From assembly GCA_001796335.1 (NCBI GenBank), contig MGMF01000004.1:1-64000 (forward strand): DNA of 64,000 nucleotides. The letters run 5' to 3'. Position numbers and translations under genes: made by a program. The notes below the pieces were generated by a model that did no database searches, had not been told where the DNA came from, and saw only the letters and a list, made by a program, of their open reading frames with translations. This DNA is from Chloroflexi bacterium GWB2_49_20 (lineage in GTDB: Bacteria > Chloroflexota > Anaerolineae > Anaerolineales > Villigracilaceae). How positions within the stretch are numbered: position 1 is the stretch's first letter; each line of letters opens with the position of its first letter. Positions 1 through 64,000 of this stretch are shown piece after piece.

Positions 1-294
1 ACAAAAGATGTAACAGAAGCAGCAGCAGTCGTGAAACGATCTCCTTCTGTATCTGATTCTGGTTCTGATTCTGGTTCTGGTTCTGAATCTGGTAGTGGTA
101 GTAGTAGTTTAATTATGGATCAAAAAGAAAAGATTCTACTACTACCACTACTACTAATACCAGAAAAATCGGAAAAATTCCGACTTTATAAAGCAGGATC
201 GGAAATATTCCGACTCTGCCGCCCTGCCCACCCGGGAGCCTGTGGAAAACCTGTGGATAAAAAGTCGGAAAAATTCCGACTTTCTGCCTGGTAG
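1..294 (+). CDS. Possible 3' end of a gene entering the window
   Basis: Frame 1 is open from the first base to a TAG at 292-294. The readable product has a short charged start (TKDVTEAAAVVKRS), a Ser/Gly/Asp-rich stretch encoded by repeated GATTCTGGTTCT-like units, then SEKFRL/SEIFRL segments that are simply the translation of the palindromes listed separately. The low-complexity linker would suit the tail of a protein that starts upstream. It may equally be non-coding DNA with a chance open frame. No domain is recognised. Confidence 0.3.
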   Translation, partial: TKDVTEAAAVVKRSPSVSDSGSDSGSGSESGSGSSSLIMDQKEKILLLPLLLIPEKSEKFRLYKAGSEIFRLCRPAHPGACGKPVDKKSEKFRLSAW

Positions 295-364
295 TAGTAG
301 TTTAAATATTAATCAAAGAGAAAATACCACCACTACTAGAACAAGAGTCGGAAAAATTCCGACT
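169..364. repeat. Array of four near-identical short palindromes (TCGGAA-AAA-TTCCGA)
   Basis: Four copies of one inverted repeat lie at about 169-183, 199-213, 261-283 and 346-364. The arms are TCGGAA and TTCCGA, with a 3-base A/T loop. The third copy extends to 10-bp arms (AAAGTCGGAA / TTCCGACTTT). Between them are GTAGTAGTAG and CTACTACTAC blocks that are complementary and could form longer hairpins. Copies 1, 3 and 4 share the same AAA loop as well as the arms, so this is a repeat family rather than chance. Confidence 0.75.
241..260. other. Pair of DnaA-box-like 9-mers
   Basis: TGTGGAAAA (241-249) and TGTGGATAA (252-260) lie 11 bp apart. On the minus strand they read TTTTCCACA and TTATCCACA; the second is the consensus DnaA box. 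They sit inside the hairpin array and no dnaA, dnaN or parAB gene is in view, so an origin cannot be claimed from two boxes. Confidence 0.25.
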
Positions 365-457
365 TTCTGTCACACCACCGCCATCCACGCCCTCACCCCA
401 ACCCTCTCCAAATTCTCGCCCCTGATGGCTCCCGGCTCGAATGGGAACACCGGGACC

Positions 458-576
458 GTCCCGGAAAAGAGGTCGGCGCGGCACATGGCCCTCAACCATG
501 CCTGTTCCCATCCATTGACCGTCCCGGAAAAGAGTCCGGGACTCCCTTCGGTCGCCGAAAAAAGAGGCCGGGGACC
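458..576. repeat. Three hairpins of the CCCGGAAAAGAG family
   Basis: GTCCCGGAAAAGAGG begins at 458. A perfect hairpin lies at 521-542 (arms GTCCCGGA and TCCGGGAC, loop AAAGAG). A third, with one mismatch, lies at 550-576 (GGTCGCCG / CGGGGACC around a GAAAAAAGAGG loop). The same loop and stem pattern occurs in reverse orientation near 45406-45425. The rest of 295-608 shows no credible gene; the open frames on both strands are short and unlike proteins. Confidence 0.65.
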
Positions 577-608
577 TTCAGCCTCCAACCGATTATTCCT
601 CCCTACGG

Positions 609-614
609 TATAAT
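609..614 (+). promoter_or_regulatory. -10 element TATAAT, likely leaderless start for the glycan operon
   Basis: TATAAT ends 8 bases before the ATG at 623, which places the expected transcription start at about 621-623, so the first gene would have no 5' leader. No convincing -35 hexamer is seen. Confidence 0.4.
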
Positions 615-622
615 ACCTCCCA

Positions 623-1063
623 ATGAAGCCTGATGCTTACACCTTCCTGCTGTATGCGCGCAAATGGCCTATCCTGGGGGGGCTGGCCTATTTTACCCTC
701 AAGCTGCTGGGCGCCGAGATCCCGCGGTCAGTGAAGTTTGGTCCGGACTGCCTGCTGCTGCACGGCGGCTTTGGGGTGGTCATCCATCCAAAAAGCGAAT
801 TTGCGGAGCGGGTGCGCATCTACCCGGGCGTGACCCTGGGGCGGGCCGACATTCAGCTCCCGGCACAGGAGTCCGCTTTCGAGGGTATCCGCGTGGGGGC
901 AGACGCCATCTTGTGCAGCGGGGCTAAAATATTGTGCAAGCAGGGCATCCTCACGGTCGGCAAAGGCTCGGTCATCGGCGCCAACGCGGTGCTGCTCGAA
1001 TCGACCGGCGAGAACGAGATCTGGGCCGGCATCCCGGCGCGCTGTATTGGCAAAAGGGAGTGA
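623..1063 (+). CDS. Left-handed beta-helix acyltransferase (serine acetyltransferase-like)
   Basis: The 146-residue product resembles CysE/hexapeptide-repeat acyltransferases. A hydrophobic N-terminus is followed by HGGFGVVIHP and hexapeptide-like turns (about residues 60-135, e.g. VGKGSVIGANAVLL), then the usual tail (WAGIPARCIGKRE). The family transfers acetyl groups from acetyl-CoA. At this length it lacks the N-terminal helical domain of true CysE. Being first in a glycan operon suggests it acetylates a sugar or lipid-linked glycan rather than serine. It is 9 bp from the next gene. The substrate is inferred only from context. Confidence 0.75.
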   Translation: MKPDAYTFLLYARKWPILGGLAYFTLKLLGAEIPRSVKFGPDCLLLHGGFGVVIHPKSEFAERVRIYPGVTLGRADIQLPAQESAFEGIRVGADAILCSGAKILCKQGILTVGKGSVIGANAVLLESTGENEIWAGIPARCIGKRE

Positions 1064-1072
1064 AATAAAGGC

Positions 1073-2098
1073 ATGAAGCACATCTGCCTGATCCCCAACG
1101 TCTCCGGCACCGGGGGCATGGTCTCCTTTCGACATAAACTAAGCGCCGGGCTGGCAAAGCGCGGCATCGAAGTCAGTTACGACCTGGAAGATGAACCCTA
1201 CCAAGCCGTGCTGATCATCGGCGGGACGCGGCAACTCAGCGCCCTGTGGCGTGCCAAACGCAAGGGCATACGCCTGGTGCAGCGCCTGGACGGCATCAAC
1301 TGGATCCAGCGCAAGCGCCGCACGGGGCTGCGTCACTTCCTGCGCGCCGAGCTGGGCAACCTGCTGCAGTCCAGCATCCGCAGGCGGCTGGCCGGGCGCA
1401 TCGTCTACCAATCCGCATTTGCACGCAATTGGTGGGAAGACTGGTACGGCATCGTCCCCGCCCCGGCGGTCATGATCCACAACGGGGTTGATCTGGACAC
1501 CTACACGCCCGAGGGTCCGCACGAACGCCCGCAGGGACGTTTCCGCCTGCTGGTGGTGGAAGGCAGCCTGGGGGGAGGCTATGAGACCGGCCTGGAAAAT
1601 GCTGTGTCCCTGGCAGAGGAATTGAATTTCAAGCATAAGATCCCCATGGAACTGATGGTGGTTGGGAAGGTCTCGCCCGCGCAGGAAGCCTGGTGGAACA
1701 GCCGCAGCCGGGTGCCCCTGCTGTGGGCTGGCACGCTGGAGCGCGAAGCCATCCCCGGCATCGACCGCTCGGCACACCTGTTTTTCGCGGCCGACCTGCA
1801 TCCGGCCTGCCCCAATTCGGTCATCGAGGCTTTGGCCTGCGGGCTGCCCGTGGCCGCCTTTGACACCGGCGCTTTGCGCGAGCTGGTGCCACCCCAGGCC
1901 GGCTGCATTGCGCCCTATGGCAGTGACCCGTGGAAGCTGGAAAAGCCGGACATCCCCGGCCTGGCGGACATGGCTGCCCGGGCGCTGATGAACCTGACGC
2001 CTTACCGGCTGGCCGCGCGTGCCCATGCCGGGCAAAGTTTTGACCTGGACAACATGGTGGAAAAATACCTGCACGTATTGCTGGAGGCTGTTGAATGA
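1073..2098 (+). CDS. GT4-family glycosyltransferase
   Basis: 341 residues with the two-Rossmann GT-B layout. The N-terminal acceptor domain has the glycine-rich loop PNVSGTGGMVSFRHKL. The C-terminal donor domain has a conserved stretch near residues 245-270 (PNSVIEALACGLPVAAFDTG), whose Glu binds the nucleotide sugar in this family. It is a cytoplasmic or membrane-associated retaining sugar transferase; donor and acceptor are unknown. Its stop overlaps the next start (ATGA at 2095-2098), so the two are translationally coupled. Confidence 0.85.
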   Translation: MKHICLIPNVSGTGGMVSFRHKLSAGLAKRGIEVSYDLEDEPYQAVLIIGGTRQLSALWRAKRKGIRLVQRLDGINWIQRKRRTGLRHFLRAELGNLLQSSIRRRLAGRIVYQSAFARNWWEDWYGIVPAPAVMIHNGVDLDTYTPEGPHERPQGRFRLLVVEGSLGGGYETGLENAVSLAEELNFKHKIPMELMVVGKVSPAQEAWWNSRSRVPLLWAGTLEREAIPGIDRSAHLFFAADLHPACPNSVIEALACGLPVAAFDTGALRELVPPQAGCIAPYGSDPWKLEKPDIPGLADMAARALMNLTPYRLAARAHAGQSFDLDNMVEKYLHVLLEAVE

Positions 2099-2553
2099 AT
2101 GACCCTGAGATCATGGAATTCCTGCACAAACACATGCAAGCCATCCGGGAAAACGACCTGGAGGCTTACTGCAGCACGGTTTCAGAAGACCTGAGCCTGT
2201 ACGAGTGGTGGATCACACCCCACCGCCTGGACGGGGTGCCATTTCATGAATTTATGATGAGCGCCAACGCCCGGCGGGGCGTGGTCTTCGGCGAACCTGA
2301 AGGTTCGGAAGGCAAGCCTGCAACGGAAACGCGTTTCGATTATGCCAATCTACACATCCAGCGTTACGGGGATACCGCCATTGCCAGTTACACCCTGCTG
2401 ATCAGCTCCGCCAGCCCGCAGGGAGTGAGCGTGAGTTCGCATAACGAGAGCCGGGTGATGGTCAAACTGGACAGTGCCTGGAAGGTGGTACACGTGCACA
2501 AATCCCCGGCCTGGAATGCGCCCCACATGCCGCCGGCGGGACACGAAGCCTGA
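2095..2553 (+). CDS. NTF2-like protein (CaMKII-association/DUF4440-like)
   Basis: A 152-residue soluble protein. It has an N-terminal helix pair (IMEFLHKHMQAIRENDLEAYCSTVSEDL), the family's W..P.R..G...H.FM pattern, and a C-terminal beta sheet ending KLDSAWKVVHVHKSP, a typical NTF2-like/CaMKII association domain. These cone-shaped folds bind small ligands or act as scaffolds. Overlapping starts on both sides (ATGA upstream; the last base shared with the FkbM gene downstream) tie it to the glycan operon. No catalytic role can be assigned. Confidence 0.7.
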   Translation: MNDPEIMEFLHKHMQAIRENDLEAYCSTVSEDLSLYEWWITPHRLDGVPFHEFMMSANARRGVVFGEPEGSEGKPATETRFDYANLHIQRYGDTAIASYTLLISSASPQGVSVSSHNESRVMVKLDSAWKVVHVHKSPAWNAPHMPPAGHEA

Positions 2554-3410
2554 TGAACTGGTTGCTATCCCTGGCCGCGTTAATTGCCCGCCTGTTACCA
2601 GCTCCGCTCAAACGCCTGCCCTACCGCATCCGTCCACTGGCCGGCTTTCTGCGCCGGGCGCTCAACCGCGCCGCCCCGGGCGGGATGAGCCAGGTGGTGG
2701 TGGCAGCCGGTCTATTGGAAGGATGCTCCCTGCGGCTGGATATGCACACCGAGAAGGATTACTGGCTGGGGACGTATGAGCTGGAACTGCAGGCAGCCCT
2801 GCGCCAGTTGGTGAAGCCGGGCATGGCTGCTTACGATGTGGGCGCCAATATCGGTTACATCTCGCTGATGCTGGCCCGCCTGGCGGGAGAAAGCGGGCGG
2901 GTGTTTGCCTTTGAAGCCCTGCCTTCCAATGCCGAACGCTGGCAGGAAAATGTGAACCTGAACGGGTTATCCGCCCGCATGCAGCTTTTTTGCGGGGCGG
3001 TCACGGACAGTACTGCGCCGGTGCGCTTCCTGGTGCACGCCTCGGGAGGCATGGGCAAGGCGCTCGGCTCGGCCGGACGCGGGAATGCCTACCAAAGCGA
3101 GATCGAGGTGCCCGGCCTAAGCCTAGACGAGTTCGTGTTCGGACAGGGCAACCCCCCGCCCCACTTAATAAAAATGGATATCGAGGGCGGCGAGGTGCTG
3201 GCTCTGCCGGGTATGCACCGCCTGCTGGCGGACGCACGCCCCAGCCTGGTGCTGGAACTGCACGGACAGGAATCCATCCGTGTCAGTTGGGAAATCCTCT
3301 CCGGGCTGGGCTACCGGATATGCCGGATGAAACCCGGCTTTCCGCGCGTGGCCTCCCGGGATGAGTTGGAGTGGAAGGCCTACCTGGTGGCACTGCCGGA
3401 GCCCAAATGA
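2553..3410 (+). CDS. FkbM-family SAM-dependent methyltransferase
   Basis: 285 residues. The SAM-binding motif YDVGANIGYISLMLA (about residues 90-105) and acidic loop VFAFEALPSNAERWQENVNLNG are typical of FkbM methyltransferases, as is the later IKMDIEGGEVLALPGM. The family O-methylates sugars or other hydroxyls, so it probably decorates the glycan made by its neighbours. An ATGA overlap at 3407-3410 couples it to the next gene. The ATG at 2553 overlaps the previous stop. Confidence 0.85.
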   Translation: MNWLLSLAALIARLLPAPLKRLPYRIRPLAGFLRRALNRAAPGGMSQVVVAAGLLEGCSLRLDMHTEKDYWLGTYELELQAALRQLVKPGMAAYDVGANIGYISLMLARLAGESGRVFAFEALPSNAERWQENVNLNGLSARMQLFCGAVTDSTAPVRFLVHASGGMGKALGSAGRGNAYQSEIEVPGLSLDEFVFGQGNPPPHLIKMDIEGGEVLALPGMHRLLADARPSLVLELHGQESIRVSWEILSGLGYRICRMKPGFPRVASRDELEWKAYLVALPEPK

Positions 3411-4867
3411 ACGACGAAGCCCTGACGAAGTCCAGGTCCATGCGCAAGGCTACGCTGAGCCAGGATTGGCTCTACCTGGGGCTGCTGCTGCTGGTGATCC
3501 TATCCATCGCTTTTCTGCTGCCGGTGGAACCCAATGACTACTGGTGGTATGTGCGTATCGGCCGGGATACCCTGCAAGCCGGGGCAGTCCCGACAGTAGA
3601 TACGCTCAGCTACACGCAGTTTGGGCAGCCTGTTATTTATCACTCCTGGCTCTCGGCTGTTCTTTTGGCCTTGCTTGACAAAGCCGGGGGTATCTCCCTG
3701 ACCGTGCTGGTGCGCGGGCTGGCGGTTGCCCTGGGGTATGGACTGATCTACGCGGCTGCGCGCCAGGCCGGGGCAGGCACCGGGATGTCCAGCCTGGTCA
3801 CCCTGCTGGCCGCTTTAGCCACCAGCAACAACTGGTCGGTGCGCCCGCAAATGTTCACTTACTGCCTGTTCGCGGCGGTGGTGTGGATATTGCTGCGCTG
3901 GCAGCGCGGCGCCACCCGTGCGGTTTGGCTGCTGCCGGTCATCAGCCTGCTGTGGGTGAATTTACACGGTTCTTTTGTCATGCTGTTCCTGCTGGTGGCG
4001 GCTGCGCTCCTGTTTGGCAAGGGGTCACGGCGCACACTGGCGGTTGCATTGGGTTTGTCTTTGCTAGCCAGCCTGCTCAACCCGCGCGGACTGCTGGCCT
4101 GGCAATACGTGCTCATGTCACTCACGGCTGCCTCCAACCAGCAATTCAGCATGGAGTGGAGTCCCCCGCTCAACGTGGGCTGGCAGATGAACCTGTTCTT
4201 TGGCTGGCTGCTGCTTTTCATTCCGCTGGTGGCATACTCGCCGCGCAGGCTGTCTGCCCTGGAGTGGACCTGGTTGCTGGGTTTTGGCTGGCTGGCACTT
4301 TCCGGGCAGCGCTATGTGATCTGGTTTGTGTTCATATTGACCGTATTGACCGCCAGCCTGCTGGAAGAATTGAAATTCAAGAGGACTGCCAGGACTGCCC
4401 AAAAAATCTTCCCGGCTGTGAATATTTCTCTTGGCATCCTGTTTATCCTGCTGCCGTTCGCCCTGCTGCCCGGTCTGCGGGCAACCTGGTGGGCACAGTC
4501 TCCGCAGGTGCTGACAGAAACTCCGGTGCAGGCTGTGCGCTGGCTGGAAAAGAATCCGGAAATCCCCGGTCCGTTATGGAGCGAGATCGGCTTCTCCAGC
4601 TACCTGGAATACGCCCTGCCCTCCCGCCCGGTGTGGAGCGACACGCGCTTCGAGGTGTATCCCCCTGAACAATGGGAACGCTACCAGGCCATCCACAAGG
4701 CCAAGTGGAACTGGCAGATCCTCCTGGATGAAGAAGGCATCAACCTGCTGATGGTCTCAAAAGCCAGCCAGCCCGATCTGCTGGCTGCCCTGCAAGCCTC
4801 CCCCGTGTGGGTGGAGGTTTATGCGGATGAAGTCACGGTCATCTTTGAGCGTGCCGAGGGGGACTGA
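3407..4867 (+). CDS. Multi-pass membrane protein, GT-C glycosyltransferase-like
   Basis: 486 residues from the ATG that overlaps the previous stop; an in-frame start at 3371 would overlap the FkbM gene by 40 bp and is less likely. There are about ten hydrophobic segments. The first loop contains PNDYWWYVRIGRDTL, then a Pro-Asp-Thr and HSWL pattern seen in large integral-membrane GT-C-like proteins of unknown specificity. The last 100 residues are soluble (SEIGFSSYLEYALPSRPVWSDTR). It may use a polyprenyl-linked sugar or help translocate the glycan. The exact activity is unknown. Confidence 0.6.
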   Translation: MNDEALTKSRSMRKATLSQDWLYLGLLLLVILSIAFLLPVEPNDYWWYVRIGRDTLQAGAVPTVDTLSYTQFGQPVIYHSWLSAVLLALLDKAGGISLTVLVRGLAVALGYGLIYAAARQAGAGTGMSSLVTLLAALATSNNWSVRPQMFTYCLFAAVVWILLRWQRGATRAVWLLPVISLLWVNLHGSFVMLFLLVAAALLFGKGSRRTLAVALGLSLLASLLNPRGLLAWQYVLMSLTAASNQQFSMEWSPPLNVGWQMNLFFGWLLLFIPLVAYSPRRLSALEWTWLLGFGWLALSGQRYVIWFVFILTVLTASLLEELKFKRTARTAQKIFPAVNISLGILFILLPFALLPGLRATWWAQSPQVLTETPVQAVRWLEKNPEIPGPLWSEIGFSSYLEYALPSRPVWSDTRFEVYPPEQWERYQAIHKAKWNWQILLDEEGINLLMVSKASQPDLLAALQASPVWVEVYADEVTVIFERAEGD

Positions 4868-4868
4868 C

Positions 4869-6104
4869 ATGCGTCCGCGCCTGGCCTGGAAACGGGAGTG
4901 GACCTGGATCCTGATCGTTTTTCTGAGCCTGCGCCTGATCACCTCAGCCCTGGGGGTCAATGCCATCGCTGATGGGCTGCCGGAACCCCTGGGTGCAAGT
5001 GAGAGCATGTTCGCGGCAATCGCCCCGCTGCACACGGGTCCGCTCTCACAAGCGCTGGTAAACGTCTGGCTGCGCTGGGATACCCCCTGGTACCTGAAAA
5101 TCGCTGCTTCCGGATATGCAGCCAATGATGGCAGCATAGCATTCATGCCTCTTTATCCGTGGTTGATCAAGTTGGCGGGTACCCTGCTGGGTGGGAATTT
5201 TCTGCTGGGCGCCATCCTGGTCTCCAACCTGGCCGGGTTGATGGCATTGATATTGCTGTACGAACTGGCCCGGTTGGAAAGCAGTTATAAAACAAACGCC
5301 ATGCAAACCGTGCTGGCCATGCTGGTATTTCCCTCGGCTTTTTTCTTATTCGCAGCCTATACCGAGTCGCTTTTTCTGATGCTGGTGCTGGCAGCCTGGC
5401 TGTGTGCCCGGCACAAACGCTGGCTGGCAGCCGGGATCCTGGCTGCGCTGGCCACTCTCTGCCGGCTGCAGGGGGCGCTGCTCAGCCCGGTGCTAATCTG
5501 GCTAACCCTGGTCTCCGCAGCAGGTGGCGATGCGCTAACACCCCGGGAACAGGTGCGGGCGGTGTGGGGCATGCTGACAACATCCGCGGGCCGGGGCAAG
5601 GCAAAAGCCTCCCTGCTGCAGCCGGCCGGGCTGGCGGTTCTTTTGCCGGGTGCGGCCATGCTGGCTTACCAGGCCTGGTTGATCCGCTCGAACCTGGGGA
5701 GTATCTCACAGACATTGGTCACACAGTGGGGCATCCGCACGGTCATGCCCTGGGAGGGGTTCAGACTTTTCCTGGTGCGCCTGTTCAGCGAGCCGCGGGT
5801 TTTCATTGACTACATCGACCTGGGAATCCTGCTGCTCATGCTGGCAGTTTGCATATATGGGACTTTCCGTCTGGATCCGGCTTACTCGCTGTATAATTGG
5901 CTGAACCTGGGACTGTTCTTCATGCGCGGTTCACCACCCCATCTGCTGGACAGCTTCAGCCGATATTTACTTTTACTTTTCCCAGCCTTCCTGGTCTTTG
6001 GTGCATTGCGAGATCGCAGGTTGGCGCTGGTTTTTGGCTTGCTTTCTTTTATTGTGCAGCTTTTCCTGGTGATGGGTTTCCTGGATTGGAGGTGGGTGGC
6101 ATGA
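4869..6104 (+). CDS. PIG-V-like mannosyltransferase family membrane protein
   Basis: 411 residues from the ATG 2 bp after the previous stop codon. The early luminal loop WLRWDTPWYLKIAASGY, followed by FMPLYPWLIKL, matches the conserved N-terminal region of PIG-V (GPI mannosyltransferase 2) homologues in bacteria. At least eight hydrophobic segments follow. Members use lipid-linked mannose in eukaryotes; bacterial donors are mostly unknown. An ATGA overlap at 6101-6104 links it to the next gene. Confidence 0.75.
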   Translation: MRPRLAWKREWTWILIVFLSLRLITSALGVNAIADGLPEPLGASESMFAAIAPLHTGPLSQALVNVWLRWDTPWYLKIAASGYAANDGSIAFMPLYPWLIKLAGTLLGGNFLLGAILVSNLAGLMALILLYELARLESSYKTNAMQTVLAMLVFPSAFFLFAAYTESLFLMLVLAAWLCARHKRWLAAGILAALATLCRLQGALLSPVLIWLTLVSAAGGDALTPREQVRAVWGMLTTSAGRGKAKASLLQPAGLAVLLPGAAMLAYQAWLIRSNLGSISQTLVTQWGIRTVMPWEGFRLFLVRLFSEPRVFIDYIDLGILLLMLAVCIYGTFRLDPAYSLYNWLNLGLFFMRGSPPHLLDSFSRYLLLLFPAFLVFGALRDRRLALVFGLLSFIVQLFLVMGFLDWRWVA

Positions 6105-7210
6105 GTGCAAAGTATGCGGGTAAATTAGGTGTTCTGCAGCGTGTGCTGCCAACTTACCGTGCCCCTTTTTTTGACATGCTGGCAGAAGCCTGCCAGGGAG
6201 GCTTGAGCATGTGTGCGGGTCAGCCGCGTTTGAGCGAAGGTATTAAAATCACCCGGGAATTAAAGGTCGCAAATTTCACCCCGGTCCATAACATCCACCT
6301 GCTGGGGGGATCCCTGTACCTGTGCTGGCAAACGGGTCTGTCCGGCTGGCTGGCTGCCCAAAATCCGGATGCCCTGATCGTGGAGGCCAACCCGCGTTAC
6401 CTGTCCACACTGCCTGCCCTGCGCTGGATGAAGACACGCTCACGCCCGGTCATTGGCTGGGGGCTGGGCTCGCCGCCGCTCCCGGGACCAATGGCTGACA
6501 TGCGCCGTTCTGGCAGGCTGGATTTTGTACATCAGTTTGACGCCCTGCTGACCTACAGTCAGCGCGGTGCCGCCGAATACAAGGAACTGGGCTACCCGGC
6601 AGAACGCATCTTCGTTGCGCCCAACGCGGTGGCACCCCGCCCGCAACATATGATCCAGGAGCGCCCGCCTTTTTTCAAGGACCGTCCGTGCCTCCTGTTC
6701 GTTGGACGCCTGCAACACCGCAAACGCCTGGATCTCCTGCTGCGTGCCTGTGCCAGCCTGCCAGCGGAAATGCAACCCCGCTTGGTCCTGGTCGGTGACG
6801 GGCCTGAACGCCAGGCGCTTGAATTGCTGGCAAGCCAGGTCTACCCATCCGCTGAGTTTGCCGGCTCCCGGCATGGTCCTGACTTGATGCCCTTCTTTGC
6901 AGAGGCCGATCTGTTTGTTCTGCCCGGAACAGGTGGGCTGGCCGTCCAGGAGGCCATGAGCCACGCTCTGCCGGTCATCGTGGCACAGGGAGATGGCACC
7001 CAGGATGACCTGGTACGCCCTGCCAACGGCTGGCAGATCCCTGCGAATGACGAAAACGCCCTGGGCGCGACCCTGCGCCTGGCGCTCTCGGATGCAGCCT
7101 GTTTGCGCAGCATGGGGTTGGAATCCTACCGGATCGTCTCAGAGGAGATCAACCTGGAACGCATGGTGGAGGTTTTTGTGGAAGTGCTGGATCAATTAGG
7201 GGAAAAATAG
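6101..7210 (+). CDS. GT4-family glycosyltransferase
   Basis: 369 residues from the ATG that overlaps the previous stop; upstream in-frame codons lie inside the PIG-V gene. It is GT-B type: acceptor domain with LQRVLPTYRAPFFDML, linker NAVAPRPQ, then donor domain with LLFVGRLQHRKRLDLLL and VLPGTGGLAVQEAMSHALPVIV. The latter replaces the usual PSxxEGFGLxxLEA form while keeping the Glu. It is the last gene of the operon. Donor and acceptor are unknown. Confidence 0.85.
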   Translation: MSAKYAGKLGVLQRVLPTYRAPFFDMLAEACQGGLSMCAGQPRLSEGIKITRELKVANFTPVHNIHLLGGSLYLCWQTGLSGWLAAQNPDALIVEANPRYLSTLPALRWMKTRSRPVIGWGLGSPPLPGPMADMRRSGRLDFVHQFDALLTYSQRGAAEYKELGYPAERIFVAPNAVAPRPQHMIQERPPFFKDRPCLLFVGRLQHRKRLDLLLRACASLPAEMQPRLVLVGDGPERQALELLASQVYPSAEFAGSRHGPDLMPFFAEADLFVLPGTGGLAVQEAMSHALPVIVAQGDGTQDDLVRPANGWQIPANDENALGATLRLALSDAACLRSMGLESYRIVSEEINLERMVEVFVEVLDQLGEK

Positions 7211-7287
7211 GTAAGCCGCTTAAATTTGAAAACAGGAAATCAGCTCGAATTAACGGAATTCTAAAGCCCAGGACATGAAATTGCCTC

Positions 7288-7315
7288 TTGACAAATAGAA
7301 CAATTGTTCTATAAT
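7288..7315 (+). promoter_or_regulatory. Consensus sigma-70 promoter with an 18-bp palindromic operator in the spacer
   Basis: TTGACA (7288-7293) and TATAAT (7310-7315) are separated by 16 bp. The spacer is occupied by a perfect palindrome, ATAGAACAATTGTTCTAT (7295-7312), which also covers part of the -10. GAAC-N4-GTTC is the core of LexA/DinR-type SOS boxes in Gram-positive bacteria, so repression by LexA or a similar dimeric regulator is a reasonable inference. The next ATG is at 7354. Confidence 0.75.
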
Positions 7316-7353
7316 AGGAATTAGATCGTTCCTGTTCACTTATGGAGGTTACC

Positions 7354-8076
7354 ATGAATGCTCGTTCCCCAATCCGTTCGTTTTCCAGCTTCAAACAATT
7401 TTCCATGCGGCGCGGTGCCATGTTCGGGATCATTTTGGTGGGTGCACTGCTGGCATTTGAAGTCTTTAATTTTTCCACCACCGATTTTGCTCTCACCGAT
7501 CTGCTTGGAGCAAACCTGCGCTTCCTGGGTTTACGCTGGGCCACCATCCTATCGATCGCTTTCTGCGGCATTGATTTTGCCGGGATCGCACGCCTGTTCA
7601 CGCCCGAACAGGGCCGCAATGAACCGGCTGAGGTCTGGTACCTGTTTGGCGCCTGGCTGTTGGCGGCTGCCATGAACGCAGCCCTGACCTGGTGGGGCGT
7701 GTCAGTAGCGGTGCACAATCACCAGTCCCTGGGCAGCAGTGTGGTCGGCACGGAGACCCTGTACAAAGTGGTCCCGGTCTTCGTGGCTGTCATGGTCTGG
7801 CTGATCCGGGTATTGATCATAGGAACTTTCTCCATGGCTGGCGAACGCCTGTTCAGCATGGCAGAAGGACAGCCTGCCATGCTTAGGTCTGCGCTGCAAA
7901 ACTCCAGGTCTATGCCCATGCCGGCAGTCCGGCAGCCGCAGCCCATGCGTGCCCAAAGCGTGCCCCTGCACCCGGTGCCGCGATCTGAACCAGGCTATCA
8001 CCCTCAGGGTATGGCAGCCCGCCCAAGTTCTCGCTCTGCCTATACCCGTACTGAATCTCCAGTCACACGCACCTGA
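7354..8076 (+). CDS. Four-TM membrane protein of unknown function
   Basis: 240 residues. The ATG at 7354 was chosen because GGAGGTT (7344-7350) sits at the right distance; the ATG at 7342 overlaps that ribosome site. Hydrophobic segments lie near residues 20-45 (GIILVGALLAFEV), 58-80, 95-120 (FGAWLLAAAMNAALTWWGV) and 140-165. The C-terminal 65 residues are Pro/Arg/Met-rich and probably cytoplasmic. No family is recognised. It is monocistronic, expressed from the strong palindrome-covered promoter just upstream, so tight repression is likely. Confidence 0.75.
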   Translation: MNARSPIRSFSSFKQFSMRRGAMFGIILVGALLAFEVFNFSTTDFALTDLLGANLRFLGLRWATILSIAFCGIDFAGIARLFTPEQGRNEPAEVWYLFGAWLLAAAMNAALTWWGVSVAVHNHQSLGSSVVGTETLYKVVPVFVAVMVWLIRVLIIGTFSMAGERLFSMAEGQPAMLRSALQNSRSMPMPAVRQPQPMRAQSVPLHPVPRSEPGYHPQGMAARPSSRSAYTRTESPVTRT

Positions 8077-8391
8077 AATAAGTTATAACCCAACAATCAA
8101 AAAGACGTCCTGTTTTAGACTGGCTTTTGTTATTGGAGGAATGACGGCCTAATCCGGAGGCAATGAAATAGACTGCTTTAAGCGGGGAGTGCTGCCTTCA
8201 TGCCTCAAGTATTGAACTAAACCCCAATCAAGCAATCGATTTACAGACTCCGCTGATATGCCCATCTGCCTCTGATATTGTGGTCAGGGTAGACGCGGTG
8301 GTCTGCCCCTACATGTCTGGGTTATAATCAATCCAGGCATTTTTAGAGCATTATATATTTATATCCCCTTCCTTTTAATGAGGATAAACCC
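8077..8391. other. Intergenic region, 315 bp
   Basis: No gene is seen. It contains TATAAT at about 8323-8328 inside GGGTTATAATCAATCC without a clear -35 hexamer, a short hairpin (GGTAGAC / GTCTGCC, about 8288-8307), and a ribosome site GAGGA just before the ATG at 8392. It presumably carries the promoter of the oxidoreductase gene. Confidence 0.4.
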
Positions 8392-10548
8392 ATGAAACAG
8401 GTCTTACAAAACATACGCAGCGGCAAAACCAGTGTGGAAGATGTACCCATCCCCACGCCGCGAGCCGGCACGGCGCTCATCCGCACCTGCGCATCCCTGG
8501 TCTCCGCCGGTACCGAGCGTTCCGTGGTTGAATTTGCCGAGAAATCCCTGCTGGGTAAGGTGCGCTCACGCCCCGACCTGGCCCGCCAGGTGCTGGACAA
8601 AGCCCGGCGCGAAGGTCTGCTGGGCACTGTAGAAGCAGCCTTCAACCGTCTGGACGAACCATTGGCACTGGGCTATTCTTCGGCAGGTGTGATCGAGGCA
8701 CTTGGCGCGGATATGCCCGGTTTTCAAGTCGGGCAGCGCGTGGCCTGTGCAGGCGGTAATTATGCCGTGCATGCTGAATATGCGCTGGTGCCCCGTAACT
8801 TGCTGGTTCCCCTTCCGGATGGAATCGATTTCGAGTCAGCCTCCTTTACCACCCTGGCAGCCATCGCCCTGCATGGCTTTCGCCTGTCCCAACCGCAGGT
8901 GGGTGAAAACGTGGTCGTTATCGGACTCGGCCTGCTCGGGTTGTTAACGGTTCAGATCGCCCTGGCTGCAGGCTGCCGCGTGTTGGGCGTGGATATCAAT
9001 CCCGGCCGGGTCGAACTGGCTAAACAGGTCGGGGCGAAAGCTGTTCTGCGTCCTCAGGCTGAGGAAGCCATCCTGGCTTTTTCCGGCGGGCGTGGCGCGG
9101 ATGCCATCCTGATCTGTGCCGGAGACCCAACGTCTGATGCGGTCACACTGGCAGGGCTGCTGGCGCGCGATCACGGCCGTGTGGTGGCGGTCGGTTTGGT
9201 CGGCCAGGATTTGCCGCGTCCCATCTACTTCCAGAAGGAACTTTCCTTTGTTACCTCGCGCTCCTATGGTCCCGGACGCTACGATCCCGCTTATGAAGAG
9301 GGCGGGGCAGACTACCCCTTTGGGTATGTACGCTGGACAGAAGGCCGCAACCTGGGTGCCTGCGTGGAACTGATCGCCTCCGGCAAACTGGATGTGCATG
9401 CACTCATCACCCACCGCTTCCCCATTGAGCAGGCCGTTGAGGCCTATGATCTCATCACTGGCAAGCGGGATGAACCATTCCTGGGCGTGGTGCTGACCTA
9501 TCCACAGGCTGGCCTCCAGGCAGAATCCACCCGTATCGTCTGCACTCCCACCAACCCTGTGCCTCAAGCCACCGTCAAACTGGGCGTTTTGGGCGCGGGT
9601 TTGTTTGCCAATGCCGTGTTGCTGCCGGCCATTAAAAAACAAAAAGACCTCCAACTGGTCGGCATCGCCTCCGCCGGAGGTCTGCACGCCCGCCATTCGG
9701 GTGACAAATTCGGTTTTGGATATGCCGCTTCAAAAGATGATGAACTCATCAACGACCCCAATATCAATACCCTCGCCATCCTCACCCGCCACGATTCACA
9801 TACAGCTCTCACCATACAGGCTCTGAAAGCGGGCAAGCATGTCTTTGTTGAAAAACCACTGGCGGTTGATCCTGCCCAACTGGATGAACTGGAAGCCCTG
9901 TTGAATACAGTTGGTGACGGTTTACCCCTGCTGATGACTGGTTTTAACCGCCGCTTCGCCCCGCTGGCTCAGAAACTGGGAGATTTTATGGCTGGGCGGC
10001 ACGAACCCCTGGTGGCGCATTATCGCGTCAATGCCGGGCTGCTGCCGCTGACTCACTGGCTGCATGACCCCGTTCAGGGCGGCGGACGCATCATTGGAGA
10101 AGGCTGCCACTTCATCGACTTTCTGGCCTTCCTGGTGGGTGAACCACCCTGCACGGTCACAACCCATGGCCTGCCCGACAGCGGGCGATATCGTGAAGAT
10201 GTGCTTAGCATGACCTTCACCTTCCCGGATGGCTCATTGGGTGTGGTGGATTACCTGGCCAACGGTGATAAAGCCTTTGGCAAAGAGCGCGTGGAGGTCT
10301 TCTGCGCCGGGCGCGTGGCTGTTCTGGATGACTTCCGTTCCCTCGAAATGGTGCAGAACGGCCGCCGCAAACGGGTGAAGTCTGCCCTGCGGCAGGACAA
10401 GGGACATTTCAACGAGTGGCAGGCATTTATCGCTGCCATCCGGGTTGGCGGACCCCCGCCCATTCCCTATGCCCAATTATTGGGCGTGACGCGTGCCTCC
10501 TTTGCCGCCATTGAGTCGCTGCGCAGCAACCAGAAGATCGATATTTAA
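8392..10548 (+). CDS. Bi-domain oxidoreductase (zinc-type MDR + Gfo/Idh/MocA fusion)
   Basis: 718 residues with two fused NAD(P)-dependent domains. The N-terminal half (1 to about 370) is a medium-chain dehydrogenase-like domain with a Rossmann motif at VVIGLGLLGLLTVQIA. The second half (about 385-718) is a Gfo/Idh/MocA domain: KLGVLGAGLFANAVLLPAI, then HVFVEKPLAVDPAQL with the conserved EKP lysine, then GRIIGEGCHFIDF. Such fusions occur in bacterial exopolysaccharide loci next to heparinase II/III proteins and glycosyltransferases, as here, and probably modify a nucleotide sugar by oxidation or epimerisation. The substrate is unknown. Confidence 0.85.
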   Translation: MKQVLQNIRSGKTSVEDVPIPTPRAGTALIRTCASLVSAGTERSVVEFAEKSLLGKVRSRPDLARQVLDKARREGLLGTVEAAFNRLDEPLALGYSSAGVIEALGADMPGFQVGQRVACAGGNYAVHAEYALVPRNLLVPLPDGIDFESASFTTLAAIALHGFRLSQPQVGENVVVIGLGLLGLLTVQIALAAGCRVLGVDINPGRVELAKQVGAKAVLRPQAEEAILAFSGGRGADAILICAGDPTSDAVTLAGLLARDHGRVVAVGLVGQDLPRPIYFQKELSFVTSRSYGPGRYDPAYEEGGADYPFGYVRWTEGRNLGACVELIASGKLDVHALITHRFPIEQAVEAYDLITGKRDEPFLGVVLTYPQAGLQAESTRIVCTPTNPVPQATVKLGVLGAGLFANAVLLPAIKKQKDLQLVGIASAGGLHARHSGDKFGFGYAASKDDELINDPNINTLAILTRHDSHTALTIQALKAGKHVFVEKPLAVDPAQLDELEALLNTVGDGLPLLMTGFNRRFAPLAQKLGDFMAGRHEPLVAHYRVNAGLLPLTHWLHDPVQGGGRIIGEGCHFIDFLAFLVGEPPCTVTTHGLPDSGRYREDVLSMTFTFPDGSLGVVDYLANGDKAFGKERVEVFCAGRVAVLDDFRSLEMVQNGRRKRVKSALRQDKGHFNEWQAFIAAIRVGGPPPIPYAQLLGVTRASFAAIESLRSNQKIDI

Positions 10549-10642
10549 TAAAAGTTGGTACGCTTTTTGCTTAATAGTTCGGATATCAAATTTAGAGTAG
10601 AATCTTTTTCGTTACAAAAGAATTTGAAATAAGACAGAAAAC

Positions 10643-11569
10643 ATGGATAATAAAATATATTTTGGTGAAAATTTATCAATTTTAAAAAGTCTTCGATCCG
10701 AATCAGTAGATCTGATTTACATCGACCCACCGTTCAATACAGGAAAGATACAGGGACGAACTCAAATTAAAACAATTCGCTCTGAAAGTGGAGACCGTGT
10801 TGGGTTTCAGGGTGAGCGATATAAAACGATGAAAATCGGGACAAAATCATACTCGGATTTGTTCGACGATTTTTTAGCATTTTTAGAGCCAGGATTAAAG
10901 GAAGCGTATCGAATATTGGCACCTAACGGCTCAATGTATTTTCACATTGATTATCGTGAAGTACATTATTGTAAAATATTACTGGACACGATCTTTGGGC
11001 GTGAAAGTTTCTTAAATGAAATAATATGGGCATACGATTATGGTGCACGCTCTAAAAGAAAGTGGCCTACCAAACACGACAATATTCTTTTGTATGTAAA
11101 GAATCATGATGACTACATATTTAATTATGATGAAATAGAGCGTATTCCTTATATGGCTCCCGAGTTAGTAGGACCAGAAAAAGCGGAACTTGGAAAAACC
11201 CCCACAGATACCTGGTGGCATACTATTGTTCCCACCAATGGAAAAGAAAAAACAGGTTACCCCACTCAAAAGCCATTAGGTATTCTAAGAAGAATGGTAC
11301 AAGCATCAAGCCCGGAAAATGGAGTCGTACTAGATTTCTTTGCAGGAAGTGGAACGACTGGTGTAGCCTCCTTAGAATTTGGGAGACATTTTATATTAAT
11401 AGATAAAAATACTGAAGCCCTAGAAGTTATGGCGAAGCGATTTGATGGAGTGCCAAATATAGAATGGGTGGATTTTGACCCCAAGCCATTTCAAAAAATC
11501 GTTGTTCAGAAACAAAGTACACCTCTCCAGGAGCCACTGTTTGAGGATAACAAGGTATCATCTCAATAA
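10643..11569 (+). CDS. Orphan site-specific DNA methyltransferase (beta-type, DPPF)
   Basis: 308 residues. Catalytic motif IV DPPF is at 28-31, and the SAM-binding motif I DFFAGSGTTG is at about 231-240. The order IV-target recognition-I marks the beta class of amino-methyltransferases (N6-adenine or N4-cytosine). The TRD lies between, about 100-210. The gene and its upstream region are clearly AT-rich compared with the genes on both sides, and it splits a glycan locus, so recent acquisition is likely. No restriction endonuclease is adjacent, so it is an orphan. Recognition site unknown. The ribosome site is weak. Confidence 0.88.
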   Translation: MDNKIYFGENLSILKSLRSESVDLIYIDPPFNTGKIQGRTQIKTIRSESGDRVGFQGERYKTMKIGTKSYSDLFDDFLAFLEPGLKEAYRILAPNGSMYFHIDYREVHYCKILLDTIFGRESFLNEIIWAYDYGARSKRKWPTKHDNILLYVKNHDDYIFNYDEIERIPYMAPELVGPEKAELGKTPTDTWWHTIVPTNGKEKTGYPTQKPLGILRRMVQASSPENGVVLDFFAGSGTTGVASLEFGRHFILIDKNTEALEVMAKRFDGVPNIEWVDFDPKPFQKIVVQKQSTPLQEPLFEDNKVSSQ

Positions 11570-11571
11570 AA

Positions 11572-12036
11572 ATGAACCATATCGAAGAGCTGCGGGCATT
11601 GATCGGTCACCGACCCATACTGATGGTCGGTGCGGCCGTCCTCATCCAGGATCATCACCGGCGCCTGCTCCTGTTGCAGCGCTCCGATAGCCATGCCTGG
11701 GGACTGCCCGGCGGCGCAGTCGAACCCGGGGAAGAGGTCGAACAAGCCGCCAGGCGTGAAACCCTGGAAGAGACCGGTCTCGAAGTGCATGACCTGGACC
11801 TGTTTGGGGTTTTCTCCGGCCCGGAGCTGTTCTACGAGTACCCCAACGGTGACCAGGTCTATAATGTCACCATCATCTACCAGGCCCGGGAGGTAGCTGG
11901 GGATATTCGTCTGAATGAAGAACACACCGCCTGGCAGTATTTCACTGTCGCAGATATCCCCACCGTCATCAGCCCTCCGCTTATCCCCATCATTCGAGAA
12001 TATGTTTCCCGGCAGGCAGCCTCTGCCCGGATATAA
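11572..12036 (+). CDS. Nudix hydrolase
   Basis: 154 residues with a full Nudix box at about residues 44-69: GGAVEPGEEVEQAARRETLE followed by ETGLEV, matching GX5EX7REUXEEXGU. It hydrolyses a nucleoside diphosphate linked to another moiety. The N-terminus (MNHIEELRALIGHRPILMVGAAVLIQD) fits MutT/ADP-ribose-type members. It starts 3 bp after the methyltransferase stop but returns to the GC-rich composition of the glycan locus, so it probably belonged to that locus before the methyltransferase arrived. A role in sugar-nucleotide turnover is inferred. Confidence 0.85.
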   Translation: MNHIEELRALIGHRPILMVGAAVLIQDHHRRLLLLQRSDSHAWGLPGGAVEPGEEVEQAARRETLEETGLEVHDLDLFGVFSGPELFYEYPNGDQVYNVTIIYQAREVAGDIRLNEEHTAWQYFTVADIPTVISPPLIPIIREYVSRQAASARI

Positions 12037-12052
12037 GACTGCTAATATAAAA

Positions 12053-14029
12053 ATGTCCAGCCCAAACCGCCTTGCCACTGCTCTCAAAGCCCTGCTCCAG
12101 TTGGGATTTTCACAGACCGCCCTGTATGCGGTTTACAAGTTTGGGCTGCTCAGCGGGCATTACCGCCGGGTCACCAGCGCCGGGTCCGGGAGCCTGGACG
12201 AAAAACCGGCCTCCCTCAATTACCGTCCATTGTTCGACCTGCCAGCCCCGGCTGACCTGTTGGCCGTCCTGGGGCAGAACGGCAGGGATCAGCTTCTCAG
12301 CCAGGCGGATGAGATTGTAGAAGGCAGAGTGCGCTTATTTGGTGCGGACCCGGTTCCATTGCAGCTCAGCTTCGATCAACCTTTGCAGCATTGGACGGCT
12401 TATGAAAAAGATGCCTCGTTATACACCAGCTTGTTTACAGGCCTCGCGGATGTCAAATTCATGTGGGAACCGGCCCGTTTCGGCTGGGCTTTCACACTCG
12501 GGCGTGCCTATCACCTCAGCCGTGACGAACGCTACGCGGCTGTATTTTGGACCTTTACCGAGCGTTTTCTGGATGCCAACCCGCCCAACCAGGGTCCACA
12601 TTGGGTTTCAGCCCAGGAAGTGGCTCTGCGCCTGATGGCATTTGCCTGGTCTTTGCAGGTCTTTTCAGGCTCGTCCCACTCCACCCCTGCCAGGCAGACC
12701 CGCCTGGCCCAGGCGGTGGCACAACATGCCGCCCGCATCCCAGTCACCCTGGTGTATGCCCGGTCACAGAACAACAATCACCTGATAAGCGAGGCCGCTG
12801 GCCTGTTAATGGCCGGGTTGGCGCTGCCCGATCACTCGCAATCCGCCCGCTGGAGCAAACTGGGCTGGAAGTGGTTTAATGATGGCCTTCATCATCAGAT
12901 TGATGCCTACGGAGAATACGCCCAGCACAGCAGCAACTACCAGCGCCTGATGCTTCAGCTTGCCCTGTGGGTCAAGCCCATGGCACGCCAGCACGGTTAT
13001 TTCTTTTCAAGGCGCAGCAGTGAAGCACTGGCAATTGCCACACACTGGCTGTTCTCCCTGCTTGACCCACTTAGCGGCTGTGTCCCCAACCTGGGCGCCA
13101 ACGATGGCGCTTATATATTTCCACTCTCCAATTGCCCGTTCGAAGATCACCGCCCGGTGCTCCAGGCTGCGGCGCGCAGTTTCATGGAATACCAATTGCC
13201 CGGCGGTGTGTGGGATGAAATGCCGCTCTGGTTTGGCCTTCCGGTTTCGGACAAGTACTTCCAAACGCCGCGTTATCTGGGTGACAGTCTGTATGGCCGG
13301 GATTCCTGGGGAACCCTGCGGGCGGTTAAATATAAGAACCGTCCCTCCCACGCCGACCAACTGCACTTTGACCTGTGGTGGCGCGGCCTCAACATTGCCC
13401 GGGATGCTGGTACGTATCTCTATAACGTGGCTCCCCCCTGGGACAATGCCCTGACCCATACTGCCGTGCACAACACTGTCAGCGTGGATGGCTGCGAACA
13501 GATGAGCCGCCTGGGGCGCTTCCTGTACCTGGACTGGGCTCCGGCCGGGCAAAAACACCCCATCGAAGCCAATGCAGATATCCTGCAGCGCGGCTTTGCC
13601 TGGCATGCCGGTTACCGGCGCCTGGGTCTGCGCCATGAACGCACAGTAACCGTCTTCAGCGATGAGCATTGGGAGGTGGAGGATAACCTGCTATTTATAA
13701 AAGGAAAACGCACGCCGCGCACCTTCCGACTGCACTGGCTGCTGCCCGATTGGGACTGGGAGCTGGATGAAGGAGCGGATGGCATTGAACTGCGCCTGAA
13801 ATCTCCTTATGGCTGGCTGAAGCTGCAGCTATCCGCTGACCAGCCGGGTGAGGACTTCTCACTGGTGCGGGCCGGTGAATGCTTGCATGGCACAACTCCC
13901 GCTGCTCCCATTGCTGGCTGGGTCTCACCCACTTATGGTCAAAAAATTCCGGCGCTTTCGTGCGCGTTGGAAGTGACCAGTCAAAATGATGTAAAATTCA
14001 GCAGTAGTTTTATCTTCCCGACCCCCTGA
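12053..14029 (+). CDS. Heparinase II/III family protein
   Basis: 658 residues from the ATG at 12053; the open frame begins inside the Nudix gene but upstream codons do not look coding. The N-terminal alpha/alpha-toroid includes FTLGRAYHLSRDERYA and YARSQNNNHLISEAAGL, where the conserved Asn-His pair lies. QIDAYGEYAQHSSNYQRLML follows. The C-terminal beta-sheet domain has HADQLHFDLWW and HTAVHNTVSVDG. Family members cleave uronic-acid polysaccharides by beta-elimination, but homologues inside exopolysaccharide loci probably trim or modify the polymer being exported. No clear signal peptide is visible. A GT4 gene follows 3 bp later. Confidence 0.8.
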   Translation: MSSPNRLATALKALLQLGFSQTALYAVYKFGLLSGHYRRVTSAGSGSLDEKPASLNYRPLFDLPAPADLLAVLGQNGRDQLLSQADEIVEGRVRLFGADPVPLQLSFDQPLQHWTAYEKDASLYTSLFTGLADVKFMWEPARFGWAFTLGRAYHLSRDERYAAVFWTFTERFLDANPPNQGPHWVSAQEVALRLMAFAWSLQVFSGSSHSTPARQTRLAQAVAQHAARIPVTLVYARSQNNNHLISEAAGLLMAGLALPDHSQSARWSKLGWKWFNDGLHHQIDAYGEYAQHSSNYQRLMLQLALWVKPMARQHGYFFSRRSSEALAIATHWLFSLLDPLSGCVPNLGANDGAYIFPLSNCPFEDHRPVLQAAARSFMEYQLPGGVWDEMPLWFGLPVSDKYFQTPRYLGDSLYGRDSWGTLRAVKYKNRPSHADQLHFDLWWRGLNIARDAGTYLYNVAPPWDNALTHTAVHNTVSVDGCEQMSRLGRFLYLDWAPAGQKHPIEANADILQRGFAWHAGYRRLGLRHERTVTVFSDEHWEVEDNLLFIKGKRTPRTFRLHWLLPDWDWELDEGADGIELRLKSPYGWLKLQLSADQPGEDFSLVRAGECLHGTTPAAPIAGWVSPTYGQKIPALSCALEVTSQNDVKFSSSFIFPTP

Positions 14030-14032
14030 CCC

Positions 14033-15250
14033 ATGCATATACTTCTCATCCACCAGTCCTTTGCAGCTCTGGACGAACCCGGCGGTACGCGCCACCACGA
14101 ACTGGCCCGCAGTCTGGTCCAGCGCGGCCACCAGGTCAGCATCATCGCCAGCCCGATCAGTTACCTGACCGGCGCCAAACGCAGTGACCAGCATACTTTT
14201 ATTGTACGCAGCGAGCTCGAGCCTGGCATCCACCTGTTGCGCTGCAACACTTATCATGCCCTGCACCGTTCCTTCATTCACCGCGTCTTCAGCTTCTTCG
14301 GTTTCATGGTCTCTGCATTCATTGCCGGACTGGGCATCAGAAAAGTAGACCTGGTGTGGGGCACCTCGCCACCCATCTTTCAGGGTATTACGGCCTGGCT
14401 GCTGGCGCGTTTGAAGCGGGTCCCTTTCTTGTTTGAAGTGCGCGATCTTTGGCCGGAATTTGCCATTGCCGTGGGTGTGCTCACCAACCGGCCTCTCATC
14501 CGCCTGTCTAAATGGCTGGAGCGTTTTCTATACCGCCATGCCGACCGGGTCATCATCAACAGCCCGGGCTTCGATGCCCATGTCCGCCAGCGCGGCGCCC
14601 GCCGCGTCGAACTGGTCCCCAATGGGGCTGACCCGTCCATGTTTGATCCTGCCGATAAAGGTGAAACTTTCCGCCGCCTGCATCATCTAACCGATAAATA
14701 CGTTGTCCTGTATGCCGGCGCTCACGGCATGTCCAACGACTTGGGTGTCTTGCTCGAATCCGCCCGCCTGCTGGCAGACCAATCCCACATACAGGTTGTG
14801 TTCCTGGGAGATGGCAAAGAAAAAGCCAATCTGCAGGCACAGGCCGCCGCCCTGGAATTAACCAACGTAAGTTTTATTGCTTCCGTCCCCAAGGAATACA
14901 TGACCGGGGCGATGGCAGCCGCGCATGCCTGTGTGGCCATCCTCAAACCCGTAGAGGCCTACAAGACTACCTACCCCAACAAGGTCTTTGACTACATGTG
15001 CGCCGGTCGCCCGGTAGTACTGGCCATTGACGGCGTCATTCGTGAAGTGGTCGAAGCCGCGGACTGCGGCATCTTTTCGCCGCCCGGTGACCCGCAAGCC
15101 CTGACTCAAGCCATCCGCATCCTGGCTGGTGATCCGCAGCGCAGCCGGGAGATGGGCTTGAATGGACGCCGCTACGTGGAAGTCCACTTCAACCGGCCGC
15201 TCCTGGCTGAAAAGCTGGCCAGGATCATGGAAGATATGCTCAAGAAGTAA
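14033..15250 (+). CDS. GT4-family glycosyltransferase (WbuB/WcaI-like)
   Basis: 405 residues. It begins MHILLIHQSFAALDEPGGTRHHELA, the N-terminal loop of WbuB-like L-fucosamine/GlcNAc transferases. LFEVRDLWPEFAIAVGVL is the conserved DLWP motif of that subgroup. The donor domain has VVLYAGAHGMSNDLGVLLESA and a TYPNKVFDYMCAGRPVV block, with Lys/Phe where many GT4 enzymes have a Glu. It is the last gene of the second glycan locus. The sugar is unknown. Confidence 0.85.
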   Translation: MHILLIHQSFAALDEPGGTRHHELARSLVQRGHQVSIIASPISYLTGAKRSDQHTFIVRSELEPGIHLLRCNTYHALHRSFIHRVFSFFGFMVSAFIAGLGIRKVDLVWGTSPPIFQGITAWLLARLKRVPFLFEVRDLWPEFAIAVGVLTNRPLIRLSKWLERFLYRHADRVIINSPGFDAHVRQRGARRVELVPNGADPSMFDPADKGETFRRLHHLTDKYVVLYAGAHGMSNDLGVLLESARLLADQSHIQVVFLGDGKEKANLQAQAAALELTNVSFIASVPKEYMTGAMAAAHACVAILKPVEAYKTTYPNKVFDYMCAGRPVVLAIDGVIREVVEAADCGIFSPPGDPQALTQAIRILAGDPQRSREMGLNGRRYVEVHFNRPLLAEKLARIMEDMLKK

Positions 15251-15311
15251 CGCCCCGGACTGCGAGCACCTGCTATATTTGTTTGGAGTATTAAAAACCT
15301 AACTACAAAAA

Positions 15312-15420
15312 GGCATTACCACGAAGCACCAAGTCACGAAGCTTAATTTTAAAAGAATCTTTGTGCCTTTGTTGCTTGGAGGTATAGACACTGTTATATC
15401 GTGTGAAAGGTGCTTATTGT
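15312..15420 (+). repeat. Dispersed repeat, copy 1
   Basis: The element starts with CACGAAG blocks and CTTTGTG, and contains a 35-bp core at 15381-15415 (starting GGTATAGACACTGTT). The core matches 47234-47268 at 33 of 35 positions. The order of parts (CACGAAG, TTAAAA, CTTTGTG, core, GCTT) is the same in both copies. It ends 33 bp before the next start codon. Confidence 0.7.
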
Positions 15421-15452
15421 AGAGATTTTATTAAAAAATCAGGAGTACACTT

Positions 15453-15776
15453 GTGGCAAAAGCCGAAATTTTCGCAGGCAACTGCGGTTTCAACACCACC
15501 GTCGAGACCCGCATGAACGGCAAGGTCTGCAACATACATATCAGCAGCGAATGTGCTGCCATCCAGCGTATGGCGGAAGAGCTGACACAGGTCAACCCAT
15601 TCCAGGAGATCTCCTTCAAACGCAGCCTGCCTCTCACGCACGAGATGGGAGTTAAGTATTGTACTCATGCCGCTTGCCCGGTGACCTCCGGTATCATCAA
15701 GGCGGTTGAAGTGGAAGCCGGCCTGGCTCTGCCCACGGATGTGACCATAAGATTATCAAAAACGAATAAAGAATGA
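15453..15776 (+). CDS. Small Cys-containing conserved protein (DUF6951-like)
   Basis: 107 residues from a GTG start preceded by CAGGAG (15440-15445). Conserved-looking cysteines are at residues 11 (GNCGF), 27, 34 (SSECAA), 70 and 75 (KYCTHAACPV), compatible with metal or Fe-S binding, together with a beta-rich N-terminus. It resembles a family of about 100-residue proteins of unknown function in anaerobes (DUF6951 from memory). It lies upstream of the glycyl radical activase, with a flavoprotein remnant between them, so a redox link is only a guess. Confidence 0.6.
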   Translation: MAKAEIFAGNCGFNTTVETRMNGKVCNIHISSECAAIQRMAEELTQVNPFQEISFKRSLPLTHEMGVKYCTHAACPVTSGIIKAVEVEAGLALPTDVTIRLSKTNKE

Positions 15777-15778
15777 CC

Positions 15779-15877
15779 ATGCCCCAAATAGACTACTACG
15801 TAATTATGATCGGTTCGGGTGCCGGAGGTCAAAAGCTGCTGTTGAAGAATAGGTCTCCAGGAATGTTGTTTTTATGA
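15779..15877 (+). pseudogene. N-terminal stub of a FAD/NAD(P)-binding flavoprotein
   Basis: An ATG directly after the previous stop opens a 32-residue frame: MPQIDYYVIMIGSGAGGQ and then LLLKNRSPGMLFL. The DYxVIxIGSGAGG pattern is the dinucleotide-binding loop of pyridine nucleotide-disulphide oxidoreductases. The frame breaks off at once and nothing downstream continues it, so this is a truncated remnant. Confidence 0.55.
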
Positions 15878-15977
15878 AGAGGTCACTCTCCTAAGACCGT
15901 TAGCCTGTAATTCACCTGGTGGCTGATCCAGAAGGCTTTTCCAAAAAAAACCGATAACGATGATTGGTTGAAACTCC

Positions 15978-16877
15978 ATGCTGAATGGTATTGTATTTGA
16001 CATAAAAAAATATTCCATAAACGATGGTCCCGGTATACGCACCACCATCTTCCTGAAAGGCTGTCCGCTGCGCTGCTGGTGGTGCCACAACCCCGAAAGC
16101 CAGGCCTCCCAGCCCCAGGTGATCTTTCGTCCCAACCGCTGTGACCTGTGTGGAGCCTGCCTGGAGGCCTGCGAGCATTCCGCCCTCTCCTGGGGTTTGA
16201 ATGGACCCCTGACCGACCGGGCTGTGTGTGAAAGCTGCGGCGCATGTGCGCAAGTCTGCTATGCCGAGGCACGCCAGTTGGTGGGCAGGCAGATGAGCCT
16301 GCCCGAGGTGATGGCCGAAATTAAGCAGGATATCCCGTTCTATGACGAATCGGGCGGGGGTGTAACGCTCTCGGGTGGCGAACCTCTCTTTCAGAAGGAA
16401 TTTTCTCTTGAGATCCTGAAAGCCTGCCACAAGCAGGACATCCACACCGTGCTGGATACCTGCGGCTATGCCAGTTGGCAGATCATTGAACAGGCAGTCC
16501 CTTTTGTCGACCTGTTCCTTTATGATCTTAAGGTGATCGATGCCGGGAAACACAAGCAATATACCGGCCTATCCAACGAATGCATCCTGGTGAATTTACA
16601 GGGCTTATCCCGCCTGGGGGTGAACGTGCTGGTGCGCATCCCGGTCATCCCGGGGGTCAATGATGATGACCAAGAAATGCAGCAAATTGGCGAATTTCTG
16701 AGCGCACTGCCAAACCCCCCACCACTGGAACTGCTGGCTTACCATAATATTGCCGCAGCCAAGTACGCCGGTCTGGACACGGAATACGCCCTGCCCGACC
16801 TGAAACCCCCGGCATTCGAGCACATCCAGACCCTCGCCGCCCGTCTGCGGGGTTTTGACCTGTCTGTGAAGGCATAG
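15978..16877 (+). CDS. Glycyl radical enzyme activating enzyme (radical SAM, HypE-like)
   Basis: 299 residues. The radical-SAM cluster motif CxxxCxxC is at C29, C33 and C36 (KGCPLRCWWCHNPE). It is followed by two ferredoxin-type [4Fe-4S] motifs at C55/C58/C61/C65 and C84/C87/C90/C94, as in activases of non-PFL glycyl radical enzymes. GGGVTLSGGEPLFQ is the SAM-binding GGE motif. It abstracts hydrogen from the target glycine of the partner enzyme using SAM. The obvious partner is the glycyl radical enzyme at 20217, on the same strand but separated by two minus-strand genes. The ribosome site is weak. Confidence 0.85.
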   Translation: MLNGIVFDIKKYSINDGPGIRTTIFLKGCPLRCWWCHNPESQASQPQVIFRPNRCDLCGACLEACEHSALSWGLNGPLTDRAVCESCGACAQVCYAEARQLVGRQMSLPEVMAEIKQDIPFYDESGGGVTLSGGEPLFQKEFSLEILKACHKQDIHTVLDTCGYASWQIIEQAVPFVDLFLYDLKVIDAGKHKQYTGLSNECILVNLQGLSRLGVNVLVRIPVIPGVNDDDQEMQQIGEFLSALPNPPPLELLAYHNIAAAKYAGLDTEYALPDLKPPAFEHIQTLAARLRGFDLSVKA

Positions 16878-16921
16878 AATCGTAGGGGCACAGCGTCCCA
16901 CCGCGGAATATCAATCTCTTT

Positions 16922-18652
16922 CTAATGCAAACTCACCGTCACCTGCCCGATCTGCGAAACTGTGATCTCAATGTGACCCGGAGCGCTTCCAACCGCATTC
17001 CCGGAAGCGTCCTTAAAGGCTCCGGTGTAATCGATGACTAGTTTGAGCATTGCGCTTGTCTCATGGTCCAACCAGATCGTTCCATGTGCCTCGCTGATCT
17101 CCGGGTTCATCGGCATCATGCCCTTGAACATTTCCAGGCTGGCAGGGTCGGCTTTGGCTGTGTCGATGGCATACTTATCCGCTGGCCGCCCAGCGATCAC
17201 TTCACTGCCCTGCGCTTCGGGACCCATGCCAGCCATACCCAGCGGTGCCATCACGTCAAGCGGCCATGATAACCAGACCATCTGGATACCAAAGATATCT
17301 TCTTGGGCGATTCCGTCTGTCACCAGATAATTCGTCTCGTCGATCAGATAGCCTTCTGTAATACTAGGTAAACCTCCCTGGGGAGTGTTGGTTTCGACAA
17401 GGTGGATATTGGTCCCTTGAACATCCGCGGAGATCTGCTCACTATTCAGGAGAATCGATCCACTGGAGAAGTCAAAAGCCGGGATGGTGCCTGTCAGCTC
17501 CAAGTGATATGAGGGGAAGACACTGGGATTAGTATTATCACCCAAAACCAACATGAGAGCATTGCTGATCCGTCTTATCAAATCCCCTGCAGCAGCAGCT
17601 GTCGGCTCGAGAGTCGCGTTGGGGATCGCGACCGCCCGGCTGCTTCCAAACTCCATCATAAGATGGACTGAAGTCTGTGTACCAGGCTTGATCAGGATGG
17701 TCAGGATGCGGCTGCTGTTGACATATTCCAGGTAGGATTCATTGTCATTGATCAGTGGAGTCCCTTCCAGCTGGAAACCCGCGGTCGGTAAATTTTTCTG
17801 ATAATAATCAGCAGATTCTGCAACAGATTGATCTGTTGTGTAAGACAGGTATCCGGGCACCTTTTTAACATTGCCGGCTTCGTTGGGTATGGGTACATCA
17901 CTCATCCCGGCTGGGCAATCTTGGGGAAGGGCAATATCGAATGGCTGTTCCATACCATCCAACTGATAATCCCAGGTCATCGTTCCCGTCTGGTCGGAAT
18001 CATAGATGCCTTGATTGCTTTGGATCTGCAGGCTGTATTTCACTACAAAACCACCGTCGTTGGCAACCCACATTTCTCCTTGAGCCACCCCGAGGCCTGC
18101 CATGTCGACAGCCCGTTCATCAAAGCGATAATGGGTCACTGCCATGTCCACCAGGGTCTCATTCGCACTGACAACTTCCGCCCCTGATACAGTGGGAAGC
18201 ATCTGTGCCAGCTCGATCACCTCTGGCGAGTTGTCTGTCGTCAGGAATTCGGCTGAGCACGGGTCAGCAGCTTCCAGGCGGGTATACACCAGGCCGTCCA
18301 TCTGCCCGATGGTCAAGCCGTTCAATGATGTATCCGAGGAAGTATCATTATCGGAAATACTCAGGAGGCGAGCCTGGCGAGCGTTGGAAACTGACAGGGT
18401 ATAGATCTTGTTCCAGGAAATTTCGACCCCGCTGACAGTTCCTGTGAAGCTGGTCTTTAAAGTGGCATGATAGGCATCCAGGGTATCCAATCCCATGCCA
18501 GCATCGGACAGGTCGAATGAGCCTGTTCCGCGTGATTCGCTTGTAGAGTTGGGATTGGATGAAGTTCCCGACGCAGTCAGACTGCAGGCCCAGGTGGCCA
18601 AAGCCAGTAGGCAGAAGATCGAGAACAATCGGTGCAGCGCAGGTTTTCGCAT
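16922..18652 (-). CDS. Lipoprotein with two LolA/LppX-like modules
   Basis: 576 residues. A signal peptide ends in lipobox LATWAC near residue 23, followed by a Ser/Thr-rich linker. Two related segments follow: about 50-235 (DAYHATLKTSFTGTVSGVEIS... DGLVYTRLEAADPCSAE) and about 365-560 (YHLELTGTIPAFDFSSGSI... TDGIAQEDIFGIQMVW). Both resemble the LolA/LprG-type half-barrel that carries lipids or glycolipids. A central part has an ADYYQKNLPTAGFQ motif. It is the second gene of a minus-strand pair; GGAGG precedes the start. The function is inferred from the fold only. Confidence 0.6.
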   Translation of the reverse strand: MRKPALHRLFSIFCLLALATWACSLTASGTSSNPNSTSESRGTGSFDLSDAGMGLDTLDAYHATLKTSFTGTVSGVEISWNKIYTLSVSNARQARLLSISDNDTSSDTSLNGLTIGQMDGLVYTRLEAADPCSAEFLTTDNSPEVIELAQMLPTVSGAEVVSANETLVDMAVTHYRFDERAVDMAGLGVAQGEMWVANDGGFVVKYSLQIQSNQGIYDSDQTGTMTWDYQLDGMEQPFDIALPQDCPAGMSDVPIPNEAGNVKKVPGYLSYTTDQSVAESADYYQKNLPTAGFQLEGTPLINDNESYLEYVNSSRILTILIKPGTQTSVHLMMEFGSSRAVAIPNATLEPTAAAAGDLIRRISNALMLVLGDNTNPSVFPSYHLELTGTIPAFDFSSGSILLNSEQISADVQGTNIHLVETNTPQGGLPSITEGYLIDETNYLVTDGIAQEDIFGIQMVWLSWPLDVMAPLGMAGMGPEAQGSEVIAGRPADKYAIDTAKADPASLEMFKGMMPMNPEISEAHGTIWLDHETSAMLKLVIDYTGAFKDASGNAVGSAPGHIEITVSQIGQVTVSLH

Positions 18653-18667
18653 AGGTTCCCTCCCCTT

Positions 18668-19606
18668 CTACTTTTTCTCACGTTCAATGATCAAGATGCC
18701 GCTGGCAAAATTGGCCGTGTTAAAAGGCCACAACTGCACCCGGCTTAGCTTAAACCGTTTGACGCATCCATCCCCTGAACAAAATATCTCCGTCAGTTGA
18801 GCTTGTTTGATCAGGTCCAGCTTCTGGCCGGTTGGATATTTAAAAGGGTCAACGGTGTAGTTCGGGTCGAGGGTTACGCAGTTAATCATAACCGTACTTG
18901 GTAAAGCGACTGGGACAGCAGAAAGGTTGATCCACAAGAATCCATCTTTGTACTCTCCGCTGAATTGGATTTCATAGGGACCCTCCAGTGCTGGTTGGGG
19001 AGAGCAGGATATCGGTTTAATCAAATCAAACAGTGTACCGTGATACTGCGCCTGGATGGCTGGCTGGCCGGTCATCAGGAATAAAGCCCCGTCAGTATTG
19101 GCGGTGAATGGTGTATCCTCGATCTCGACACTTCCCTGGAAAACCCAGGTGTTTTCATTATCTAAAAATTCTTCGTTGTAATCCATGCGCAGATTCCAGA
19201 TGCAATCGATGACTTCGAAGGTAGCTTTTTTGTCTAATGTTTTGAAATAACCATTCTTGGTGGCATAGATGGTTATGGTCTTCTGTCCTAGTTTATCAGC
19301 AAGCTCATACCACCTTGCATAGCCAGTAGGTCCGGTGATAATTGTCTTATTATTGGCGTGGACAGTTACCCCGGGAATAGGGACGCCGCGGCCATTGATC
19401 ACCAAGACAACAAATTTCTCTTTCTGGTCCAGACAAAGTTGGTGGTTTTCATTGTACAAGGTTATGAGCTTCAGCTCACCCGCACGGGGGACGAACCACT
19501 GTGGCGCGGCAAGGCCGCTCTGCACCTGTGTGGTACTGACCAGGATGACCAGGCTGATTATAAAACTGAACCATCTCAATGCTCGTTGAAATGATGGGCA
19601 TTTCAT
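18668..19606 (-). CDS. Exported protein with an Ig-like/carboxypeptidase-regulatory-like domain
   Basis: 312 residues. A signal peptide (FSFIISLVILVSTTQVQSGLA) ends near residue 34. Residues about 60-125 (LVINGRGVPIPGVTVHANNK, then ITGPTGYARWYEL) resemble a transthyretin-like or Big_1 beta-sandwich in which a sugar- or protein-binding loop is exposed. The remainder is unassigned. AGGAGG precedes the start. It is 15 bp upstream of the LolA-like lipoprotein gene and probably cotranscribed. Confidence 0.6.
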   Translation of the reverse strand: MKCPSFQRALRWFSFIISLVILVSTTQVQSGLAAPQWFVPRAGELKLITLYNENHQLCLDQKEKFVVLVINGRGVPIPGVTVHANNKTIITGPTGYARWYELADKLGQKTITIYATKNGYFKTLDKKATFEVIDCIWNLRMDYNEEFLDNENTWVFQGSVEIEDTPFTANTDGALFLMTGQPAIQAQYHGTLFDLIKPISCSPQPALEGPYEIQFSGEYKDGFLWINLSAVPVALPSTVMINCVTLDPNYTVDPFKYPTGQKLDLIKQAQLTEIFCSGDGCVKRFKLSRVQLWPFNTANFASGILIIEREKK

Positions 19607-20163
19607 CCAAAACCTCCTGAGCGATTCATTTTTTTCCGGAAAAACGTTTTGCTCGATGAAAACGACAATGTCAACTTAATTATATGGCCAATCTGTAAAA
19701 CAGGTTTGCGGTCAAATAAGAAATAATTCGCTTACCCTATTCAAAACTGATGAAATGACTGCTATTTGTGGCTTTTTCTGCCTCTGTGGGCACTTACCAC
19801 TGACCTTCAGGTTATGAGATAAAGACCCAATTGCGCTCATTTTCACCACCAGGTACGTACTATTGGATATCTATAGGTACTAAGGTTCCTGTGCACAATC
19901 AACCCTGCGATAGTGATGAACAAGTAATTTGTTGTATCAAATATATTACCATCTAACTTCAGGCCTTCCATTATTTACTTCCAACCACCGAAGAATATTG
20001 GAATTATTTTCTGTATTCTACCATTTTCGTCACCACCGTGACATTAATTTTTCGAATAATCCTTTTTAAAGTAGAATATTAGGCATGGTATATGGACTTC
20101 GTAAAACATACTTAAGCCAACACCGGAATATTCGATTTCGTTTTCTTAAGACAAATATTCTCT
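19607..20163. other. Intergenic region, AT-rich, no gene seen
   Basis: About 560 bp between the divergent exported-protein operon and the glycyl radical enzyme. No credible open frame, tRNA or long hairpin was found. It must hold the promoter of the minus-strand pair, but no clear hexamer pair stood out there. Confidence 0.5.
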
Positions 20164-20193
20164 TTGATAACCACGACCTGACCGGATTATAAT
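20164..20193 (+). promoter_or_regulatory. Sigma-70 promoter of the glycyl radical enzyme
   Basis: TTGATA (20164-20169), an 18-bp spacer and TATAAT (20188-20193) precede a short leader with TTAGGAG as ribosome site before the ATG at 20217. The enzyme therefore has its own promoter and does not depend on the activase transcript. Confidence 0.6.
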
Positions 20194-20216
20194 CATCCGT
20201 TAGGAGAATACATTCC

Positions 20217-22592
20217 ATGCCCATTTCCGACCGTGTCAGAAAATTACGCCAGCAGTCCCTGGATGCCAGGGAGACCCTCTCCAGCGAACGCGCCGAGTTG
20301 TTGACTGAATTCTACGCGCAGGCATCCAACCTGGTATCCACCCCCGTACAGCGTGCCCGCTCATTTGCAACCCTGATGGAGCATAAGAGCATTTATATAG
20401 GCACGGGCGAATTGATCGTGGGTGAAAAGGGATCCGCTCCAAAGGTCGCCCCCACCTACCCGGAGTTGTGCTGCCACAGTCTGGAAGATCTGGATATCCT
20501 CGATTCGCGTGAAAAGACCAGTTTCAAAGTCGATGCGCACACCCGGCAGGCCTATGCTGATACGGTCATCCCTTTCTGGCAGGGACGATCCTTGCGCGAG
20601 CTGCTCTTCCTTGAAATGACGGATGAATGGAAAGCGGCTTATGAAGCCGGTATCTTCACTGAGTTCATGGAGCAGCGCGCCCCGGGTCACACCGTGCTGG
20701 ATGGCAAGATCTACCATACCGGCATGCTCGATTTCATCGCCAGGATCGACAAGAGCCTGGAGGGGCTGGATTTCCTCAATGACCCCCAGGCGTATTCAAA
20801 GCAGGAAGAACTTAAGGCCATGCGAATCACGGCCCAGGCGTTGATCCGCTTTGGGGAACGCCATGCCGAAGAAGCCCGCTGTCAGGCACATACTGAGAAC
20901 GACCCAATCCGCCGCCTCGAGTTGGAGAAGATCGCCGAGATCTGCACGCATGTCCCGGCCAACGCCCCGCGCGATTTCTGGGAAGCCCTGCAGTACTACT
21001 GGTTCGTTCACCTGGGCGTGACCACCGAACTTAATACCTGGGATTCATTCTGCCCGGGGCATCTTGACCGCCACCTGGAACCGTTCTTTCAGAAAGGGTT
21101 GGAGACTTCGGAAGTCTCCGCAGACTTCCGAAGTCTGGCCGAAGAACTGCTGCACTGTTTTTGGATCAAGTTCAATAACCAACCCGCCCCTCCCAAGGTG
21201 GGCGTGACCGCGGCCGAATCAGGCACCTATACCGACTTTGCCCAGATCAATATAGGCGGTCTCCTGGCAGATGGCTCGGATGGTATCAGCGATGTTTCAT
21301 ATCTCCTCCTGGATGTGATCGAGGATATGCGCCTTCTGCAGCCTTCCTCGTCCATTCAGGTCAGTAAAAAGAACCCGGATCGCTTTGTCAAACGCGCCGC
21401 AAAAATAATCCGCACTGGCTTCGGGCAGCCCTCCATCTTCAATGCCGATATGGTCGTGCAGGAGATGGTGCGGGTCGGAAAATCGCTGCCGGACGCGCGC
21501 GATGGAGGCACCAGCGGCTGTGTCGAAACCGGCGCCTTCGGCAAGGAAGCCTATATCCTGACCGGCTATTTCAATATTCCCAAGATACTCGAATTAGCCT
21601 TGCACAACGGCCTGGACCCGCGTACCGGCCAACAACTTGGTCCGCAAAGCGGTGACCCTGCCCACTTTGCTGCCTTTGAAGACCTGTATACCGCCTTCGA
21701 ACAGCAGATGCGCACCTTCATTGACATCAAGATCAAGGGCAACAACCTGATCGAACAACTGTATGCCACCTACATGCCAGCGCCCTTCCTCTCCCTGCTG
21801 GTGGATGACTGTATCCTGAAAGGCAAGGATTATCACTCCGGCGGCCCACGCTACGACTCTTCCTACATCCAGGGGGTGGGCATGGGCACCATCACGGACT
21901 GTCTCTCCGCCATAAAAGAACATGTCTTTGAGAAAAATGACCTGAGCATGCCCCAGATGCTGACCATGCTGGAAGCTGATTTTGAAGGTTTTGAGCGCCA
22001 ACGCCAGTTGCTGCTCAACAAGACCCCGCGCTATGGCAACGATGACCCGCGCGCCGACGACCTGCTGGTGCGGGTCTTTGAAACCTATTACGGTCTTATC
22101 GAAGGTCGCCCCAACACGCGCGGTGGACGCTATCACATCAACCTGCTGCCTACCACCTGCCACATTTACTTCGGTTCAGTCACCGGTGCCACTCCGGATG
22201 GACGCCAGGCCTGGACGCCCTTATCGGAAGGCATCTCCCCGGTGCAGGGGGCTGACCGTCACGGACCCACCGCGGTACTCAAGTCTGCCGCCCGCATGGA
22301 TCATGTCCGCACCGGCGGAACCCTGCTCAACCAGAAGTTCACCCCCCAACTGCTCAAGGACGAGGACGGTCTCAACAAACTGGTGCAACTGGTGCGGTCT
22401 TATTTCAAGCTGGATGGTCATCACATCCAATTTAACGTGGTGGATGCTGAAACATTGCGCCTGGCCCAGAAAAATCCGGCCCGGTACCGTGACCTGATCG
22501 TGCGCGTGGCGGGGTACAGTGACTATTTCTGTGACCTGAGCCTGGCCTTGCAGGAAGAGATCATCGCGCGCACCGAGCACCAGGAATTTTAA
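20217..22592 (+). CDS. hypD: Glycyl radical enzyme, probable trans-4-hydroxy-L-proline dehydratase
   Basis: 791 residues. The glycine loop RVAGYSDYF places the radical at G766, and the thiyl cysteine is in SGCVETGAFG at C435, with E437 two residues on. Published HypD active-site residues (recalled from the Clostridioides difficile enzyme: F152, H160, S334, D339, F340, C434, E436, Y450, G765) find matching residues here: F150/H158 in FMEQRAPGH, S335/D340/F341 in SGTYTDF, C435, E437, Y451 and G766. HypD removes water from hydroxyproline to give pyrroline-5-carboxylate. The enzyme is oxygen-sensitive and cytoplasmic, and activated by the 15978 product. No proC is in the window. Other dehydratases or decarboxylases of the superfamily remain possible. 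Confidence 0.75.
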   Translation: MPISDRVRKLRQQSLDARETLSSERAELLTEFYAQASNLVSTPVQRARSFATLMEHKSIYIGTGELIVGEKGSAPKVAPTYPELCCHSLEDLDILDSREKTSFKVDAHTRQAYADTVIPFWQGRSLRELLFLEMTDEWKAAYEAGIFTEFMEQRAPGHTVLDGKIYHTGMLDFIARIDKSLEGLDFLNDPQAYSKQEELKAMRITAQALIRFGERHAEEARCQAHTENDPIRRLELEKIAEICTHVPANAPRDFWEALQYYWFVHLGVTTELNTWDSFCPGHLDRHLEPFFQKGLETSEVSADFRSLAEELLHCFWIKFNNQPAPPKVGVTAAESGTYTDFAQINIGGLLADGSDGISDVSYLLLDVIEDMRLLQPSSSIQVSKKNPDRFVKRAAKIIRTGFGQPSIFNADMVVQEMVRVGKSLPDARDGGTSGCVETGAFGKEAYILTGYFNIPKILELALHNGLDPRTGQQLGPQSGDPAHFAAFEDLYTAFEQQMRTFIDIKIKGNNLIEQLYATYMPAPFLSLLVDDCILKGKDYHSGGPRYDSSYIQGVGMGTITDCLSAIKEHVFEKNDLSMPQMLTMLEADFEGFERQRQLLLNKTPRYGNDDPRADDLLVRVFETYYGLIEGRPNTRGGRYHINLLPTTCHIYFGSVTGATPDGRQAWTPLSEGISPVQGADRHGPTAVLKSAARMDHVRTGGTLLNQKFTPQLLKDEDGLNKLVQLVRSYFKLDGHHIQFNVVDAETLRLAQKNPARYRDLIVRVAGYSDYFCDLSLALQEEIIARTEHQEF

Positions 22593-22665
22593 TTTCATTC
22601 AATACAGGGATACCTTTCATTCGGATGACACGTATAATGAGGTTGCCAAGTAAAAGGAGATATCG

Positions 22666-23523
22666 ATGAAACGCCTGGTCTATTTTCTTGCCATCCTGTC
22701 CATAATGATGTTTGCCTGTGCCATTCCAACGACAGTCACGCCAACCTTAACACCGGTCATCACCGAACCACCGACTGCTGCCGAGCCACCGATCACTACC
22801 GAACCACCGACTGCCACTGAACCACCCACTGCCACCGGCACCGTCGTCCCGGTAGCCAATGTCACCTGCCACGAACTGTCGCTCTACGTGGACCCTGCGC
22901 TGGCTTCCAGTACCACCTGCGAGATCATCCCCGAATCAACCATGGAAATGGAACTCCACCCGCAGTACACCCAACTCACCCTGCAGGGCTATCCCTTGCA
23001 AGACAAGTTCTTCCCTGCCACCATTTCCATTTTTCCGGTGCAGCGTTACATTGAAATGCTTCCGGATTTCCTGCCCGGGCGCGTGGCAGACTTGCTGGCT
23101 CTTACCTCGGGTGGCCTTCCCAGCGTCTCCAGCCTTCCGTTCCTGCCGGTCTTCAACGCCGCCCAAACTTTCCACGCCCTGTATATGACTATTCCATTTG
23201 TGAATGGCAGCGGAATTCGTTTTCTGACCCTGTTTGCCCAGTACACCGCGCCGGTCAACAACCACGACCTGTTCTACACCTACCAGGGTCTGACAACCGA
23301 CGGGCAATACTGGGTCTCGGCCATTCTTCCGATCAACCATCCGATCCTGCCTGCCAATGCCGATAATCCTCCCGGTGGCGTAGGCTGGGAACAATTCAGC
23401 AACAATTTCACTGCCTATATCGCGGATATGATCGCCCAGTTGGAGGTCCAACCCTCGGACAGTTATACGCCCGGCTTGGCTGCGCTTGACGTGCTGGTTG
23501 CCAGCATCAGCATCCAACCTTAA
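22666..23523 (+). CDS. Lipoprotein of unknown function with a Pro/Thr linker
   Basis: 285 residues preceded by AAAGGAG. The signal peptide ends in a lipobox near residue 18 (SIMMFAC). A linker of imperfect tandem repeats follows (TEPPTAAEPPITTEPPTATE), which would span the wall. The soluble part (about 60-285) has no motif I recognise. A TATAAT at 22633-22638 may be its -10. It lies 74 bp after the glycyl radical enzyme and could be expressed with it. Confidence 0.65.
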   Translation: MKRLVYFLAILSIMMFACAIPTTVTPTLTPVITEPPTAAEPPITTEPPTATEPPTATGTVVPVANVTCHELSLYVDPALASSTTCEIIPESTMEMELHPQYTQLTLQGYPLQDKFFPATISIFPVQRYIEMLPDFLPGRVADLLALTSGGLPSVSSLPFLPVFNAAQTFHALYMTIPFVNGSGIRFLTLFAQYTAPVNNHDLFYTYQGLTTDGQYWVSAILPINHPILPANADNPPGGVGWEQFSNNFTAYIADMIAQLEVQPSDSYTPGLAALDVLVASISIQP

Positions 23524-23541
23524 GAACTGGAGCTCTCACCC

Positions 23542-24738
23542 ATGCCATATGACTTTGACCGCCCGATCGACCGCCGCAATACCAATGCCATCAAATGGGA
23601 TGCCTACTCATCCGACGTTCTCCCCCTGTGGGTGGCGGATATGGATTTCGCAGCCCCTGAACCGGTGCTGGCTGCCCTGCGGGTCAAGGTGGAACATGGC
23701 GTTTTTGGTTACGAGTGGGCCTCCAAAGAGCTGCTGGCCACGGTTGCCAGCCGGATGCAAAAGATCCACGGCTGGCAGGTCACCGCGGACATGGTGGTGG
23801 CCATCCCTGGCGTTGTCAGCGGATTCAACCTGGCGGCCCGCATAGCCTGCCGGCCTGGAGAAGGCGTTCTGGTACAGCCCCCCGTTTACCCCCCTTTCCT
23901 GAAAGTGCACGAAAATACAGGCCTGCAGCTTCAACTTGCCCCGTTGCGACAGGTGATCAGCACAGAAACCTTGCATTACGAGATCGATTTTGACGAATTT
24001 GAAGCCGCCATCAACTCGGATGGAGCGCGCACAGCCATGTTTCTGCTGTGTCAGCCGCACAACCCCACCGGGGGCATTTACACCCCGCAACAATTGACCC
24101 GCCTGGCAGAGATCTGCCTGAAACACGGCCTCACCATCTGCTCAGACGAGATCCACAGCGAACTGCTGTTGGGTGGGGCCAGTTTCACGCCAATGGCGGC
24201 TCTCTCGCCCGAGATCGCGGATCATACCATCACCCTGGTGGCGCCCAGCAAAACCTTCAACGTGGCCGGGCTGTTCTGCGGGTTTGCGGTCATCCCCAAC
24301 CCGGAACTCTGCCAGGCATTCAAGCAGGAAGTCGAACGCCTGACCATGCATGTCGGCAGCCTGGGGCTGGCAGCCGCACAGGCTGCTTTTTCAGGTGACT
24401 GTGATGATTGGCTGAAAGCGCTGCTGTGTTACTTGACGGACAACCGCACTTTTCTGACGACAACCATTGCCCGGAATTTCCCCGACCTGCGCTGCACCGT
24501 TCCAGATGCCACATACCTGGCCTGGCTGGATTGCAACGCCCTGGTCAGCAGTGGGCGCATCTCCACCTCCCCCTACAAGTTCTTCTTAAAAAATGCGAGT
24601 GTGGCTCTCAATGATGGTGCCACCTTTGGACCCGGCGGCGAGGGCTTTGTACGTTTCAACTTCGGCTGCCCGCGCTCAAATATGCTGGCCGCACTCGATC
24701 GTATGAAGTCCGCGTTCGAGGCGCTCCCGCCTGCCTGA
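23542..24738 (+). CDS. MalY/PatB-family PLP-dependent C-S lyase / aminotransferase
   Basis: 398 residues, fold type I. It starts with the family hallmark DRRNTNAIKWD and then LPLWVADMDFAAPEPVLAAL. The PLP-binding lysine is in VAPSKTFNVAGLFCGFAVIPN, and the phosphate/cofactor region includes CQPHNPTGGIYT and CSDEIHSELLL. Members act as cystathionine beta-lyases/cysteine desulfhydrases (PatB) or regulators (MalY). It makes pyruvate, ammonia and a thiol from Cys-S conjugates. It starts 18 bp after the lipoprotein stop. Confidence 0.85.
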   Translation: MPYDFDRPIDRRNTNAIKWDAYSSDVLPLWVADMDFAAPEPVLAALRVKVEHGVFGYEWASKELLATVASRMQKIHGWQVTADMVVAIPGVVSGFNLAARIACRPGEGVLVQPPVYPPFLKVHENTGLQLQLAPLRQVISTETLHYEIDFDEFEAAINSDGARTAMFLLCQPHNPTGGIYTPQQLTRLAEICLKHGLTICSDEIHSELLLGGASFTPMAALSPEIADHTITLVAPSKTFNVAGLFCGFAVIPNPELCQAFKQEVERLTMHVGSLGLAAAQAAFSGDCDDWLKALLCYLTDNRTFLTTTIARNFPDLRCTVPDATYLAWLDCNALVSSGRISTSPYKFFLKNASVALNDGATFGPGGEGFVRFNFGCPRSNMLAALDRMKSAFEALPPA

Positions 24739-24839
24739 GGCGCAGGCAGGGGCGACGTGTGTTTTGTTGGGGCGACGCATAATTTGCTGAAATCAATGCG
24801 TCAGATTCCTTATGAATTATCCATAATTATTGACATATA
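24739..24839. repeat. REP-like GGGGCGACG fragments at the edge of the AT-rich module
   Basis: GGGGCGACG occurs at about 24750 and again in GGGGCGACGCAT at about 24770, with AATGCGTC complementary to GACGCATT a little further on. This resembles half of the REP-like palindrome CGACGCATGCGTCG seen at 27167-27180, so similar repeats bracket the AT-rich module. Confidence 0.4.
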
Positions 24840-25436
24840 ATGTCTTATGAGAAAAAAATAATGAGATTAGATATTCTTGATTATGATAATGCGATGAATG
24901 ATTTCATCGGAATTGTTATTAGGGGATTCATAGGTTTTAACCCACTTCTTGGGCAAATTGAGCATAGTAATAGTGTTCACGCTGGACCGATACGCAATGT
25001 ACAAGGAGAAAATCCCCTCGACCAGAAATTAAATTCAATAGAAGCTTCTTATGTCATAAATATTTCAGCCATTCGGAATACCGATTTTGATGAAATTACA
25101 AATTATCTTTACACTCTTGCAATGAATATGCAGGATTCCCTAACTAAATACTTCTTCAAAAGTATGGGTGAAATAACAGACGCAACCGGATTAGCGTTTA
25201 ACGCTAAAGGTGCACCTTTATCATTGGACCTAATAATTAATATGCTTGAAAAAATGTCGCTTGAATTTGACGATAATGGAGAACCTATTATGCCAACTCT
25301 AATAGTGCCACCAACAACGATTGAGCATATGCGTAAACTTGAGGAAACATCAGATCAAAAAAAACGATTTAATGAAATGATTACAAAAAAGCGGGAGGAA
25401 TATTTTGCTAACAAACGTACTCGGCGATTATCTTGA
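24840..25436 (+). CDS. Protein of unknown function, first gene of an AT-rich two-gene module
   Basis: 198 residues from the ATG at 24840, or 191 from the ATG at 24861 (MRLDILDYDN). No ribosome site is clear for either. Composition is much more AT-rich than the flanks. It is soluble and mixed alpha/beta. The stretch GAPLSLDLIINMLEKMSLEF, then DDNGEPIMPTLIVPP, faintly resembles phage head-protein segments, but this is not an assignment. The C-terminus is a charged helix (DQKKRFNEMITKKREEYFANKRTRR). It overlaps the next gene by 32 bp, so the two are translationally linked and probably work together. Confidence 0.7.
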   Translation: MSYEKKIMRLDILDYDNAMNDFIGIVIRGFIGFNPLLGQIEHSNSVHAGPIRNVQGENPLDQKLNSIEASYVINISAIRNTDFDEITNYLYTLAMNMQDSLTKYFFKSMGEITDATGLAFNAKGAPLSLDLIINMLEKMSLEFDDNGEPIMPTLIVPPTTIEHMRKLEETSDQKKRFNEMITKKREEYFANKRTRRLS

Positions 25437-27012
25437 CAGTATTAGTGAAAGAAATTTTGATTTCCCATTCATGGCTCTTCTAAGAGCACAAGGATTTTAT
25501 GATATTCATTTTACTCATGGTCAAGTTGAATTTGGGAAGGATTTTATTGCAAAACAATCATTAAATGGAAATATATTTCAATATTCATTTCAACTCAAAG
25601 CAGGTAACATTAATCAAGCTACTTGGAGAAATGATATTCAAGGTCAAATGCTAGAGGCAGTCATATCAAGGCTATCACACCCCTGTTTTGACCATACAGT
25701 ACCACACCAGAATGTGCTAGTAATCACAGGTAGGTTAATTGGAAATGCATCATTAGGAATGGAAGACTTAAATAGAACTATCGTCGACAAATACCGATCG
25801 AGAAGAATTCAATTATGGGATCGTGAGAAGCTTATTGACATGCTTGTATCTGCTGGACTGGAAGAATTTTATAGTACCACTTCATCTGGGCATATGGGTT
25901 ACGGTGATTTCCACATTCTTTATGGTAAAAGTTTGAAGGGATATATTTCAGAAAAGGATATTGAAAACCATTCAAAAAACTGGCTTGATGATTTGGTTAT
26001 TAGTAAGAACAGGGTTCTCGGAGCTATATTAGAATCGGAAATTATTACCCAAAATTGCAGAAGAAACGGTTTTTTTTATGAAAGCATTCATTCTCAACTG
26101 TCAGCGCTAAGAGTTATATTATTTGAAATAAACAATGTTCAAGACCCTAGCGATGATATTTTTCTTAATAAAATTCTTAGTAGTGCAGTAATAAATCTTG
26201 CGCGAGACTGTTTTGAATATACTACACATGTTCAAAAAAGTTGGGAGGAGAGCGGACATGACTTAGTGAAAATAATTCCTGGGACTGGAAAAATCTTCAC
26301 TTACCTCGTCAATTGTGCGAGGATTTTAGAAATTGCAGGTTTAGCATTTTTTCTAGTTCAATCTCCTGACGAGAAACAAGTTTTATGCAAATTTATTTCT
26401 AATTTTATTTTGAGTGAACAGGGATGCTCTCACATCCCTAGTGACCGATATGCTGTTTCAATTGTTTTTCCTGTATTAGCACTAAAAAAATGCGAACGAA
26501 ATGAAGTCGCATTAGAGTTTCTACACAGACTCACAATTTGGTTGTGTGATCGATATGAACAAGGAAATGGGATTGCGGGAATTGGAAAATCACCTTTAGA
26601 AGAAATCTCAATATTATTAGGTGCTCCTTTCAGTTTCATAGCGACCATGAAAAGAAATGACAATTATTTAGCAACAGTACTCTCAGATTTAGCTGCATTT
26701 TTCGAAGATGATATTTTTTATAGTAAGGTAATAAACGACATAAGAGCAGTAAAAATATTCCCAACTTACTGGCAAATTTCAGACAATAATGATTTGTTTA
26801 TTATAGAAGGCAGATCTATTATTTCTTACCCTAATATTGAATATTTAGATCATTTGAAAAGATTTAACGATTATGACTTTGCCCAACATATTATTCACGA
26901 GGAAAGAACTTATGGTTTGAGCCAGAAGGTTAGCCCAGTTTCCATAATGACTTTAATGCTTTTATTGCGCGACAGATATTTTCCAACTTTATGGAATTTG
27001 TTGATCGAATAA
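25405..27012 (+). CDS. PD-(D/E)XK nuclease-like protein with a large helical domain, unknown function
   Basis: 535 residues from a TTG start with strong GGGAGG at 25393-25398. The N-terminal about 110 residues read as a Mrr-like nuclease domain: helix SISERNFDFPFMALLRAQGF, then E42-F-G-K-D46, then a strand with Q63-L-K65, matching D-x(n)-Q-x-K, then a strand NVLVITGRLIG. After a linker, residues about 195-520 are largely helical with no recognised motif. It may be a defence or mobile-element effector that cuts DNA, but this is inference. The gene is AT-rich and probably acquired. A frame offset at the 3' end may hide the original C-terminus. Confidence 0.7.
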   Translation: MLTNVLGDYLDSISERNFDFPFMALLRAQGFYDIHFTHGQVEFGKDFIAKQSLNGNIFQYSFQLKAGNINQATWRNDIQGQMLEAVISRLSHPCFDHTVPHQNVLVITGRLIGNASLGMEDLNRTIVDKYRSRRIQLWDREKLIDMLVSAGLEEFYSTTSSGHMGYGDFHILYGKSLKGYISEKDIENHSKNWLDDLVISKNRVLGAILESEIITQNCRRNGFFYESIHSQLSALRVILFEINNVQDPSDDIFLNKILSSAVINLARDCFEYTTHVQKSWEESGHDLVKIIPGTGKIFTYLVNCARILEIAGLAFFLVQSPDEKQVLCKFISNFILSEQGCSHIPSDRYAVSIVFPVLALKKCERNEVALEFLHRLTIWLCDRYEQGNGIAGIGKSPLEEISILLGAPFSFIATMKRNDNYLATVLSDLAAFFEDDIFYSKVINDIRAVKIFPTYWQISDNNDLFIIEGRSIISYPNIEYLDHLKRFNDYDFAQHIIHEERTYGLSQKVSPVSIMTLMLLLRDRYFPTLWNLLIE

Positions 27013-27101
27013 GCGAAGCACCAAGCAAGAAGATTTCAGCAAAGTATATTGAGGAAATAAAGGACGATCTCTACATTGTTTTATTATGTCGCCCGGTGTA
27101 G
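26991..27101 (+). pseudogene. Possible out-of-frame C-terminal extension of the nuclease-like protein
   Basis: In another frame, the ATG at 26991 opens 36 codons (MEFVDRISEAPSKKISAKYI, then EEIKDDLYIVLLCRPV) that overlap the last codons of the 535-residue gene and look coding, with strongly charged helical content. Either the larger gene has suffered a 3' frameshift or this is a tiny overlapping ORF. Confidence 0.4.
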
Positions 27102-27166
27102 GAGCTAGGTCGTTGAGAATTGTTGATTATCTTAAGCTTTTATGGAATCATAAGCATTGAGTCCAT

Positions 27167-27180
27167 CGACGCATGCGTCG
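27167..27180. repeat. REP-like palindrome CGACGCATGCGTCG
   Basis: A perfect 14-bp palindrome followed by CACCTAC, so on the minus strand it reads GTAGG-TG-CGACGCATGCGTCG. It lies just beyond the 3' end of the transposase remnant. Confidence 0.6.
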
Positions 27181-27183
27181 CAC

Positions 27184-27407
27184 CTACGACGGCATGGATG
27201 ATAATGGGTGCGGGTTTTCGTCGTCATCCGGCCAATTAGGGGATTGGAGGCGATATATTTGGCGATGCGGTCGTGTTCGGTTTGATCACGCAGGATGTGT
27301 TCGTGATAATTACGCTGCCAGATGGAGGTCAGGCCTAATTCGCGTCCGGCGCGGTATGTTACGGCAGATTTGAAGGCACGCAGGATGGCACCCAGGGAAC
27401 GTGGCAT
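27184..27407 (-). pseudogene. Decayed REP-associated tyrosine transposase (RAYT, IS200-like)
   Basis: The minus strand encodes SLGAILRAFKSAVTYRAGRE, then LGLTSIWQRNYHEHILRDQT and EHDRIAKYIASNP, the C-terminal half of a RAYT/Y1 transposase. The N-terminal HUH catalytic part is missing. After IASNP the frame shifts, and the expected ending NWPDDDENPHPLSSMPS is read in another frame, ending at TAG 27184-27186. The remnant is therefore both truncated and frameshifted. REP-like palindromes lie on both sides. Confidence 0.8.
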
Positions 27408-27426
27408 AACATTTTTTGTTGTTGTA

Positions 27427-27455
27427 GTAGGGGCGCAGCGGCGCTGCGCCCCTAC
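27427..27455. repeat. REP-like hairpin with 13-bp perfect arms, possible pstB terminator
   Basis: The arms are GTAGGGGCGCAGC and GCTGCGCCCCTAC around a GGC loop. It lies 8 bp beyond the stop of the minus-strand pstB and 20 bp from the RAYT remnant. The structure could stop pstB transcription or protect its 3' end, and looks like the cognate REP of the transposase. Confidence 0.75.
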
Positions 27456-27462
27456 GGGTATG

Positions 27463-28230
27463 TTATCCCATCCTTCCGGTCAAATAGGCTTCGGTCAATT
27501 CCTGCTTTGGGCGGGTGAAGATCTGGTTCGTGGAAGCGAACTCCACCAGTTCCCCCAGCCAGAAAAGACCGGTCATCTCGGAGACGCGCGCCGCCTGCTG
27601 CATGTTGTGGGTCACGATCACGATGGTGTAGTTCTTCTTTAATTCCCCGATCAATTCTTCAATGTGCAGAGTGGCGATCGGGTCGAGCGCCGAGGTGGAT
27701 TCATCCATCAGGATGACTTCAGGTTGCACTGCCAGCACGCGTGCGATACACATACGCTGTTGCTGACCCAGCGAAAAGCCCATGGCATTGGCCTTGAGAT
27801 TGTCCTTGACTTCATCCCACAAGGCGGCCTGGCGCAGGCTGTGTTCCACGGTTTCTTCCAGATCGGCCTGACTTTTAAACGTCCCAAGCACGCGCGGTCC
27901 AAAGGCCACATTGTCAAACACCGATTGCGGAAATGGATTGGGCTTCTGAAAAACCATACCAACCCGCTGGCGCAGCGTGACCACATCCATATCCCCGGCA
28001 TGGATATCCTGCCCATTCAGCAGGATGTGTCCTTCCACGCGTGTGCCATGGATGGTGTCATTCATTCGGTTGAGACAGCGCAGGAAGGTACTCTTTCCGC
28101 AGCCGGAAGGCCCGATCAGTGCCGTCACCTGGCGCGGCAGCACCTGCAGGTTAATGCTGCTTAAAGCCTTTTTTAGCCCGTAATAAAAATTCAAGTCCTG
28201 GATATCAAAGATGGGATTGGTGGATTCCAT
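27463..28230 (-). CDS. pstB: Phosphate ABC transporter ATP-binding protein PstB
   Basis: 255 residues with Walker [11 protein letters not shown]-loop [21 protein letters not shown], signature [16 protein letters not shown], Walker [14 protein letters not shown] and H-switch VTHNMQQ, all typical of PstB. The signature reads SLGQ instead of SGGQ. It powers high-affinity phosphate import with PstC/PstA. It is transcribed away from the pstSCA operon that begins 60 bp to the right, so this canonical ATPase probably serves that operon from a divergent promoter. Confidence 0.92.
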
Positions 28231-28276
28231 GTTAGCAATTTTACACCATCCCGGAATATTTTTTCTTCATTTCGGC

Positions 28277-28282
28277 TATAAT
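28277..28282 (+). promoter_or_regulatory. -10 TATAAT, probable leaderless start for pstS
   Basis: TATAAT ends 7 bases before the ATG at 28290, placing the transcription start on or next to the start codon. There is no ribosome site. The short divergent gap (28231-28289) shows no clear copy of the GTTAAAC arrays found before the other pho genes. Confidence 0.45.
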
Positions 28283-28289
28283 TGCCCCC

Positions 28290-29162
28290 ATGAAACAACT
28301 GGCTGTCCTGTCACTTATCCTGGTTTTGATGATCTCCTGTGCAGCTCCCGGGACAGGCACCCCCTCCAACTCCCAACCCGCGGCAAGCATTCAAAATAAA
28401 GGCTCGGATACGATCGTAAACCTGGCATTGGCCTGGGCGGAGCGTTATCAACAGATCCATCCCGAAGTGCGCCTCTCGGTGACCGGTGGGGGTTCAGGAA
28501 CTGGCCTGGCTGCCCTGATAAATGGTACGGTGGATATCGCCAACGCTTCTCGACAGATCAAGCCCGAGGAAGTGACGGAAGCTCAGTCCAAAGGCATCGA
28601 TCCAGTGGAACATGTCATCGCCCGTGATGCCATTGCGGTCATCGTCAATCCGGAAAACCCGGTCAGCCAGCTAAGCCTCCAGCAGATCTCCGACATTTAC
28701 AGCGGCAAGATCACCAACTGGAAGGAGGTCGGTGGCCAGGACCGGCCGATCGTGCGCCTGTCACGCGAGACCAACTCAGGCACGCATGTCTATTTTCTCG
28801 AAACCGTCCTGCGCCTGGGGGATAAGGAAAATAAAACCCTGTTCTCAACCGACACGCTGCTGTTGCCATCCTCCGAGGGCATTATCAATGAAGTGCGCCA
28901 GAACCCGAATGCCATCGGTTATGATGGGCTGGGCTATGTCCCCAGGGATCTGAAAATGATCGCCATCGCCCGTCAGCCGGGGGAGGGCTACATCCTGCCT
29001 TCCATTGCCACGGTCAACGACAACAGCTATCCGATCGCGCGTGACCTGTATATGTATACTGCCGGGCAGCCCCAGGGCGCGGTGGCAGCCTACCTGGATT
29101 GGATATCATCGGACGAAGCCCAGGCCATTGTTGCCAAACTGGGCTTTGTGCCCGTAAAGTAG
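28290..29162 (+). CDS. pstS: Phosphate-binding lipoprotein PstS
   Basis: 290 residues. The lipobox LMISC gives a lipid-anchored Cys near residue 17. The mature part is a type II periplasmic-binding fold: GSDTIVNLALAWAERY, VTGGGSGTGLAALINGTVDI (the phosphate-binding loop), NASRQIKPEE, SGKITNWKEVGG and RETNSGTHVYFLE. It captures phosphate outside the membrane for the PstC/PstA channel. It heads the operon pstS-pstC-pstA-pstB-phoB-phoR. Confidence 0.92.
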   Translation: MKQLAVLSLILVLMISCAAPGTGTPSNSQPAASIQNKGSDTIVNLALAWAERYQQIHPEVRLSVTGGGSGTGLAALINGTVDIANASRQIKPEEVTEAQSKGIDPVEHVIARDAIAVIVNPENPVSQLSLQQISDIYSGKITNWKEVGGQDRPIVRLSRETNSGTHVYFLETVLRLGDKENKTLFSTDTLLLPSSEGIINEVRQNPNAIGYDGLGYVPRDLKMIAIARQPGEGYILPSIATVNDNSYPIARDLYMYTAGQPQGAVAAYLDWISSDEAQAIVAKLGFVPVK

Positions 29163-29166
29163 GACT

Positions 29167-30063
29167 ATGGATAAATCTCTCGATTGGCGTGAATATGTCA
29201 TCACCCGGGCCATCAAAGCCAGCGGGTATTCAGCCATCCTGTTTGTCGGCCTGATCTTTATCTTCCTGCTGCGGGAGGGCCTGCCAGCGCTTGCGGATGT
29301 ACCCCCGGGTGACCTGCTCAGTACACGCTGGTACCCCATCGAAAACTACTTCGGCATTCTGCCCCTGCTGAGCGGCTCCCTGGTGGTCACGCTGGGGGCA
29401 GCGCTCATCGCCATGCCTCTCGGGTTGGGCTCAGCCATTTTTATTGCTGAAATTGCCCCGCGCTGGCTGCGCGAGATCCTGAAACCACTGGTTGAACTGC
29501 TGGGTGGATTACCTTCGGTTGTGCTTGGTTTCCTGGGCATCCTGGTGCTCTCCCCAAATCTGCGCACACTGCTGGACCTGCCCACCGGACTGACCGCCCT
29601 GGCCGGCTCTCTGCTGCTGGCTGCCATTGCCATCCCGACCATTGTGTCGATCGCTGAAGATGCCCTCGACTCGGTGCCGCAATCCTACCGTGAGGGTGCC
29701 CTGGCGGTGGGTGCCACCCGCTGGCAGACCATCTGGCGCGTCACCCTGCCAGCCGCCCGTTCGGGTGTTCTCACCGCCATCATGCTGGGCATCGGCCGTG
29801 CTCTGGGCGAGACGATGGCTGTCATGATGGTCACCGGTAACGCGCCTGTCATAGCCACGCGTTGGAATTCACTGTTCATGCCAGCCCGCACCATGACGGC
29901 TACCATCGCGGCCGAGATGGGTGAGGTTGCCAATGCCTCCACCCATTACCACGTACTTTTCTTTATCGGGCTGGTATTATTCCTGATCTCGCTGGCAGTC
30001 AATGTGGCCGCCTCATCGGTCGTTTTCCGTCAGAAGAAACGTGCCGAAAGGATCCTGTCCTGA
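29167..30063 (+). CDS. pstC: Phosphate ABC transporter permease PstC
   Basis: 298 residues, six predicted TM segments. The cytoplasmic EAA-type loop is VPQSYREGALAVGATRWQTI. It contains GLPSVVLGFLG and ALGETMAVMMVTGN, characteristic of PstC. It forms the phosphate channel with PstA. The start is 4 bp after pstS, and its TGA shares one base with the pstA ATG. Confidence 0.93.
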   Translation: MDKSLDWREYVITRAIKASGYSAILFVGLIFIFLLREGLPALADVPPGDLLSTRWYPIENYFGILPLLSGSLVVTLGAALIAMPLGLGSAIFIAEIAPRWLREILKPLVELLGGLPSVVLGFLGILVLSPNLRTLLDLPTGLTALAGSLLLAAIAIPTIVSIAEDALDSVPQSYREGALAVGATRWQTIWRVTLPAARSGVLTAIMLGIGRALGETMAVMMVTGNAPVIATRWNSLFMPARTMTATIAAEMGEVANASTHYHVLFFIGLVLFLISLAVNVAASSVVFRQKKRAERILS

Positions 30064-30926
30064 TGAAGAGCAGCATGCACATCAACCAGAACCTTTCCCA
30101 ACGGCTGGGTTTTTCACTCCTGAGCCTGGTCATGTTGATCACCGTCATACCAATTTTGGCCGTTATTGTCTACATCATCTTGCAGGGCGCCCCCGCCATC
30201 TCCTGGGAATTTCTGAGCGGATTCCCACGCGACGGCATGCGCCAGGGCGGTATCCTGCCAGCCATCGTGGGCACATTTTACTTGACGCTCGGCACCGCCA
30301 TATTTTCGGTACCGCTGGGCATCGCCGCGGCCATTTACCTGGCGGAATATGCCCGTGAGAACGTGGTCACCCGCCTGATCCGCATCGCCATCATCAACCT
30401 GGCCGGCATTCCCTCGGTGGTGTACGGATTGTTCGGGTTGGGATTATTCGTCTTCTTCCTGAAATTTGGCACCAGTCTGCTGGCTGCCTCACTGACGCTC
30501 TCGATCATGACCCTGCCGGTCATCATCAGCGCGGCCGAAGAGGCCCTGCGGGCGGTGCCACAGGCTTTCCGCACGGTCAGCATCTCGCTGGGAGGGACAC
30601 GCTGGCAGACCATCCGTCGCATTGTCCTGCCGCAGGCCCTGCCCGGCATCATCACCGGCGTCATCCTGGGGCTGGAACGTGCTGCCGGGGAAACAGCGCC
30701 CATTCTGTTCACGGGTGCAGCCTTCTTCCTGCCGCGCCTGCCAAACTCCCCCTTCGATGCGACCATGGCGCTGCCCTATCACCTGTTCGTTATCTCCACC
30801 CAGGTTCCGGAGATGCCCTTCCAGATCCAGTATGGCACGGCGCTGGTTTTGATCGCTTTCGTGCTGGGAATGAACCTCATCGCGACTGTCATTCGCTCGC
30901 GGGCCAGGGCGAAAAGGCAGTGGTGA
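30063..30926 (+). CDS. pstA: Phosphate ABC transporter permease PstA
   Basis: 287 residues, six TM segments. Typical PstA features include FYLTLGTAIFSVPLGIAAAI, GIPSVVYGLFGLGLF, the EAA loop VPQAFRTVSISLGGTRWQTI and AAGETAPILFTGAAF. The start overlaps the pstC stop by one base. The stop is 4 bp before the following pstB-like gene. Confidence 0.93.
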   Translation: MKSSMHINQNLSQRLGFSLLSLVMLITVIPILAVIVYIILQGAPAISWEFLSGFPRDGMRQGGILPAIVGTFYLTLGTAIFSVPLGIAAAIYLAEYARENVVTRLIRIAIINLAGIPSVVYGLFGLGLFVFFLKFGTSLLAASLTLSIMTLPVIISAAEEALRAVPQAFRTVSISLGGTRWQTIRRIVLPQALPGIITGVILGLERAAGETAPILFTGAAFFLPRLPNSPFDATMALPYHLFVISTQVPEMPFQIQYGTALVLIAFVLGMNLIATVIRSRARAKRQW

Positions 30927-30930
30927 CCTT

Positions 30931-31686
30931 ATGAACAAGCTCATCATCCAAAACCTCTCATTGCAGTATAGCGATGGCACCGAGTCTCTGCGCGATATTT
31001 CCTTGAATATTCCCTCCAACGCCATCACGGTACTGTTCGGACCCGCAGGCGGCGGCAAATCCTCCCTGTTGCGCTGTCTCAACCGCCTGAATGACCTGAC
31101 CGAGGTGCGGGTCGTCTCGGGCAAGGTCCTGCTTGAAGGCGAAAACATCCTCGACCCGAATACGGACGTGATCGCCCTGCGCCGCAAGGTCGGGATGGTA
31201 TTTGCCCGCCCGGTCGTCCTGCCACTGACCATCCGTGGCAATCTCACCTACGGGCTCGAACTGGCAGGTGAGCAGCGTAAATCCCGCCTGGATGAAGCCG
31301 TTGAACGCAGCCTGAAACTGGCTGCCCTGTGGGACGAGGTCAAGGAACGGCTGGGTGAACCCGGCATCGCCCTGTCTGGCGGGCAGCAGCAACGCCTGTG
31401 CCTGGCACGCGTCCTGGCCAACCAGCCCGAGGTCATCCTGCTGGATGAACCCACCAGTGGGCTGGATCCGCTTTCAACTGCCAAGGTTGAGGAAGCCCTG
31501 CAGGTATTAAAACAGGACTACACCATTGTGCTTGTGCCGCACTCCGTCCAACAGGCTGCCCGCACCGCAGATTACGCAGCCTTCTTCCTGCAGGGTGAAC
31601 TGGTGGAATGGGCCGAGGGCAAGGAAATCTTTACCAACCCGCAAAACAAGCGCACCGAAGATTATGTCGAGGGAAGATTTGGTTAA
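30931..31686 (+). CDS. Variant PstB-like ATPase lacking the Q-loop glutamine
   Basis: 251 residues. It aligns with PstB along its length and ends like one ([12 protein letters not shown]), but core motifs differ: Walker A is GPAGGGKSS, and the Q-loop is [11 protein letters not shown] with Ala92 where PstB has Gln. The interface Asn-Pro-Phe-Pro segment (PNPFP) is gone. The signature [16 protein letters not shown], Walker [13 protein letters not shown] and a histidine (VPHSVQQ) are kept. The Q-loop couples ATP hydrolysis to the permease, so transport may be altered or the protein may be regulatory with PhoB/PhoR. It sits 4 bp from pstA. Confidence 0.8.
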
Positions 31687-31727
31687 ATGGATGGGGCTAC
31701 GAGGCATCCTGTCAAACCATAATTACC

Positions 31728-32444
31728 ATGTCTGAACTAATACTTGTCGTCGAAGACGAACCTTCTTTGCAGGAAACCCTGGTCTATAACCTGGAAAAGC
31801 TGGGTTACACTGTCGAAGCTGTCAGTGACGGGCGCCTTGCCATTGAAGCGGCCCGTGCTCACATCCCCGACTTGATCGTCCTCGATATCATGCTCCCAAG
31901 CCTGGACGGATTCGAAGTTTGCAAGATCCTGCGCAAGGAAATGAGCGTCCCCATCCTGATGCTGACGGCGCGCGATGATGAGATCGACCGCGTCGTTGGG
32001 CTGGAGGTCGGTGCGGATGATTACCTGACCAAGCCTTTCTCGATGCGCGAACTGATCGCCCGCGTTAAAGCCCAACTGCGCCGTACTCAAATCATCCGCG
32101 AGGAACTGGGAAAAATTAAAACTGCCGATACTGAAGAGCCACACAAAATTTTGACTTTCAAAAATCTGGCCGTTGACCTGACCCGCCGCGAGGTGAGATT
32201 GGATGGGCAGGCGCTCGCGCTCAAACCACAAGAGTATGACCTGCTGGTCTTCTTTGCTGAACACAAGGGACAGATGCTCTCACGTGAATTCATCCTCGAG
32301 CGCCTCTGGGGTTGGGAATACGTCGGAGACAGCCGTACAGTGGATGTTCACGTGCGCTGGCTGCGGCAAAGGATCGAGAAGGACGCCGCCAACCCGGAGC
32401 GCATTGTGACCGTACGCGGCGGGGGCTATCGTTTCGAAGGATGA
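31728..32444 (+). CDS. phoB: Phosphate regulon response regulator PhoB
   Basis: 238 residues from the ATG at 31728; an upstream in-frame start would lie inside the pstB-like gene. The receiver domain has acidic pocket E9/D10, phosphorylation site D53 ([13 protein letters not shown]) and [12 protein letters not shown]. The C-terminal OmpR-type winged helix has [20 protein letters not shown] and [16 protein letters not shown]. It binds tandem 11-bp repeats in known cases and is probably the regulator acting on the arrays at 33767 and 34984. Its stop overlaps the kinase start (ATGA). Confidence 0.88.
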
Positions 32445-33682
32445 ATACCTTTCTACTGGTTAGTTTCATTATTGCTTTGCTTGCGCTCGGCTGGTTTGCC
32501 TGGCGTTATTTCCGCCTGCGGCACGGTATGGAGGCCTTCGCCCGCACCATCCGTCGCACGACCCAGGAAGGGTCTCCTGCCGCATCTCTGCCTGAGGATG
32601 AGGCCGGGTTGGAGGAACTGTCCAACGCGGTCAGGGCGCTGGCCGAATCTCTTGAGTTGCGTTCGCTGGAGGTGGATGCCGAGCGTGCCAAACTGGCCGC
32701 TGTGCTTGACCGCATGACGGATGGCGTGCTTATTGCCGATTCCGATGGATATGTTACTTTCCTGAACCCGGCTGCTGAGCGTTTGTTCGATGCGCCCGGC
32801 GCAATTGGCCGCACGGTGGCTGAGATCGTGCGACAGCACCAGTTGGTGGAGGCCTGGCGCCGCAGTTGTGAAACCGGAGAAGCACAGGAGGAATCGGTCG
32901 AATTGCCCGCCATGCGCCAGTTCCTGCAATTGGTTATCCTGCCCGACCAGCAGACCGGCAGCTCGCTCCTGCTGGCGCAAGACCTGACGCGCGTCCGGCG
33001 GCTGGAAAAAGTGCGGCGTGATTTTATCTCGAACGTCTCTCACGAACTGCGTACTCCGCTGGCCTCGCTCAAAGCCCTGACCGAAACCCTGCGTGACGGT
33101 GCGCTGGACGATCCAAAAGCTGCTCCGCGTTTCCTGGGACGCATCGAAACCGAGGTGGATGCACTGACCCAGATGACGCAGGAACTGCTTGACCTGACGC
33201 GCATCGAATCCGGCCAGGTGCAGCTGGATTTGAAATCTGCCGCCCCCGGAAAACTGCTGGCCTCGGCCGCGGATCGCATGCGGGCGCAGGCTGAACGCAC
33301 CGGATTGATACTGACGGTTGAATCCGCTATGGACCTGCCCGAGGTGCATGCGGATGCGGCGCGGCTGGAACAGGTGTTGGTCAACCTCGTCCATAATGCC
33401 CTCAAATTCACCGCTCCGGGTGGCAAGGTGATTCTATCCGCAGGGGCGAAGAGCGGGTTTGTCCGTTTTGCAGTGAGAGATACCGGCGTTGGCATTCCGG
33501 AGGACGAATTGGAACGCGTCTTTGAGCGTTTCTACAAAGCCGACCGGGCACGTTCTAGCGGTGGCACCGGGCTGGGGCTTTCGATCGCCCGTCACATCGT
33601 CGAGGCGCACGGGGGCAGGATCTGGGTAGAGAGCGTCGAAGGACGGGGCAGCACGTTTTATTTTACGATACCAGTTTTCTAA
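32441..33682 (+). CDS. phoR: Phosphate regulon sensor histidine kinase PhoR
   Basis: 413 residues from the ATG overlapping the phoB stop. There is one N-terminal membrane segment ([18 protein letters not shown]) and no sizeable extracellular domain. A PAS-like domain at about 85-185 ([20 protein letters not shown]) follows, then HisKA with the phospho-acceptor H-box [16 protein letters not shown] and an HATPase domain ([39 protein letters not shown]). As in PhoR, phosphate status is presumably sensed through Pst and PhoU rather than directly. Confidence 0.85.
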
Positions 33683-33722
33683 CATCCTCGACGCCAGGGA
33701 TGGCGGCGTTATGCAGTGAAAT

Positions 33723-33755
33723 AGGAGCGACGCTCTTCCGAAGTGCGTCGCTCCT
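33723..33755 (+). terminator. Hairpin terminator after phoR
   Basis: 11-bp perfect arms AGGAGCGACGC and GCGTCGCTCCT around an 11-base loop, followed by GATTTAAC. The U-tract is short, so termination may be partial. It separates the phoR transcript from the Pho-box-controlled unit that follows. Confidence 0.65.
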
Positions 33756-33766
33756 GATTTAACAGC

Positions 33767-33810
33767 TTTAACCAAACGTTAAACGGATGTTCTTCAGTCC
33801 TTAAACTCCA
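33767..33810 (+). promoter_or_regulatory. Proposed PhoB operator: four 11-bp direct repeats
   Basis: Units start at 33767, 33778, 33789 and 33800: TTTAACCAAAC, GTTAAACGGAT, GTTCTTCAGTC and CTTAAACTCCA. Each has a 7-base core related to GTTAAAC and a 4-base spacer, the architecture of Pho boxes in other phyla. A -10-like TAAGAT begins at 33816. The array matches the one at 34984-35027 almost unit for unit. PhoB as the binder is inferred from the phoB gene 1.3 kb upstream. Confidence 0.75.
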
Positions 33811-33848
33811 TGCGGTAAGATAAATACATGATTAAGGAGATTAAACAA

Positions 33849-33971
33849 ATGGAAGTAATATTTTTGATCGTTATGACGATCGCCATGTTCATGGTCTTTG
33901 GTGTGGATACCGCCCAGAAACGGCGCAAATTCCTGGAACAGCAGTCACAAGGAAAGAAGAACGCACAATGA
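33849..33971 (+). CDS. 40-residue single-TM membrane protein, coupled to surE
   Basis: The ATG at 33849 follows AAGGAG (33834-33839) at good spacing. The protein begins MEVIFLIVMTIAMFMVFGVD, one hydrophobic helix, followed by a basic tail (TAQKRRKFLEQQSQGKKNAQ). Its stop overlaps the surE start (ATGA at 33968-33971). It lies directly under the Pho-box array, so it should be phosphate-starvation-induced. Small single-TM proteins often modulate transporters or kinases; no specific role can be assigned. Confidence 0.65.
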   Translation: MEVIFLIVMTIAMFMVFGVDTAQKRRKFLEQQSQGKKNAQ

Positions 33972-34828
33972 GCCCGCACATTTTGGTCACGAATGACGAC
34001 GGTGTACTGGCGCCCGGCCTGCTGGCACTGGCACAGGAAATGCGCAAGCTGGGCAAGGTCAGCATCCTGGCTCCCGACCGCAACTGGTCGGGCGGTGGAC
34101 ATGTCAAAACCCTCGACCGTGCCCTGCGAGTGCGCGAAGTGCGCCTGAGTGATGGCACCCAGGCCTTTGCCAGTGACGGTGCGCCTTCCGATTGCGTCTC
34201 GCTGGCTGCCCTGGGCTACATCAAGGAGCCGATCAACCTGGTCGTTTCTGGCATCAACGTGGGCGCCAATTTGGGACACGATGTAACTTATTCCGGCACA
34301 GTCACTGCCGCGATGGAAGCCGTCATTGCCGGTGTGCCTGGCGTGGCAGTGTCACTGGAGGTGCCTGAAAATCACGTCGGCGAGATTGAATTCGGCCCGG
34401 CCGCCCGCGCCGCCCGCCGAGTGGTGGAACAGGTGATCGCAAACGGCCTGCCACCGGAAATCCTGCTCAACGTCAACGTCCCGTTTTTGAGTGACGAGCA
34501 GATGCGCGGCTTTCGACTGACGCGGCAGGGATTGCGCGTCTATCACAATCGCCTGGATGAACGCCTGGACCCGCGCGGCCGACCCTACTACTGGATCGGC
34601 GGCGACGCCCCAACCGGCGTCTCGGAGCGAGGCAGTGACATCGGGGCGCTGTCAGAAGGTTATGTCTCGGTTACCCCACTTCACCTGGATTTGACTGCCT
34701 ATCACATGCTGCCTGATTTGAATACGTGGGGATTGGAAGAACAAGCGCTGGAGCTGCCGAATATGAACCCGGCCCTGCTACTGGACTCCTCTGCCGGGCA
34801 GTTGCTGAAGGCGGAGGTAGCGGACTGA
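33968..34828 (+). CDS. surE: 5'/3'-nucleotidase SurE
   Basis: 286 residues. The metal-binding N-terminus ILVTNDDGVLAPGL, the conserved Ser/Asn region APDRNWSGGGH, and VVSGINVGANLGHDVTYSGTVTAAMEA are SurE hallmarks. It is a divalent-metal-dependent phosphatase acting on nucleoside monophosphates. Its position behind the Pho-box array and the 40-residue gene suggests it releases phosphate from nucleotides during starvation. The ATG overlaps the upstream stop. Confidence 0.93.
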   Translation: MSPHILVTNDDGVLAPGLLALAQEMRKLGKVSILAPDRNWSGGGHVKTLDRALRVREVRLSDGTQAFASDGAPSDCVSLAALGYIKEPINLVVSGINVGANLGHDVTYSGTVTAAMEAVIAGVPGVAVSLEVPENHVGEIEFGPAARAARRVVEQVIANGLPPEILLNVNVPFLSDEQMRGFRLTRQGLRVYHNRLDERLDPRGRPYYWIGGDAPTGVSERGSDIGALSEGYVSVTPLHLDLTAYHMLPDLNTWGLEEQALELPNMNPALLLDSSAGQLLKAEVAD

Positions 34829-34855
34829 AGGTAAATCCACCTTGCTGATGATGCA

Positions 34856-34886
34856 ACGACGCAACCGCCTGGTGCGCCGTTTTTTG
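34856..34886 (+). terminator. Rho-independent terminator after surE
   Basis: ACGACGCA (34856-34863) pairs with TGCGCCGT (34873-34880) with one mismatch, followed directly by six T residues. Confidence 0.65.
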
Positions 34887-34983
34887 TTTTATTGCTTCAT
34901 GCATAAATAATTGAGCTTTTTGTCGTCATATTTCTCACATAAGCTAGAAATGCAGTTCCGTTATTTACGCAGTATTCTGTAAC

Positions 34984-35027
34984 TTTAACAAAACGTTAAA
35001 CATATGTTCTCTTGACGTTAAACATGG
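34984..35027 (+). promoter_or_regulatory. Proposed PhoB operator: four 11-bp direct repeats before the second pstS
   Basis: Units start at 34984, 34995, 35006 and 35017: TTTAACAAAAC, GTTAAACATAT, GTTCTCTTGAC and GTTAAACATGG. A -10-like TGATAA begins at 35030, about as far from the array as in the first copy. The ribosome site AAAAGGAGAA precedes the ATG at 35068. The match in unit number, order and register to 33767-33810 argues for one shared regulator. Confidence 0.8.
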
Positions 35028-35067
35028 CTTGATAAACTCTTCTTAACTAAAAAAGGAGAAAAGAAAA

Positions 35068-36261
35068 ATGCGTAAAAATTTATTTGTTTCCATGTTCGTT
35101 CTGCTCATCGCCGTGCTGGTGCTCAGCGCCTGCGCTCCCTCCGCCTCTGCCACAGTGGTACCAACTTCCACAGATGTCCCGGTTGCCGGTATGCAACAAC
35201 CTACTGTTGCTGCAACCGTTGAACCCCTCCCGGCTGGATCGGTTCAGATCAACGGTGCGGGTGCCACCTTCCCCCTGCCCGTTTACACGGAGTGGGCTTA
35301 TGCCTATCAATATGTCGATCCATCCGTTGTCATCAATTACCAGGGTATCGGCTCCGGTGGCGGTAAAAAAGGTATCCTGGATGGCACAATTGATTTCGCC
35401 GGTTCCGACTCGCTTTTGAAGGACGAGGAATACACTGCTGGTGCTGACTTGCAAATGTACCCGATGCTGGCTGGTGCGGTGGTCAATGTGTACAACATCC
35501 AGTGGGCCAAAGAAATCCCGACGGGTACCACCCTGCCCGCCCTTGTCCTTGACCGCCAGACCCTGGTGGACATCTACAATGCTAAGGTCACCAAATGGAA
35601 TGATGCCAGGATCGTTGCCTTGAACCCCGGATTGGCCGAATATCTGCCCAACGCTCCCATCACAGTTGTGCATCGCTCAGATGGCTCCGGCACGACCGAG
35701 ATCTTCACCAATGCTCTGACCTCCTTCAGCCCGGACTGGGTTGCCGGTGGCGCTTCATCTGTCGAATGGCCGGTGGATAAGGCCGGAAACGGCGTTGGCG
35801 GTAAAGGCAACCAGGGCGTGGCTGCATCCGTCATCAACACCCCCAATTCCATTGGTTATGTCGAACTTTCCTTTGCCATCTCCAACCAGATGCCCTTTGC
35901 CAGCATGGTCAACAAGGCCGGCAAGACCGTAATTGCCAGTGCTGACTCTCTGGCCTCCGCCATGAACGATTTTGCCACAGCCTTTGATGCCAAACTGACC
36001 GTCACCATCGTGGACGCTTCAGGCGATGGCTCCTGGCCTGTTTCCGGCTATACCTATCTCATCCTGCATACCCAGAATATGACCGATTTCGTCAAAGCTC
36101 AGAAACTGCTGGAGTACATCCAATGGAGCCTGACCGACCCGTCCGCTGCCAAACGCGCCGGAGATCTTGGCTACTCGGTCCTGCCTGGCGCTGTCCGTGA
36201 CTTGGTGCTTGCCAAGCTCGGCCAAGTGACTGTCAATGGTCAGCCTGTTTTGACCAAATAA
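35068..36261 (+). CDS. pstS: Phosphate-binding lipoprotein PstS (second copy)
   Basis: 397 residues, about 100 longer than the first copy. The lipobox VLVLSAC anchors the Cys near residue 21. A Thr/Val/Pro linker follows, then the binding fold: INGAGATFPLPVYTEWAYAY, YQGIGSGGGKKGILDGTIDFAG, RSDGSGTTEIFTNALTSFSP (phosphate-binding SGTT loop) and VINTPNSIGYVEL. This AGATFP type is the classical PstS found with PhoU. Expression is presumably driven by the adjacent Pho-box array. Confidence 0.93.
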   Translation: MRKNLFVSMFVLLIAVLVLSACAPSASATVVPTSTDVPVAGMQQPTVAATVEPLPAGSVQINGAGATFPLPVYTEWAYAYQYVDPSVVINYQGIGSGGGKKGILDGTIDFAGSDSLLKDEEYTAGADLQMYPMLAGAVVNVYNIQWAKEIPTGTTLPALVLDRQTLVDIYNAKVTKWNDARIVALNPGLAEYLPNAPITVVHRSDGSGTTEIFTNALTSFSPDWVAGGASSVEWPVDKAGNGVGGKGNQGVAASVINTPNSIGYVELSFAISNQMPFASMVNKAGKTVIASADSLASAMNDFATAFDAKLTVTIVDASGDGSWPVSGYTYLILHTQNMTDFVKAQKLLEYIQWSLTDPSAAKRAGDLGYSVLPGAVRDLVLAKLGQVTVNGQPVLTK

Positions 36262-36288
36262 CCGGATATATTCACCTCCTTCCAAAGT

Positions 36289-36314
36289 GGAGGGCCTCCT
36301 TATGGAGGCCCTCC
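36289..36314 (+). terminator. Hairpin between pstS and arsC, likely partial terminator
   Basis: 11-bp perfect arms GGAGGGCCTCC and GGAGGCCCTCC around TTAT, followed by a weak T-rich run (TGCTTCTTTG). It would reduce read-through into arsC-pstCAB-phoU and stabilise the pstS message, giving more binding protein than channel. Confidence 0.65.
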
Positions 36315-36328
36315 CGGATGCTTCTTTG

Positions 36329-36736
36329 ATGAAAAAGAAACGTGTTCTTTTTGTCTGTATCGAAAATTCATGCCGCAGCCAGATGGCTGAGGCATTTGCG
36401 CGTAGATTGGCTCCAGATGTGATCGATGCGTCCAGCGCCGGTTCACATCCATCGGGTGAGATCAATCCGAAAGCGATCCAATCCATGCGGGCCCTGGGCT
36501 ACGACTTAAACCAGCAGCGCTCCAAGTCCCTGGGCGAGATCCCCCGCACCAAATTTGACTACGTTATCACCATGGGTTGCGGGGACGAATGTCCATTTAT
36601 CCCGGCGGTTCATCATGAAGATTGGGATATTCCGGATCCAAAAGATATGCCGCTGGACGAATTCCGCAAAATCCGCAACAGGATCCGGGAACGTGTGGAA
36701 GCACTGGCAAGCAGTATCAGGCGGAATTGTGAATAA
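36329..36736 (+). CDS. arsC: Arsenate reductase ArsC (thioredoxin-type, LMW-PTP fold)
   Basis: 135 residues from the ATG at 36329; upstream starts lie within the hairpin. The P-loop C10-IENS-C15-R16-S is the LMW-phosphatase signature, and MGCGDEC gives C84 and C88, the extra cysteines for the disulphide relay of thioredoxin-linked ArsC. DPKD near residue 100 supplies the general acid. It reduces arsenate to arsenite. Location inside a pst operon suits a cell whose induced phosphate uptake also brings in arsenate. No arsenite pump is in view. Confidence 0.85.
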   Translation: MKKKRVLFVCIENSCRSQMAEAFARRLAPDVIDASSAGSHPSGEINPKAIQSMRALGYDLNQQRSKSLGEIPRTKFDYVITMGCGDECPFIPAVHHEDWDIPDPKDMPLDEFRKIRNRIRERVEALASSIRRNCE

Positions 36737-37736
36737 GAAAATCAAACCTGCGCTCAAACCAAATAGGATACTTCGCCTCCACCGAATCTTCCGGCATGGA
36801 GACCGGCCCTGGCAGGGATTGATCATGGTGGTATCCATCTTCATCATCGTTTTAATGGCTGCCATTGGTTGGATGCTGTGGCGGGAATCCTCCGGAGCCC
36901 GTTTCACGTTCGGCTGGAATTTCCTGGCACCCACCACAAATGCCTCCTGGGACCCGGTTAACGATCATTTCCAAGCCTGGCCATTTATCTATGGAACACT
37001 GCTCACCTCGTTGTTCGCAATTATCATTGCGCTCCCCATCAGCCTGGGGATCGCCATCTTCCTAGTGGAATTGTGCCCAGCCTGGCTGCGCACCCCATTG
37101 ACCTGGATGGTTGAACTCCTGGCAGCCATTCCCAGCGTGGTGTATGGCCTGTGGGGTATCTTCATCTTTTTGCCGGTGGTGGTCACACCAATTGGGAGCT
37201 TCCTGGCCGAAACGCTTGGGAACTTTCCTGTTATCGGAGCGTTGTTCGCAGGTCCAATGTCGGCCAGCGGAGCATCGCGCCTGGCGGCGAGTCTTATCCT
37301 GGCCATCATGATCATCCCCACCATCGCCGCCGTCACACGCGACGTGTTCCTTGCCATCCCCAATTCCCAGCGTGAAGCCTCGCTGGCGCTCGGATCAACC
37401 CGATGGGAAACCATCTGGAAGGTTCTCATCCCATACGGACTTTCCGGCATTCTCGGCGCGGTCATCCTTGGGTTGGGACGCGCCCTTGGCGAGACGATGG
37501 CTGTTACCATGGTGATCGGGAACAGCATCGAGGGTAGCCTGTCCCTGCTGCGACCCGGGTATAGCATGGCGAGTGTCATCGCCAACGAGTTCGCTGAGGC
37601 GGTCTCGAAACTGCACAACCAGGCGCTGGTGGAGGTGGGACTGGCGCTGTTCGTGATGACTTTGCTCTTGAATATACTGGCGCGATTCCTGGTCTGGCGC
37701 GTGGCGAGCCGCACCCCGCAGGAGGTGCGCGCATGA
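36729..37736 (+). CDS. pstC: Phosphate ABC transporter permease PstC (second copy)
   Basis: 335 residues from GTG at 36729, which overlaps the end of arsC by 8 bp; the ATG further upstream lies deep inside arsC. Six TM segments; FYGTLLTS-type region FIYGTLLTSLFAIIIALPIS, IPSVVYGLWGIFIFLP, the EAA loop IPNSQREASLALGSTRWETI and ALGETMAVTMVIGN. The stop overlaps pstA by 4 bp. Confidence 0.92.
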   Translation: MNKKIKPALKPNRILRLHRIFRHGDRPWQGLIMVVSIFIIVLMAAIGWMLWRESSGARFTFGWNFLAPTTNASWDPVNDHFQAWPFIYGTLLTSLFAIIIALPISLGIAIFLVELCPAWLRTPLTWMVELLAAIPSVVYGLWGIFIFLPVVVTPIGSFLAETLGNFPVIGALFAGPMSASGASRLAASLILAIMIIPTIAAVTRDVFLAIPNSQREASLALGSTRWETIWKVLIPYGLSGILGAVILGLGRALGETMAVTMVIGNSIEGSLSLLRPGYSMASVIANEFAEAVSKLHNQALVEVGLALFVMTLLLNILARFLVWRVASRTPQEVRA

Positions 37737-38677
37737 CCCGTTTTGGAAAACTCCTGAACCAGAATCGCATTGCACATGCCCGTAAGCGCAAGACTGGCAA
37801 CAAGGTCATGCTCTCACTGACCGGTGTCCTGACTGCGCTGGCGCTTGTCCCACTGGTCTGGATCATTGTCTATGTCATCCTGCGCGGCGGGAAATCCATC
37901 AACCTGGATTTCTTCACCCAATTACCCAAGCCGCTCGGCATGGCAGGCGGTGGTGTGCTGCACGCCATCGAGGGTACGCTCATAGTCACCCTGCTGGCCG
38001 GGATCTTTTCCGTCCCGCCCGGAGTGCTGGCTGCTTTCTATGCGGCGCGTTTCCCAAACACTCCGCTGGGTATGGCCCTGCGCTTCAGCACGGATGTGCT
38101 CTCCGGCGTTCCGTCCATCGTAGTCGGGTTGTTCGCTTATGCCGTGCTGGTTAAGCCGATGGGACACTACTCCGCCCTGGCAGGCGGCGCGGCGCTGGCG
38201 GTGCTTATGCTTCCGACCATCATCCGCACCACCGAGGAGATGCTCAAACTGGTCCCGCATACCTTGCGTGAAGGCTCGCTGGCGCTCGGCGCATCAGAGT
38301 GGAAGACTTCGCTCAGTGTTCTCTTCCCGGCTGCGCTGAATGGTATCTTTACCGGTTTCCTGCTGGCTCTGGCACGCGCGGCCGGTGAGACGGCACCCTT
38401 GCTTTTCACCACTCTGGGGAATGAGCGCTATGATTTGAAAGCGATCATATCGGGAGGTGTGCAGTCGCATCAGGGTTTCTTCCAGATCCTGGACCGTATC
38501 GTCAACCAGCCGGTGGATTCGCTTCCACTGACATTATGGAAGTACGCCCAACAGCCGTACCCGGAACGCATCGAACAAGCCTGGGCGGTGGCATTGGTTC
38601 TGATGCTGCTTGTCCTGATCGTCAATATTACCGCCCGTGTGTGGATACAGGTTCGTACGCGGCGAATGGAAGGGTAG
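37733..38677 (+). CDS. pstA: Phosphate ABC transporter permease PstA (second copy)
   Basis: 314 residues, six TM segments. [36 protein letters not shown], the EAA loop [20 protein letters not shown] and [15 protein letters not shown] are PstA features. It overlaps pstC by ATGA and is 5 bp from pstB. Confidence 0.92.
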
Positions 38678-38682
38678 TTTTT

Positions 38683-39495
38683 ATGGAAATACAAACAATG
38701 GTTAAACCGACGACAGTAGAAAATACAGCCATCAAAGTGCAGGTGAAGGGACTGTCTGTCTATTACGGAAAATTCCGCGCCCTGACCGGGATCGACCTGA
38801 CAGTACATGACAGGAAGATCACGGCCATCATCGGGCCTTCGGGATGCGGCAAGTCCACCCTGCTGCGTTCCTTCAACCGTATGAACGACCTGACCCCCGG
38901 CTGCCGCATGGAAGGTGAAGTTATCCTGGAAGGGGAGAACCTGCTTGCCCCTGCTGTGGACGTGGTGGACATTCGCCGCCGGGTCGGGATGGTATTCCAG
39001 CGACCGAACCCGTTCCCGAAATCCATTTACGAAAACGTCGCCTACGGGCCGCGCCTGTATGGCATCCGCCGCAAGTCGGACCTGGATGAAATTGTTGCAT
39101 CCAGTCTCAAGTCTGCTGCCCTGTGGGACGAGGTCAAAGACAAGCTTCACCAATCCGGCCTGTCGCTATCGGGCGGACAGCAGCAGCGTCTGTGCATTGC
39201 CCGCGCCCTGGCTGTCGAGCCGGAAGTCATCCTGATGGATGAACCCGCCTCGGCACTCGATCCGATCTCCACGCTGAAAATCGAGGAACTGATGCAGGAT
39301 TTGAAGAAAGACTACACCATCGTCATCGTGACCCACAACATGCAGCAGGCTGCGCGTGTTTCAGACTTCACTGCCATGATGATGATTGACGAACAACGCG
39401 CCGGGCGTCTCATCGAATATGATGCCACCCATATCATTTTCACCCGCCCAAAGGACAAGCGCACCGAAGATTACGTTACCGGGCGCTTTGGTTAG
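38683..39495 (+). CDS. pstB: Phosphate ABC transporter ATP-binding protein PstB (second operon)
   Basis: 270 residues from the ATG at 38683; an alternative ATG is at 38698. Canonical motifs: Walker [11 protein letters not shown]-loop [21 protein letters not shown], signature [16 protein letters not shown], Walker [14 protein letters not shown] and H-switch VTHNMQQ. It keeps all the residues the 30931 copy has lost, so it is a good internal control for that variant. Confidence 0.93.
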
Positions 39496-39552
39496 TGAAG
39501 AAGACTGAAAATGGTTATAATAAACCATCAACCGAGTGAAAAGAGGTTACCG

Positions 39553-40218
39553 ATGCGAAAAACTTTTGAGAGTGAAATCCAGCAGTTGAAAGACGAGGTT
39601 CTCGTCCTGGGAAGCATGGTTGAGCAGGCCATCCTTGGCTCGGTGGAAGCGTTAAAAAAACGGGATGTCGAAGCCTCCCGCCTTATCTACGAGGCAGATG
39701 CCAGGATCAATGCCAAACGTTACGCCATCGAGGAGCAGGTCATGATCGCCATCGCCACCCAGCAGCCCATGGCGCACGATCTGCGCCTGTTGGCTTCTTT
39801 ACTCGAGGTCAGCGGGGAGTTGGAGCGCATGGGTGATTATGCCAAAGGTATCGCCAAGATCAATATCCTGATGGGGGATCAGCCCTTATTAAAACCTCTG
39901 ATCGATATCCCGCGCATGGCTCAGAAGGGCGCCGACATGCTGCACCGTGCCCTGACCGCCTTTGTTAATGAGGATGCTGAGACTGCCAGACTGATCCCTT
40001 ATGAAGATGACGAAGTGGACAACCTGTATGACCAGATCTATCATGAATTGATGTTGTTTGTCATCCAGGATGCGCGCAGTATTGAACGCGCCAACTGGTT
40101 ATTGTGGGTGGCTCACAACCTGGAGCGCCTGGCCGACCGCGTAACCAACATCTGCGAGCGGACGGTCTTCATTGCCACCGGCGAGATGAAAGAAATCGAA
40201 TCCAGCCGCGACGAATAA
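39553..40218 (+). CDS. phoU: Phosphate signalling protein PhoU
   Basis: 221 residues from the ATG at 39553, preceded by AAGAGG; an in-frame ATG at 39511 lacks a ribosome site. Two PhoU three-helix repeats carry metal-binding motifs ELERMGDYAKGIAK and NLERLADRVTNICER. It links Pst transport to PhoR, restraining the kinase when phosphate is plentiful. A TATAAT at about 39520 could give it an extra promoter. Confidence 0.92.
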   Translation: MRKTFESEIQQLKDEVLVLGSMVEQAILGSVEALKKRDVEASRLIYEADARINAKRYAIEEQVMIAIATQQPMAHDLRLLASLLEVSGELERMGDYAKGIAKINILMGDQPLLKPLIDIPRMAQKGADMLHRALTAFVNEDAETARLIPYEDDEVDNLYDQIYHELMLFVIQDARSIERANWLLWVAHNLERLADRVTNICERTVFIATGEMKEIESSRDE

Positions 40219-40245
40219 AAAAAGATCTTTTCAAATATTTGAAGA

Positions 40246-40278
40246 GGGGCTGTTCCTATTGACTTTTGGAACAGCCCC
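40246..40278 (+). terminator. Rho-independent terminator of the pst-phoU operon
   Basis: 11-bp perfect arms GGGGCTGTTCC and GGAACAGCCCC around an 11-base loop, followed by a T/C-rich run (TTTCCCTTCTTT). Confidence 0.8.
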
Positions 40279-40341
40279 TTTCCCTTCTTTATTGAGAGGA
40301 TACAAAAGATCAACTTAATACTCCCTGGAAATCATTACAGG

Positions 40342-40374
40342 GTTTTTAACCAATATTTACATGTTCTTTACATC
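40342..40374 (+). promoter_or_regulatory. Three 11-bp direct repeats with TTTA core, possible OmpR/PhoB-type site
   Basis: Units GTTTTTAACCA, ATATTTACATG and TTCTTTACATC start at 40342, 40353 and 40364; TTTA(A/C) is at the same offset in each. The 11-bp spacing is that of OmpR/PhoB-family sites, but the core differs from the GTTAAAC arrays. A -10-like TATCAT begins at 40382. Confidence 0.4.
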
Positions 40375-40439
40375 CAAAATGTATCATCATCAACAGCAAG
40401 GGCTTCCTTGCAAATTCAAATCATTCAAGGAGATTGATG

Positions 40440-40976
40440 ATGAAAAAAACAGTAACAGCACTTCTAATTGTGGCGGTAGTAGCCATTGCATTAAGTACCG
40501 CCGGTCTGGCTTATGCCCAGGCACCCACACCTCAGGCTCCAGTAACCGGAAGCGGTTACGGCTATGGAATGAATGGTAACGCCAGGATGCATAGTGGCAT
40601 AATGGGCCAGAATGTAGTATCTGGAACCCAGGATGGCGTGCTTCACGATGTGATGATCGCGGCCTTCGCTGAGCAGCTCGGAATTTCGGTGGAAGATCTG
40701 AATGCCCGGCTGGATGCAGGTGAGACTGTGGCAGATGTGGCTTTTTCCAAAGGTCTGACGGTTGATGAATTCCGGACCTTGATGACAGACGCCCGCTCAC
40801 AGGCTATTGACCAGGCCCTCCTGGATGGCACTTTGACCCAAGAACAGGCTGATCGGATGAATCAGCGTGGCGGCGGTCAGATGATGGGAGCCGGAGCCGG
40901 GCGAGGAGCCCGTGGCGCAGGTCAGGGTCAATTCTCAAACCCGGGTTGCCCGTACTATGACGAGGTTCAACCTTAA
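40440..40976 (+). CDS. Small exported Gly/Met-rich protein
   Basis: 178 residues from ATG 40440; ATG 40437 is equally possible, with AAGGAG at 40427-40432. The Sec signal peptide ends near AQAPTP (cleavage after LAYAQA). The mature protein has a Gly/Tyr/Met-rich region (GSGYGYGMNGNARMHSG), then a helical part (ISVEDLNARLDAGETVADVA, then LTQEQADRM), and a Gly/Arg/Met tail with one Cys. The helical part resembles DUF2680-like exported proteins. Metal or envelope-stress roles have been suggested for similar proteins but cannot be shown here. Expression may use the 11-bp repeats just upstream. Confidence 0.7.
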   Translation: MKKTVTALLIVAVVAIALSTAGLAYAQAPTPQAPVTGSGYGYGMNGNARMHSGIMGQNVVSGTQDGVLHDVMIAAFAEQLGISVEDLNARLDAGETVADVAFSKGLTVDEFRTLMTDARSQAIDQALLDGTLTQEQADRMNQRGGGQMMGAGAGRGARGAGQGQFSNPGCPYYDEVQP

Positions 40977-40995
40977 TCCATCCGGTGTTGATGAT

Positions 40996-41034
40996 AAAAA
41001 AGATGTGCGTCACAAGCGGACGCACATCTTTTTT
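40996..41034 (+). terminator. Strong rho-independent terminator
   Basis: 15-bp perfect arms (AAAAAAGATGTGCGT and ACGCACATCTTTTTT) around CACAAGCGG, A-run on one side and T-run on the other. It could act in both directions. Confidence 0.85.
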
Positions 41035-41052
41035 ATTGTTTATAATAGAGTC

Positions 41053-41130
41053 TTATTCCCCGGTGGCAATGGGCAGCCCTTGTGCCTTCCATTGAGTAAT
41101 GCCCCCTGCCATGCTGGTGACCGGGGATAA
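41053..41130 (-). pseudogene. C-terminal remnant of a rhodanese domain
   Basis: The minus strand encodes VTSMAGGITQWKAQGLPIAT-GE and a stop at 41053-41055. This is the conserved end of rhodanese/sulfurtransferase domains (LAGGIxAWxxAGLP). Nothing rhodanese-like continues upstream; the reading frame runs into the structured repeat at 41181. Confidence 0.55.
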
Positions 41131-41180
41131 AGAGTTCCTGATTTTGGAGAAGGACATCCAAATTAACTGGCTGTAAAGAT

Positions 41181-41251
41181 GTAGGGCGGGATTCAATCCC
41201 GCCGAAAAGTAAGGCACACCTGTTAACGGCAGGTTTGGAACCTTGCCCTAC
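41181..41251. repeat. 71-bp cloverleaf-like structured repeat
   Basis: Outer arms GTAGGGC (41181-41187) and GCCCTAC (41245-41251) enclose a strong hairpin (GGCGGGATT / AATCCCGCC, 41185-41203, partly overlapping the outer arm) and a second hairpin (ACCTG / CAGGT). The GTAGGG/CCCTAC ends match the REP-like element at 27427-27455. It abuts the 3' end of nadB. Confidence 0.6.
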
Positions 41252-41258
41252 ACCTACC

Positions 41259-42863
41259 TCACAACAACCTGTCACCCCCATCCACGGAGTCGACCCGGTA
41301 ATGGCAGCCTCGGCTGTGACGGTTATGACGGGCAGCCTGTGCCACCACCAGGGCAGCTTCCACGGCGTTGCGTAATCCGATCAGACCATCACTCAAGCGG
41401 GTGGAACGGTAGAAGGTCTCGATCTCATTCTGAATGTGGCGCAGTTCGCGAATGGCACGCGACATGCGCTCGGCTGAACGGATCAAGCCAACATAATGCC
41501 ACATGATGGTCTGGATGGTTTGCATATCCCCCTGGATCAAGGCCGGGTCGGCATCCACAGTCAGGTTGCTCTCATCCCAGGGCGGCACATCCTCCCGTCC
41601 CGGGATCGGTTCCCGGTCTTTTTTATCCAACTCGATTTCGAGATTGTTTGCAGCGCGCTGACCCCAAACCAGTCCCTCCAGCAGGGAAGTGGAGGCCAAC
41701 CGGTTGGCGCCGTGCAACCCCGAACAACTTACCTCTCCCACTGCATACAGATTCAGGATGTTCGAGCGTCCCCATTCATCCACGGCTACTCCTCCGCAAA
41801 AATAATGCGCAGCTGGAACCACCGGGATGGGTTCCCGGGTGATATCAATGCCAGCTTTCAGGCAGGTGGCATAAATGTTCGGGAAGCGTTCCTGGATGGC
41901 CTCCGCCGAGGCGTGCGAGGCAATATCCAGCAGTACATACGAGTAGCCGTGTGTTTCCATCTGGTGGTGGATGGCACGCGCCACCACATCGCGTGGCGCC
42001 AGATCCTTCCACTCAAGGGAATACTTCTCCATGAAGGCATTCCCATCGGGTGTCAGCAGTATACCTCCCTCGCCGCGCACAGCTTCGCTGATCAAAAAAC
42101 CTTCCATGCCTGGTGTAGACAGGGCTGTTGGGTGAAACTGGACATATTCTGCATTGATGATGCGCGCCCCGGCACGGTGTGCCATGGCCAGGCCGTCACC
42201 ACGCGAGCGCAGCGGGTTGGTGGTATTTGAATAAATGCGCCCCAGTCCGCCGGTGGCCAGGATGGTGGCTCCCGCCAGGTAACGGTGCACCATGCGCGTG
42301 GTTTGATCAAAAACATAAGCCCCGTGGCAGGTGATCGGCCGGTAGTTGGCCAGCGGATCGCGTGCATGATGCGGGAAGGTGATCAGATCTACAGCCGTCA
42401 GGTTCTTTACCAGGGTCACATTCGAGCATTTTCCCAGGGCCTGAAGCATGCCAGTGATAATGGCCTGCCCGGTGGTATCGCCTACATGGGCAATGCGCCG
42501 CCGGGAATGTGCCGCCTCCTTACCCCAGTCAATTTTCCCATTTGCATCTTTGTCAAAATCCACCCCGGATGTCTCTATCAGGATTTTTTGTAAATCTACC
42601 GGGCCTTCTTCAGCCAGGATACGTGCCGCCAGCGGCAGGCTGGCACCTGCTCCGGCTTTTAATATATCTTCCACCAGCAGCTCCGGAGTGTCATCCGCGC
42701 CGCGGCCGATGATACCTCCCTGGGCGTAACGCGTGTTTGACTCCTGGGGGTCGCTTTCAGGCGTGATCACATCTATCTTGAGGTTGGGGTTGCGCGCCAG
42801 GCCCAATGCGGCACTAACGCCGGCCACCCCGCTGCCGATGATAAGTACATCTGTTGTTCTCAC
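41259..42863 (-). CDS. nadB: L-aspartate oxidase NadB
   Basis: 534 residues. The FAD-binding loop VLIIGSGVAGVSAALGLA starts the protein. Also visible: SNTRYAQGGI, HSRRRIAHVGDTTGQAI, HPTALSTPG, AHYFCGGVAVDEWGRSN and the C-terminal SRGCHYRVD. It oxidises L-aspartate to iminoaspartate, using fumarate in anaerobes. It is the last gene of the minus-strand order nadC-nadA-nadB and lies 15 bp after nadA. Confidence 0.95.
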   Translation of the reverse strand: MRTTDVLIIGSGVAGVSAALGLARNPNLKIDVITPESDPQESNTRYAQGGIIGRGADDTPELLVEDILKAGAGASLPLAARILAEEGPVDLQKILIETSGVDFDKDANGKIDWGKEAAHSRRRIAHVGDTTGQAIITGMLQALGKCSNVTLVKNLTAVDLITFPHHARDPLANYRPITCHGAYVFDQTTRMVHRYLAGATILATGGLGRIYSNTTNPLRSRGDGLAMAHRAGARIINAEYVQFHPTALSTPGMEGFLISEAVRGEGGILLTPDGNAFMEKYSLEWKDLAPRDVVARAIHHQMETHGYSYVLLDIASHASAEAIQERFPNIYATCLKAGIDITREPIPVVPAAHYFCGGVAVDEWGRSNILNLYAVGEVSCSGLHGANRLASTSLLEGLVWGQRAANNLEIELDKKDREPIPGREDVPPWDESNLTVDADPALIQGDMQTIQTIMWHYVGLIRSAERMSRAIRELRHIQNEIETFYRSTRLSDGLIGLRNAVEAALVVAQAARHNRHSRGCHYRVDSVDGGDRLL

Positions 42864-42878
42864 AAGTTCTCCTTGAAC

Positions 42879-43916
42879 TCAGCTAATGGCGATCATGCGC
42901 TCGACTGCTTTAAGGGCACGCAAACGCACCGGCTCGGGCACTTCGATGACATACTGGTTCAACTGAAGCGACTTGAGCGTATCTTCCAAAGTGATCTGAT
43001 TCATATGCGGGCAACGCACACTGCACAGGCGCAGCATGGGCTTTTCAGGATTCGCCGCTATGATATTGTCGCCCATGGCACACTCAGTCAATAACAGGAA
43101 GTGTGGCGCATTGGATTGCTCAACATAGCGGATCATGGCGGTGGTGCTTCCTGAAAAATCGGAGGCAGCCACTACCTCAGGACTGCATTCCGGGTGGGAC
43201 AGGATGACAACATCCGGGAACTGCTCCCGTACCGAGCGGATATCTGCCACGGTGAATTTCTCGTGCACCTCGCAGCGCCCGCGCCAGCCCACCATCTGGT
43301 AGTCCAGGCTGGTATCGAATTCCAAACCTTTTGCTCCCAAGGTTGGAAAGATGATATGCTTGCCGGTCTCGCGTGCGATGTTGCCAGCCAGGTATTCATC
43401 TGGAAGGAAAATAATGGTGTCACTCTTGAGCGATTCGACCACTGCCACCGCATTCCCTGATGTGCAGCACACATCGCTCTCAGCTTTCACATCGGCATAC
43501 GTGTTGACATAGGTCACCACCGGCACGCCCGGGAAACGCTTGCGCAGGTTGCGTACATCTTCAGCCGTGATCGACTCTGCCAGTGAGCAGCCTGCCTTGG
43601 CAGCCGGCAGCAGTACCGTCTTGGTCGGGTTGAGAATCTTGGCAGTCTCGGCCATGAATTTCACGCCGCAAAAAACAATGATGTCCTTTTCGGTTTTGGC
43701 AGCCATGCGCGCCAGGTAAAGCGAATCGCCCACAAAATCCGGGATCGAATGGTAGAGAGCCGGTTCCATGTAATTGTGACCCAGGATGACCGCGTTCTTC
43801 TCAGCTTTCAACACGTTGATCTGCTCGGCAAGCCCGGCTTTGTAGCGCAATTCCACGTCCGGCACCACATTGCGAAGAAGGGCTTTCATTTTTAAGTACA
43901 TTTGATTTTCAGGCAT
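42879..43916 (-). CDS. nadA: Quinolinate synthase NadA
   Basis: 345 residues. The three cysteines that ligate the catalytic [4Fe-4S] cluster are in IVFCGVKFMAETAKIL, DVCCTSGNAV and CSVRCPHMN. AVILGHNYMEPALYH and HPECSPEVV are also diagnostic. It condenses iminoaspartate with dihydroxyacetone phosphate to quinolinate. It sits between nadC and nadB in the same operon. Confidence 0.95.
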   Translation of the reverse strand: MPENQMYLKMKALLRNVVPDVELRYKAGLAEQINVLKAEKNAVILGHNYMEPALYHSIPDFVGDSLYLARMAAKTEKDIIVFCGVKFMAETAKILNPTKTVLLPAAKAGCSLAESITAEDVRNLRKRFPGVPVVTYVNTYADVKAESDVCCTSGNAVAVVESLKSDTIIFLPDEYLAGNIARETGKHIIFPTLGAKGLEFDTSLDYQMVGWRGRCEVHEKFTVADIRSVREQFPDVVILSHPECSPEVVAASDFSGSTTAMIRYVEQSNAPHFLLLTECAMGDNIIAANPEKPMLRLCSVRCPHMNQITLEDTLKSLQLNQYVIEVPEPVRLRALKAVERMIAIS

Positions 43917-43942
43917 AATTCCTTCCGGTTAAACAGCCTGCC

Positions 43943-44839
43943 CTAAGCGGGGATATTTACATCCAGGCTGACATCGAATACTTTGGCAGAATGGGTCAAG
44001 GCACCGCTGGAGATGAAATCCACACCGGTTTCAGCGATCGAGCGCACGCTTTGCAGGGTCACATTTCCTGAGGCTTCCAGCCTGGTGCGCTTGTTTTCAG
44101 GCAGGACAGCATTCATTTTCACTGCCTGGCGCATCATCTCCAGGCTCATATTATCCAGTAGAATGCGATCCACATTCAGATCCAGAGCGGCCTTCACATC
44201 CTCAAGGGTACGCGTCTCCACCTCGATCTGCAGACCAGACCGGGTCGCACGTGCCCGTTGCACCGCCTCAGCCAGCGAACCGGCAAAATCGATGTGGTTG
44301 TCCTTTATCAGGATCATGTCGTACAACCCGATGCGGTGATTTTGACCGCCGCCGCGCAGCACCGCCAGCTTGTCCAGCAGGCGCAGCCCGGGTGCAGTTT
44401 TACGTGTATCCAGGATGACGGCCTTCGTGCCTGCCACAGCTTCCACAAACTGATCGGTCAGGGTGGCAATGCCAGACATTCTCCCCAGGAAATTGAGAGC
44501 TGTGCGTTCGGCGGTTAGAATGCCACGTGCCGGGCCAACCAGCCTGGCCAGCACCTCACGGTCGCGAACATGGGCACCCTCGGCTACCTGCGCCTGAAAA
44601 TCGATGCGCTCATCCACCAACAGGCAGGTCACCTCAAATATATCCAGCCCGGCCAGCACCCCGGCCTGCTTGGCCAGGAGTTGTGCCTCCAGCCGGGCTT
44701 TGGTCGGGATGATACTGTTCGAGGTGGCATCCCCGCTGCCAACATCCTCCCGCAAAGCGGTTTGGATGGCAGCCAGGATCTCAACAGGCTGCCAGTTGGC
44801 AAATTTTCGGGGAATGGGAAAAGCAGGATTGGATGTCAT
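43943..44839 (-). CDS. nadC: Nicotinate-nucleotide pyrophosphorylase NadC
   Basis: 298 residues from the ATG at 44839, which has GGAGAG in front; the frame continues upstream to 44953 without coding character. DTRKTAPGLRLLDKLAVLRG, GGGQNHRIGLYDMILIKDNH and EVETRTLEDVKAALDL are hallmark quinolinate phosphoribosyltransferase motifs. It converts quinolinate and PRPP to nicotinate mononucleotide. First gene of the de novo NAD operon. Confidence 0.95.
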   Translation of the reverse strand: MTSNPAFPIPRKFANWQPVEILAAIQTALREDVGSGDATSNSIIPTKARLEAQLLAKQAGVLAGLDIFEVTCLLVDERIDFQAQVAEGAHVRDREVLARLVGPARGILTAERTALNFLGRMSGIATLTDQFVEAVAGTKAVILDTRKTAPGLRLLDKLAVLRGGGQNHRIGLYDMILIKDNHIDFAGSLAEAVQRARATRSGLQIEVETRTLEDVKAALDLNVDRILLDNMSLEMMRQAVKMNAVLPENKRTRLEASGNVTLQSVRSIAETGVDFISSGALTHSAKVFDVSLDVNIPA

Positions 44840-44899
44840 TATGATCTCTCCACTCCGTTTATACCTCGAGTGGCATCTTCTCAATAAGTTGGGAAAGAT

Positions 44900-44959
44900 G
44901 GGGGTATGTGGGCGGTCGCGAAGCATACCCGAAGGGTGCGAAGCTACCCACATACCCCC
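44900..44959. repeat. Large inverted repeat upstream of nadC
   Basis: 13-bp perfect arms GGGGGTATGTGGG and CCCACATACCCCC enclose 34 bases that themselves contain ACCC-GAA-GGGT. It lies 61 bp upstream of the nadC start, in its 5' region. It could be a cruciform, an attenuator in the nadC leader, or a mobile repeat. No known NAD riboswitch pattern was recognised. Confidence 0.65.
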
Positions 44960-45400
44960 CGCCCCCCTGGTTTATTAGATGATACCTCGAATGGACTTAA
45001 AAGAAAAGTCCGACCCTGCTTGGACAGAAGTTCTCAGTATGGAGATATGACGCACTTCAATGACTGGATTTCCAGTAGTTCTGAGAGCAAAAATTGCATT
45101 GTACCTGGTGCAGAAAATGAGAATTGCGATACATGCAGGCAGAAAAAACAAAGACCCATAAAAGAGCGTTGTGCTTGTACATTCCTCTCCTGGCATGATC
45201 GTCGAAATACCTGTCAGGAGGCAAAGTAACAAAAATTATTTATTAAATCTTAAAACTGTTTGCGACTGGGTTAAAAATATCTTTAATCATTTGGGGTTGT
45301 GAGCCCCTAACAACGGCCAACAGTCAACCAAAAACCGACAACAGTCCCATTATTCATTGATCGTACTTTTACTACTAAATAAATCTTTTGCGCCTTTGTC
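44960..45400. other. Intergenic region upstream of nadC, no convincing gene
   Basis: About 440 bp. A minus-strand frame (44975-45232, from a TTG) has one hydrophobic stretch (LFYGSLFFLPACIAILIF) but no ribosome site and no recognisable family, so it is not called. The rest is AT-rich with no strong structures. Confidence 0.4.
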
Positions 45401-45405
45401 GAAAG

Positions 45406-45470
45406 TCCCGGCCTCTTTTCCGGGAAAATCCCGCCCTCATTATGCGGGAAGACCCCGCTCTTTTATGGGG
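45406..45470. repeat. Second cluster of short hairpins, reverse orientation
   Basis: Three hairpins in a row: TCCCGG / CCGGGA (45406-45425, loop CCTCTTTT), TCCCGC / GCGGGA (45429-45449) and CCCC / GGGG (45453-45470). Read on the minus strand, the first is TCCCGGAAAAGAGGCCGGGA, the same family as the elements at 458-576. Loop length is similar throughout while stems change in a compensated way. Confidence 0.65.
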
Positions 45471-45537
45471 CGGTAAATGTCTTATTCTTTCAGAAATTTA
45501 GGCAATAGCCAGTCCAAACTGAGAGAGGTTCAAGTTA

Positions 45538-46476
45538 CTATTGGCAATAGAACTCATGTGATTCGCCGCTGGTCATTGTACCAGTATCGCTTGCACCTCC
45601 ACAGCCATAAGCTGTGTAGCTGTAAGTACCGGAGCAAACCGATAGACTGGTATCACCCTGGTTTATGTAAAAAACATAGGAGGCCGGTCCACTAAGATAT
45701 AGGGTGACCTGGCCGCCAGTAGTGTTCGAAATATCAAGTTGCGATGAAGACTCACAGGCTGGCGTGGAGGTGTAATACGGGATGGTTGGCAGGGGGCGCG
45801 GGGTGCTGGTGGGGGTTGGGGTCTCAGTAGGCGTCGCGGTAGGGATAAAGGCTGGGTTGAGATCCAGGATGAATACGTCGGTAAAGGGTGCCATGGAAGT
45901 CCAGCCGTCGGATACTTCCGCGTCAAAACTGTACCCTATCCTGACCTGGTGGTTTTGGCCGATCTGGAAACCACTCAACATGGCTCCAATAAATAAGCAG
46001 GGTATCTGGTTCGACGGATCGTCACCCCACCAAAAGCCAGGTTTTATGGTTGCATAATCCAGGTACGAAACGCCGTCTATCTCAAAAATAAATGAGATAT
46101 GTTGGGTGCTCAGGTCAAGGGCACTTTCATCCTTCGTGCACCAGCCAATATTCAAACGGACCTTGTCATCGTATGGGAATACAACCTGGGTTAAGACATT
46201 GTCCTCCAGGTCTGTTTGCAAGTAACTGGATACCAGGTTTGCCTCCGGACAATCGTCCTGGAAGACACAGCTTGTGATCGTGACTGGTGGGGGCGGGACA
46301 GGCGTGACTGTAGGAGTAGTGGTGCTGGTAGCTGTATTCGTAACCGTAGGTGTAAGTGTGTTTGTCGGGGTAGGTGTGGGGGTGGCAAATAACTGCTGAG
46401 TGGATGAACAAGACAGGATGCTGAGAAAGATGGGTACAATTCCAAGAAGTAACAATCGAAACGAATGTGCTTTCAC
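45538..46476 (-). CDS. Lipoprotein of unknown function with a Thr/Pro linker
   Basis: 312 residues from the GTG at 46476 (a TTG one codon upstream is also possible); GGAGGA precedes it. The signal peptide ends in a lipobox (ILSCSS). A linker of TPTPTNTLTPTV type runs to about residue 65. The body has paired cysteines (TSCVFQDDCPEANL) and a second TATPTETPTPTSTP linker. A C-terminal beta-rich module (DISNTTGGQVTLYLSGPASY) may be a small surface-binding domain. Surface location is inferred from the linkers. Confidence 0.65.
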   Translation of the reverse strand: MKAHSFRLLLLGIVPIFLSILSCSSTQQLFATPTPTPTNTLTPTVTNTATSTTTPTVTPVPPPPVTITSCVFQDDCPEANLVSSYLQTDLEDNVLTQVVFPYDDKVRLNIGWCTKDESALDLSTQHISFIFEIDGVSYLDYATIKPGFWWGDDPSNQIPCLFIGAMLSGFQIGQNHQVRIGYSFDAEVSDGWTSMAPFTDVFILDLNPAFIPTATPTETPTPTSTPRPLPTIPYYTSTPACESSSQLDISNTTGGQVTLYLSGPASYVFYINQGDTSLSVCSGTYSYTAYGCGGASDTGTMTSGESHEFYCQ

Positions 46477-46626
46477 CAAAATCCTCCATTGGGCAGTGTG
46501 TAATTAATGATCCTACTATACCAAGATTTTCTGCTTATGGAAACCCCGGTAACTGATCTTTTGGCATGGGTTCGCATTGATACCAGCCTCATGACATCCA
46601 TCACGTCACCTCATGACGAAAGGCGG

Positions 46627-46691
46627 TTGGAGCTCGGCCAGAGGCAAGGTATAATAGTTTCATCATTCAACTATTCGCTCGTGAAACTATT
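46627..46691 (+). promoter_or_regulatory. Promoter and inverted-repeat operator of the marR gene
   Basis: TTGGAG (46627-46632), 17-bp spacer, TATAAT (46650-46655). A 10-bp inverted repeat, AATAGTTTCA (46653-46662) and TGAAACTATT (46682-46691), overlaps the -10 and start region. Autoregulation by the MarR protein is the simplest reading. Confidence 0.6.
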
Positions 46692-46702
46692 GTGAGGCCG
46701 CC

Positions 46703-47143
46703 ATGCCTGAACCCATCTCCAGCCAGCAATTGATCGACAAATTCTGGGAAAGCGTCCCGCCCGTCTGGCGGCGGACGCGGGCACAGATCCGCCGCATCGC
46801 CTTCGAGAAATTCCAGATGAGCGAGGAGCAGTTTCAGGTATTGCGGCGCATCCGGCGCGGCAGCACCTCGGTCAGCGCCCTGGCGCAGGCCAGCCAGACC
46901 GGGCTTTCAGCGGTCAGCAAGGCTGTGGATGCCCTGGTGCGGCGTGGGTTGGTGACCCGCTCCCAGGACCCGGAAGACCGGCGCAAGGTGCCGCTGGCGC
47001 TGACGGAGGAGGGCCAGCACGTCATGCAGGCCATCTTCGGCGAGGCCGAGGCCTGGCTGGCGGAGCGCTTTTCGCCGCTCAGCCCGCAAGAAATGAAATC
47101 CATTATGAAAGGTCTGGAATCGCTGCGAAAGGCGTTTTCGTAA
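46703..47143 (+). CDS. MarR-family transcriptional regulator
   Basis: 146 residues. The winged-helix part includes FQMSEEQFQVLRRIRRGSTS, then VSALAQASQTGLSAVSKAVDAL as recognition helix and VRRGLVTRSQDPEDRRKVPLAL as the wing, with the family Asp-Arg-Arg. It binds palindromic operators as a dimer and usually responds to phenolics, drugs or oxidation; no sensing cysteine is present. It precedes an ABC exporter pair and probably represses it. Confidence 0.85.
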   Translation: MPEPISSQQLIDKFWESVPPVWRRTRAQIRRIAFEKFQMSEEQFQVLRRIRRGSTSVSALAQASQTGLSAVSKAVDALVRRGLVTRSQDPEDRRKVPLALTEEGQHVMQAIFGEAEAWLAERFSPLSPQEMKSIMKGLESLRKAFS

Positions 47144-47161
47144 GCTATGTCTTAAAAAACA

Positions 47162-47278
47162 TTAAGCACTAGACACGAAGAAGAACCATTAAAAACCTTT
47201 GTGACTTTGCGGTAAAGACCTTTTGGGAATTGTGGTATAGACACTGTTTTATCGTGTGAAAGGGGCTTTTTGCAGTAG
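47162..47278 (+). repeat. Dispersed repeat, copy 2
   Basis: Same plan as 15312-15420: CACGAAG, TTAAAA, CTTTGTG and the 35-bp core at 47234-47268, differing from copy 1 at two positions. The core ends 18 bp before the ATG of the ABC transporter gene, so the element forms its 5' leader or promoter region. Confidence 0.7.
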
Positions 47279-47286
47279 GCATTAAT

Positions 47287-49116
47287 ATGAAACATCTCAT
47301 TAAACTACGTGCATTCCTCAAGCCCTACCTGGGGCAGCTCACGCTTAACATGCTGCTCCTGCTGGGCACGACCGGCCTGGCGCTGATCGTGCCGGGCATC
47401 ATCCAGGGGGTGATCGACCAGGGTCTGAAAGCCGGGGCCACCCCCTTTCTGGTGCGCTCGGCGTTGATCTTGGTGGGGATCGGCATCGGCACAGCCCTGC
47501 TGAACCTGGTCCAGCGCTACCTGACCGAATGGATCGGGGCACATGTGGGCTACGACCTGCGCAACGCCATGTACGACCGCATCCAGTACCTGCCGTTCAG
47601 CTACCATGACCACACCACCACTGGCCAATTGATCAACCGCTGCATCGAAGATGTGCGCGCCGTGCAATCCTTTGCCGGGGACAGCCTGGTGCAGGTTGTG
47701 CAGTTGGGCGTGCTGGCCATCGGGGTGGTGACCGCCCTGGTCCTGCGCAACCCCTGGCTGGCGCTGATCGTTCTGCTGCCGTTGGTGCCGATGGTTATGA
47801 TGACATCTGACTTTGGACAGCGCGTCACCCGCCTGTTCTACGACATAGACAACACCCTGGGCGACCTCTCTGCCCGGCTGCAGGAGAACGTGTCGGGAGC
47901 ACAGGTGGTGCGCGCTTTTGCGCGTGAGCCGCATGAGATCGAACGCTTCGACCAGGTCAGCCGCCTGTATTTCAAGGCGCGCATCCGAGTCATCGGCGAA
48001 TGGGCCAAGGTCATGCCGACCACCAACCTGCTCATCACCCTGGGCACCATCCTGATCCTGCTGGCCGGTGGTCCGCTGGTACTGCAGGGCAAAATGACAA
48101 TAGGCGAACTGGTGGCATTCAACGCCTACCTGCTGATGCTTTCGATGCCGGTGCAGCAATTGGCCTGGCTGGTCAACTCGCTGGGAGAGTCAGAAGCCGG
48201 AGCGCAGCGGGTGCTGGAAATTTTGGACCACCAGCCTGAGATCCACTCCCCGGACGGGGCCGAAACGCTCGGGACCCTGAGCGGAGGCGTGGAATTTCGG
48301 AACGTTGCGCTGCGCTACCAGGATGAAAAGATGACCGCCCTGGCGGATATCAACCTGACCGTCGAGCCGAACCAGCTCATCGCCCTGATCGGCCAGACTG
48401 GCTCGGGCAAGACCTCGCTGGTCAACCTAATCCCGCGCTTCTACGACGTGAGTGAGGGCGCCGTGTTAGTGGACGGTGTGGATGTGCGCCAAGCCGAGCT
48501 GGTCTCCCTGCGGCGCCAGATCGGCATTGTGCTGCAGACATCGCTGTTATTCTCGGACAGTATCCGCGAGAACATCCGCTACGGGCGCCCGGAGGCTACG
48601 GATGAAGACATTATGGCCGCGGCCCGGGCCGCCCAGGCGCATGAATTCATTCTCAAGTTCACCGAAGGTTACGAAACTCTGATCGGCGAACGCGGCGTGA
48701 CCCTCTCGGGCGGGCAGAGGCAACGCATTGCCATCGCACGTGCCCTGCTGATGAACCCGCGTATCCTGATCCTGGACGACTCGACCTCCAGCGTGGATAC
48801 CCAGACCGAGAAGCTCATCCAGGAGGCGCTGGACAAGTTGATGGAAGGCCGCACCACCTTCGTGATCGCCCACCGGCTGGCCACCGTCCGCCGGGCGGAC
48901 CTGATCCTGGTTATGGACAACGGCCGGATCGTCCAGCGCGGCCGGCATGACGAATTGCTGGCGCAAGGCGGGTTGTACCGGGAGATCTTCGACCTGCAGT
49001 TAAGCCAGCAGAACCGGTTGAGTGGAGAGGCCGAAATGGAAGCTGAACTCATGCGAGGCAAACGGGAAGGCGAAGACATACCGGGCCGGAGCAGCTCGGA
49101 CCGGTCAATATCCTGA
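47287..49116 (+). CDS. ABC exporter half-transporter, degenerate Walker B (TM287-like)
   Basis: 609 residues. An N-terminal six-TM type IV exporter domain is followed by an ATPase with Walker A GQTGSGKTS, Q-loop VLQTSLLFSDSI, signature LSGGQRQRIAIARALL and Walker B ILILDDSTSSVD. The catalytic Glu is replaced by Asp, as in the non-catalytic site of heterodimeric exporters such as TM287/288 and LmrCD. It pairs with the next gene, which has the complementary defects. The substrate is probably a drug or lipid. Confidence 0.88.
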   Translation: MKHLIKLRAFLKPYLGQLTLNMLLLLGTTGLALIVPGIIQGVIDQGLKAGATPFLVRSALILVGIGIGTALLNLVQRYLTEWIGAHVGYDLRNAMYDRIQYLPFSYHDHTTTGQLINRCIEDVRAVQSFAGDSLVQVVQLGVLAIGVVTALVLRNPWLALIVLLPLVPMVMMTSDFGQRVTRLFYDIDNTLGDLSARLQENVSGAQVVRAFAREPHEIERFDQVSRLYFKARIRVIGEWAKVMPTTNLLITLGTILILLAGGPLVLQGKMTIGELVAFNAYLLMLSMPVQQLAWLVNSLGESEAGAQRVLEILDHQPEIHSPDGAETLGTLSGGVEFRNVALRYQDEKMTALADINLTVEPNQLIALIGQTGSGKTSLVNLIPRFYDVSEGAVLVDGVDVRQAELVSLRRQIGIVLQTSLLFSDSIRENIRYGRPEATDEDIMAAARAAQAHEFILKFTEGYETLIGERGVTLSGGQRQRIAIARALLMNPRILILDDSTSSVDTQTEKLIQEALDKLMEGRTTFVIAHRLATVRRADLILVMDNGRIVQRGRHDELLAQGGLYREIFDLQLSQQNRLSGEAEMEAELMRGKREGEDIPGRSSSDRSIS

Positions 49117-49132
49117 TGCAAGCGAAACAACT

Positions 49133-50929
49133 ATGACAATCACCATTACCCCACCTCCCTACGTTCTCCAGTCCGAAGAACAGTACAACAAAGGCGTCGA
49201 TCCGCAGAATGCCAAACGGCTGGTCGCCTACATGCGTCCTTACACGGGGCGTGTGATCCTGTCCGCGCTGCTGATGCTGATCGCCTCGGCTGCTTCCGTG
49301 GCGGGACCCTACTTTGTCAAGATCGCCATCGACAGCGGTCTCAACGCCGGGGACGCGGCTGCCTTGCGCAATACCATCCTGGCTTACCTGGCCGTTTCTG
49401 TGGTGCAGTGGGTCGGCACCTACTACCGGGTCAACATCATGGCCTGGGTTGGCCAGTCGATCATCTATGACCTGCGCATGAAACTATTCAGCCACCTGCA
49501 GGAGCTTTCGCTGGGATTCTACAGCCGTTACTCGGTCGGGAGGGTCATCACCCGCACCATCAACGACGTGGAGACCCTGCGCGACTTCCTGACCTGGGCG
49601 GTGCTGGCCATCGCCCGGGATGTCTTCACCCTGGCTCTGATCATCTTCGTGATGCTGGACATGAACGTGCGCCTGGCGCTGCTGACCTTCAGTGTTTTAC
49701 CGGTCATGGTGCTCATCACCATCCTTTTCCGGCGGGCCTCGCGGGCTGCTTACCGCAAAGTGCGGGCGGCCATTTCGTGGGTGAACTCGGTGCTGGCTGA
49801 GAACGTGAACGGAGTGCGGGTGGTACAGGCATTTTCACGACAGAAGCTTAATTACGAACATTTTCGGGATTATGTCAATCGTTACCACCTTGAACGGGCC
49901 ATTGTCACGGCGCGCATCTCGTCCGTGTTCAGCCCGAGCGTGGATCTGCTGGGGGCTATTGCCACCGGACTGGTGGTCTGGCTGGGCGGGGCGGCTGTTT
50001 TAGGCGAGACCATCACCGCCGGGGTGCTGGTGGCTTTCATCCTGTACATTGACCGCTTCTTTGACCCGATCCGTGACCTGAGCCGCCGCTACGACTCGCT
50101 TCAATCCACTATGATCGGCTGGGAACGCATCATGGGGCTGATGGATACACCGATCGAGGTGCAGGATGCCCCGCTTGCCGAAGAGCTGCCGGTCGTGCAG
50201 GGTCAGGTAAGCTTCGAGCAAGTCTCGTTCCATTACTCGGATGACCCGGCGCCCATCCTGACCGGGATCGACCTGCACATCCGCCCGGGCGAGACCGTGG
50301 CCCTGGTCGGCGAGACCGGGGCTGGCAAGACCACCCTGGTCAAGCTGCTGTCGCGCTTCCACGACCCGAGCGAGGGCCGCATCCTGGTGGATGGGCATGA
50401 CCTGCGTTCGGTGACCCAGGCCTCCCTGCGGCGGCAGATGGGCGTGGTATTACAGGACCCGTTCCTGTTCAACGGGACGGTGGCGGAGAATATCCGCTTC
50501 GGGCGGCTGGCGGCGACGGCTGCCGAGGTCGAGGCGGCTGCCCGGGCCGTTGGGGCGCACGACTTTATTGTCAACTTGCGCAATGGCTACCAGACTTCGG
50601 TCGAGGAGGGAGGCGTGATGCTTTCGGTGGGGCAGCGGCAACTGCTCTCGTTTGCGCGTGCCCTGCTGGCGGACCCGCGCATCCTCATCCTGGACGAGGC
50701 TACTTCGTCAGTGGATACACAAACCGAGCAGGTCATACAAACAGCCCTGCGGCGGCTGCTGAAGGGGCGCACCTCCTTTGTCATCGCCCACCGGTTGTCC
50801 ACCATCACCAATGCCGACCGGATCGTGGTCATCCAGGATGGCATCATCGTGGAGCAGGGTACGCATATGGAGTTGTTGGCAAGCCAGGGGATGTATTATG
50901 ACCTGTACCGGACGGGTTTCCAGGAATAG
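49133..50929 (+). CDS. ABC exporter half-transporter, catalytic partner (TM288-like)
   Basis: 598 residues from the ATG at 49133; the open frame starts earlier inside the previous gene. Six-TM domain, then Walker A GETGAGKTT, Q-loop VLQDPFLFNGTV, a degenerate signature LSVGQRQLLSFARALL (Gly replaced by Val), and intact Walker B ILILDEATSSVD with the catalytic Glu. Together with the upstream protein, one consensus and one degenerate ATP site are formed. The gap between the genes is 16 bp. Confidence 0.88.
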   Translation: MTITITPPPYVLQSEEQYNKGVDPQNAKRLVAYMRPYTGRVILSALLMLIASAASVAGPYFVKIAIDSGLNAGDAAALRNTILAYLAVSVVQWVGTYYRVNIMAWVGQSIIYDLRMKLFSHLQELSLGFYSRYSVGRVITRTINDVETLRDFLTWAVLAIARDVFTLALIIFVMLDMNVRLALLTFSVLPVMVLITILFRRASRAAYRKVRAAISWVNSVLAENVNGVRVVQAFSRQKLNYEHFRDYVNRYHLERAIVTARISSVFSPSVDLLGAIATGLVVWLGGAAVLGETITAGVLVAFILYIDRFFDPIRDLSRRYDSLQSTMIGWERIMGLMDTPIEVQDAPLAEELPVVQGQVSFEQVSFHYSDDPAPILTGIDLHIRPGETVALVGETGAGKTTLVKLLSRFHDPSEGRILVDGHDLRSVTQASLRRQMGVVLQDPFLFNGTVAENIRFGRLAATAAEVEAAARAVGAHDFIVNLRNGYQTSVEEGGVMLSVGQRQLLSFARALLADPRILILDEATSSVDTQTEQVIQTALRRLLKGRTSFVIAHRLSTITNADRIVVIQDGIIVEQGTHMELLASQGMYYDLYRTGFQE

Positions 50930-51075
50930 ATTGGAATGTTGGATTTCACTCTATCAACGAGACCCTAAAGATTTTTCCTGTAAACCTTCCTCATCTCTTG
51001 CCAGGAGGGTTAGCAAATCGGTTTGCATGCCATTCCGGCAAACCCATAGGGTATTATTTCGATTACAATAGGGTT

Positions 51076-51699
51076 ATGACCTCAGACCCCGACTTCAACA
51101 TCTACCAGCCCCAGCCGCTGCTGATCATCCTGTCTGGACCCTCGGGCGTGGGCAAGGATACTGTGCTGCAAAGGATGCAGGAGCGCAACCTGCCTTTCTA
51201 TTTTGTGGTCACAGCCACCACCCGCCCGATCCGGCTGAACGAAGTGCACGGCAAGGATTACTACTTCGTCAGCCATGACGAATTTGCCCGCATGATCGAG
51301 GCGGATGAACTGCTGGAGTATGCCATTGTCTACAACGACTACAAGGGTATTCCCAAACAGCAGGTACGCCAGGCGCTGGCATCCGGCCAGGATGTGGTCA
51401 TGCGCATCGACGTGCAGGGGGCAGCCACCATCCGAAAACTGGCTCCCGAGGCTTTGCTGGTCTTTTTGACCACTGAGAACGAAGATGAACTGGTCAACCG
51501 CCTGAGGGAACGCAAGACTGAAACCCCGGAAGGCCTCAAATTGCGCATCGCCACCGCCCGCCAGGAATTGAAACGCATCAATGAGTTTGATTACGTGGTC
51601 ATCAATTCGGATTATCAACTGGACGAGACGGTGGATACCCTGACAGCCATCATCCAGGCTGAACACCACCGTATTAATCCCCGCAAAGTAAAGTTATAA
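51076..51699 (+). CDS. gmk: Guanylate kinase
   Basis: 207 residues from the ATG at 51076. P-loop IILSGPSGVGKDTVL, GMP-binding VVTATTRPIRLNEVHGKDYYFVS and DVQGAATIRKLAPEALLVFL are diagnostic. The P-loop ends Lys-Asp-Thr instead of Lys-Ser/Thr-Thr. A TACAAT (51064-51069) 6 bases before the ATG suggests a leaderless transcript; no ribosome site is visible. It phosphorylates GMP to GDP. Confidence 0.93.
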   Translation: MTSDPDFNIYQPQPLLIILSGPSGVGKDTVLQRMQERNLPFYFVVTATTRPIRLNEVHGKDYYFVSHDEFARMIEADELLEYAIVYNDYKGIPKQQVRQALASGQDVVMRIDVQGAATIRKLAPEALLVFLTTENEDELVNRLRERKTETPEGLKLRIATARQELKRINEFDYVVINSDYQLDETVDTLTAIIQAEHHRINPRKVKL

Positions 51700-51710
51700 A
51701 AGGCAGACTT

Positions 51711-52481
51711 GTGAACCCATTCCAACCTCCAGCCAATACCCCGCCCGAAATGCCTCCACCGGGGAGCGTGCGGGTGGCGATGCCAACTTCGATCCCATAT
51801 GCCACCTACACCCTGATCGGTGTGACCGTGCTGGCTTTCCTTTTGCAGACCCTGACCAAGAATTTTCTGGGAGTTGATTACCTGGCTGCCTTTGGTGTCA
51901 AGTACGGTCAGTACATCCGCGCCGGTGAGATCTGGCGCCTGATCACCCCGCTCTTTTTACATGGCTCGCTGCTGCATATTGGCTTCAATATGTATGCCCT
52001 GTTCATTTTTGGGCGGGGCATGGAATCCCGCTTTGGGCGGGTGCGTTTCCTGGCGCTGTACTTCTTAAGTGGATTTTCAGGGAATGTGCTTTCCTTTGTG
52101 CTTACGCCCGAGGCCTCGCTGGGCGCTTCGACGGCAGTATTTGGCCTTCTGGCGGCTGAGGGTGTCTTCCTGTACCAAAACCAGGAGATCCTGCACGGAC
52201 AGGCCAGGCGGGCCATCATGAACCTGGTATACATGGCGGGTATTAACCTGCTGATCGGCTTCACCACCCAGGGGGTGGACAACTGGGGTCATATTGGTGG
52301 CATGCTGGGCGGGTTGCTGTTTGCCTGGTTTGGGGCACCCTACTGGAAGGTGGAGGGGTTTTTCCCCAACCTGCATGTGGTGGACGAGCGCAAGGGCAGC
52401 GGTCTCCTGGCCGGAAGCCTGGCTGTACTGCTGTTCTTCATCCCGATCGCAGCCATGGGTTTTATCTGGCCGGTAAAGTAG
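51711..52481 (+). CDS. Rhomboid-family intramembrane serine protease
   Basis: 256 residues from a GTG start, 11 bp after gmk. Six or seven TM segments. The first loop has WRLITPLFLHGSLLHIGFNMYALF with the His/Asn of the family; the catalytic serine is in LGASTAVFGLLAAE and the catalytic histidine in DNWGHIGGMLGGLLF. It cleaves membrane proteins within or near their TM helices. The target is unknown. The N-terminal 30 residues are Pro-rich and cytoplasmic. Confidence 0.9.
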   Translation: MNPFQPPANTPPEMPPPGSVRVAMPTSIPYATYTLIGVTVLAFLLQTLTKNFLGVDYLAAFGVKYGQYIRAGEIWRLITPLFLHGSLLHIGFNMYALFIFGRGMESRFGRVRFLALYFLSGFSGNVLSFVLTPEASLGASTAVFGLLAAEGVFLYQNQEILHGQARRAIMNLVYMAGINLLIGFTTQGVDNWGHIGGMLGGLLFAWFGAPYWKVEGFFPNLHVVDERKGSGLLAGSLAVLLFFIPIAAMGFIWPVK

Positions 52482-52579
52482 CCCACAGAAAATAGTCCCT
52501 AAAGGTTTCCTTTGCTAAAAAAGGTTCCCGAAAAGCATGTGTTCTGGTCTGGTAGTCGCCTTTAACGGTTAAAAAACCT

Positions 52580-53743
52580 TTAGGGACTGTCATCCATCAG
52601 CCGCAATAGCTGGTTAAGATTGATATCTGTGGGGATGCCAACCTTATGCCAGTGATAGCTGCAGCCGCAGTAATCCAGCAATAGTCCCTGGGCCGGAACG
52701 CCCAGGCTTTTAATCTCCCAGCCACCGGAGGCATTGGTCAGCGGGCAGGAAACCCCCACCAGGCCAACGGAATGCCCCGGGGAAAGTTCCGGCCGGTCAC
52801 CTGAAAAGACCTTCAGTTGATCGGGGATCATGAAAACCTGGAAGCCATGTTTTTCACCCAGGCGGGTGACCTGGTTGACCCGGCAGCCGGGTGTGCAGTT
52901 GGCGCAGCGTTCACCATACGGGGTTGATTTGGCCTGGCATTCTTCATCGGTTTGGGCTTTCAAGCAGGGCGGCACGATGACGATCTTCCCGGTCGTTTCG
53001 AGAAAACCTGCCCGCAGACTACGATTGAGCAGCTCGCTGCCCAGCATATTGAGATGATATTCCACCCGTTGCCGGCCGGTGAAGAGATTATCCTCGCGCC
53101 AGTGGTAACGGGGATGTGTGTTGGACAGGAAGGTTTCCACATGGCCGGTATACTCGCCCAGCCTCTCCAGGCTGTGGGATTCGAACCAGCCTGCCAGGTC
53201 AATTGCCTCCTGCAGGGCAGGTGATACTGCCCCGGGGGACAGGCTGGCAAAAAATTCCCGCCAGGCCTTCAGGCGTTTGACATCCTCCGAGAATTCACCG
53301 CTGGCTCGCAGCCATTCCAGCAGGACGTCCATATTTTTGAGGGTTGGCGGAACTGCCGGATGGTTAGGCTTTTTGTGAAGAGATAACAGCCCTCCCAGCC
53401 AGCCGCGCAGCAGGTCCACCCCTGGTTTCAAAATGTCACTGCGTTTGCGCAGGACAGCCAGCCAGGTTAAAAAGCGCCGTGCCCCTGCCCTGGAGGCCAG
53501 GGCGGATGGGGTGTAAACACGCCACAGTACCCCCAGGCTGAGAAGCTCAAAAACAGTCTCTTCCCGGTCCCGGGGGGAGATGTGCGGGGTGTGTTCGTTC
53601 CAGGACTGGAAGGATCCCAACAGTTCCGGCACCTGCTGAAAGGCATGCGCCAGGACCTCAGTGCTGAATGCCGAAATGGTCTGATAGTATTCGTCTGAGT
53701 TGTTGTGGCTGGCACGCAAGGAGTAAGTGATGATTTCCGGCAT
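52580..53743 (-). CDS. DUF116-family protein
   Basis: 387 residues from the ATG at 53743 (MPEIITYSLRAS); the frame is open to 53887 but without coding character, and no strong ribosome site helps. The N-terminal half is helical. The C-terminal DUF116 domain has IVIVPPCLKAQTDEEC, RCANCTPGC, GVSCPLTNASGGWE and LLLDYCGCSYHWHK, many cysteines suggesting an Fe-S cluster or metal. The family occurs mostly in anaerobes and has no established function. Confidence 0.75.
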   Translation of the reverse strand: MPEIITYSLRASHNNSDEYYQTISAFSTEVLAHAFQQVPELLGSFQSWNEHTPHISPRDREETVFELLSLGVLWRVYTPSALASRAGARRFLTWLAVLRKRSDILKPGVDLLRGWLGGLLSLHKKPNHPAVPPTLKNMDVLLEWLRASGEFSEDVKRLKAWREFFASLSPGAVSPALQEAIDLAGWFESHSLERLGEYTGHVETFLSNTHPRYHWREDNLFTGRQRVEYHLNMLGSELLNRSLRAGFLETTGKIVIVPPCLKAQTDEECQAKSTPYGERCANCTPGCRVNQVTRLGEKHGFQVFMIPDQLKVFSGDRPELSPGHSVGLVGVSCPLTNASGGWEIKSLGVPAQGLLLDYCGCSYHWHKVGIPTDINLNQLLRLMDDSP

Positions 53744-54072
53744 CTGAGGACCTGAGGTCTTGGGGATTGATGACAGGTATACCATCCGGACGACGCCATG
53801 TAAAGAGCGGGGCCAGGGGACAAATCCCCTATAAAGGGGGTCGAGTCTGGAACTTAAGATGATGGGGGTACAACACAAGAATAACACTATATCTCCAGCA
53901 TGTTTACTTGGGTTAATTCCCCAACTTTTTGTCGCTCAAAAGGATACAATTATTATATAAAAAAACCCAGCAAAATTTGTGCCTACCGGAGACTTAGTAT
54001 TGACGATTTGGAGCTAACTTTTCTCTTACCCCAAGCGTATTACTTATAGAACACTTTCTCAACACAGGAGCC
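53744..54072. other. Divergent intergenic region with possible sigma-factor promoter
   Basis: TTGTCG (53929-53934) and TATTAT/TTATAT around 53951-53958 form a plausible weak promoter for the sigma-factor gene at 54073. The remainder shows no gene. Confidence 0.3.
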
Positions 54073-54687
54073 ATGTACATGGAAGTACACCAAGCGGCAG
54101 CTCGGTTAAAGCAAGGAGATGTGAAAGGTCTGGAGGTATTGACGCGGACCTATTATCTGCAAGCCGTGCGAACCGCCTATCTGATAGTGCAGGACCAGGC
54201 GCTGGCTGAAGATGTGACCCAGACCAGTCTCGTCAATCTGTTCACAAAGATTGAACAGTTTGACGAGACCAGAGAGTTCCGACCTTGGTTCTTACGCATT
54301 GTGGTCAACAACGCCATCTCGGCTTGCCGCAAGCTGGAAAAGAATATCTCACTCGATGATGACCGTGAATATTCCGAAACACTGGCAGCGTTGGAAAGGT
54401 TATCTGAGAATGGCCGCGGTCCCGAAGATGACTATATCAGTGCTGAAAATCGTCAGGTGGTCTGGCAGGCATTGGAACAGTTAACCCCGCAACAGAGAGC
54501 CGCTGTGGTGCTGCGCTACTACCTCGAACTGAGCGAAAACGAGATAGAGCAGGAGCTGAAGAGGCCGAAAAGCACCATCAAGTGGGCGCTATTCTCCGCA
54601 CGCAGGAAGCTGCGCCAACTTCTGAAACCTTTGCACAGCGATGACGACCAACCCGAAGTAGTTCCGACAAATAAGGAGCGCATATGA
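54073..54687 (+). CDS. ECF-type RNA polymerase sigma factor
   Basis: 204 residues. Region 2 (VRTAYLIVQDQALAEDVTQTSLVNLF) and region 2.4 (FRPWFLRIVVNNAISACRK) are followed by a charged linker and region 4 (LTPQQRAAVVLRYYLELSENEIEQELKRPKSTIKWALFSARRKLRQLL). It directs transcription of an unknown stress regulon. Its stop overlaps the next gene (ATGA at 54684), the normal layout for a sigma/anti-sigma pair. Confidence 0.88.
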   Translation: MYMEVHQAAARLKQGDVKGLEVLTRTYYLQAVRTAYLIVQDQALAEDVTQTSLVNLFTKIEQFDETREFRPWFLRIVVNNAISACRKLEKNISLDDDREYSETLAALERLSENGRGPEDDYISAENRQVVWQALEQLTPQQRAAVVLRYYLELSENEIEQELKRPKSTIKWALFSARRKLRQLLKPLHSDDDQPEVVPTNKERI

Positions 54688-56039
54688 AAAGCCGACGCAT
54701 CAGATTGATCTTTGACCAGTTGGGAAAGCAAGCCTTTCCGGATGATACCGACCCCTGGACGTCCATTCAAACACGATTGGCAACAGAGCAAGCAATGATG
54801 AAACCTGGCCAGGTAAGCGACCAACCACCTCGAAGCCAGGTTCTTTCACGACCCCTGGTCCCACGAATTGCATTTGCCCTGCTTATAATAATATCCATAT
54901 TCATGCTCTCGCCAGGCAGACAAGCATTGGCCGAAACCTTACGGCACTTGTTCTGGCCCACTTCCAAGGAACAATTTCCGCCTCTAACCAGCCAGCAACT
55001 GGCTACACCCACATTTGCACCTACGTTTGCAGCCACCCTGGCCTCTGCTCAGAACCCGAAACCGACCGAGACCCTGGTGCCTGTTCCCACCAATCTATCG
55101 CCTGATTTAATTAGCGCATGTGGGATCGACCCGTATGGCTACGCCTGTAAGATCGCCCGGGCTGAAAAGCAGGCCGGCTTCGATGCCAAAGAATTTCCTG
55201 CTGACCCTGAAGGATTCGTCTTTAGAGCTGTAGAGAAAGCTATTTCTGGTGAGGTATGGATCAGATACAATGTGATCGGTGGAGGAGGATATTTGTATTG
55301 GAGCCAGGGGATAGGGGAGTTTCCGGAATTCACGGGAGCTGCTCCCGAGAGCGCGATCGAGGAAGTTCAGGTGGGAGAGAACCGTGGAGAATATGTCGCC
55401 GGAATCTATGGTTCTGGGAACGTACTCCCAGCGGAATATACCTGGTCGTCCTGCTGCCGGCAACGTCTGCGCTGGACGGATGGGGAGCGGTGGTATGAGC
55501 TGGATAAGCAGGCCGCGCTGCCTCAAACCGATTACATGACCCGGGAAGCAATGATCCAAATGGCGACGCAGATGGTAGATCAACCCTCTCCTACCCAAAG
55601 CCTGAGAGCCGATTATCTGACCAGCTTAACTGAAGCTTCCCAATTGACAGAATTTGAGATCCTAGCGCCAAGCATCCTTCCTGATGGTTTCAGGTTTGAC
55701 TACGCAAGTTATGACAAAGACCTTTCCCAATTACGGTTAACCTATACCCCAGGCGGCACCCAGGGCTCTGAACCAGGCGCTGCTTCCATATTGATCATCG
55801 AAACCCCACTCGACAAGCTATCCCTGGCTCCGGGTGTTATTGGGGAAGAACTCAAGGGAGAGACGGTGAACATCAATGGATATCCCGGTACCTACTTTTC
55901 TGATAACCCTTACGACCACTGGCTAACCTGGCGGACCAGCTCGCTGAAAATAACACTAATGGTATATTCAACAAAAGAATTATATGGTGGCAGTTTTACC
56001 AAAGAGCAGATTTTGGAGATGGGGAAATCGATGAAATAA
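54684..56039 (+). CDS. Putative membrane anti-sigma factor with two DUF4367-like domains
   Basis: 451 residues. The N-terminal about 60 cytoplasmic residues (RIRLIFDQLGKQAFPDDTDP) would bind the sigma factor. One TM segment (IAFALLIIISIFMLSP) is at about 65-85, followed by a Thr/Pro linker. Two related extracellular modules follow at about 165-300 (GFVFRAVEKAISGEVWIRYN... TREAMIQMATQMV) and 320-450 (PSILPDGFRFDYASYDKDLS... TKEQILEMGKSM). These resemble DUF4367 sensor domains of anti-sigma factors. The first module contains a Cys-Cys pair. The role is inferred from coupling with the sigma gene. Confidence 0.7.
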   Translation: MKSRRIRLIFDQLGKQAFPDDTDPWTSIQTRLATEQAMMKPGQVSDQPPRSQVLSRPLVPRIAFALLIIISIFMLSPGRQALAETLRHLFWPTSKEQFPPLTSQQLATPTFAPTFAATLASAQNPKPTETLVPVPTNLSPDLISACGIDPYGYACKIARAEKQAGFDAKEFPADPEGFVFRAVEKAISGEVWIRYNVIGGGGYLYWSQGIGEFPEFTGAAPESAIEEVQVGENRGEYVAGIYGSGNVLPAEYTWSSCCRQRLRWTDGERWYELDKQAALPQTDYMTREAMIQMATQMVDQPSPTQSLRADYLTSLTEASQLTEFEILAPSILPDGFRFDYASYDKDLSQLRLTYTPGGTQGSEPGAASILIIETPLDKLSLAPGVIGEELKGETVNINGYPGTYFSDNPYDHWLTWRTSSLKITLMVYSTKELYGGSFTKEQILEMGKSMK

Positions 56040-56066
56040 TCCAGTAACAGGATTGAAAAAACTAAC

Positions 56067-56100
56067 AAGATGGACAGAATAAATCTTTTCTGTCCATCTT
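56067..56100 (+). terminator. Rho-independent terminator of the sigma/anti-sigma operon
   Basis: 13-bp perfect arms AAGATGGACAGAA and TTCTGTCCATCTT around TAAATCTT, followed by CGTCATCTTC. The T-run is poor, but the stem is long. Confidence 0.65.
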
Positions 56101-56200
56101 CGTCATCTTCGCCCTCGCGGGGATGCAGTGCGAAGAGTCTTGATACAGCAGAGTATGCTTGCCTTTCATTGGTTAAGCTATCAGGTGGTTAGAAATTTTT

Positions 56201-56525
56201 CTATATATAGACCTTCAACAGTTCAGTGAAATTATCTTTAAACCCATCCAACCACGCCTCGATAAAAGTCCTTTGTTTAAATAATGGCAATAGATCCCGA
56301 GCTAGATCAACTGGTTTCAGGGATCCTATCTTCTCGTTCAATGCTTGCATCGCAGAACATAACGAAATATCATCGCTCCAGGGCGCCAGAAATCGGATCC
56401 AGCCACCGCTGTTCCAAGCCCACAGAGATCAAAACATGATCCGGTTTGACCCACTCGACAATGGATAATGTTTGTTCGTCGTTGGTTAACAATATTTTAA
56501 TTTCGCCCTTCTGTATATCTATCCG
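56201..56525 (-). pseudogene. Decayed 3' continuation of the beta-propeller lipoprotein
   Basis: Directly after the TAG of the next gene the same frame continues RIDIQKGEIKILLTNDEQTL, then SIVEWVKPDHVLISVGLEQR, to a TGA at 56370-56372. GTSI-stop-RIDIQKGEIKIL reads like one propeller strand with Tyr (TAT/TAC) mutated to TAG. In another frame the text goes on (WSDDISLCSAMQALNEKIGS to LLKVYI, stop 56201-56203). This indicates a nonsense mutation plus at least one frameshift, or two fused fragments. Confidence 0.55.
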
Positions 56526-57326
56526 CTATATGGATGTTCCAGTTGGATAACAAGGATCACCATAAATAATTACGAAAAGTACGATCTGCCCATCAGGTGA
56601 CCAGGTAAAATCCCCCACCCACCAATAATCAACCTTGTCAGGTATTGTGAATGGGATGTGTTGCACTTCATCACTCACGATATCATATGACCCTACATCC
56701 GCTTTTTGTCCGTCATAATAAACTAGGCGGGTAGCGTCTGGAGACAGGGAAACACCGCTTTTTAATCCTAAAAGGAGCGAACGGATAATTCCGGTGTCCA
56801 GTTCCACCTGGCGAATGTTATCCTGGAATCCGCCAATCGGCTGACATCCATCCGGTATGATACTGTCATAGAAATATAAAAATTTGCCATCGGCTGACCA
56901 ACCCAGGAGATCGGGGATTGAATAACCCAAGCCTTGTTCTTTCCATTCATTCACCAATACCCAATTCACCTCTTCATTCCATTCACCACGAACGCAGTTT
57001 ACGGTGGCACGAATGAAAAACTGGTTATCATACTTCTGGCGGGCAAAGTCTTTTATCGACCACGCCTGAAGCCTTTCCCAGGCGCAACGACCATCAGGTG
57101 AATAAAAGGTTTGTTTTTCAACAGATAGATCGGAAAAAACAGCAGATGCAATGTCGAATGGGCTAAGGGTGGAGGTAGGGCTGGGAATTGTCGCTGAAGG
57201 ATACAAGGTTGAAGTGGATCTCAGGGGAAGCTCTATAGTGGCTGCCAGGTCAGGGGTGGGTGAAATTGGGTTGCAACCTACGAGGGCGAAGGTAAATAAT
57301 GTCAGAAAAACAGTGCTTATTTTCAT
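56526..57326 (-). CDS. Lipoprotein with TolB/WD40-like propeller, truncated by an in-frame TAG
   Basis: 266 residues with AGGAG before the ATG. The signal peptide ends in a lipobox (ALVGC), then a Ser/Thr/Pro linker. The body shows propeller blades with the SADGKFLYFYDSIIPDGCQP, SPDATRLVYYDGQKA and SPDGQIVLFVIIYGDPCYP pattern. The stop is a TAG after GTSI, but homologous sequence continues beyond it, so the protein is probably missing its last blade. It may be non-functional. Confidence 0.6.
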   Translation of the reverse strand: MKISTVFLTLFTFALVGCNPISPTPDLAATIELPLRSTSTLYPSATIPSPTSTLSPFDIASAVFSDLSVEKQTFYSPDGRCAWERLQAWSIKDFARQKYDNQFFIRATVNCVRGEWNEEVNWVLVNEWKEQGLGYSIPDLLGWSADGKFLYFYDSIIPDGCQPIGGFQDNIRQVELDTGIIRSLLLGLKSGVSLSPDATRLVYYDGQKADVGSYDIVSDEVQHIPFTIPDKVDYWWVGDFTWSPDGQIVLFVIIYGDPCYPTGTSI

Positions 57327-57509
57327 GACTTATTACTCCTCTCTTACCAGAAATAACTCTTAACGTGGTGCCTCATGCTCGTTCTCCTCAGCTTATACGC
57401 CGTTGCGACCTAATGATTTGGATCAGCGGCAGCGGTAGTTTTTGCAAGGCTGCTTACATTATCGTACCATTTCTTGCCAATCACTCACCGTACTCGCAGC
57501 AGCAAATGC

Positions 57510-58676
57510 CTATTGCCCGCCAACCAGAAATGCATTTCCAGGCAATCCGATTGCCTTTTGTGCACCTGTATATGCATTTACCCAAATAACTTCCTCTCTG
57601 CCTCTAAGCAGCAACCACTCGCCATCTGTGCTGATCCGTTCCAGATAAAATGCGGCCTCAGTCCCATTCGATGGTTGAGACATCTCTCCAGACTCGGTAT
57701 CCAACTGCCATAACCCATAGGGCTCTGGCCCTGAGGGAGGAGCATCCCAGTAATAACCAGACATAAGGTTAAAATATAATATCCGGCTGTCTGGCGACCA
57801 TAAAAAGCTCCCGGGTATAAAGCTTGGAGCCTTTGGAAGTTTGTATGTTCGTGGAGGCGTTCCAGGCAATGAAGTTAAGTCAAAAATGCCTAAAGTGTTT
57901 TCTAAGGGGTCATAACTTGGGTTCAAGGTAGCCAGGAGACGTCCATCCGGAGCCAGAGAGGCGACCAACTCTCCTTGAAAAGCAAGTTCTTGAGCGATCT
58001 CGCCTTTTTTAATGTCAACCAAGAATATCCTCCCAAAGTCAGTACTTTGACCGGTATATAACAAATAAAGACCAAGATTGTCTTTTGTCGACCCTAAAAT
58101 CCTCATTGCGTTTGGATATGTTATGACAGGGGTTATCGTATCCAGGTTGAGATCATAGAAACCAACCTTGCAGGCCATGCTGAATTCAGCCTGAGGATCG
58201 TCTACGATTGTTATAAAGAAAACATTGTGTCCTTCGCTGGCGGAGATAAAATTGCCATACCTGGCTGGTTTATCAAAGTTGAAAATCATTTCGGTCGTGC
58301 TGTCACTCAGCTTAAGTCGCTGAATTCCTTGCTCGCGCATTACAAGCAGGATATTACCGGTTCGGAACGCTGCTAAAATTTGGTCGGCATCCGGAAGGTT
58401 GGCAATTTCTTTTCCGGGTGGATCTCCGACCTGTTCAAATAATTTATTATCCAGGATGTAAAAAAGTGCAGGCAGTGTCACATCACTGGAAACTGTTGGA
58501 TTAGGCAGTGTCTTTTCAATAGGAATTGTTGGAGTAGGCGTCAGGGTTTGTGAAGGGGAAACCGTTGGGCTGGGATTAATGGGGATGACTGTTGATTGGG
58601 TCGGTTCGTCAACACCTGCACAACCGGTCAAGAACAAGGCGCACACCAATAGAAGATGGAACTGTAGTTTGCTCAT
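57510..58676 (-). CDS. Lipoprotein with TolB/WD40-like beta-propeller
   Basis: 388 residues. Signal peptide with lipobox LFLTGC at about residue 19, then a linker (NPSPTVSPSQTLTPTPTIPI). Propeller-like repeats include SLAPDGRLLATLNPSYD, WSPDSRILYFNLMSGYYWDA and ISTDGEWLLLRGREEVIWVN. It is related to the 56526 product and probably arose by duplication. Extracellular, anchored to the membrane; ligand unknown. The gap to its neighbour (57327-57509) holds nothing recognised. Confidence 0.7.
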   Translation of the reverse strand: MSKLQFHLLLVCALFLTGCAGVDEPTQSTVIPINPSPTVSPSQTLTPTPTIPIEKTLPNPTVSSDVTLPALFYILDNKLFEQVGDPPGKEIANLPDADQILAAFRTGNILLVMREQGIQRLKLSDSTTEMIFNFDKPARYGNFISASEGHNVFFITIVDDPQAEFSMACKVGFYDLNLDTITPVITYPNAMRILGSTKDNLGLYLLYTGQSTDFGRIFLVDIKKGEIAQELAFQGELVASLAPDGRLLATLNPSYDPLENTLGIFDLTSLPGTPPRTYKLPKAPSFIPGSFLWSPDSRILYFNLMSGYYWDAPPSGPEPYGLWQLDTESGEMSQPSNGTEAAFYLERISTDGEWLLLRGREEVIWVNAYTGAQKAIGLPGNAFLVGGQ

Positions 58677-58884
58677 TTAAAAACTCCTTCCCTTATCCCT
58701 TAAAAAACAGTATCACCCCAGTATTACATAGAATGCTCGAGGTAAGCGCCTTTGCATGGTTTGAGACCTGCCCCTAAAAAATGGGACCTTTTGGTGGTCA
58801 AGTGCTTGTCAGGGACAGGCTCCCCACTGGGAGTGATTACCCTGCGGGTACGATGTCGCGAAAAACCCCGAGATAATTAAAATT

Positions 58885-59085
58885 CTACTTTGTCCTGCCG
58901 TCACTCATCATAATGAAAAAAGCTAAAGGGCCAATTATCGGGATCAGCACAATGATGAGAACCCATATTACCTTTACTGTTACATCCATTGTGCGTCTTC
59001 ATAGATTCCATAGCGCAAACAGCATTAATAGAAACCAGGCAAGGATTGGAATGATATTGAGCAGGATAACTAAATATGTGCCCAT
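58885..59085 (-). pseudogene. Small PLDc_N-like membrane protein gene with an in-frame TGA
   Basis: The ATG at 59085 has AAGGAAG upstream. It encodes MGTYLVILLNIIPILAWFLL, then MLFALWNL, and meets TGA at 58999-59001. The same frame then continues RRTMDVTVKVIWVLIIVLIP and IIGPLAFFIMMSDGRTK to TAG at 58885-58887. Joined, the two halves have the layout of the phospholipase-D N-terminal (PLDc_N) family, two TM helices with KxxWVLIIxxxPxxGPLxYF. A nonsense mutation is likely; the second half could also be made separately from ATG (Met-Asp-Val). No other gene lies in 58677-59118. Confidence 0.55.
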
Positions 59086-59118
59086 GAAACAAACTTCCTT
59101 TCAAGAGCAGGTGTAGCG

Positions 59119-60471
59119 CTACTCGTATTTCAAGGCGATGACGGGAACCATGGTGGCGGCGCGCAAGGCCGGGTAAAGGCCGGAGATCAAACCGATCAGG
59201 GTGGAGAACAGCAGCGCAAAGATGGGCAGCCAGGCCGGGGTGTAAACTGCCACGCTGGGCGGGGCGCCGCCTTGCGTACTGACCTGCCCGGCCAGGTAGA
59301 CGATGGCAACCACGTTCAAGGCCTGCCCGGACAACCAGCCGATCAGCACGCCTCCCAGCCCGCCCACGAAACCGATACCGGCGGCTTCTCCCAGGAAGAT
59401 GGTAAGCACATCCCGGTTGGTGGCGCCGATGGCTTTCATCAATCCAATTTCACGGGTGCGCTCGAGGATGGCCATGGCCATAGTATTGGCGATGCCGATG
59501 GCGGCCACCAGCAGGGCAATGGCGCCCACGCCTCCAAAGATGACCTGCAGGATCTGGTAGAAATTGTTGATGCCCTGAACGAAGGAGAGCGGCGTATAGG
59601 CTTGGAATCCCAGTGCCGTGATCTGATCGTTCACATCCACCACATGGTCGACACTATCCACCTTGACCACCACCTGGTTGTAGCCAGACTTGTTGTAATT
59701 GATGCGCGTTCCGGAGACCCACTCATTATAAGCTTTGAGATCATCCAGGCCCATGTAGATGGACCAGTCTGACTCGCCCAGGGTCTCGGTGAGGACACCG
59801 ACCACGTGCAGTGCAACAGTCTTGCGGATCTCATTCCCTTCGTTGTCCCACTTTATGAATATAAATGAGAGGGACTGATCGTACAGGTCGGGCGGAGACG
59901 GGGGTTCCTGCCCGGGACGCAAATAGGGGTTGTAGAAGTTGTTGGCTAATTGTGAACCGATGATAATGGTGCCTTTACCCAGATCGAGGCTGCCCTGTCC
60001 GGCTTTCAGCCCCAGTTCGCCCAGGTTGCTGCTGCCAACACCGATGATATTGGCTCCGCCCTCCAGGCGCTTATATTTGATGGTGATACCGCCATAAAAA
60101 AAATCGCGCGGGATGACAGCGACGACGCCCGGGAGGGCACGCAGCGTGTCCAGGGCATCGTTCGTGAGCAGTGTTGTCCCAGTGGATGATCCGCCGCCGG
60201 AACCCCCGCCTGCCATCGCCACTTTTACGCCGCTCATGCCGCGTCCACCCCCCACCTCTTCCATGGAATACCCGGGGGAAACCTGGATCTGGGTCAGGTC
60301 GCCAATGCCATACAGTTGTTCATTGGCATTGCGCTGCAAGCCGATGGCAAGCGAGACCAGCACCACTACTGCTGCGGTACCGATCACCACGCCGATGGCC
60401 GTCAGGGCTACGCGTCCCTTGCGGCGGTTGAGGTTGCCTAAAACCAGGCGGATGAGATCAAGAAATTTCAT
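59119..60471 (-). CDS. MacB/FtsX-type ABC transporter permease
   Basis: 450 residues. An N-terminal TM with NLNRRKGRVALTAIGVVIGTAAVVVLVSLA is followed by a large extracellular (MacB-PCD) domain at about 50-300, then the three C-terminal TMs of the FtsX fold (VGAIALLVAAIGIANTMAMA, ILERTREIGLMKAIGATNRD, SALRAATMVPVIAL). Such permeases act as mechanotransmitters for lipoprotein or peptide export with a LolD/MacB ATPase. Last gene of the minus-strand module. Confidence 0.88.
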   Translation of the reverse strand: MKFLDLIRLVLGNLNRRKGRVALTAIGVVIGTAAVVVLVSLAIGLQRNANEQLYGIGDLTQIQVSPGYSMEEVGGGRGMSGVKVAMAGGGSGGGSSTGTTLLTNDALDTLRALPGVVAVIPRDFFYGGITIKYKRLEGGANIIGVGSSNLGELGLKAGQGSLDLGKGTIIIGSQLANNFYNPYLRPGQEPPSPPDLYDQSLSFIFIKWDNEGNEIRKTVALHVVGVLTETLGESDWSIYMGLDDLKAYNEWVSGTRINYNKSGYNQVVVKVDSVDHVVDVNDQITALGFQAYTPLSFVQGINNFYQILQVIFGGVGAIALLVAAIGIANTMAMAILERTREIGLMKAIGATNRDVLTIFLGEAAGIGFVGGLGGVLIGWLSGQALNVVAIVYLAGQVSTQGGAPPSVAVYTPAWLPIFALLFSTLIGLISGLYPALRAATMVPVIALKYE

Positions 60472-60496
60472 ACCATTCCTGCCAGGTGGAGCTTAC

Positions 60497-62212
60497 CTAG
60501 CCTTTGCCGCCCGGCTGTGCGGGGACAGGCTCAGGTTTAAGACCCGGTTCAACCTGGATGGGTTGGTTGTTGACCGGTGTACCGCTGTCCAGACCAAACA
60601 ACCCGAGAATGAAACGCCAGGCCTTCTGCCAGAAGGTTTCGGGCTGCTCGATTGGGAGGCCTCCATTGAAATCCGGGTTGGATGGGTCAATGGATGGATC
60701 GATCTGCATCTCAATAACATTAAGTACCAGGGTTTTGGTGATGGTGCGGGCCTGGTTGAAGTCGTCGGTATAGTCAATGCTGACCAGCACCTCGGCCTGC
60801 CCGGCCATCTCGGGGGTGAGCATGACATCCAGGGTGAAGTACCCGCCAGTGTCCAGTGCGCCAACAAAGGTTTGCCCGTTTTCCACCATCCCGGCGCTGG
60901 AGGTGACCGTCATGTTGCCAAGGATGGTGGAATTGCGTCCCAGGTTGATGACCTGGAGCGGCAGGAGGTTGGACTGGAAAGTGGTTAGATCGGAGACCGG
61001 CTGGTAGAAACTGACGTCAATATTTGGCAGGCTGTAAACCAGCAGCGTGATGACCTGCTCGTCATTGACCTGCATACCGTGGGAATCCATGTACGAGAAG
61101 GTTACCTTCATCGGGTAGGCGCCCGGAGTGGTGTTGACATTAACGATCAACTGTTGCGTGGCAACCAGGCTGGATTGAGCCGGGATGTCACCCAGAGACT
61201 GGACATTGGAGGTGCCCACGGGGGCAAAGTTGGTGAAATCTCCGCTGCTGCCAGAAACACCTCCGGGGCCAGGGGTGCCTTCTCCACCCGAGGAGGCGGA
61301 ACCTCCGCCGACGATCATGGTGACCGACTTGGCGGGCAGATCACCCTTGTTCTGGATGGAGAGCTCCAGATTGAATTGCAAACCCGGTTCCAGTTGGAGC
61401 AGATCGGTCTTATATTCGCTGATGATCAACTGGGAGAGGTGCACCCCGGTGGGTGTGGCAGTGGCAGCTGCAACACCGGTGTAGGTGTTGTAGACACCCA
61501 GATTGAGAGTGAAATTTTCAGTATAAGGTATGCCATTCTCGTCGTAATAGCTGACATTCATCTCAAGGGCAGTCATGGTCTCCCCCCAGAAGGGATTTGC
61601 GGCGGTCATGGTCTGGGCGATATCGACAGCCGATCCATTGTTCAGGGTACCCACCGAAATGACACCGCCGTTGCCCAGCATCAATAATGCGGAGGGGACA
61701 AAGTTGACCTGGATGCCATTCGCGCGTACTCCACCTGAATTTTCCAGGCGCACTGTCAGGGTGAATTCCTGTCCATAACGGATGCCGCCGCTGGCATTGG
61801 TGGAATAAGCTCCCACCGACACCTGGGGACGGGCGAATGGCTGCTGGGTGGAGGTTGGTTCCGGATTGGGCGCTTCCACGGTCAATCCCGCTTCGATGAG
61901 GAATTCGCTTTGATCCGGTTTGACCACCTTCACGTTGTAGATACCCGGGGCAAAGCCTGACGGAATGATGGCGGTCAGGGATGTTTCCCCGATAAAATTG
62001 GTTGTGACCGCGGTCTCGCCCACATAGACCTTCGCCCCTTCTACAAAGTCCGATCCGGTGATGGTGATGTAAGTGGCTTGACTATTGTACACAAGATTCG
62101 GCTCGATGGTAGCAATGGAGAGGGCAGCCTGTACCGGGATGGGCTGTGCCAGGCCAAATAACAGGGTGAACAGGAAAAGTGTACTGAAGATGATTTTTAG
62201 TTTTGATGACAT
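60497..62212 (-). CDS. Exported protein with TIG/IPT and CARDB-like repeats
   Basis: 571 residues. The signal peptide ends at VQAALS. An IPT/TIG domain (about 33-110: ATIEPNLVYNSQATYITITG, then GFAPGIYNVKVVKPDQ) is followed by three or four CARDB/NEW3-like beta-sandwich repeats with LENSGGVRANGIQVNF, IQNKGDLPAKSVTMIV and INLGRNSTILGNMTV. A hydrophobic segment near 540 (FWQKAWRFILGLFGL) may anchor it. It sits between the ATPase and permease genes, so it is probably an extracellular partner of that transporter. Confidence 0.75.
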   Translation of the reverse strand: MSSKLKIIFSTLFLFTLLFGLAQPIPVQAALSIATIEPNLVYNSQATYITITGSDFVEGAKVYVGETAVTTNFIGETSLTAIIPSGFAPGIYNVKVVKPDQSEFLIEAGLTVEAPNPEPTSTQQPFARPQVSVGAYSTNASGGIRYGQEFTLTVRLENSGGVRANGIQVNFVPSALLMLGNGGVISVGTLNNGSAVDIAQTMTAANPFWGETMTALEMNVSYYDENGIPYTENFTLNLGVYNTYTGVAAATATPTGVHLSQLIISEYKTDLLQLEPGLQFNLELSIQNKGDLPAKSVTMIVGGGSASSGGEGTPGPGGVSGSSGDFTNFAPVGTSNVQSLGDIPAQSSLVATQQLIVNVNTTPGAYPMKVTFSYMDSHGMQVNDEQVITLLVYSLPNIDVSFYQPVSDLTTFQSNLLPLQVINLGRNSTILGNMTVTSSAGMVENGQTFVGALDTGGYFTLDVMLTPEMAGQAEVLVSIDYTDDFNQARTITKTLVLNVIEMQIDPSIDPSNPDFNGGLPIEQPETFWQKAWRFILGLFGLDSGTPVNNQPIQVEPGLKPEPVPAQPGGKG

Positions 62213-62228
62213 ATGAGCTCCAGAAAAG

Positions 62229-62936
62229 TCACTTCAGACCGGCAGCGGCCCGGTAGGCGGACTCACTGACTGTCACGCCATCCAGTAGAAAGATGCACTG
62301 GGTGGCAAAGGGGACCATGCGCGGGTCGTGGGTGACCACCAGGATGGTACGACCGGCGTGGTGCAATTCGGACAATAATTGCATGATGCTGATCCCGCTG
62401 GTTGAGTCCAGGTTGCCGGTGGGCTCATCCGCCAGGATAAGCGCAGGATCATTGACCAGGGAACGGGCAATAGCCACGCGCTGCTGCTGTCCGCCGGATA
62501 ATTCGCCAGGGCGGTGCAGGGCGCGGTCGGCCAGGTGGACGCTTTCCAGGGCTGCCTGGGCGCGCAAAGTGCGTTCCTTGCCGGGCAGTCCGGCAAACTG
62601 CATCGGGAAGGCCACATTCTCAGCTGCGCTCATGCTCTGCACCAGGTTGAAGGATTGAAAGATGAAACCGACCATCCGTCGGCGGAAGGCTGCCAGTTGG
62701 TTCTCATCCATTTCGTCCAGGCGCTGATCGTTAAACTCGATCTGCCCGCTGGTTGGGCGGTCGAGGCCTCCCACCAGATAGAGCAGTGTACTTTTTCCCG
62801 AGCCGGAGGGACCCATCACCACGCTGAAACTGCCGCGTGGAATGTCGAGGTCCAATCCATCCAGGGCGCGCACCAGAGTGCCACCCATCAGGTAGTGTTT
62901 TTTCAAGCCTCGAATGCGGATGAATGTGTCTTCCAT
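62229..62936 (-). CDS. ABC transporter ATP-binding protein (LolD/MacB type)
   Basis: 235 residues. Walker A GPSGSGKST, Q-loop GFIFQSFNLVQSMSAAENVAFP, signature [16 protein letters not shown], Walker B LILADEPTGNLDS, H-switch VTHDP. The NLDS and FNLVQ features place it in the MacB/LolD clade, which works with FtsX-fold permeases such as the 59119 product. Confidence 0.9.
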   Translation of the reverse strand: MEDTFIRIRGLKKHYLMGGTLVRALDGLDLDIPRGSFSVVMGPSGSGKSTLLYLVGGLDRPTSGQIEFNDQRLDEMDENQLAAFRRRMVGFIFQSFNLVQSMSAAENVAFPMQFAGLPGKERTLRAQAALESVHLADRALHRPGELSGGQQQRVAIARSLVNDPALILADEPTGNLDSTSGISIMQLLSELHHAGRTILVVTHDPRMVPFATQCIFLLDGVTVSESAYRAAAGLK

Positions 62937-62954
62937 TGCATCAAAGGTAAGGGA

Positions 62955-63731
62955 TTAGAAGAAAAAAGGCTGGGAGATCACGCTGCCATTCAGGCCGGAA
63001 AAGAGCATGCTCATGCCAGCCTGGGCCAGCAGCGAGACCAGCAGTACCACCAGCACGGCCAGCCAGGTCTTGGATTTGGACAGGCTGTCGAGAAGGTACA
63101 GGCCGATCACTAATAAAAGGATGTGCCAGACAAGGAACAGGTCGGCGTGTTTCAGCAGGTTGCCCAGGAAACCAGCCGCTCCCTGGGTGCTGGTAACAAA
63201 GCCTGACAGGCCGGGGCTGATAATTTCATGTTTTACGAACAGCATGTAGACCACTTTGAGCAGGTCACGAATGGCGAAGGGCAGGCTGGACCAGGCCACC
63301 ACGTTCAGGGTGGAAGCCTGTGAGCCGCGTCCGCCCAGCAGAGTGGAGAACAGGTGCAGCAGACCGCTCAAGATCGGCCAACCCAGCCACAATCCTGCCA
63401 GCCCGGTGACGGCCGGGATGATGTATAAGAAGGCGGGTCCCTGGGTGGCCTGGATGCCCTGCATGTAGTTGTTCTGCATATCGGGTGACCACCACTCCCA
63501 ATCGGGGGGCAGGGTCAACTCACCCATAGCGGCAGCCCGGGCGCGCAGGAATCCGGTCAGGATGACACGCAGCAGCAGGCCGAGGCTGAGCAGCAGCATG
63601 GGCAGCAGCCAGGCCGGGCGCCCCTCGGCGGACATCTGCTCGAAGACCTGGCGGGGATGAAGGAGAAATGAGAACAGGCGTTTGATATCAAGACGTTTAA
63701 CTTTCTGAGATGGAAGTGCGGCTTCGCTCAT
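62955..63731 (-). CDS. YIP1-family membrane protein
   Basis: 258 residues from the ATG at 63731 (AGGTGAACCTT just upstream); the frame is open to 63845. The N-terminal cytoplasmic segment has RLFSFLLHPRQVFEQMSAEG, a Yip1 hallmark. Five TM segments follow, with a SQASTLNVVAWSSLPFAIRDLLKVVY loop in the centre. It is the first gene of the four-gene minus-strand module. Function in bacteria is unknown. Confidence 0.8.
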   Translation of the reverse strand: MSEAALPSQKVKRLDIKRLFSFLLHPRQVFEQMSAEGRPAWLLPMLLLSLGLLLRVILTGFLRARAAAMGELTLPPDWEWWSPDMQNNYMQGIQATQGPAFLYIIPAVTGLAGLWLGWPILSGLLHLFSTLLGGRGSQASTLNVVAWSSLPFAIRDLLKVVYMLFVKHEIISPGLSGFVTSTQGAAGFLGNLLKHADLFLVWHILLLVIGLYLLDSLSKSKTWLAVLVVLLVSLLAQAGMSMLFSGLNGSVISQPFFF

Positions 63732-63914
63732 AAGGTTCACCTGGGGTTGGAGGTTGGCAGCCTCTGTAAATTGTGGCAGATCTGGAAAATATATGTTTAT
63801 AGACGCCGGGAAATAAGGTTTTGTTCCCGGGTTTGATTTTATCACCCGCCTGTTTAGGTGGGTAGAGGCAAAGACAGGGCATGGAATTAAAAATAGTCAG
63901 AGGTCACAAAACTT

Positions 63915-63953
63915 AAAGACCTGACAGGTTTCAGAAAAACCTGTCAGGTCTTT
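63915..63953. terminator. Long perfect hairpin (17-bp arms), terminator or repeat
   Basis: Arms AAAGACCTGACAGGTTT (63915-63931) and its complement (63937-63953) around CAGAA, with T residues after the second arm. It reads equally well on both strands. It lies upstream of the Yip1 module and may end a gene that runs in from the right, or be a dispersed palindromic repeat. Confidence 0.7.
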
Positions 63954-64000
63954 TATGAATATGAAAATATTTTACCCATGCCGGGACATGAAGCGTTCCA

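Follow-up and report, generated by a model that had tools for sequence, protein, structure and literature searches.

The window, that is, the whole stretch of 64,000 nucleotides analysed here, contains two intergenic segments built on the same repeated word. One of them precedes a gene for a 40-residue protein and surE, the other precedes a gene for a phosphate-binding protein. The question raised by this locus is whether these arrays, hereafter A1 and A2, are sites of phosphate control, by which regulator they would be bound, and whether their motif can be used to read other genomes. On comparison of sequences, it is very probable that A1 and A2 are Pho boxes, i.e. tandem sites for the phosphorylated form of the PhoB-like regulator encoded at 31728. 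The features concerned are the following.

31728..32444, plus strand: OmpR/PhoB-type response regulator, presumed binder of the arrays (PF00072 and PF00486)
32441..33682, plus strand: PhoR/PnpS-type histidine kinase (PF00512, PF02518, PAS)
33767..33810, plus strand: array A1, putative Pho box of four 11-bp units, upstream of the 40-aa ORF and surE
33816..33821, plus strand: TAAGAT, predicted -10 of the promoter at A1, at the offset of the -10 emerging in 57 class sites
33834..33839, plus strand: AAGGAG, likely ribosome-binding site of the 40-aa ORF (from the sequence)
33849..33971, plus strand: 40-aa single-span protein of a conserved family without a name (span judged by eye)
33968..34828, plus strand: surE, 5'/3'-nucleotidase (PF01975, TIGR00087), with an ATGA overlap with the 40-aa ORF
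34984..35027, plus strand: array A2, putative Pho box of four 11-bp units, upstream of pstS1
35033..35038, plus strand: TAAACT, predicted -10 of the promoter at A2, with an extending TG at 35030-35031 (TGaTAAACT)
35068..36261, plus strand: pstS1, phosphate-binding protein (TIGR00975 above cut-off; PF12849)
40333..40376, plus strand: weak third candidate array, not claimed (score 11.0 with the outside-trained matrix), ahead of the ORF at 40434-40976

Two arrays in a phosphate island

Both arrays are embedded in a phosphate island. Between 28290 and 33682, pstS2, pstC, pstA, pstB, phoB and phoR follow one another. Then come A1, the 40-aa ORF overlapping surE (33849-34828), A2 and pstS1, and downstream of pstS1 an arsC/LMWPc-like gene, pstC, pstA, pstB and phoU. 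The assignments of PstS, PhoB, PhoR, SurE, ArsC/LMWPc and PhoU were checked with Pfam and NCBIfam; the names pstC, pstA and pstB come from reading the translations by eye. Judged by SurE, the nearest named relatives are Anaerolineae and other Chloroflexota assemblies.

The sequence-only reading had described two matching arrays of four 11-bp units with a GTTCT-like third unit and a -10-like element at a similar distance, and direct reading of the sequence confirms each of these points. The units are, in order, TTTAACCAAAC, GTTAAACGGAT, GTTCTTCAGTC and CTTAAACTCCA in A1, and TTTAACAAAAC, GTTAAACATAT, GTTCTCTTGAC and GTTAAACATGG in A2. The shared plan consists of four 11-bp direct repeats with the core (G/C/T)TTAAC(A/C) and a degenerate third unit, which reads GTTCTTC in one array and GTTCTCT in the other. 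Tandem direct repeats with an 11-bp period are what is expected of a general Pho box of the PhoB/PhoP family. The -10 elements start at an identical offset, 49 bases past the array start, and the gap from the 7-mer of unit 4 to TAnnnT is 9 bp in A1 and A2, in keeping with the spacing of about 10 bp between a Pho box and its -10.

A1 and A2 are identical at 32 of 44 positions, and A2 is the best match of A1 when both strands of the window are searched. When 200 random 44-mers were each compared with the rest of the plus strand, their best matches had a median of 25, a 99th percentile of 31 and a maximum of 33, so that the identity of the two arrays is high but not unique and, taken alone, is the weaker evidence. 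A matrix made from the eight units gives the arrays 32.3 and 31.5 and the next non-overlapping place in the window 16.5; the peak scores in 20 Markov sequences, each of 64 kb, were 9.5-18.3. Because this matrix is fitted to the same eight units that it scores, a second one was trained outside the window's genome, on 56 pho-linked sites all taken from other genomes. It scores A2 at 49.0, A1 at 41.2 and the next separate place of the window, at 40333, at 11.0. This last site is followed by TATCAT; the ORF downstream of it, after phoU, has no name. With at most 3 mismatches allowed, a search of the complete 3.37-Mb genome for the four-unit pattern finds A1 and A2 at 1 mismatch and four further matches at 3 mismatches, one of which is A2 on the other strand; the reversed pattern has 9 matches at the same tolerance. 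Only A1 and A2 stand out as arrays in this genome.

Arrays in the class and the phylum

The array pattern TTWACN5KTTAAMCN4YTTN9TTAA was run with at most 1 mismatch on 298 genomes of the class. At least one match was found in 77 of them (20 with the reversed pattern), leaving 221/298 without a match at this tolerance. After merging of overlapping matches, 99 distinct sites are obtained, two of them the window's own. An ORF of at least 90 aa starts within 350 bp downstream of 95 of the 99 sites, as compared with 13 of 22 control sites. When this next ORF, taken as the longest one downstream, was compared by phmmer with the window proteins, it was PstS-type in 48 cases, SurE in 6, PstB in 3 and PhoB-like in 1. 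Thus, 58 of the 99 sites precede an ORF of these four kinds, versus 0/22 for the reversed pattern. Two of the 58 are weak according to Pfam (L275, with no domain, and one of L126, with only ABC_tran), and A2 is missing among them because its ORF is cut at the end of the stretch. Absence of enrichment before phosphate genes is what the sequence-only reading had named as counting against its motif; the scan found enrichment instead, and the idea of a PhoB motif usable in other genomes is upheld.

The remaining 37 of the 95 ORFs match no window protein, and many have no evident phosphate role. With Pfam (E 1e-5), they comprise PHO4 (1), Ppx-GppA (1), PHP-domain (6), DUF3419 (2), solute-binding (4), DegV (2), NPCBM/CARDB (2) and DUF5666 (2) proteins, single cases of NfeD, FHA, Big_5, acyltransferase, PepSY, radical SAM and ferredoxin, and 10 ORFs without a domain; Alk_phosphatase, PhoD and GDPD were absent from the 37 at the same threshold. 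The arrays ahead of DUF3419 genes (L128:1837-3027 and L132:154-1377) come from two genomes, both in a single family of the class. DUF3419 being presumably BtaA-like and involved in betaine-lipid synthesis, it is possible that phosphate-sparing lipids are under Pho control there.

In the phylum sample, the occurrence of the pattern is patchy, with 48 of 301 genomes matching and 253/301 without a match at this stringency. Among 47 sites fetched from this sample, some of which fall within the class and some of which are duplicates, 25 precede PstS, SurE, PstB or PhoB. Of 35 sites fetched from beyond the class, 14 stand ahead of a PstS- or PhoB-like ORF and 21 do not. A closely conserved array is also seen ahead of short ORFs in one genus outside the class (L318, L319, L320, L327, L328); it has a good third unit, CTTAAAG or CTTAAAA, and the ORF of L320 has an MGS-like domain.

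The array also emerges when no pattern is supplied. Gibbs sampling of 33 pstS1 upstream regions, chosen by similarity of the PstS1 protein, recovered it unaided at 18.8 bits, versus 12.0-12.3 in four shuffles (10 restarts for the regions and 4 for the shuffles). It is not present in every one of the 33 regions. Around surE, 80 loci were considered. The array is found in 45 of the 47 loci whose SurE is at least 73% identical and in 5 of the 33 below that value, two of the more distant loci sitting at 72.8 and 73.0%. Scanning these loci (624 kb, two strands) with the matrix gave 135 hits above 15, of which 6 equal a training site; 127 of the 135 lie outside ORFs of at least 150 aa, where only 21% of the bases fall. 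The column-reversed matrix gave 0 hits on the same loci, and five unit-permuted matrices, a poor control, gave 44, 22, 2, 0 and 1. The locus of the nearest surE relative (93%; L009:3839-4004) has neither A1 nor the beginning of the 40-aa ORF, through either a deletion or an assembly fault; an array does precede its pstS.

Finally, 57 class sites show conserved positions past unit 4, which the search pattern had left free: G47 in 40, T49 in 44, A50 in 46 and T54 in 44. A predicted -10 element, often extended (TGnTAnnnT), is thus found at a fixed distance from the arrays across the class. The enrichment over the control, the recovery without a pattern and this fixed -10 together argue for a Pho box and for a usable motif.

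If so, the following scheme may be proposed. When phosphate is low, PhoR would phosphorylate PhoB, and phosphorylated PhoB would occupy the units in head-to-tail order, where a -35 element would otherwise lie, and recruit RNA polymerase. A1 would then switch on the 40-aa membrane protein together with surE, and A2 would switch on pstS1 and the downstream pst genes.

Two other explanations have to be weighed. The arrays might be repeats due to chance or to base composition, the intergenic DNA being A+T-rich. TTAA-like words are indeed common, the two-unit core at 3 mismatches occurs at 172 places in the genome and at 606 in the reversed control, fragments of the motif this short being uninformative, and one or more of the random 44-mers found a partner as good as 33/44. 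Chance does not account for the class-wide tie to pst and surE with 0/22 in the reversed control, for an array recovered without a pattern, or for a fixed -10; at the level of sequence statistics (matrix, class scan, Gibbs sampling and surE loci) it is refuted, and we regard it as extremely improbable. The arrays might also be genuine sites of the phosphate regulon whose binder is another OmpR-family regulator, WalR/YycF-, MtrA- or RpaB-like, rather than the 31728 protein. Binding to tandem repeats is common among OmpR-family regulators, and the 31728 protein reaches 224 bits against the TIGR02154 PhoB model, under its cut-off of 296, while the YycF, MtrA, RpaB and CseB models outscore PhoB, all of them under their own cut-offs. 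Its best solved relative is RegX3 (2oqr), and the kinase encoded at 32441 scores 326 bits against NF046044 PnpS, under a cut-off of 400.

What argues against a different binder is the position of the genes. The regulator and its PnpS/PhoR-like kinase lie within the pst island directly before A1, and PhoB-PhoR or PhoR stands ahead of the arrays in several relatives (for example L010, L055, L050 and L053). Outside the class, one array (L342) precedes the PhoB-like gene itself. Another OmpR-family regulator is hence judged improbable, and binding by the 31728 protein is retained as the preferred reading. The pair adjoining the arrays is PhoB/PhoR-like, with the right domains and context, although it misses the NCBIfam PhoB and PnpS cut-offs.

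No array was seen ahead of the pstS at 28290, and Gibbs sampling of 24 upstream regions orthologous to it gave an output that was read as coding sequence of a divergent gene. The genes from 28290, the second pstS, to phoR, which have no recognisable array, are probably not under this switch. At 27463-28290 of the window, pstS2 on the plus strand diverges from a pstB-like gene on the minus strand; the roughly 60 bp separating them contain no Pho array, and the upstream regions of orthologues in the order resemble this divergent stretch. PF00245 and PF09423 searches returned no PhoA or PhoD in this genome, and the two GDPD loci (PF03009, glpQ-like) have no array, their best scores by direction being -4.5/11.2 and 0.7/1.1; the value 11.2 is probably a place within the GDPD gene matched by the four-unit pattern. 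Sites had been expected before pst, phoA and glpQ. They are found before pst in other genomes; phoA and glpQ, and phoD as well, are rejected as targets in this genome.

A family of tiny proteins behind the arrays

Relatives of the 40-aa ORF occur beside surE in many genomes, with 55 distinct sequences of 33-40 aa. Their consensus is METI.....F.S...VF.VDA.RKRREFL.KQ..A, in which D20, K24 and R25 are invariant among 30 aligned members. Differences by codon position, 0.30, 0.12 and 0.50 in 17 members, have the pattern of a translated gene under selection. Pfam and NCBIfam searches with 30 members gave nothing above cut-off (best E 0.008 and 0.035, respectively). In the 301 phylum genomes, these small proteins are found in 15 of the 18 from the same taxonomic family as the window and in none of the 283 others. 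Examples are L031:2936-3043 and L047:2971-3075, and there are sometimes two copies per locus.

An array scoring at least 17 lies upstream of 36 of the 55 small ORFs, 35 of them at 17-41 bp before the start; the line of 17 was set after viewing the list, in which scores drop from 17.0 to 5.3 at that point. Four of the 36 (L146, L143, L093, L306) are in loci found via the array pattern or pstS. Estimated from the 135 hits in 624 kb on two strands, about 1 in 55 would be expected by chance. In a background of random segments, the 95th percentile is 3.2 and the 99th 42.3; only 1/55 passes the latter, because this background contains true arrays. In a set of 19 small ORFs, 10 score above 15, one more has a visible array at 10.1, and L362 is mis-placed. 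The distance from array to start is exactly 17 in 12 small ORFs. With such spacing, transcription would be expected to begin at the start codon itself, and these messages are probably leaderless.

A common arrangement among relatives runs array, small ORF, array, PHP-domain gene, surE, array, pstS, pstC. The PHP-domain protein has 235-250 aa (L031:3184-3894, L050:3193-3945, L242:520-1242 and others) and often an array of its own; its identity was checked in L031 and L050 and was also met among the ORFs of the class scan. In relatives, its gene separates the small ORF from surE. The window has no such gene at that point, and its island resembles a shortened version of this arrangement that lacks the PHP gene.

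It is tempting, though doubtful, to imagine that Pho boxes here reveal a family of METI..SVIFLSMVVVFSVDATRKRREFLKK-like membrane proteins, 33-40 aa long and with a single span, induced by phosphate starvation, in part from leaderless messages, and perhaps acting as feedback regulators of PhoR/Pst. The small ORF is often encoded beside PhoR. MgrB, the feedback regulator of PhoQ, would be the model for an action of the small protein on a PhoR/Pst sensor. E. coli YoaI, which is PhoB-regulated and has one membrane span, resembles the 40-aa protein in size, in this single span and in a phosphate-linked promoter; its gene neighbourhood is unlike that of the 40-aa ORF. YoaI is presented as a small membrane protein mediating cross-talk among signalling pathways (PMC13037399). 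As regards surE and the Pho regulon, the open-licence PMC literature returned nothing evidently related.

Relation to known Pho boxes

Among open-licence PMC full texts, no paper evidently dealing with a Pho box in Anaerolineae or Chloroflexota was found. The Pho box is an ordinary, already known kind of control site, here well supported by sequence in this group; the unexpected part, worth following, is the array ahead of a tiny membrane protein family without a name. With a tested motif, the phosphate regulon can be traced in the genomes of a group represented here mostly by metagenome assemblies, and the motif points to unforeseen targets: surE, the PHP-domain protein, DUF3419 genes in two genomes and the tiny membrane protein family.

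To place the motif among known boxes, 16 pstS1 arrays were picked at 19/28 or more matches to the GTTAACC core, a choice that favours this core. In them, unit 1 is (C/T/G)TTAAC(A/C), unit 2 GTTAAC(A/C), unit 3 mainly TT and unit 4 GTTAA; core position 1 is C, T or G in unit 1 and mostly G in units 2 and 4, with TTAAC kept. Core position 4 is A in 16/16 of units 2, 14/16 of units 1 and 13/16 of units 4, counts which the choice of GTTAACC-picked arrays also favours. The pattern-free consensus from Gibbs sampling, gTTAACA, likewise has A at this position, as do the window arrays except in unit 3, unlike the actinobacterial box with its C. At 20/28 or more core matches, 33 pstS1 upstream regions count 13 for GTTAACC, 9 for CTTAACC, 3 for GTTCACC and 0 for CTGTCAT; the shuffles reach this level in 0/99 cases for each of the four cores.

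The Bacillus PhoP box consists of TTAACA-type repeats spaced by about 11 bp, and the TTAACA core is common to it and to the present arrays. In E. coli, the PhoB box is made of CTGTCAT units (PMC4415409, PMC1906773), direct repeats of 11 nt lying about 10 bp upstream of the -10, to be compared with 9 bp here. The core differs: the pstS1 regions average 13.85/28 matches to CTGTCAT and the shuffles 13.33, and 0/33 regions reach 20. The Streptomyces PhoP box is a direct repeat of 11-nt GTTCACC units (PMC4415409), with 7 conserved and 4 variable bases and a consensus one letter off, its position 4 being C where the arrays have A. The sequence-only reading had placed the motif close to this GTTCACC box. 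That it is one letter away holds true, but GTTCACC is set aside as the closest relative since TTAACC fits better (CTTAACC 9 versus GTTCACC 3 of 33 regions) and the consensus has A.

The cyanobacterial SphR (PhoB) box is a set of CTTAACCT tandem repeats with 3-bp linkers (N3) (PMC1906773). It shares with the arrays the 11-bp period, the direct repeats, the TTAACC core and the position before pst genes, and the core GTTAACC-N4 found here is one letter from its CTTAACC. In a table of the same source, TTTAACCAaac is printed for Synechocystis sphX, and unit 1 of A1 (TTTAACCAAAC) equals this first unit letter for letter (PMC1906773). With such near-identical sites in print for cyanobacteria (PMC1906773), the qualification of the motif as phylum-specific has to be abandoned. 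Nevertheless, differences exist. The SphR sites are given with two to three units (PMC1906773), whereas each array comprises four, the third of them degenerate. In the 16 GTTAACC-picked pstS1 arrays, units 2 and 4 mostly begin with G, unlike the SphR box. The present arrays are further set apart from the SphR sites by a fixed -10 and by targets that include surE, genes for PHP-domain proteins and a tiny membrane protein.
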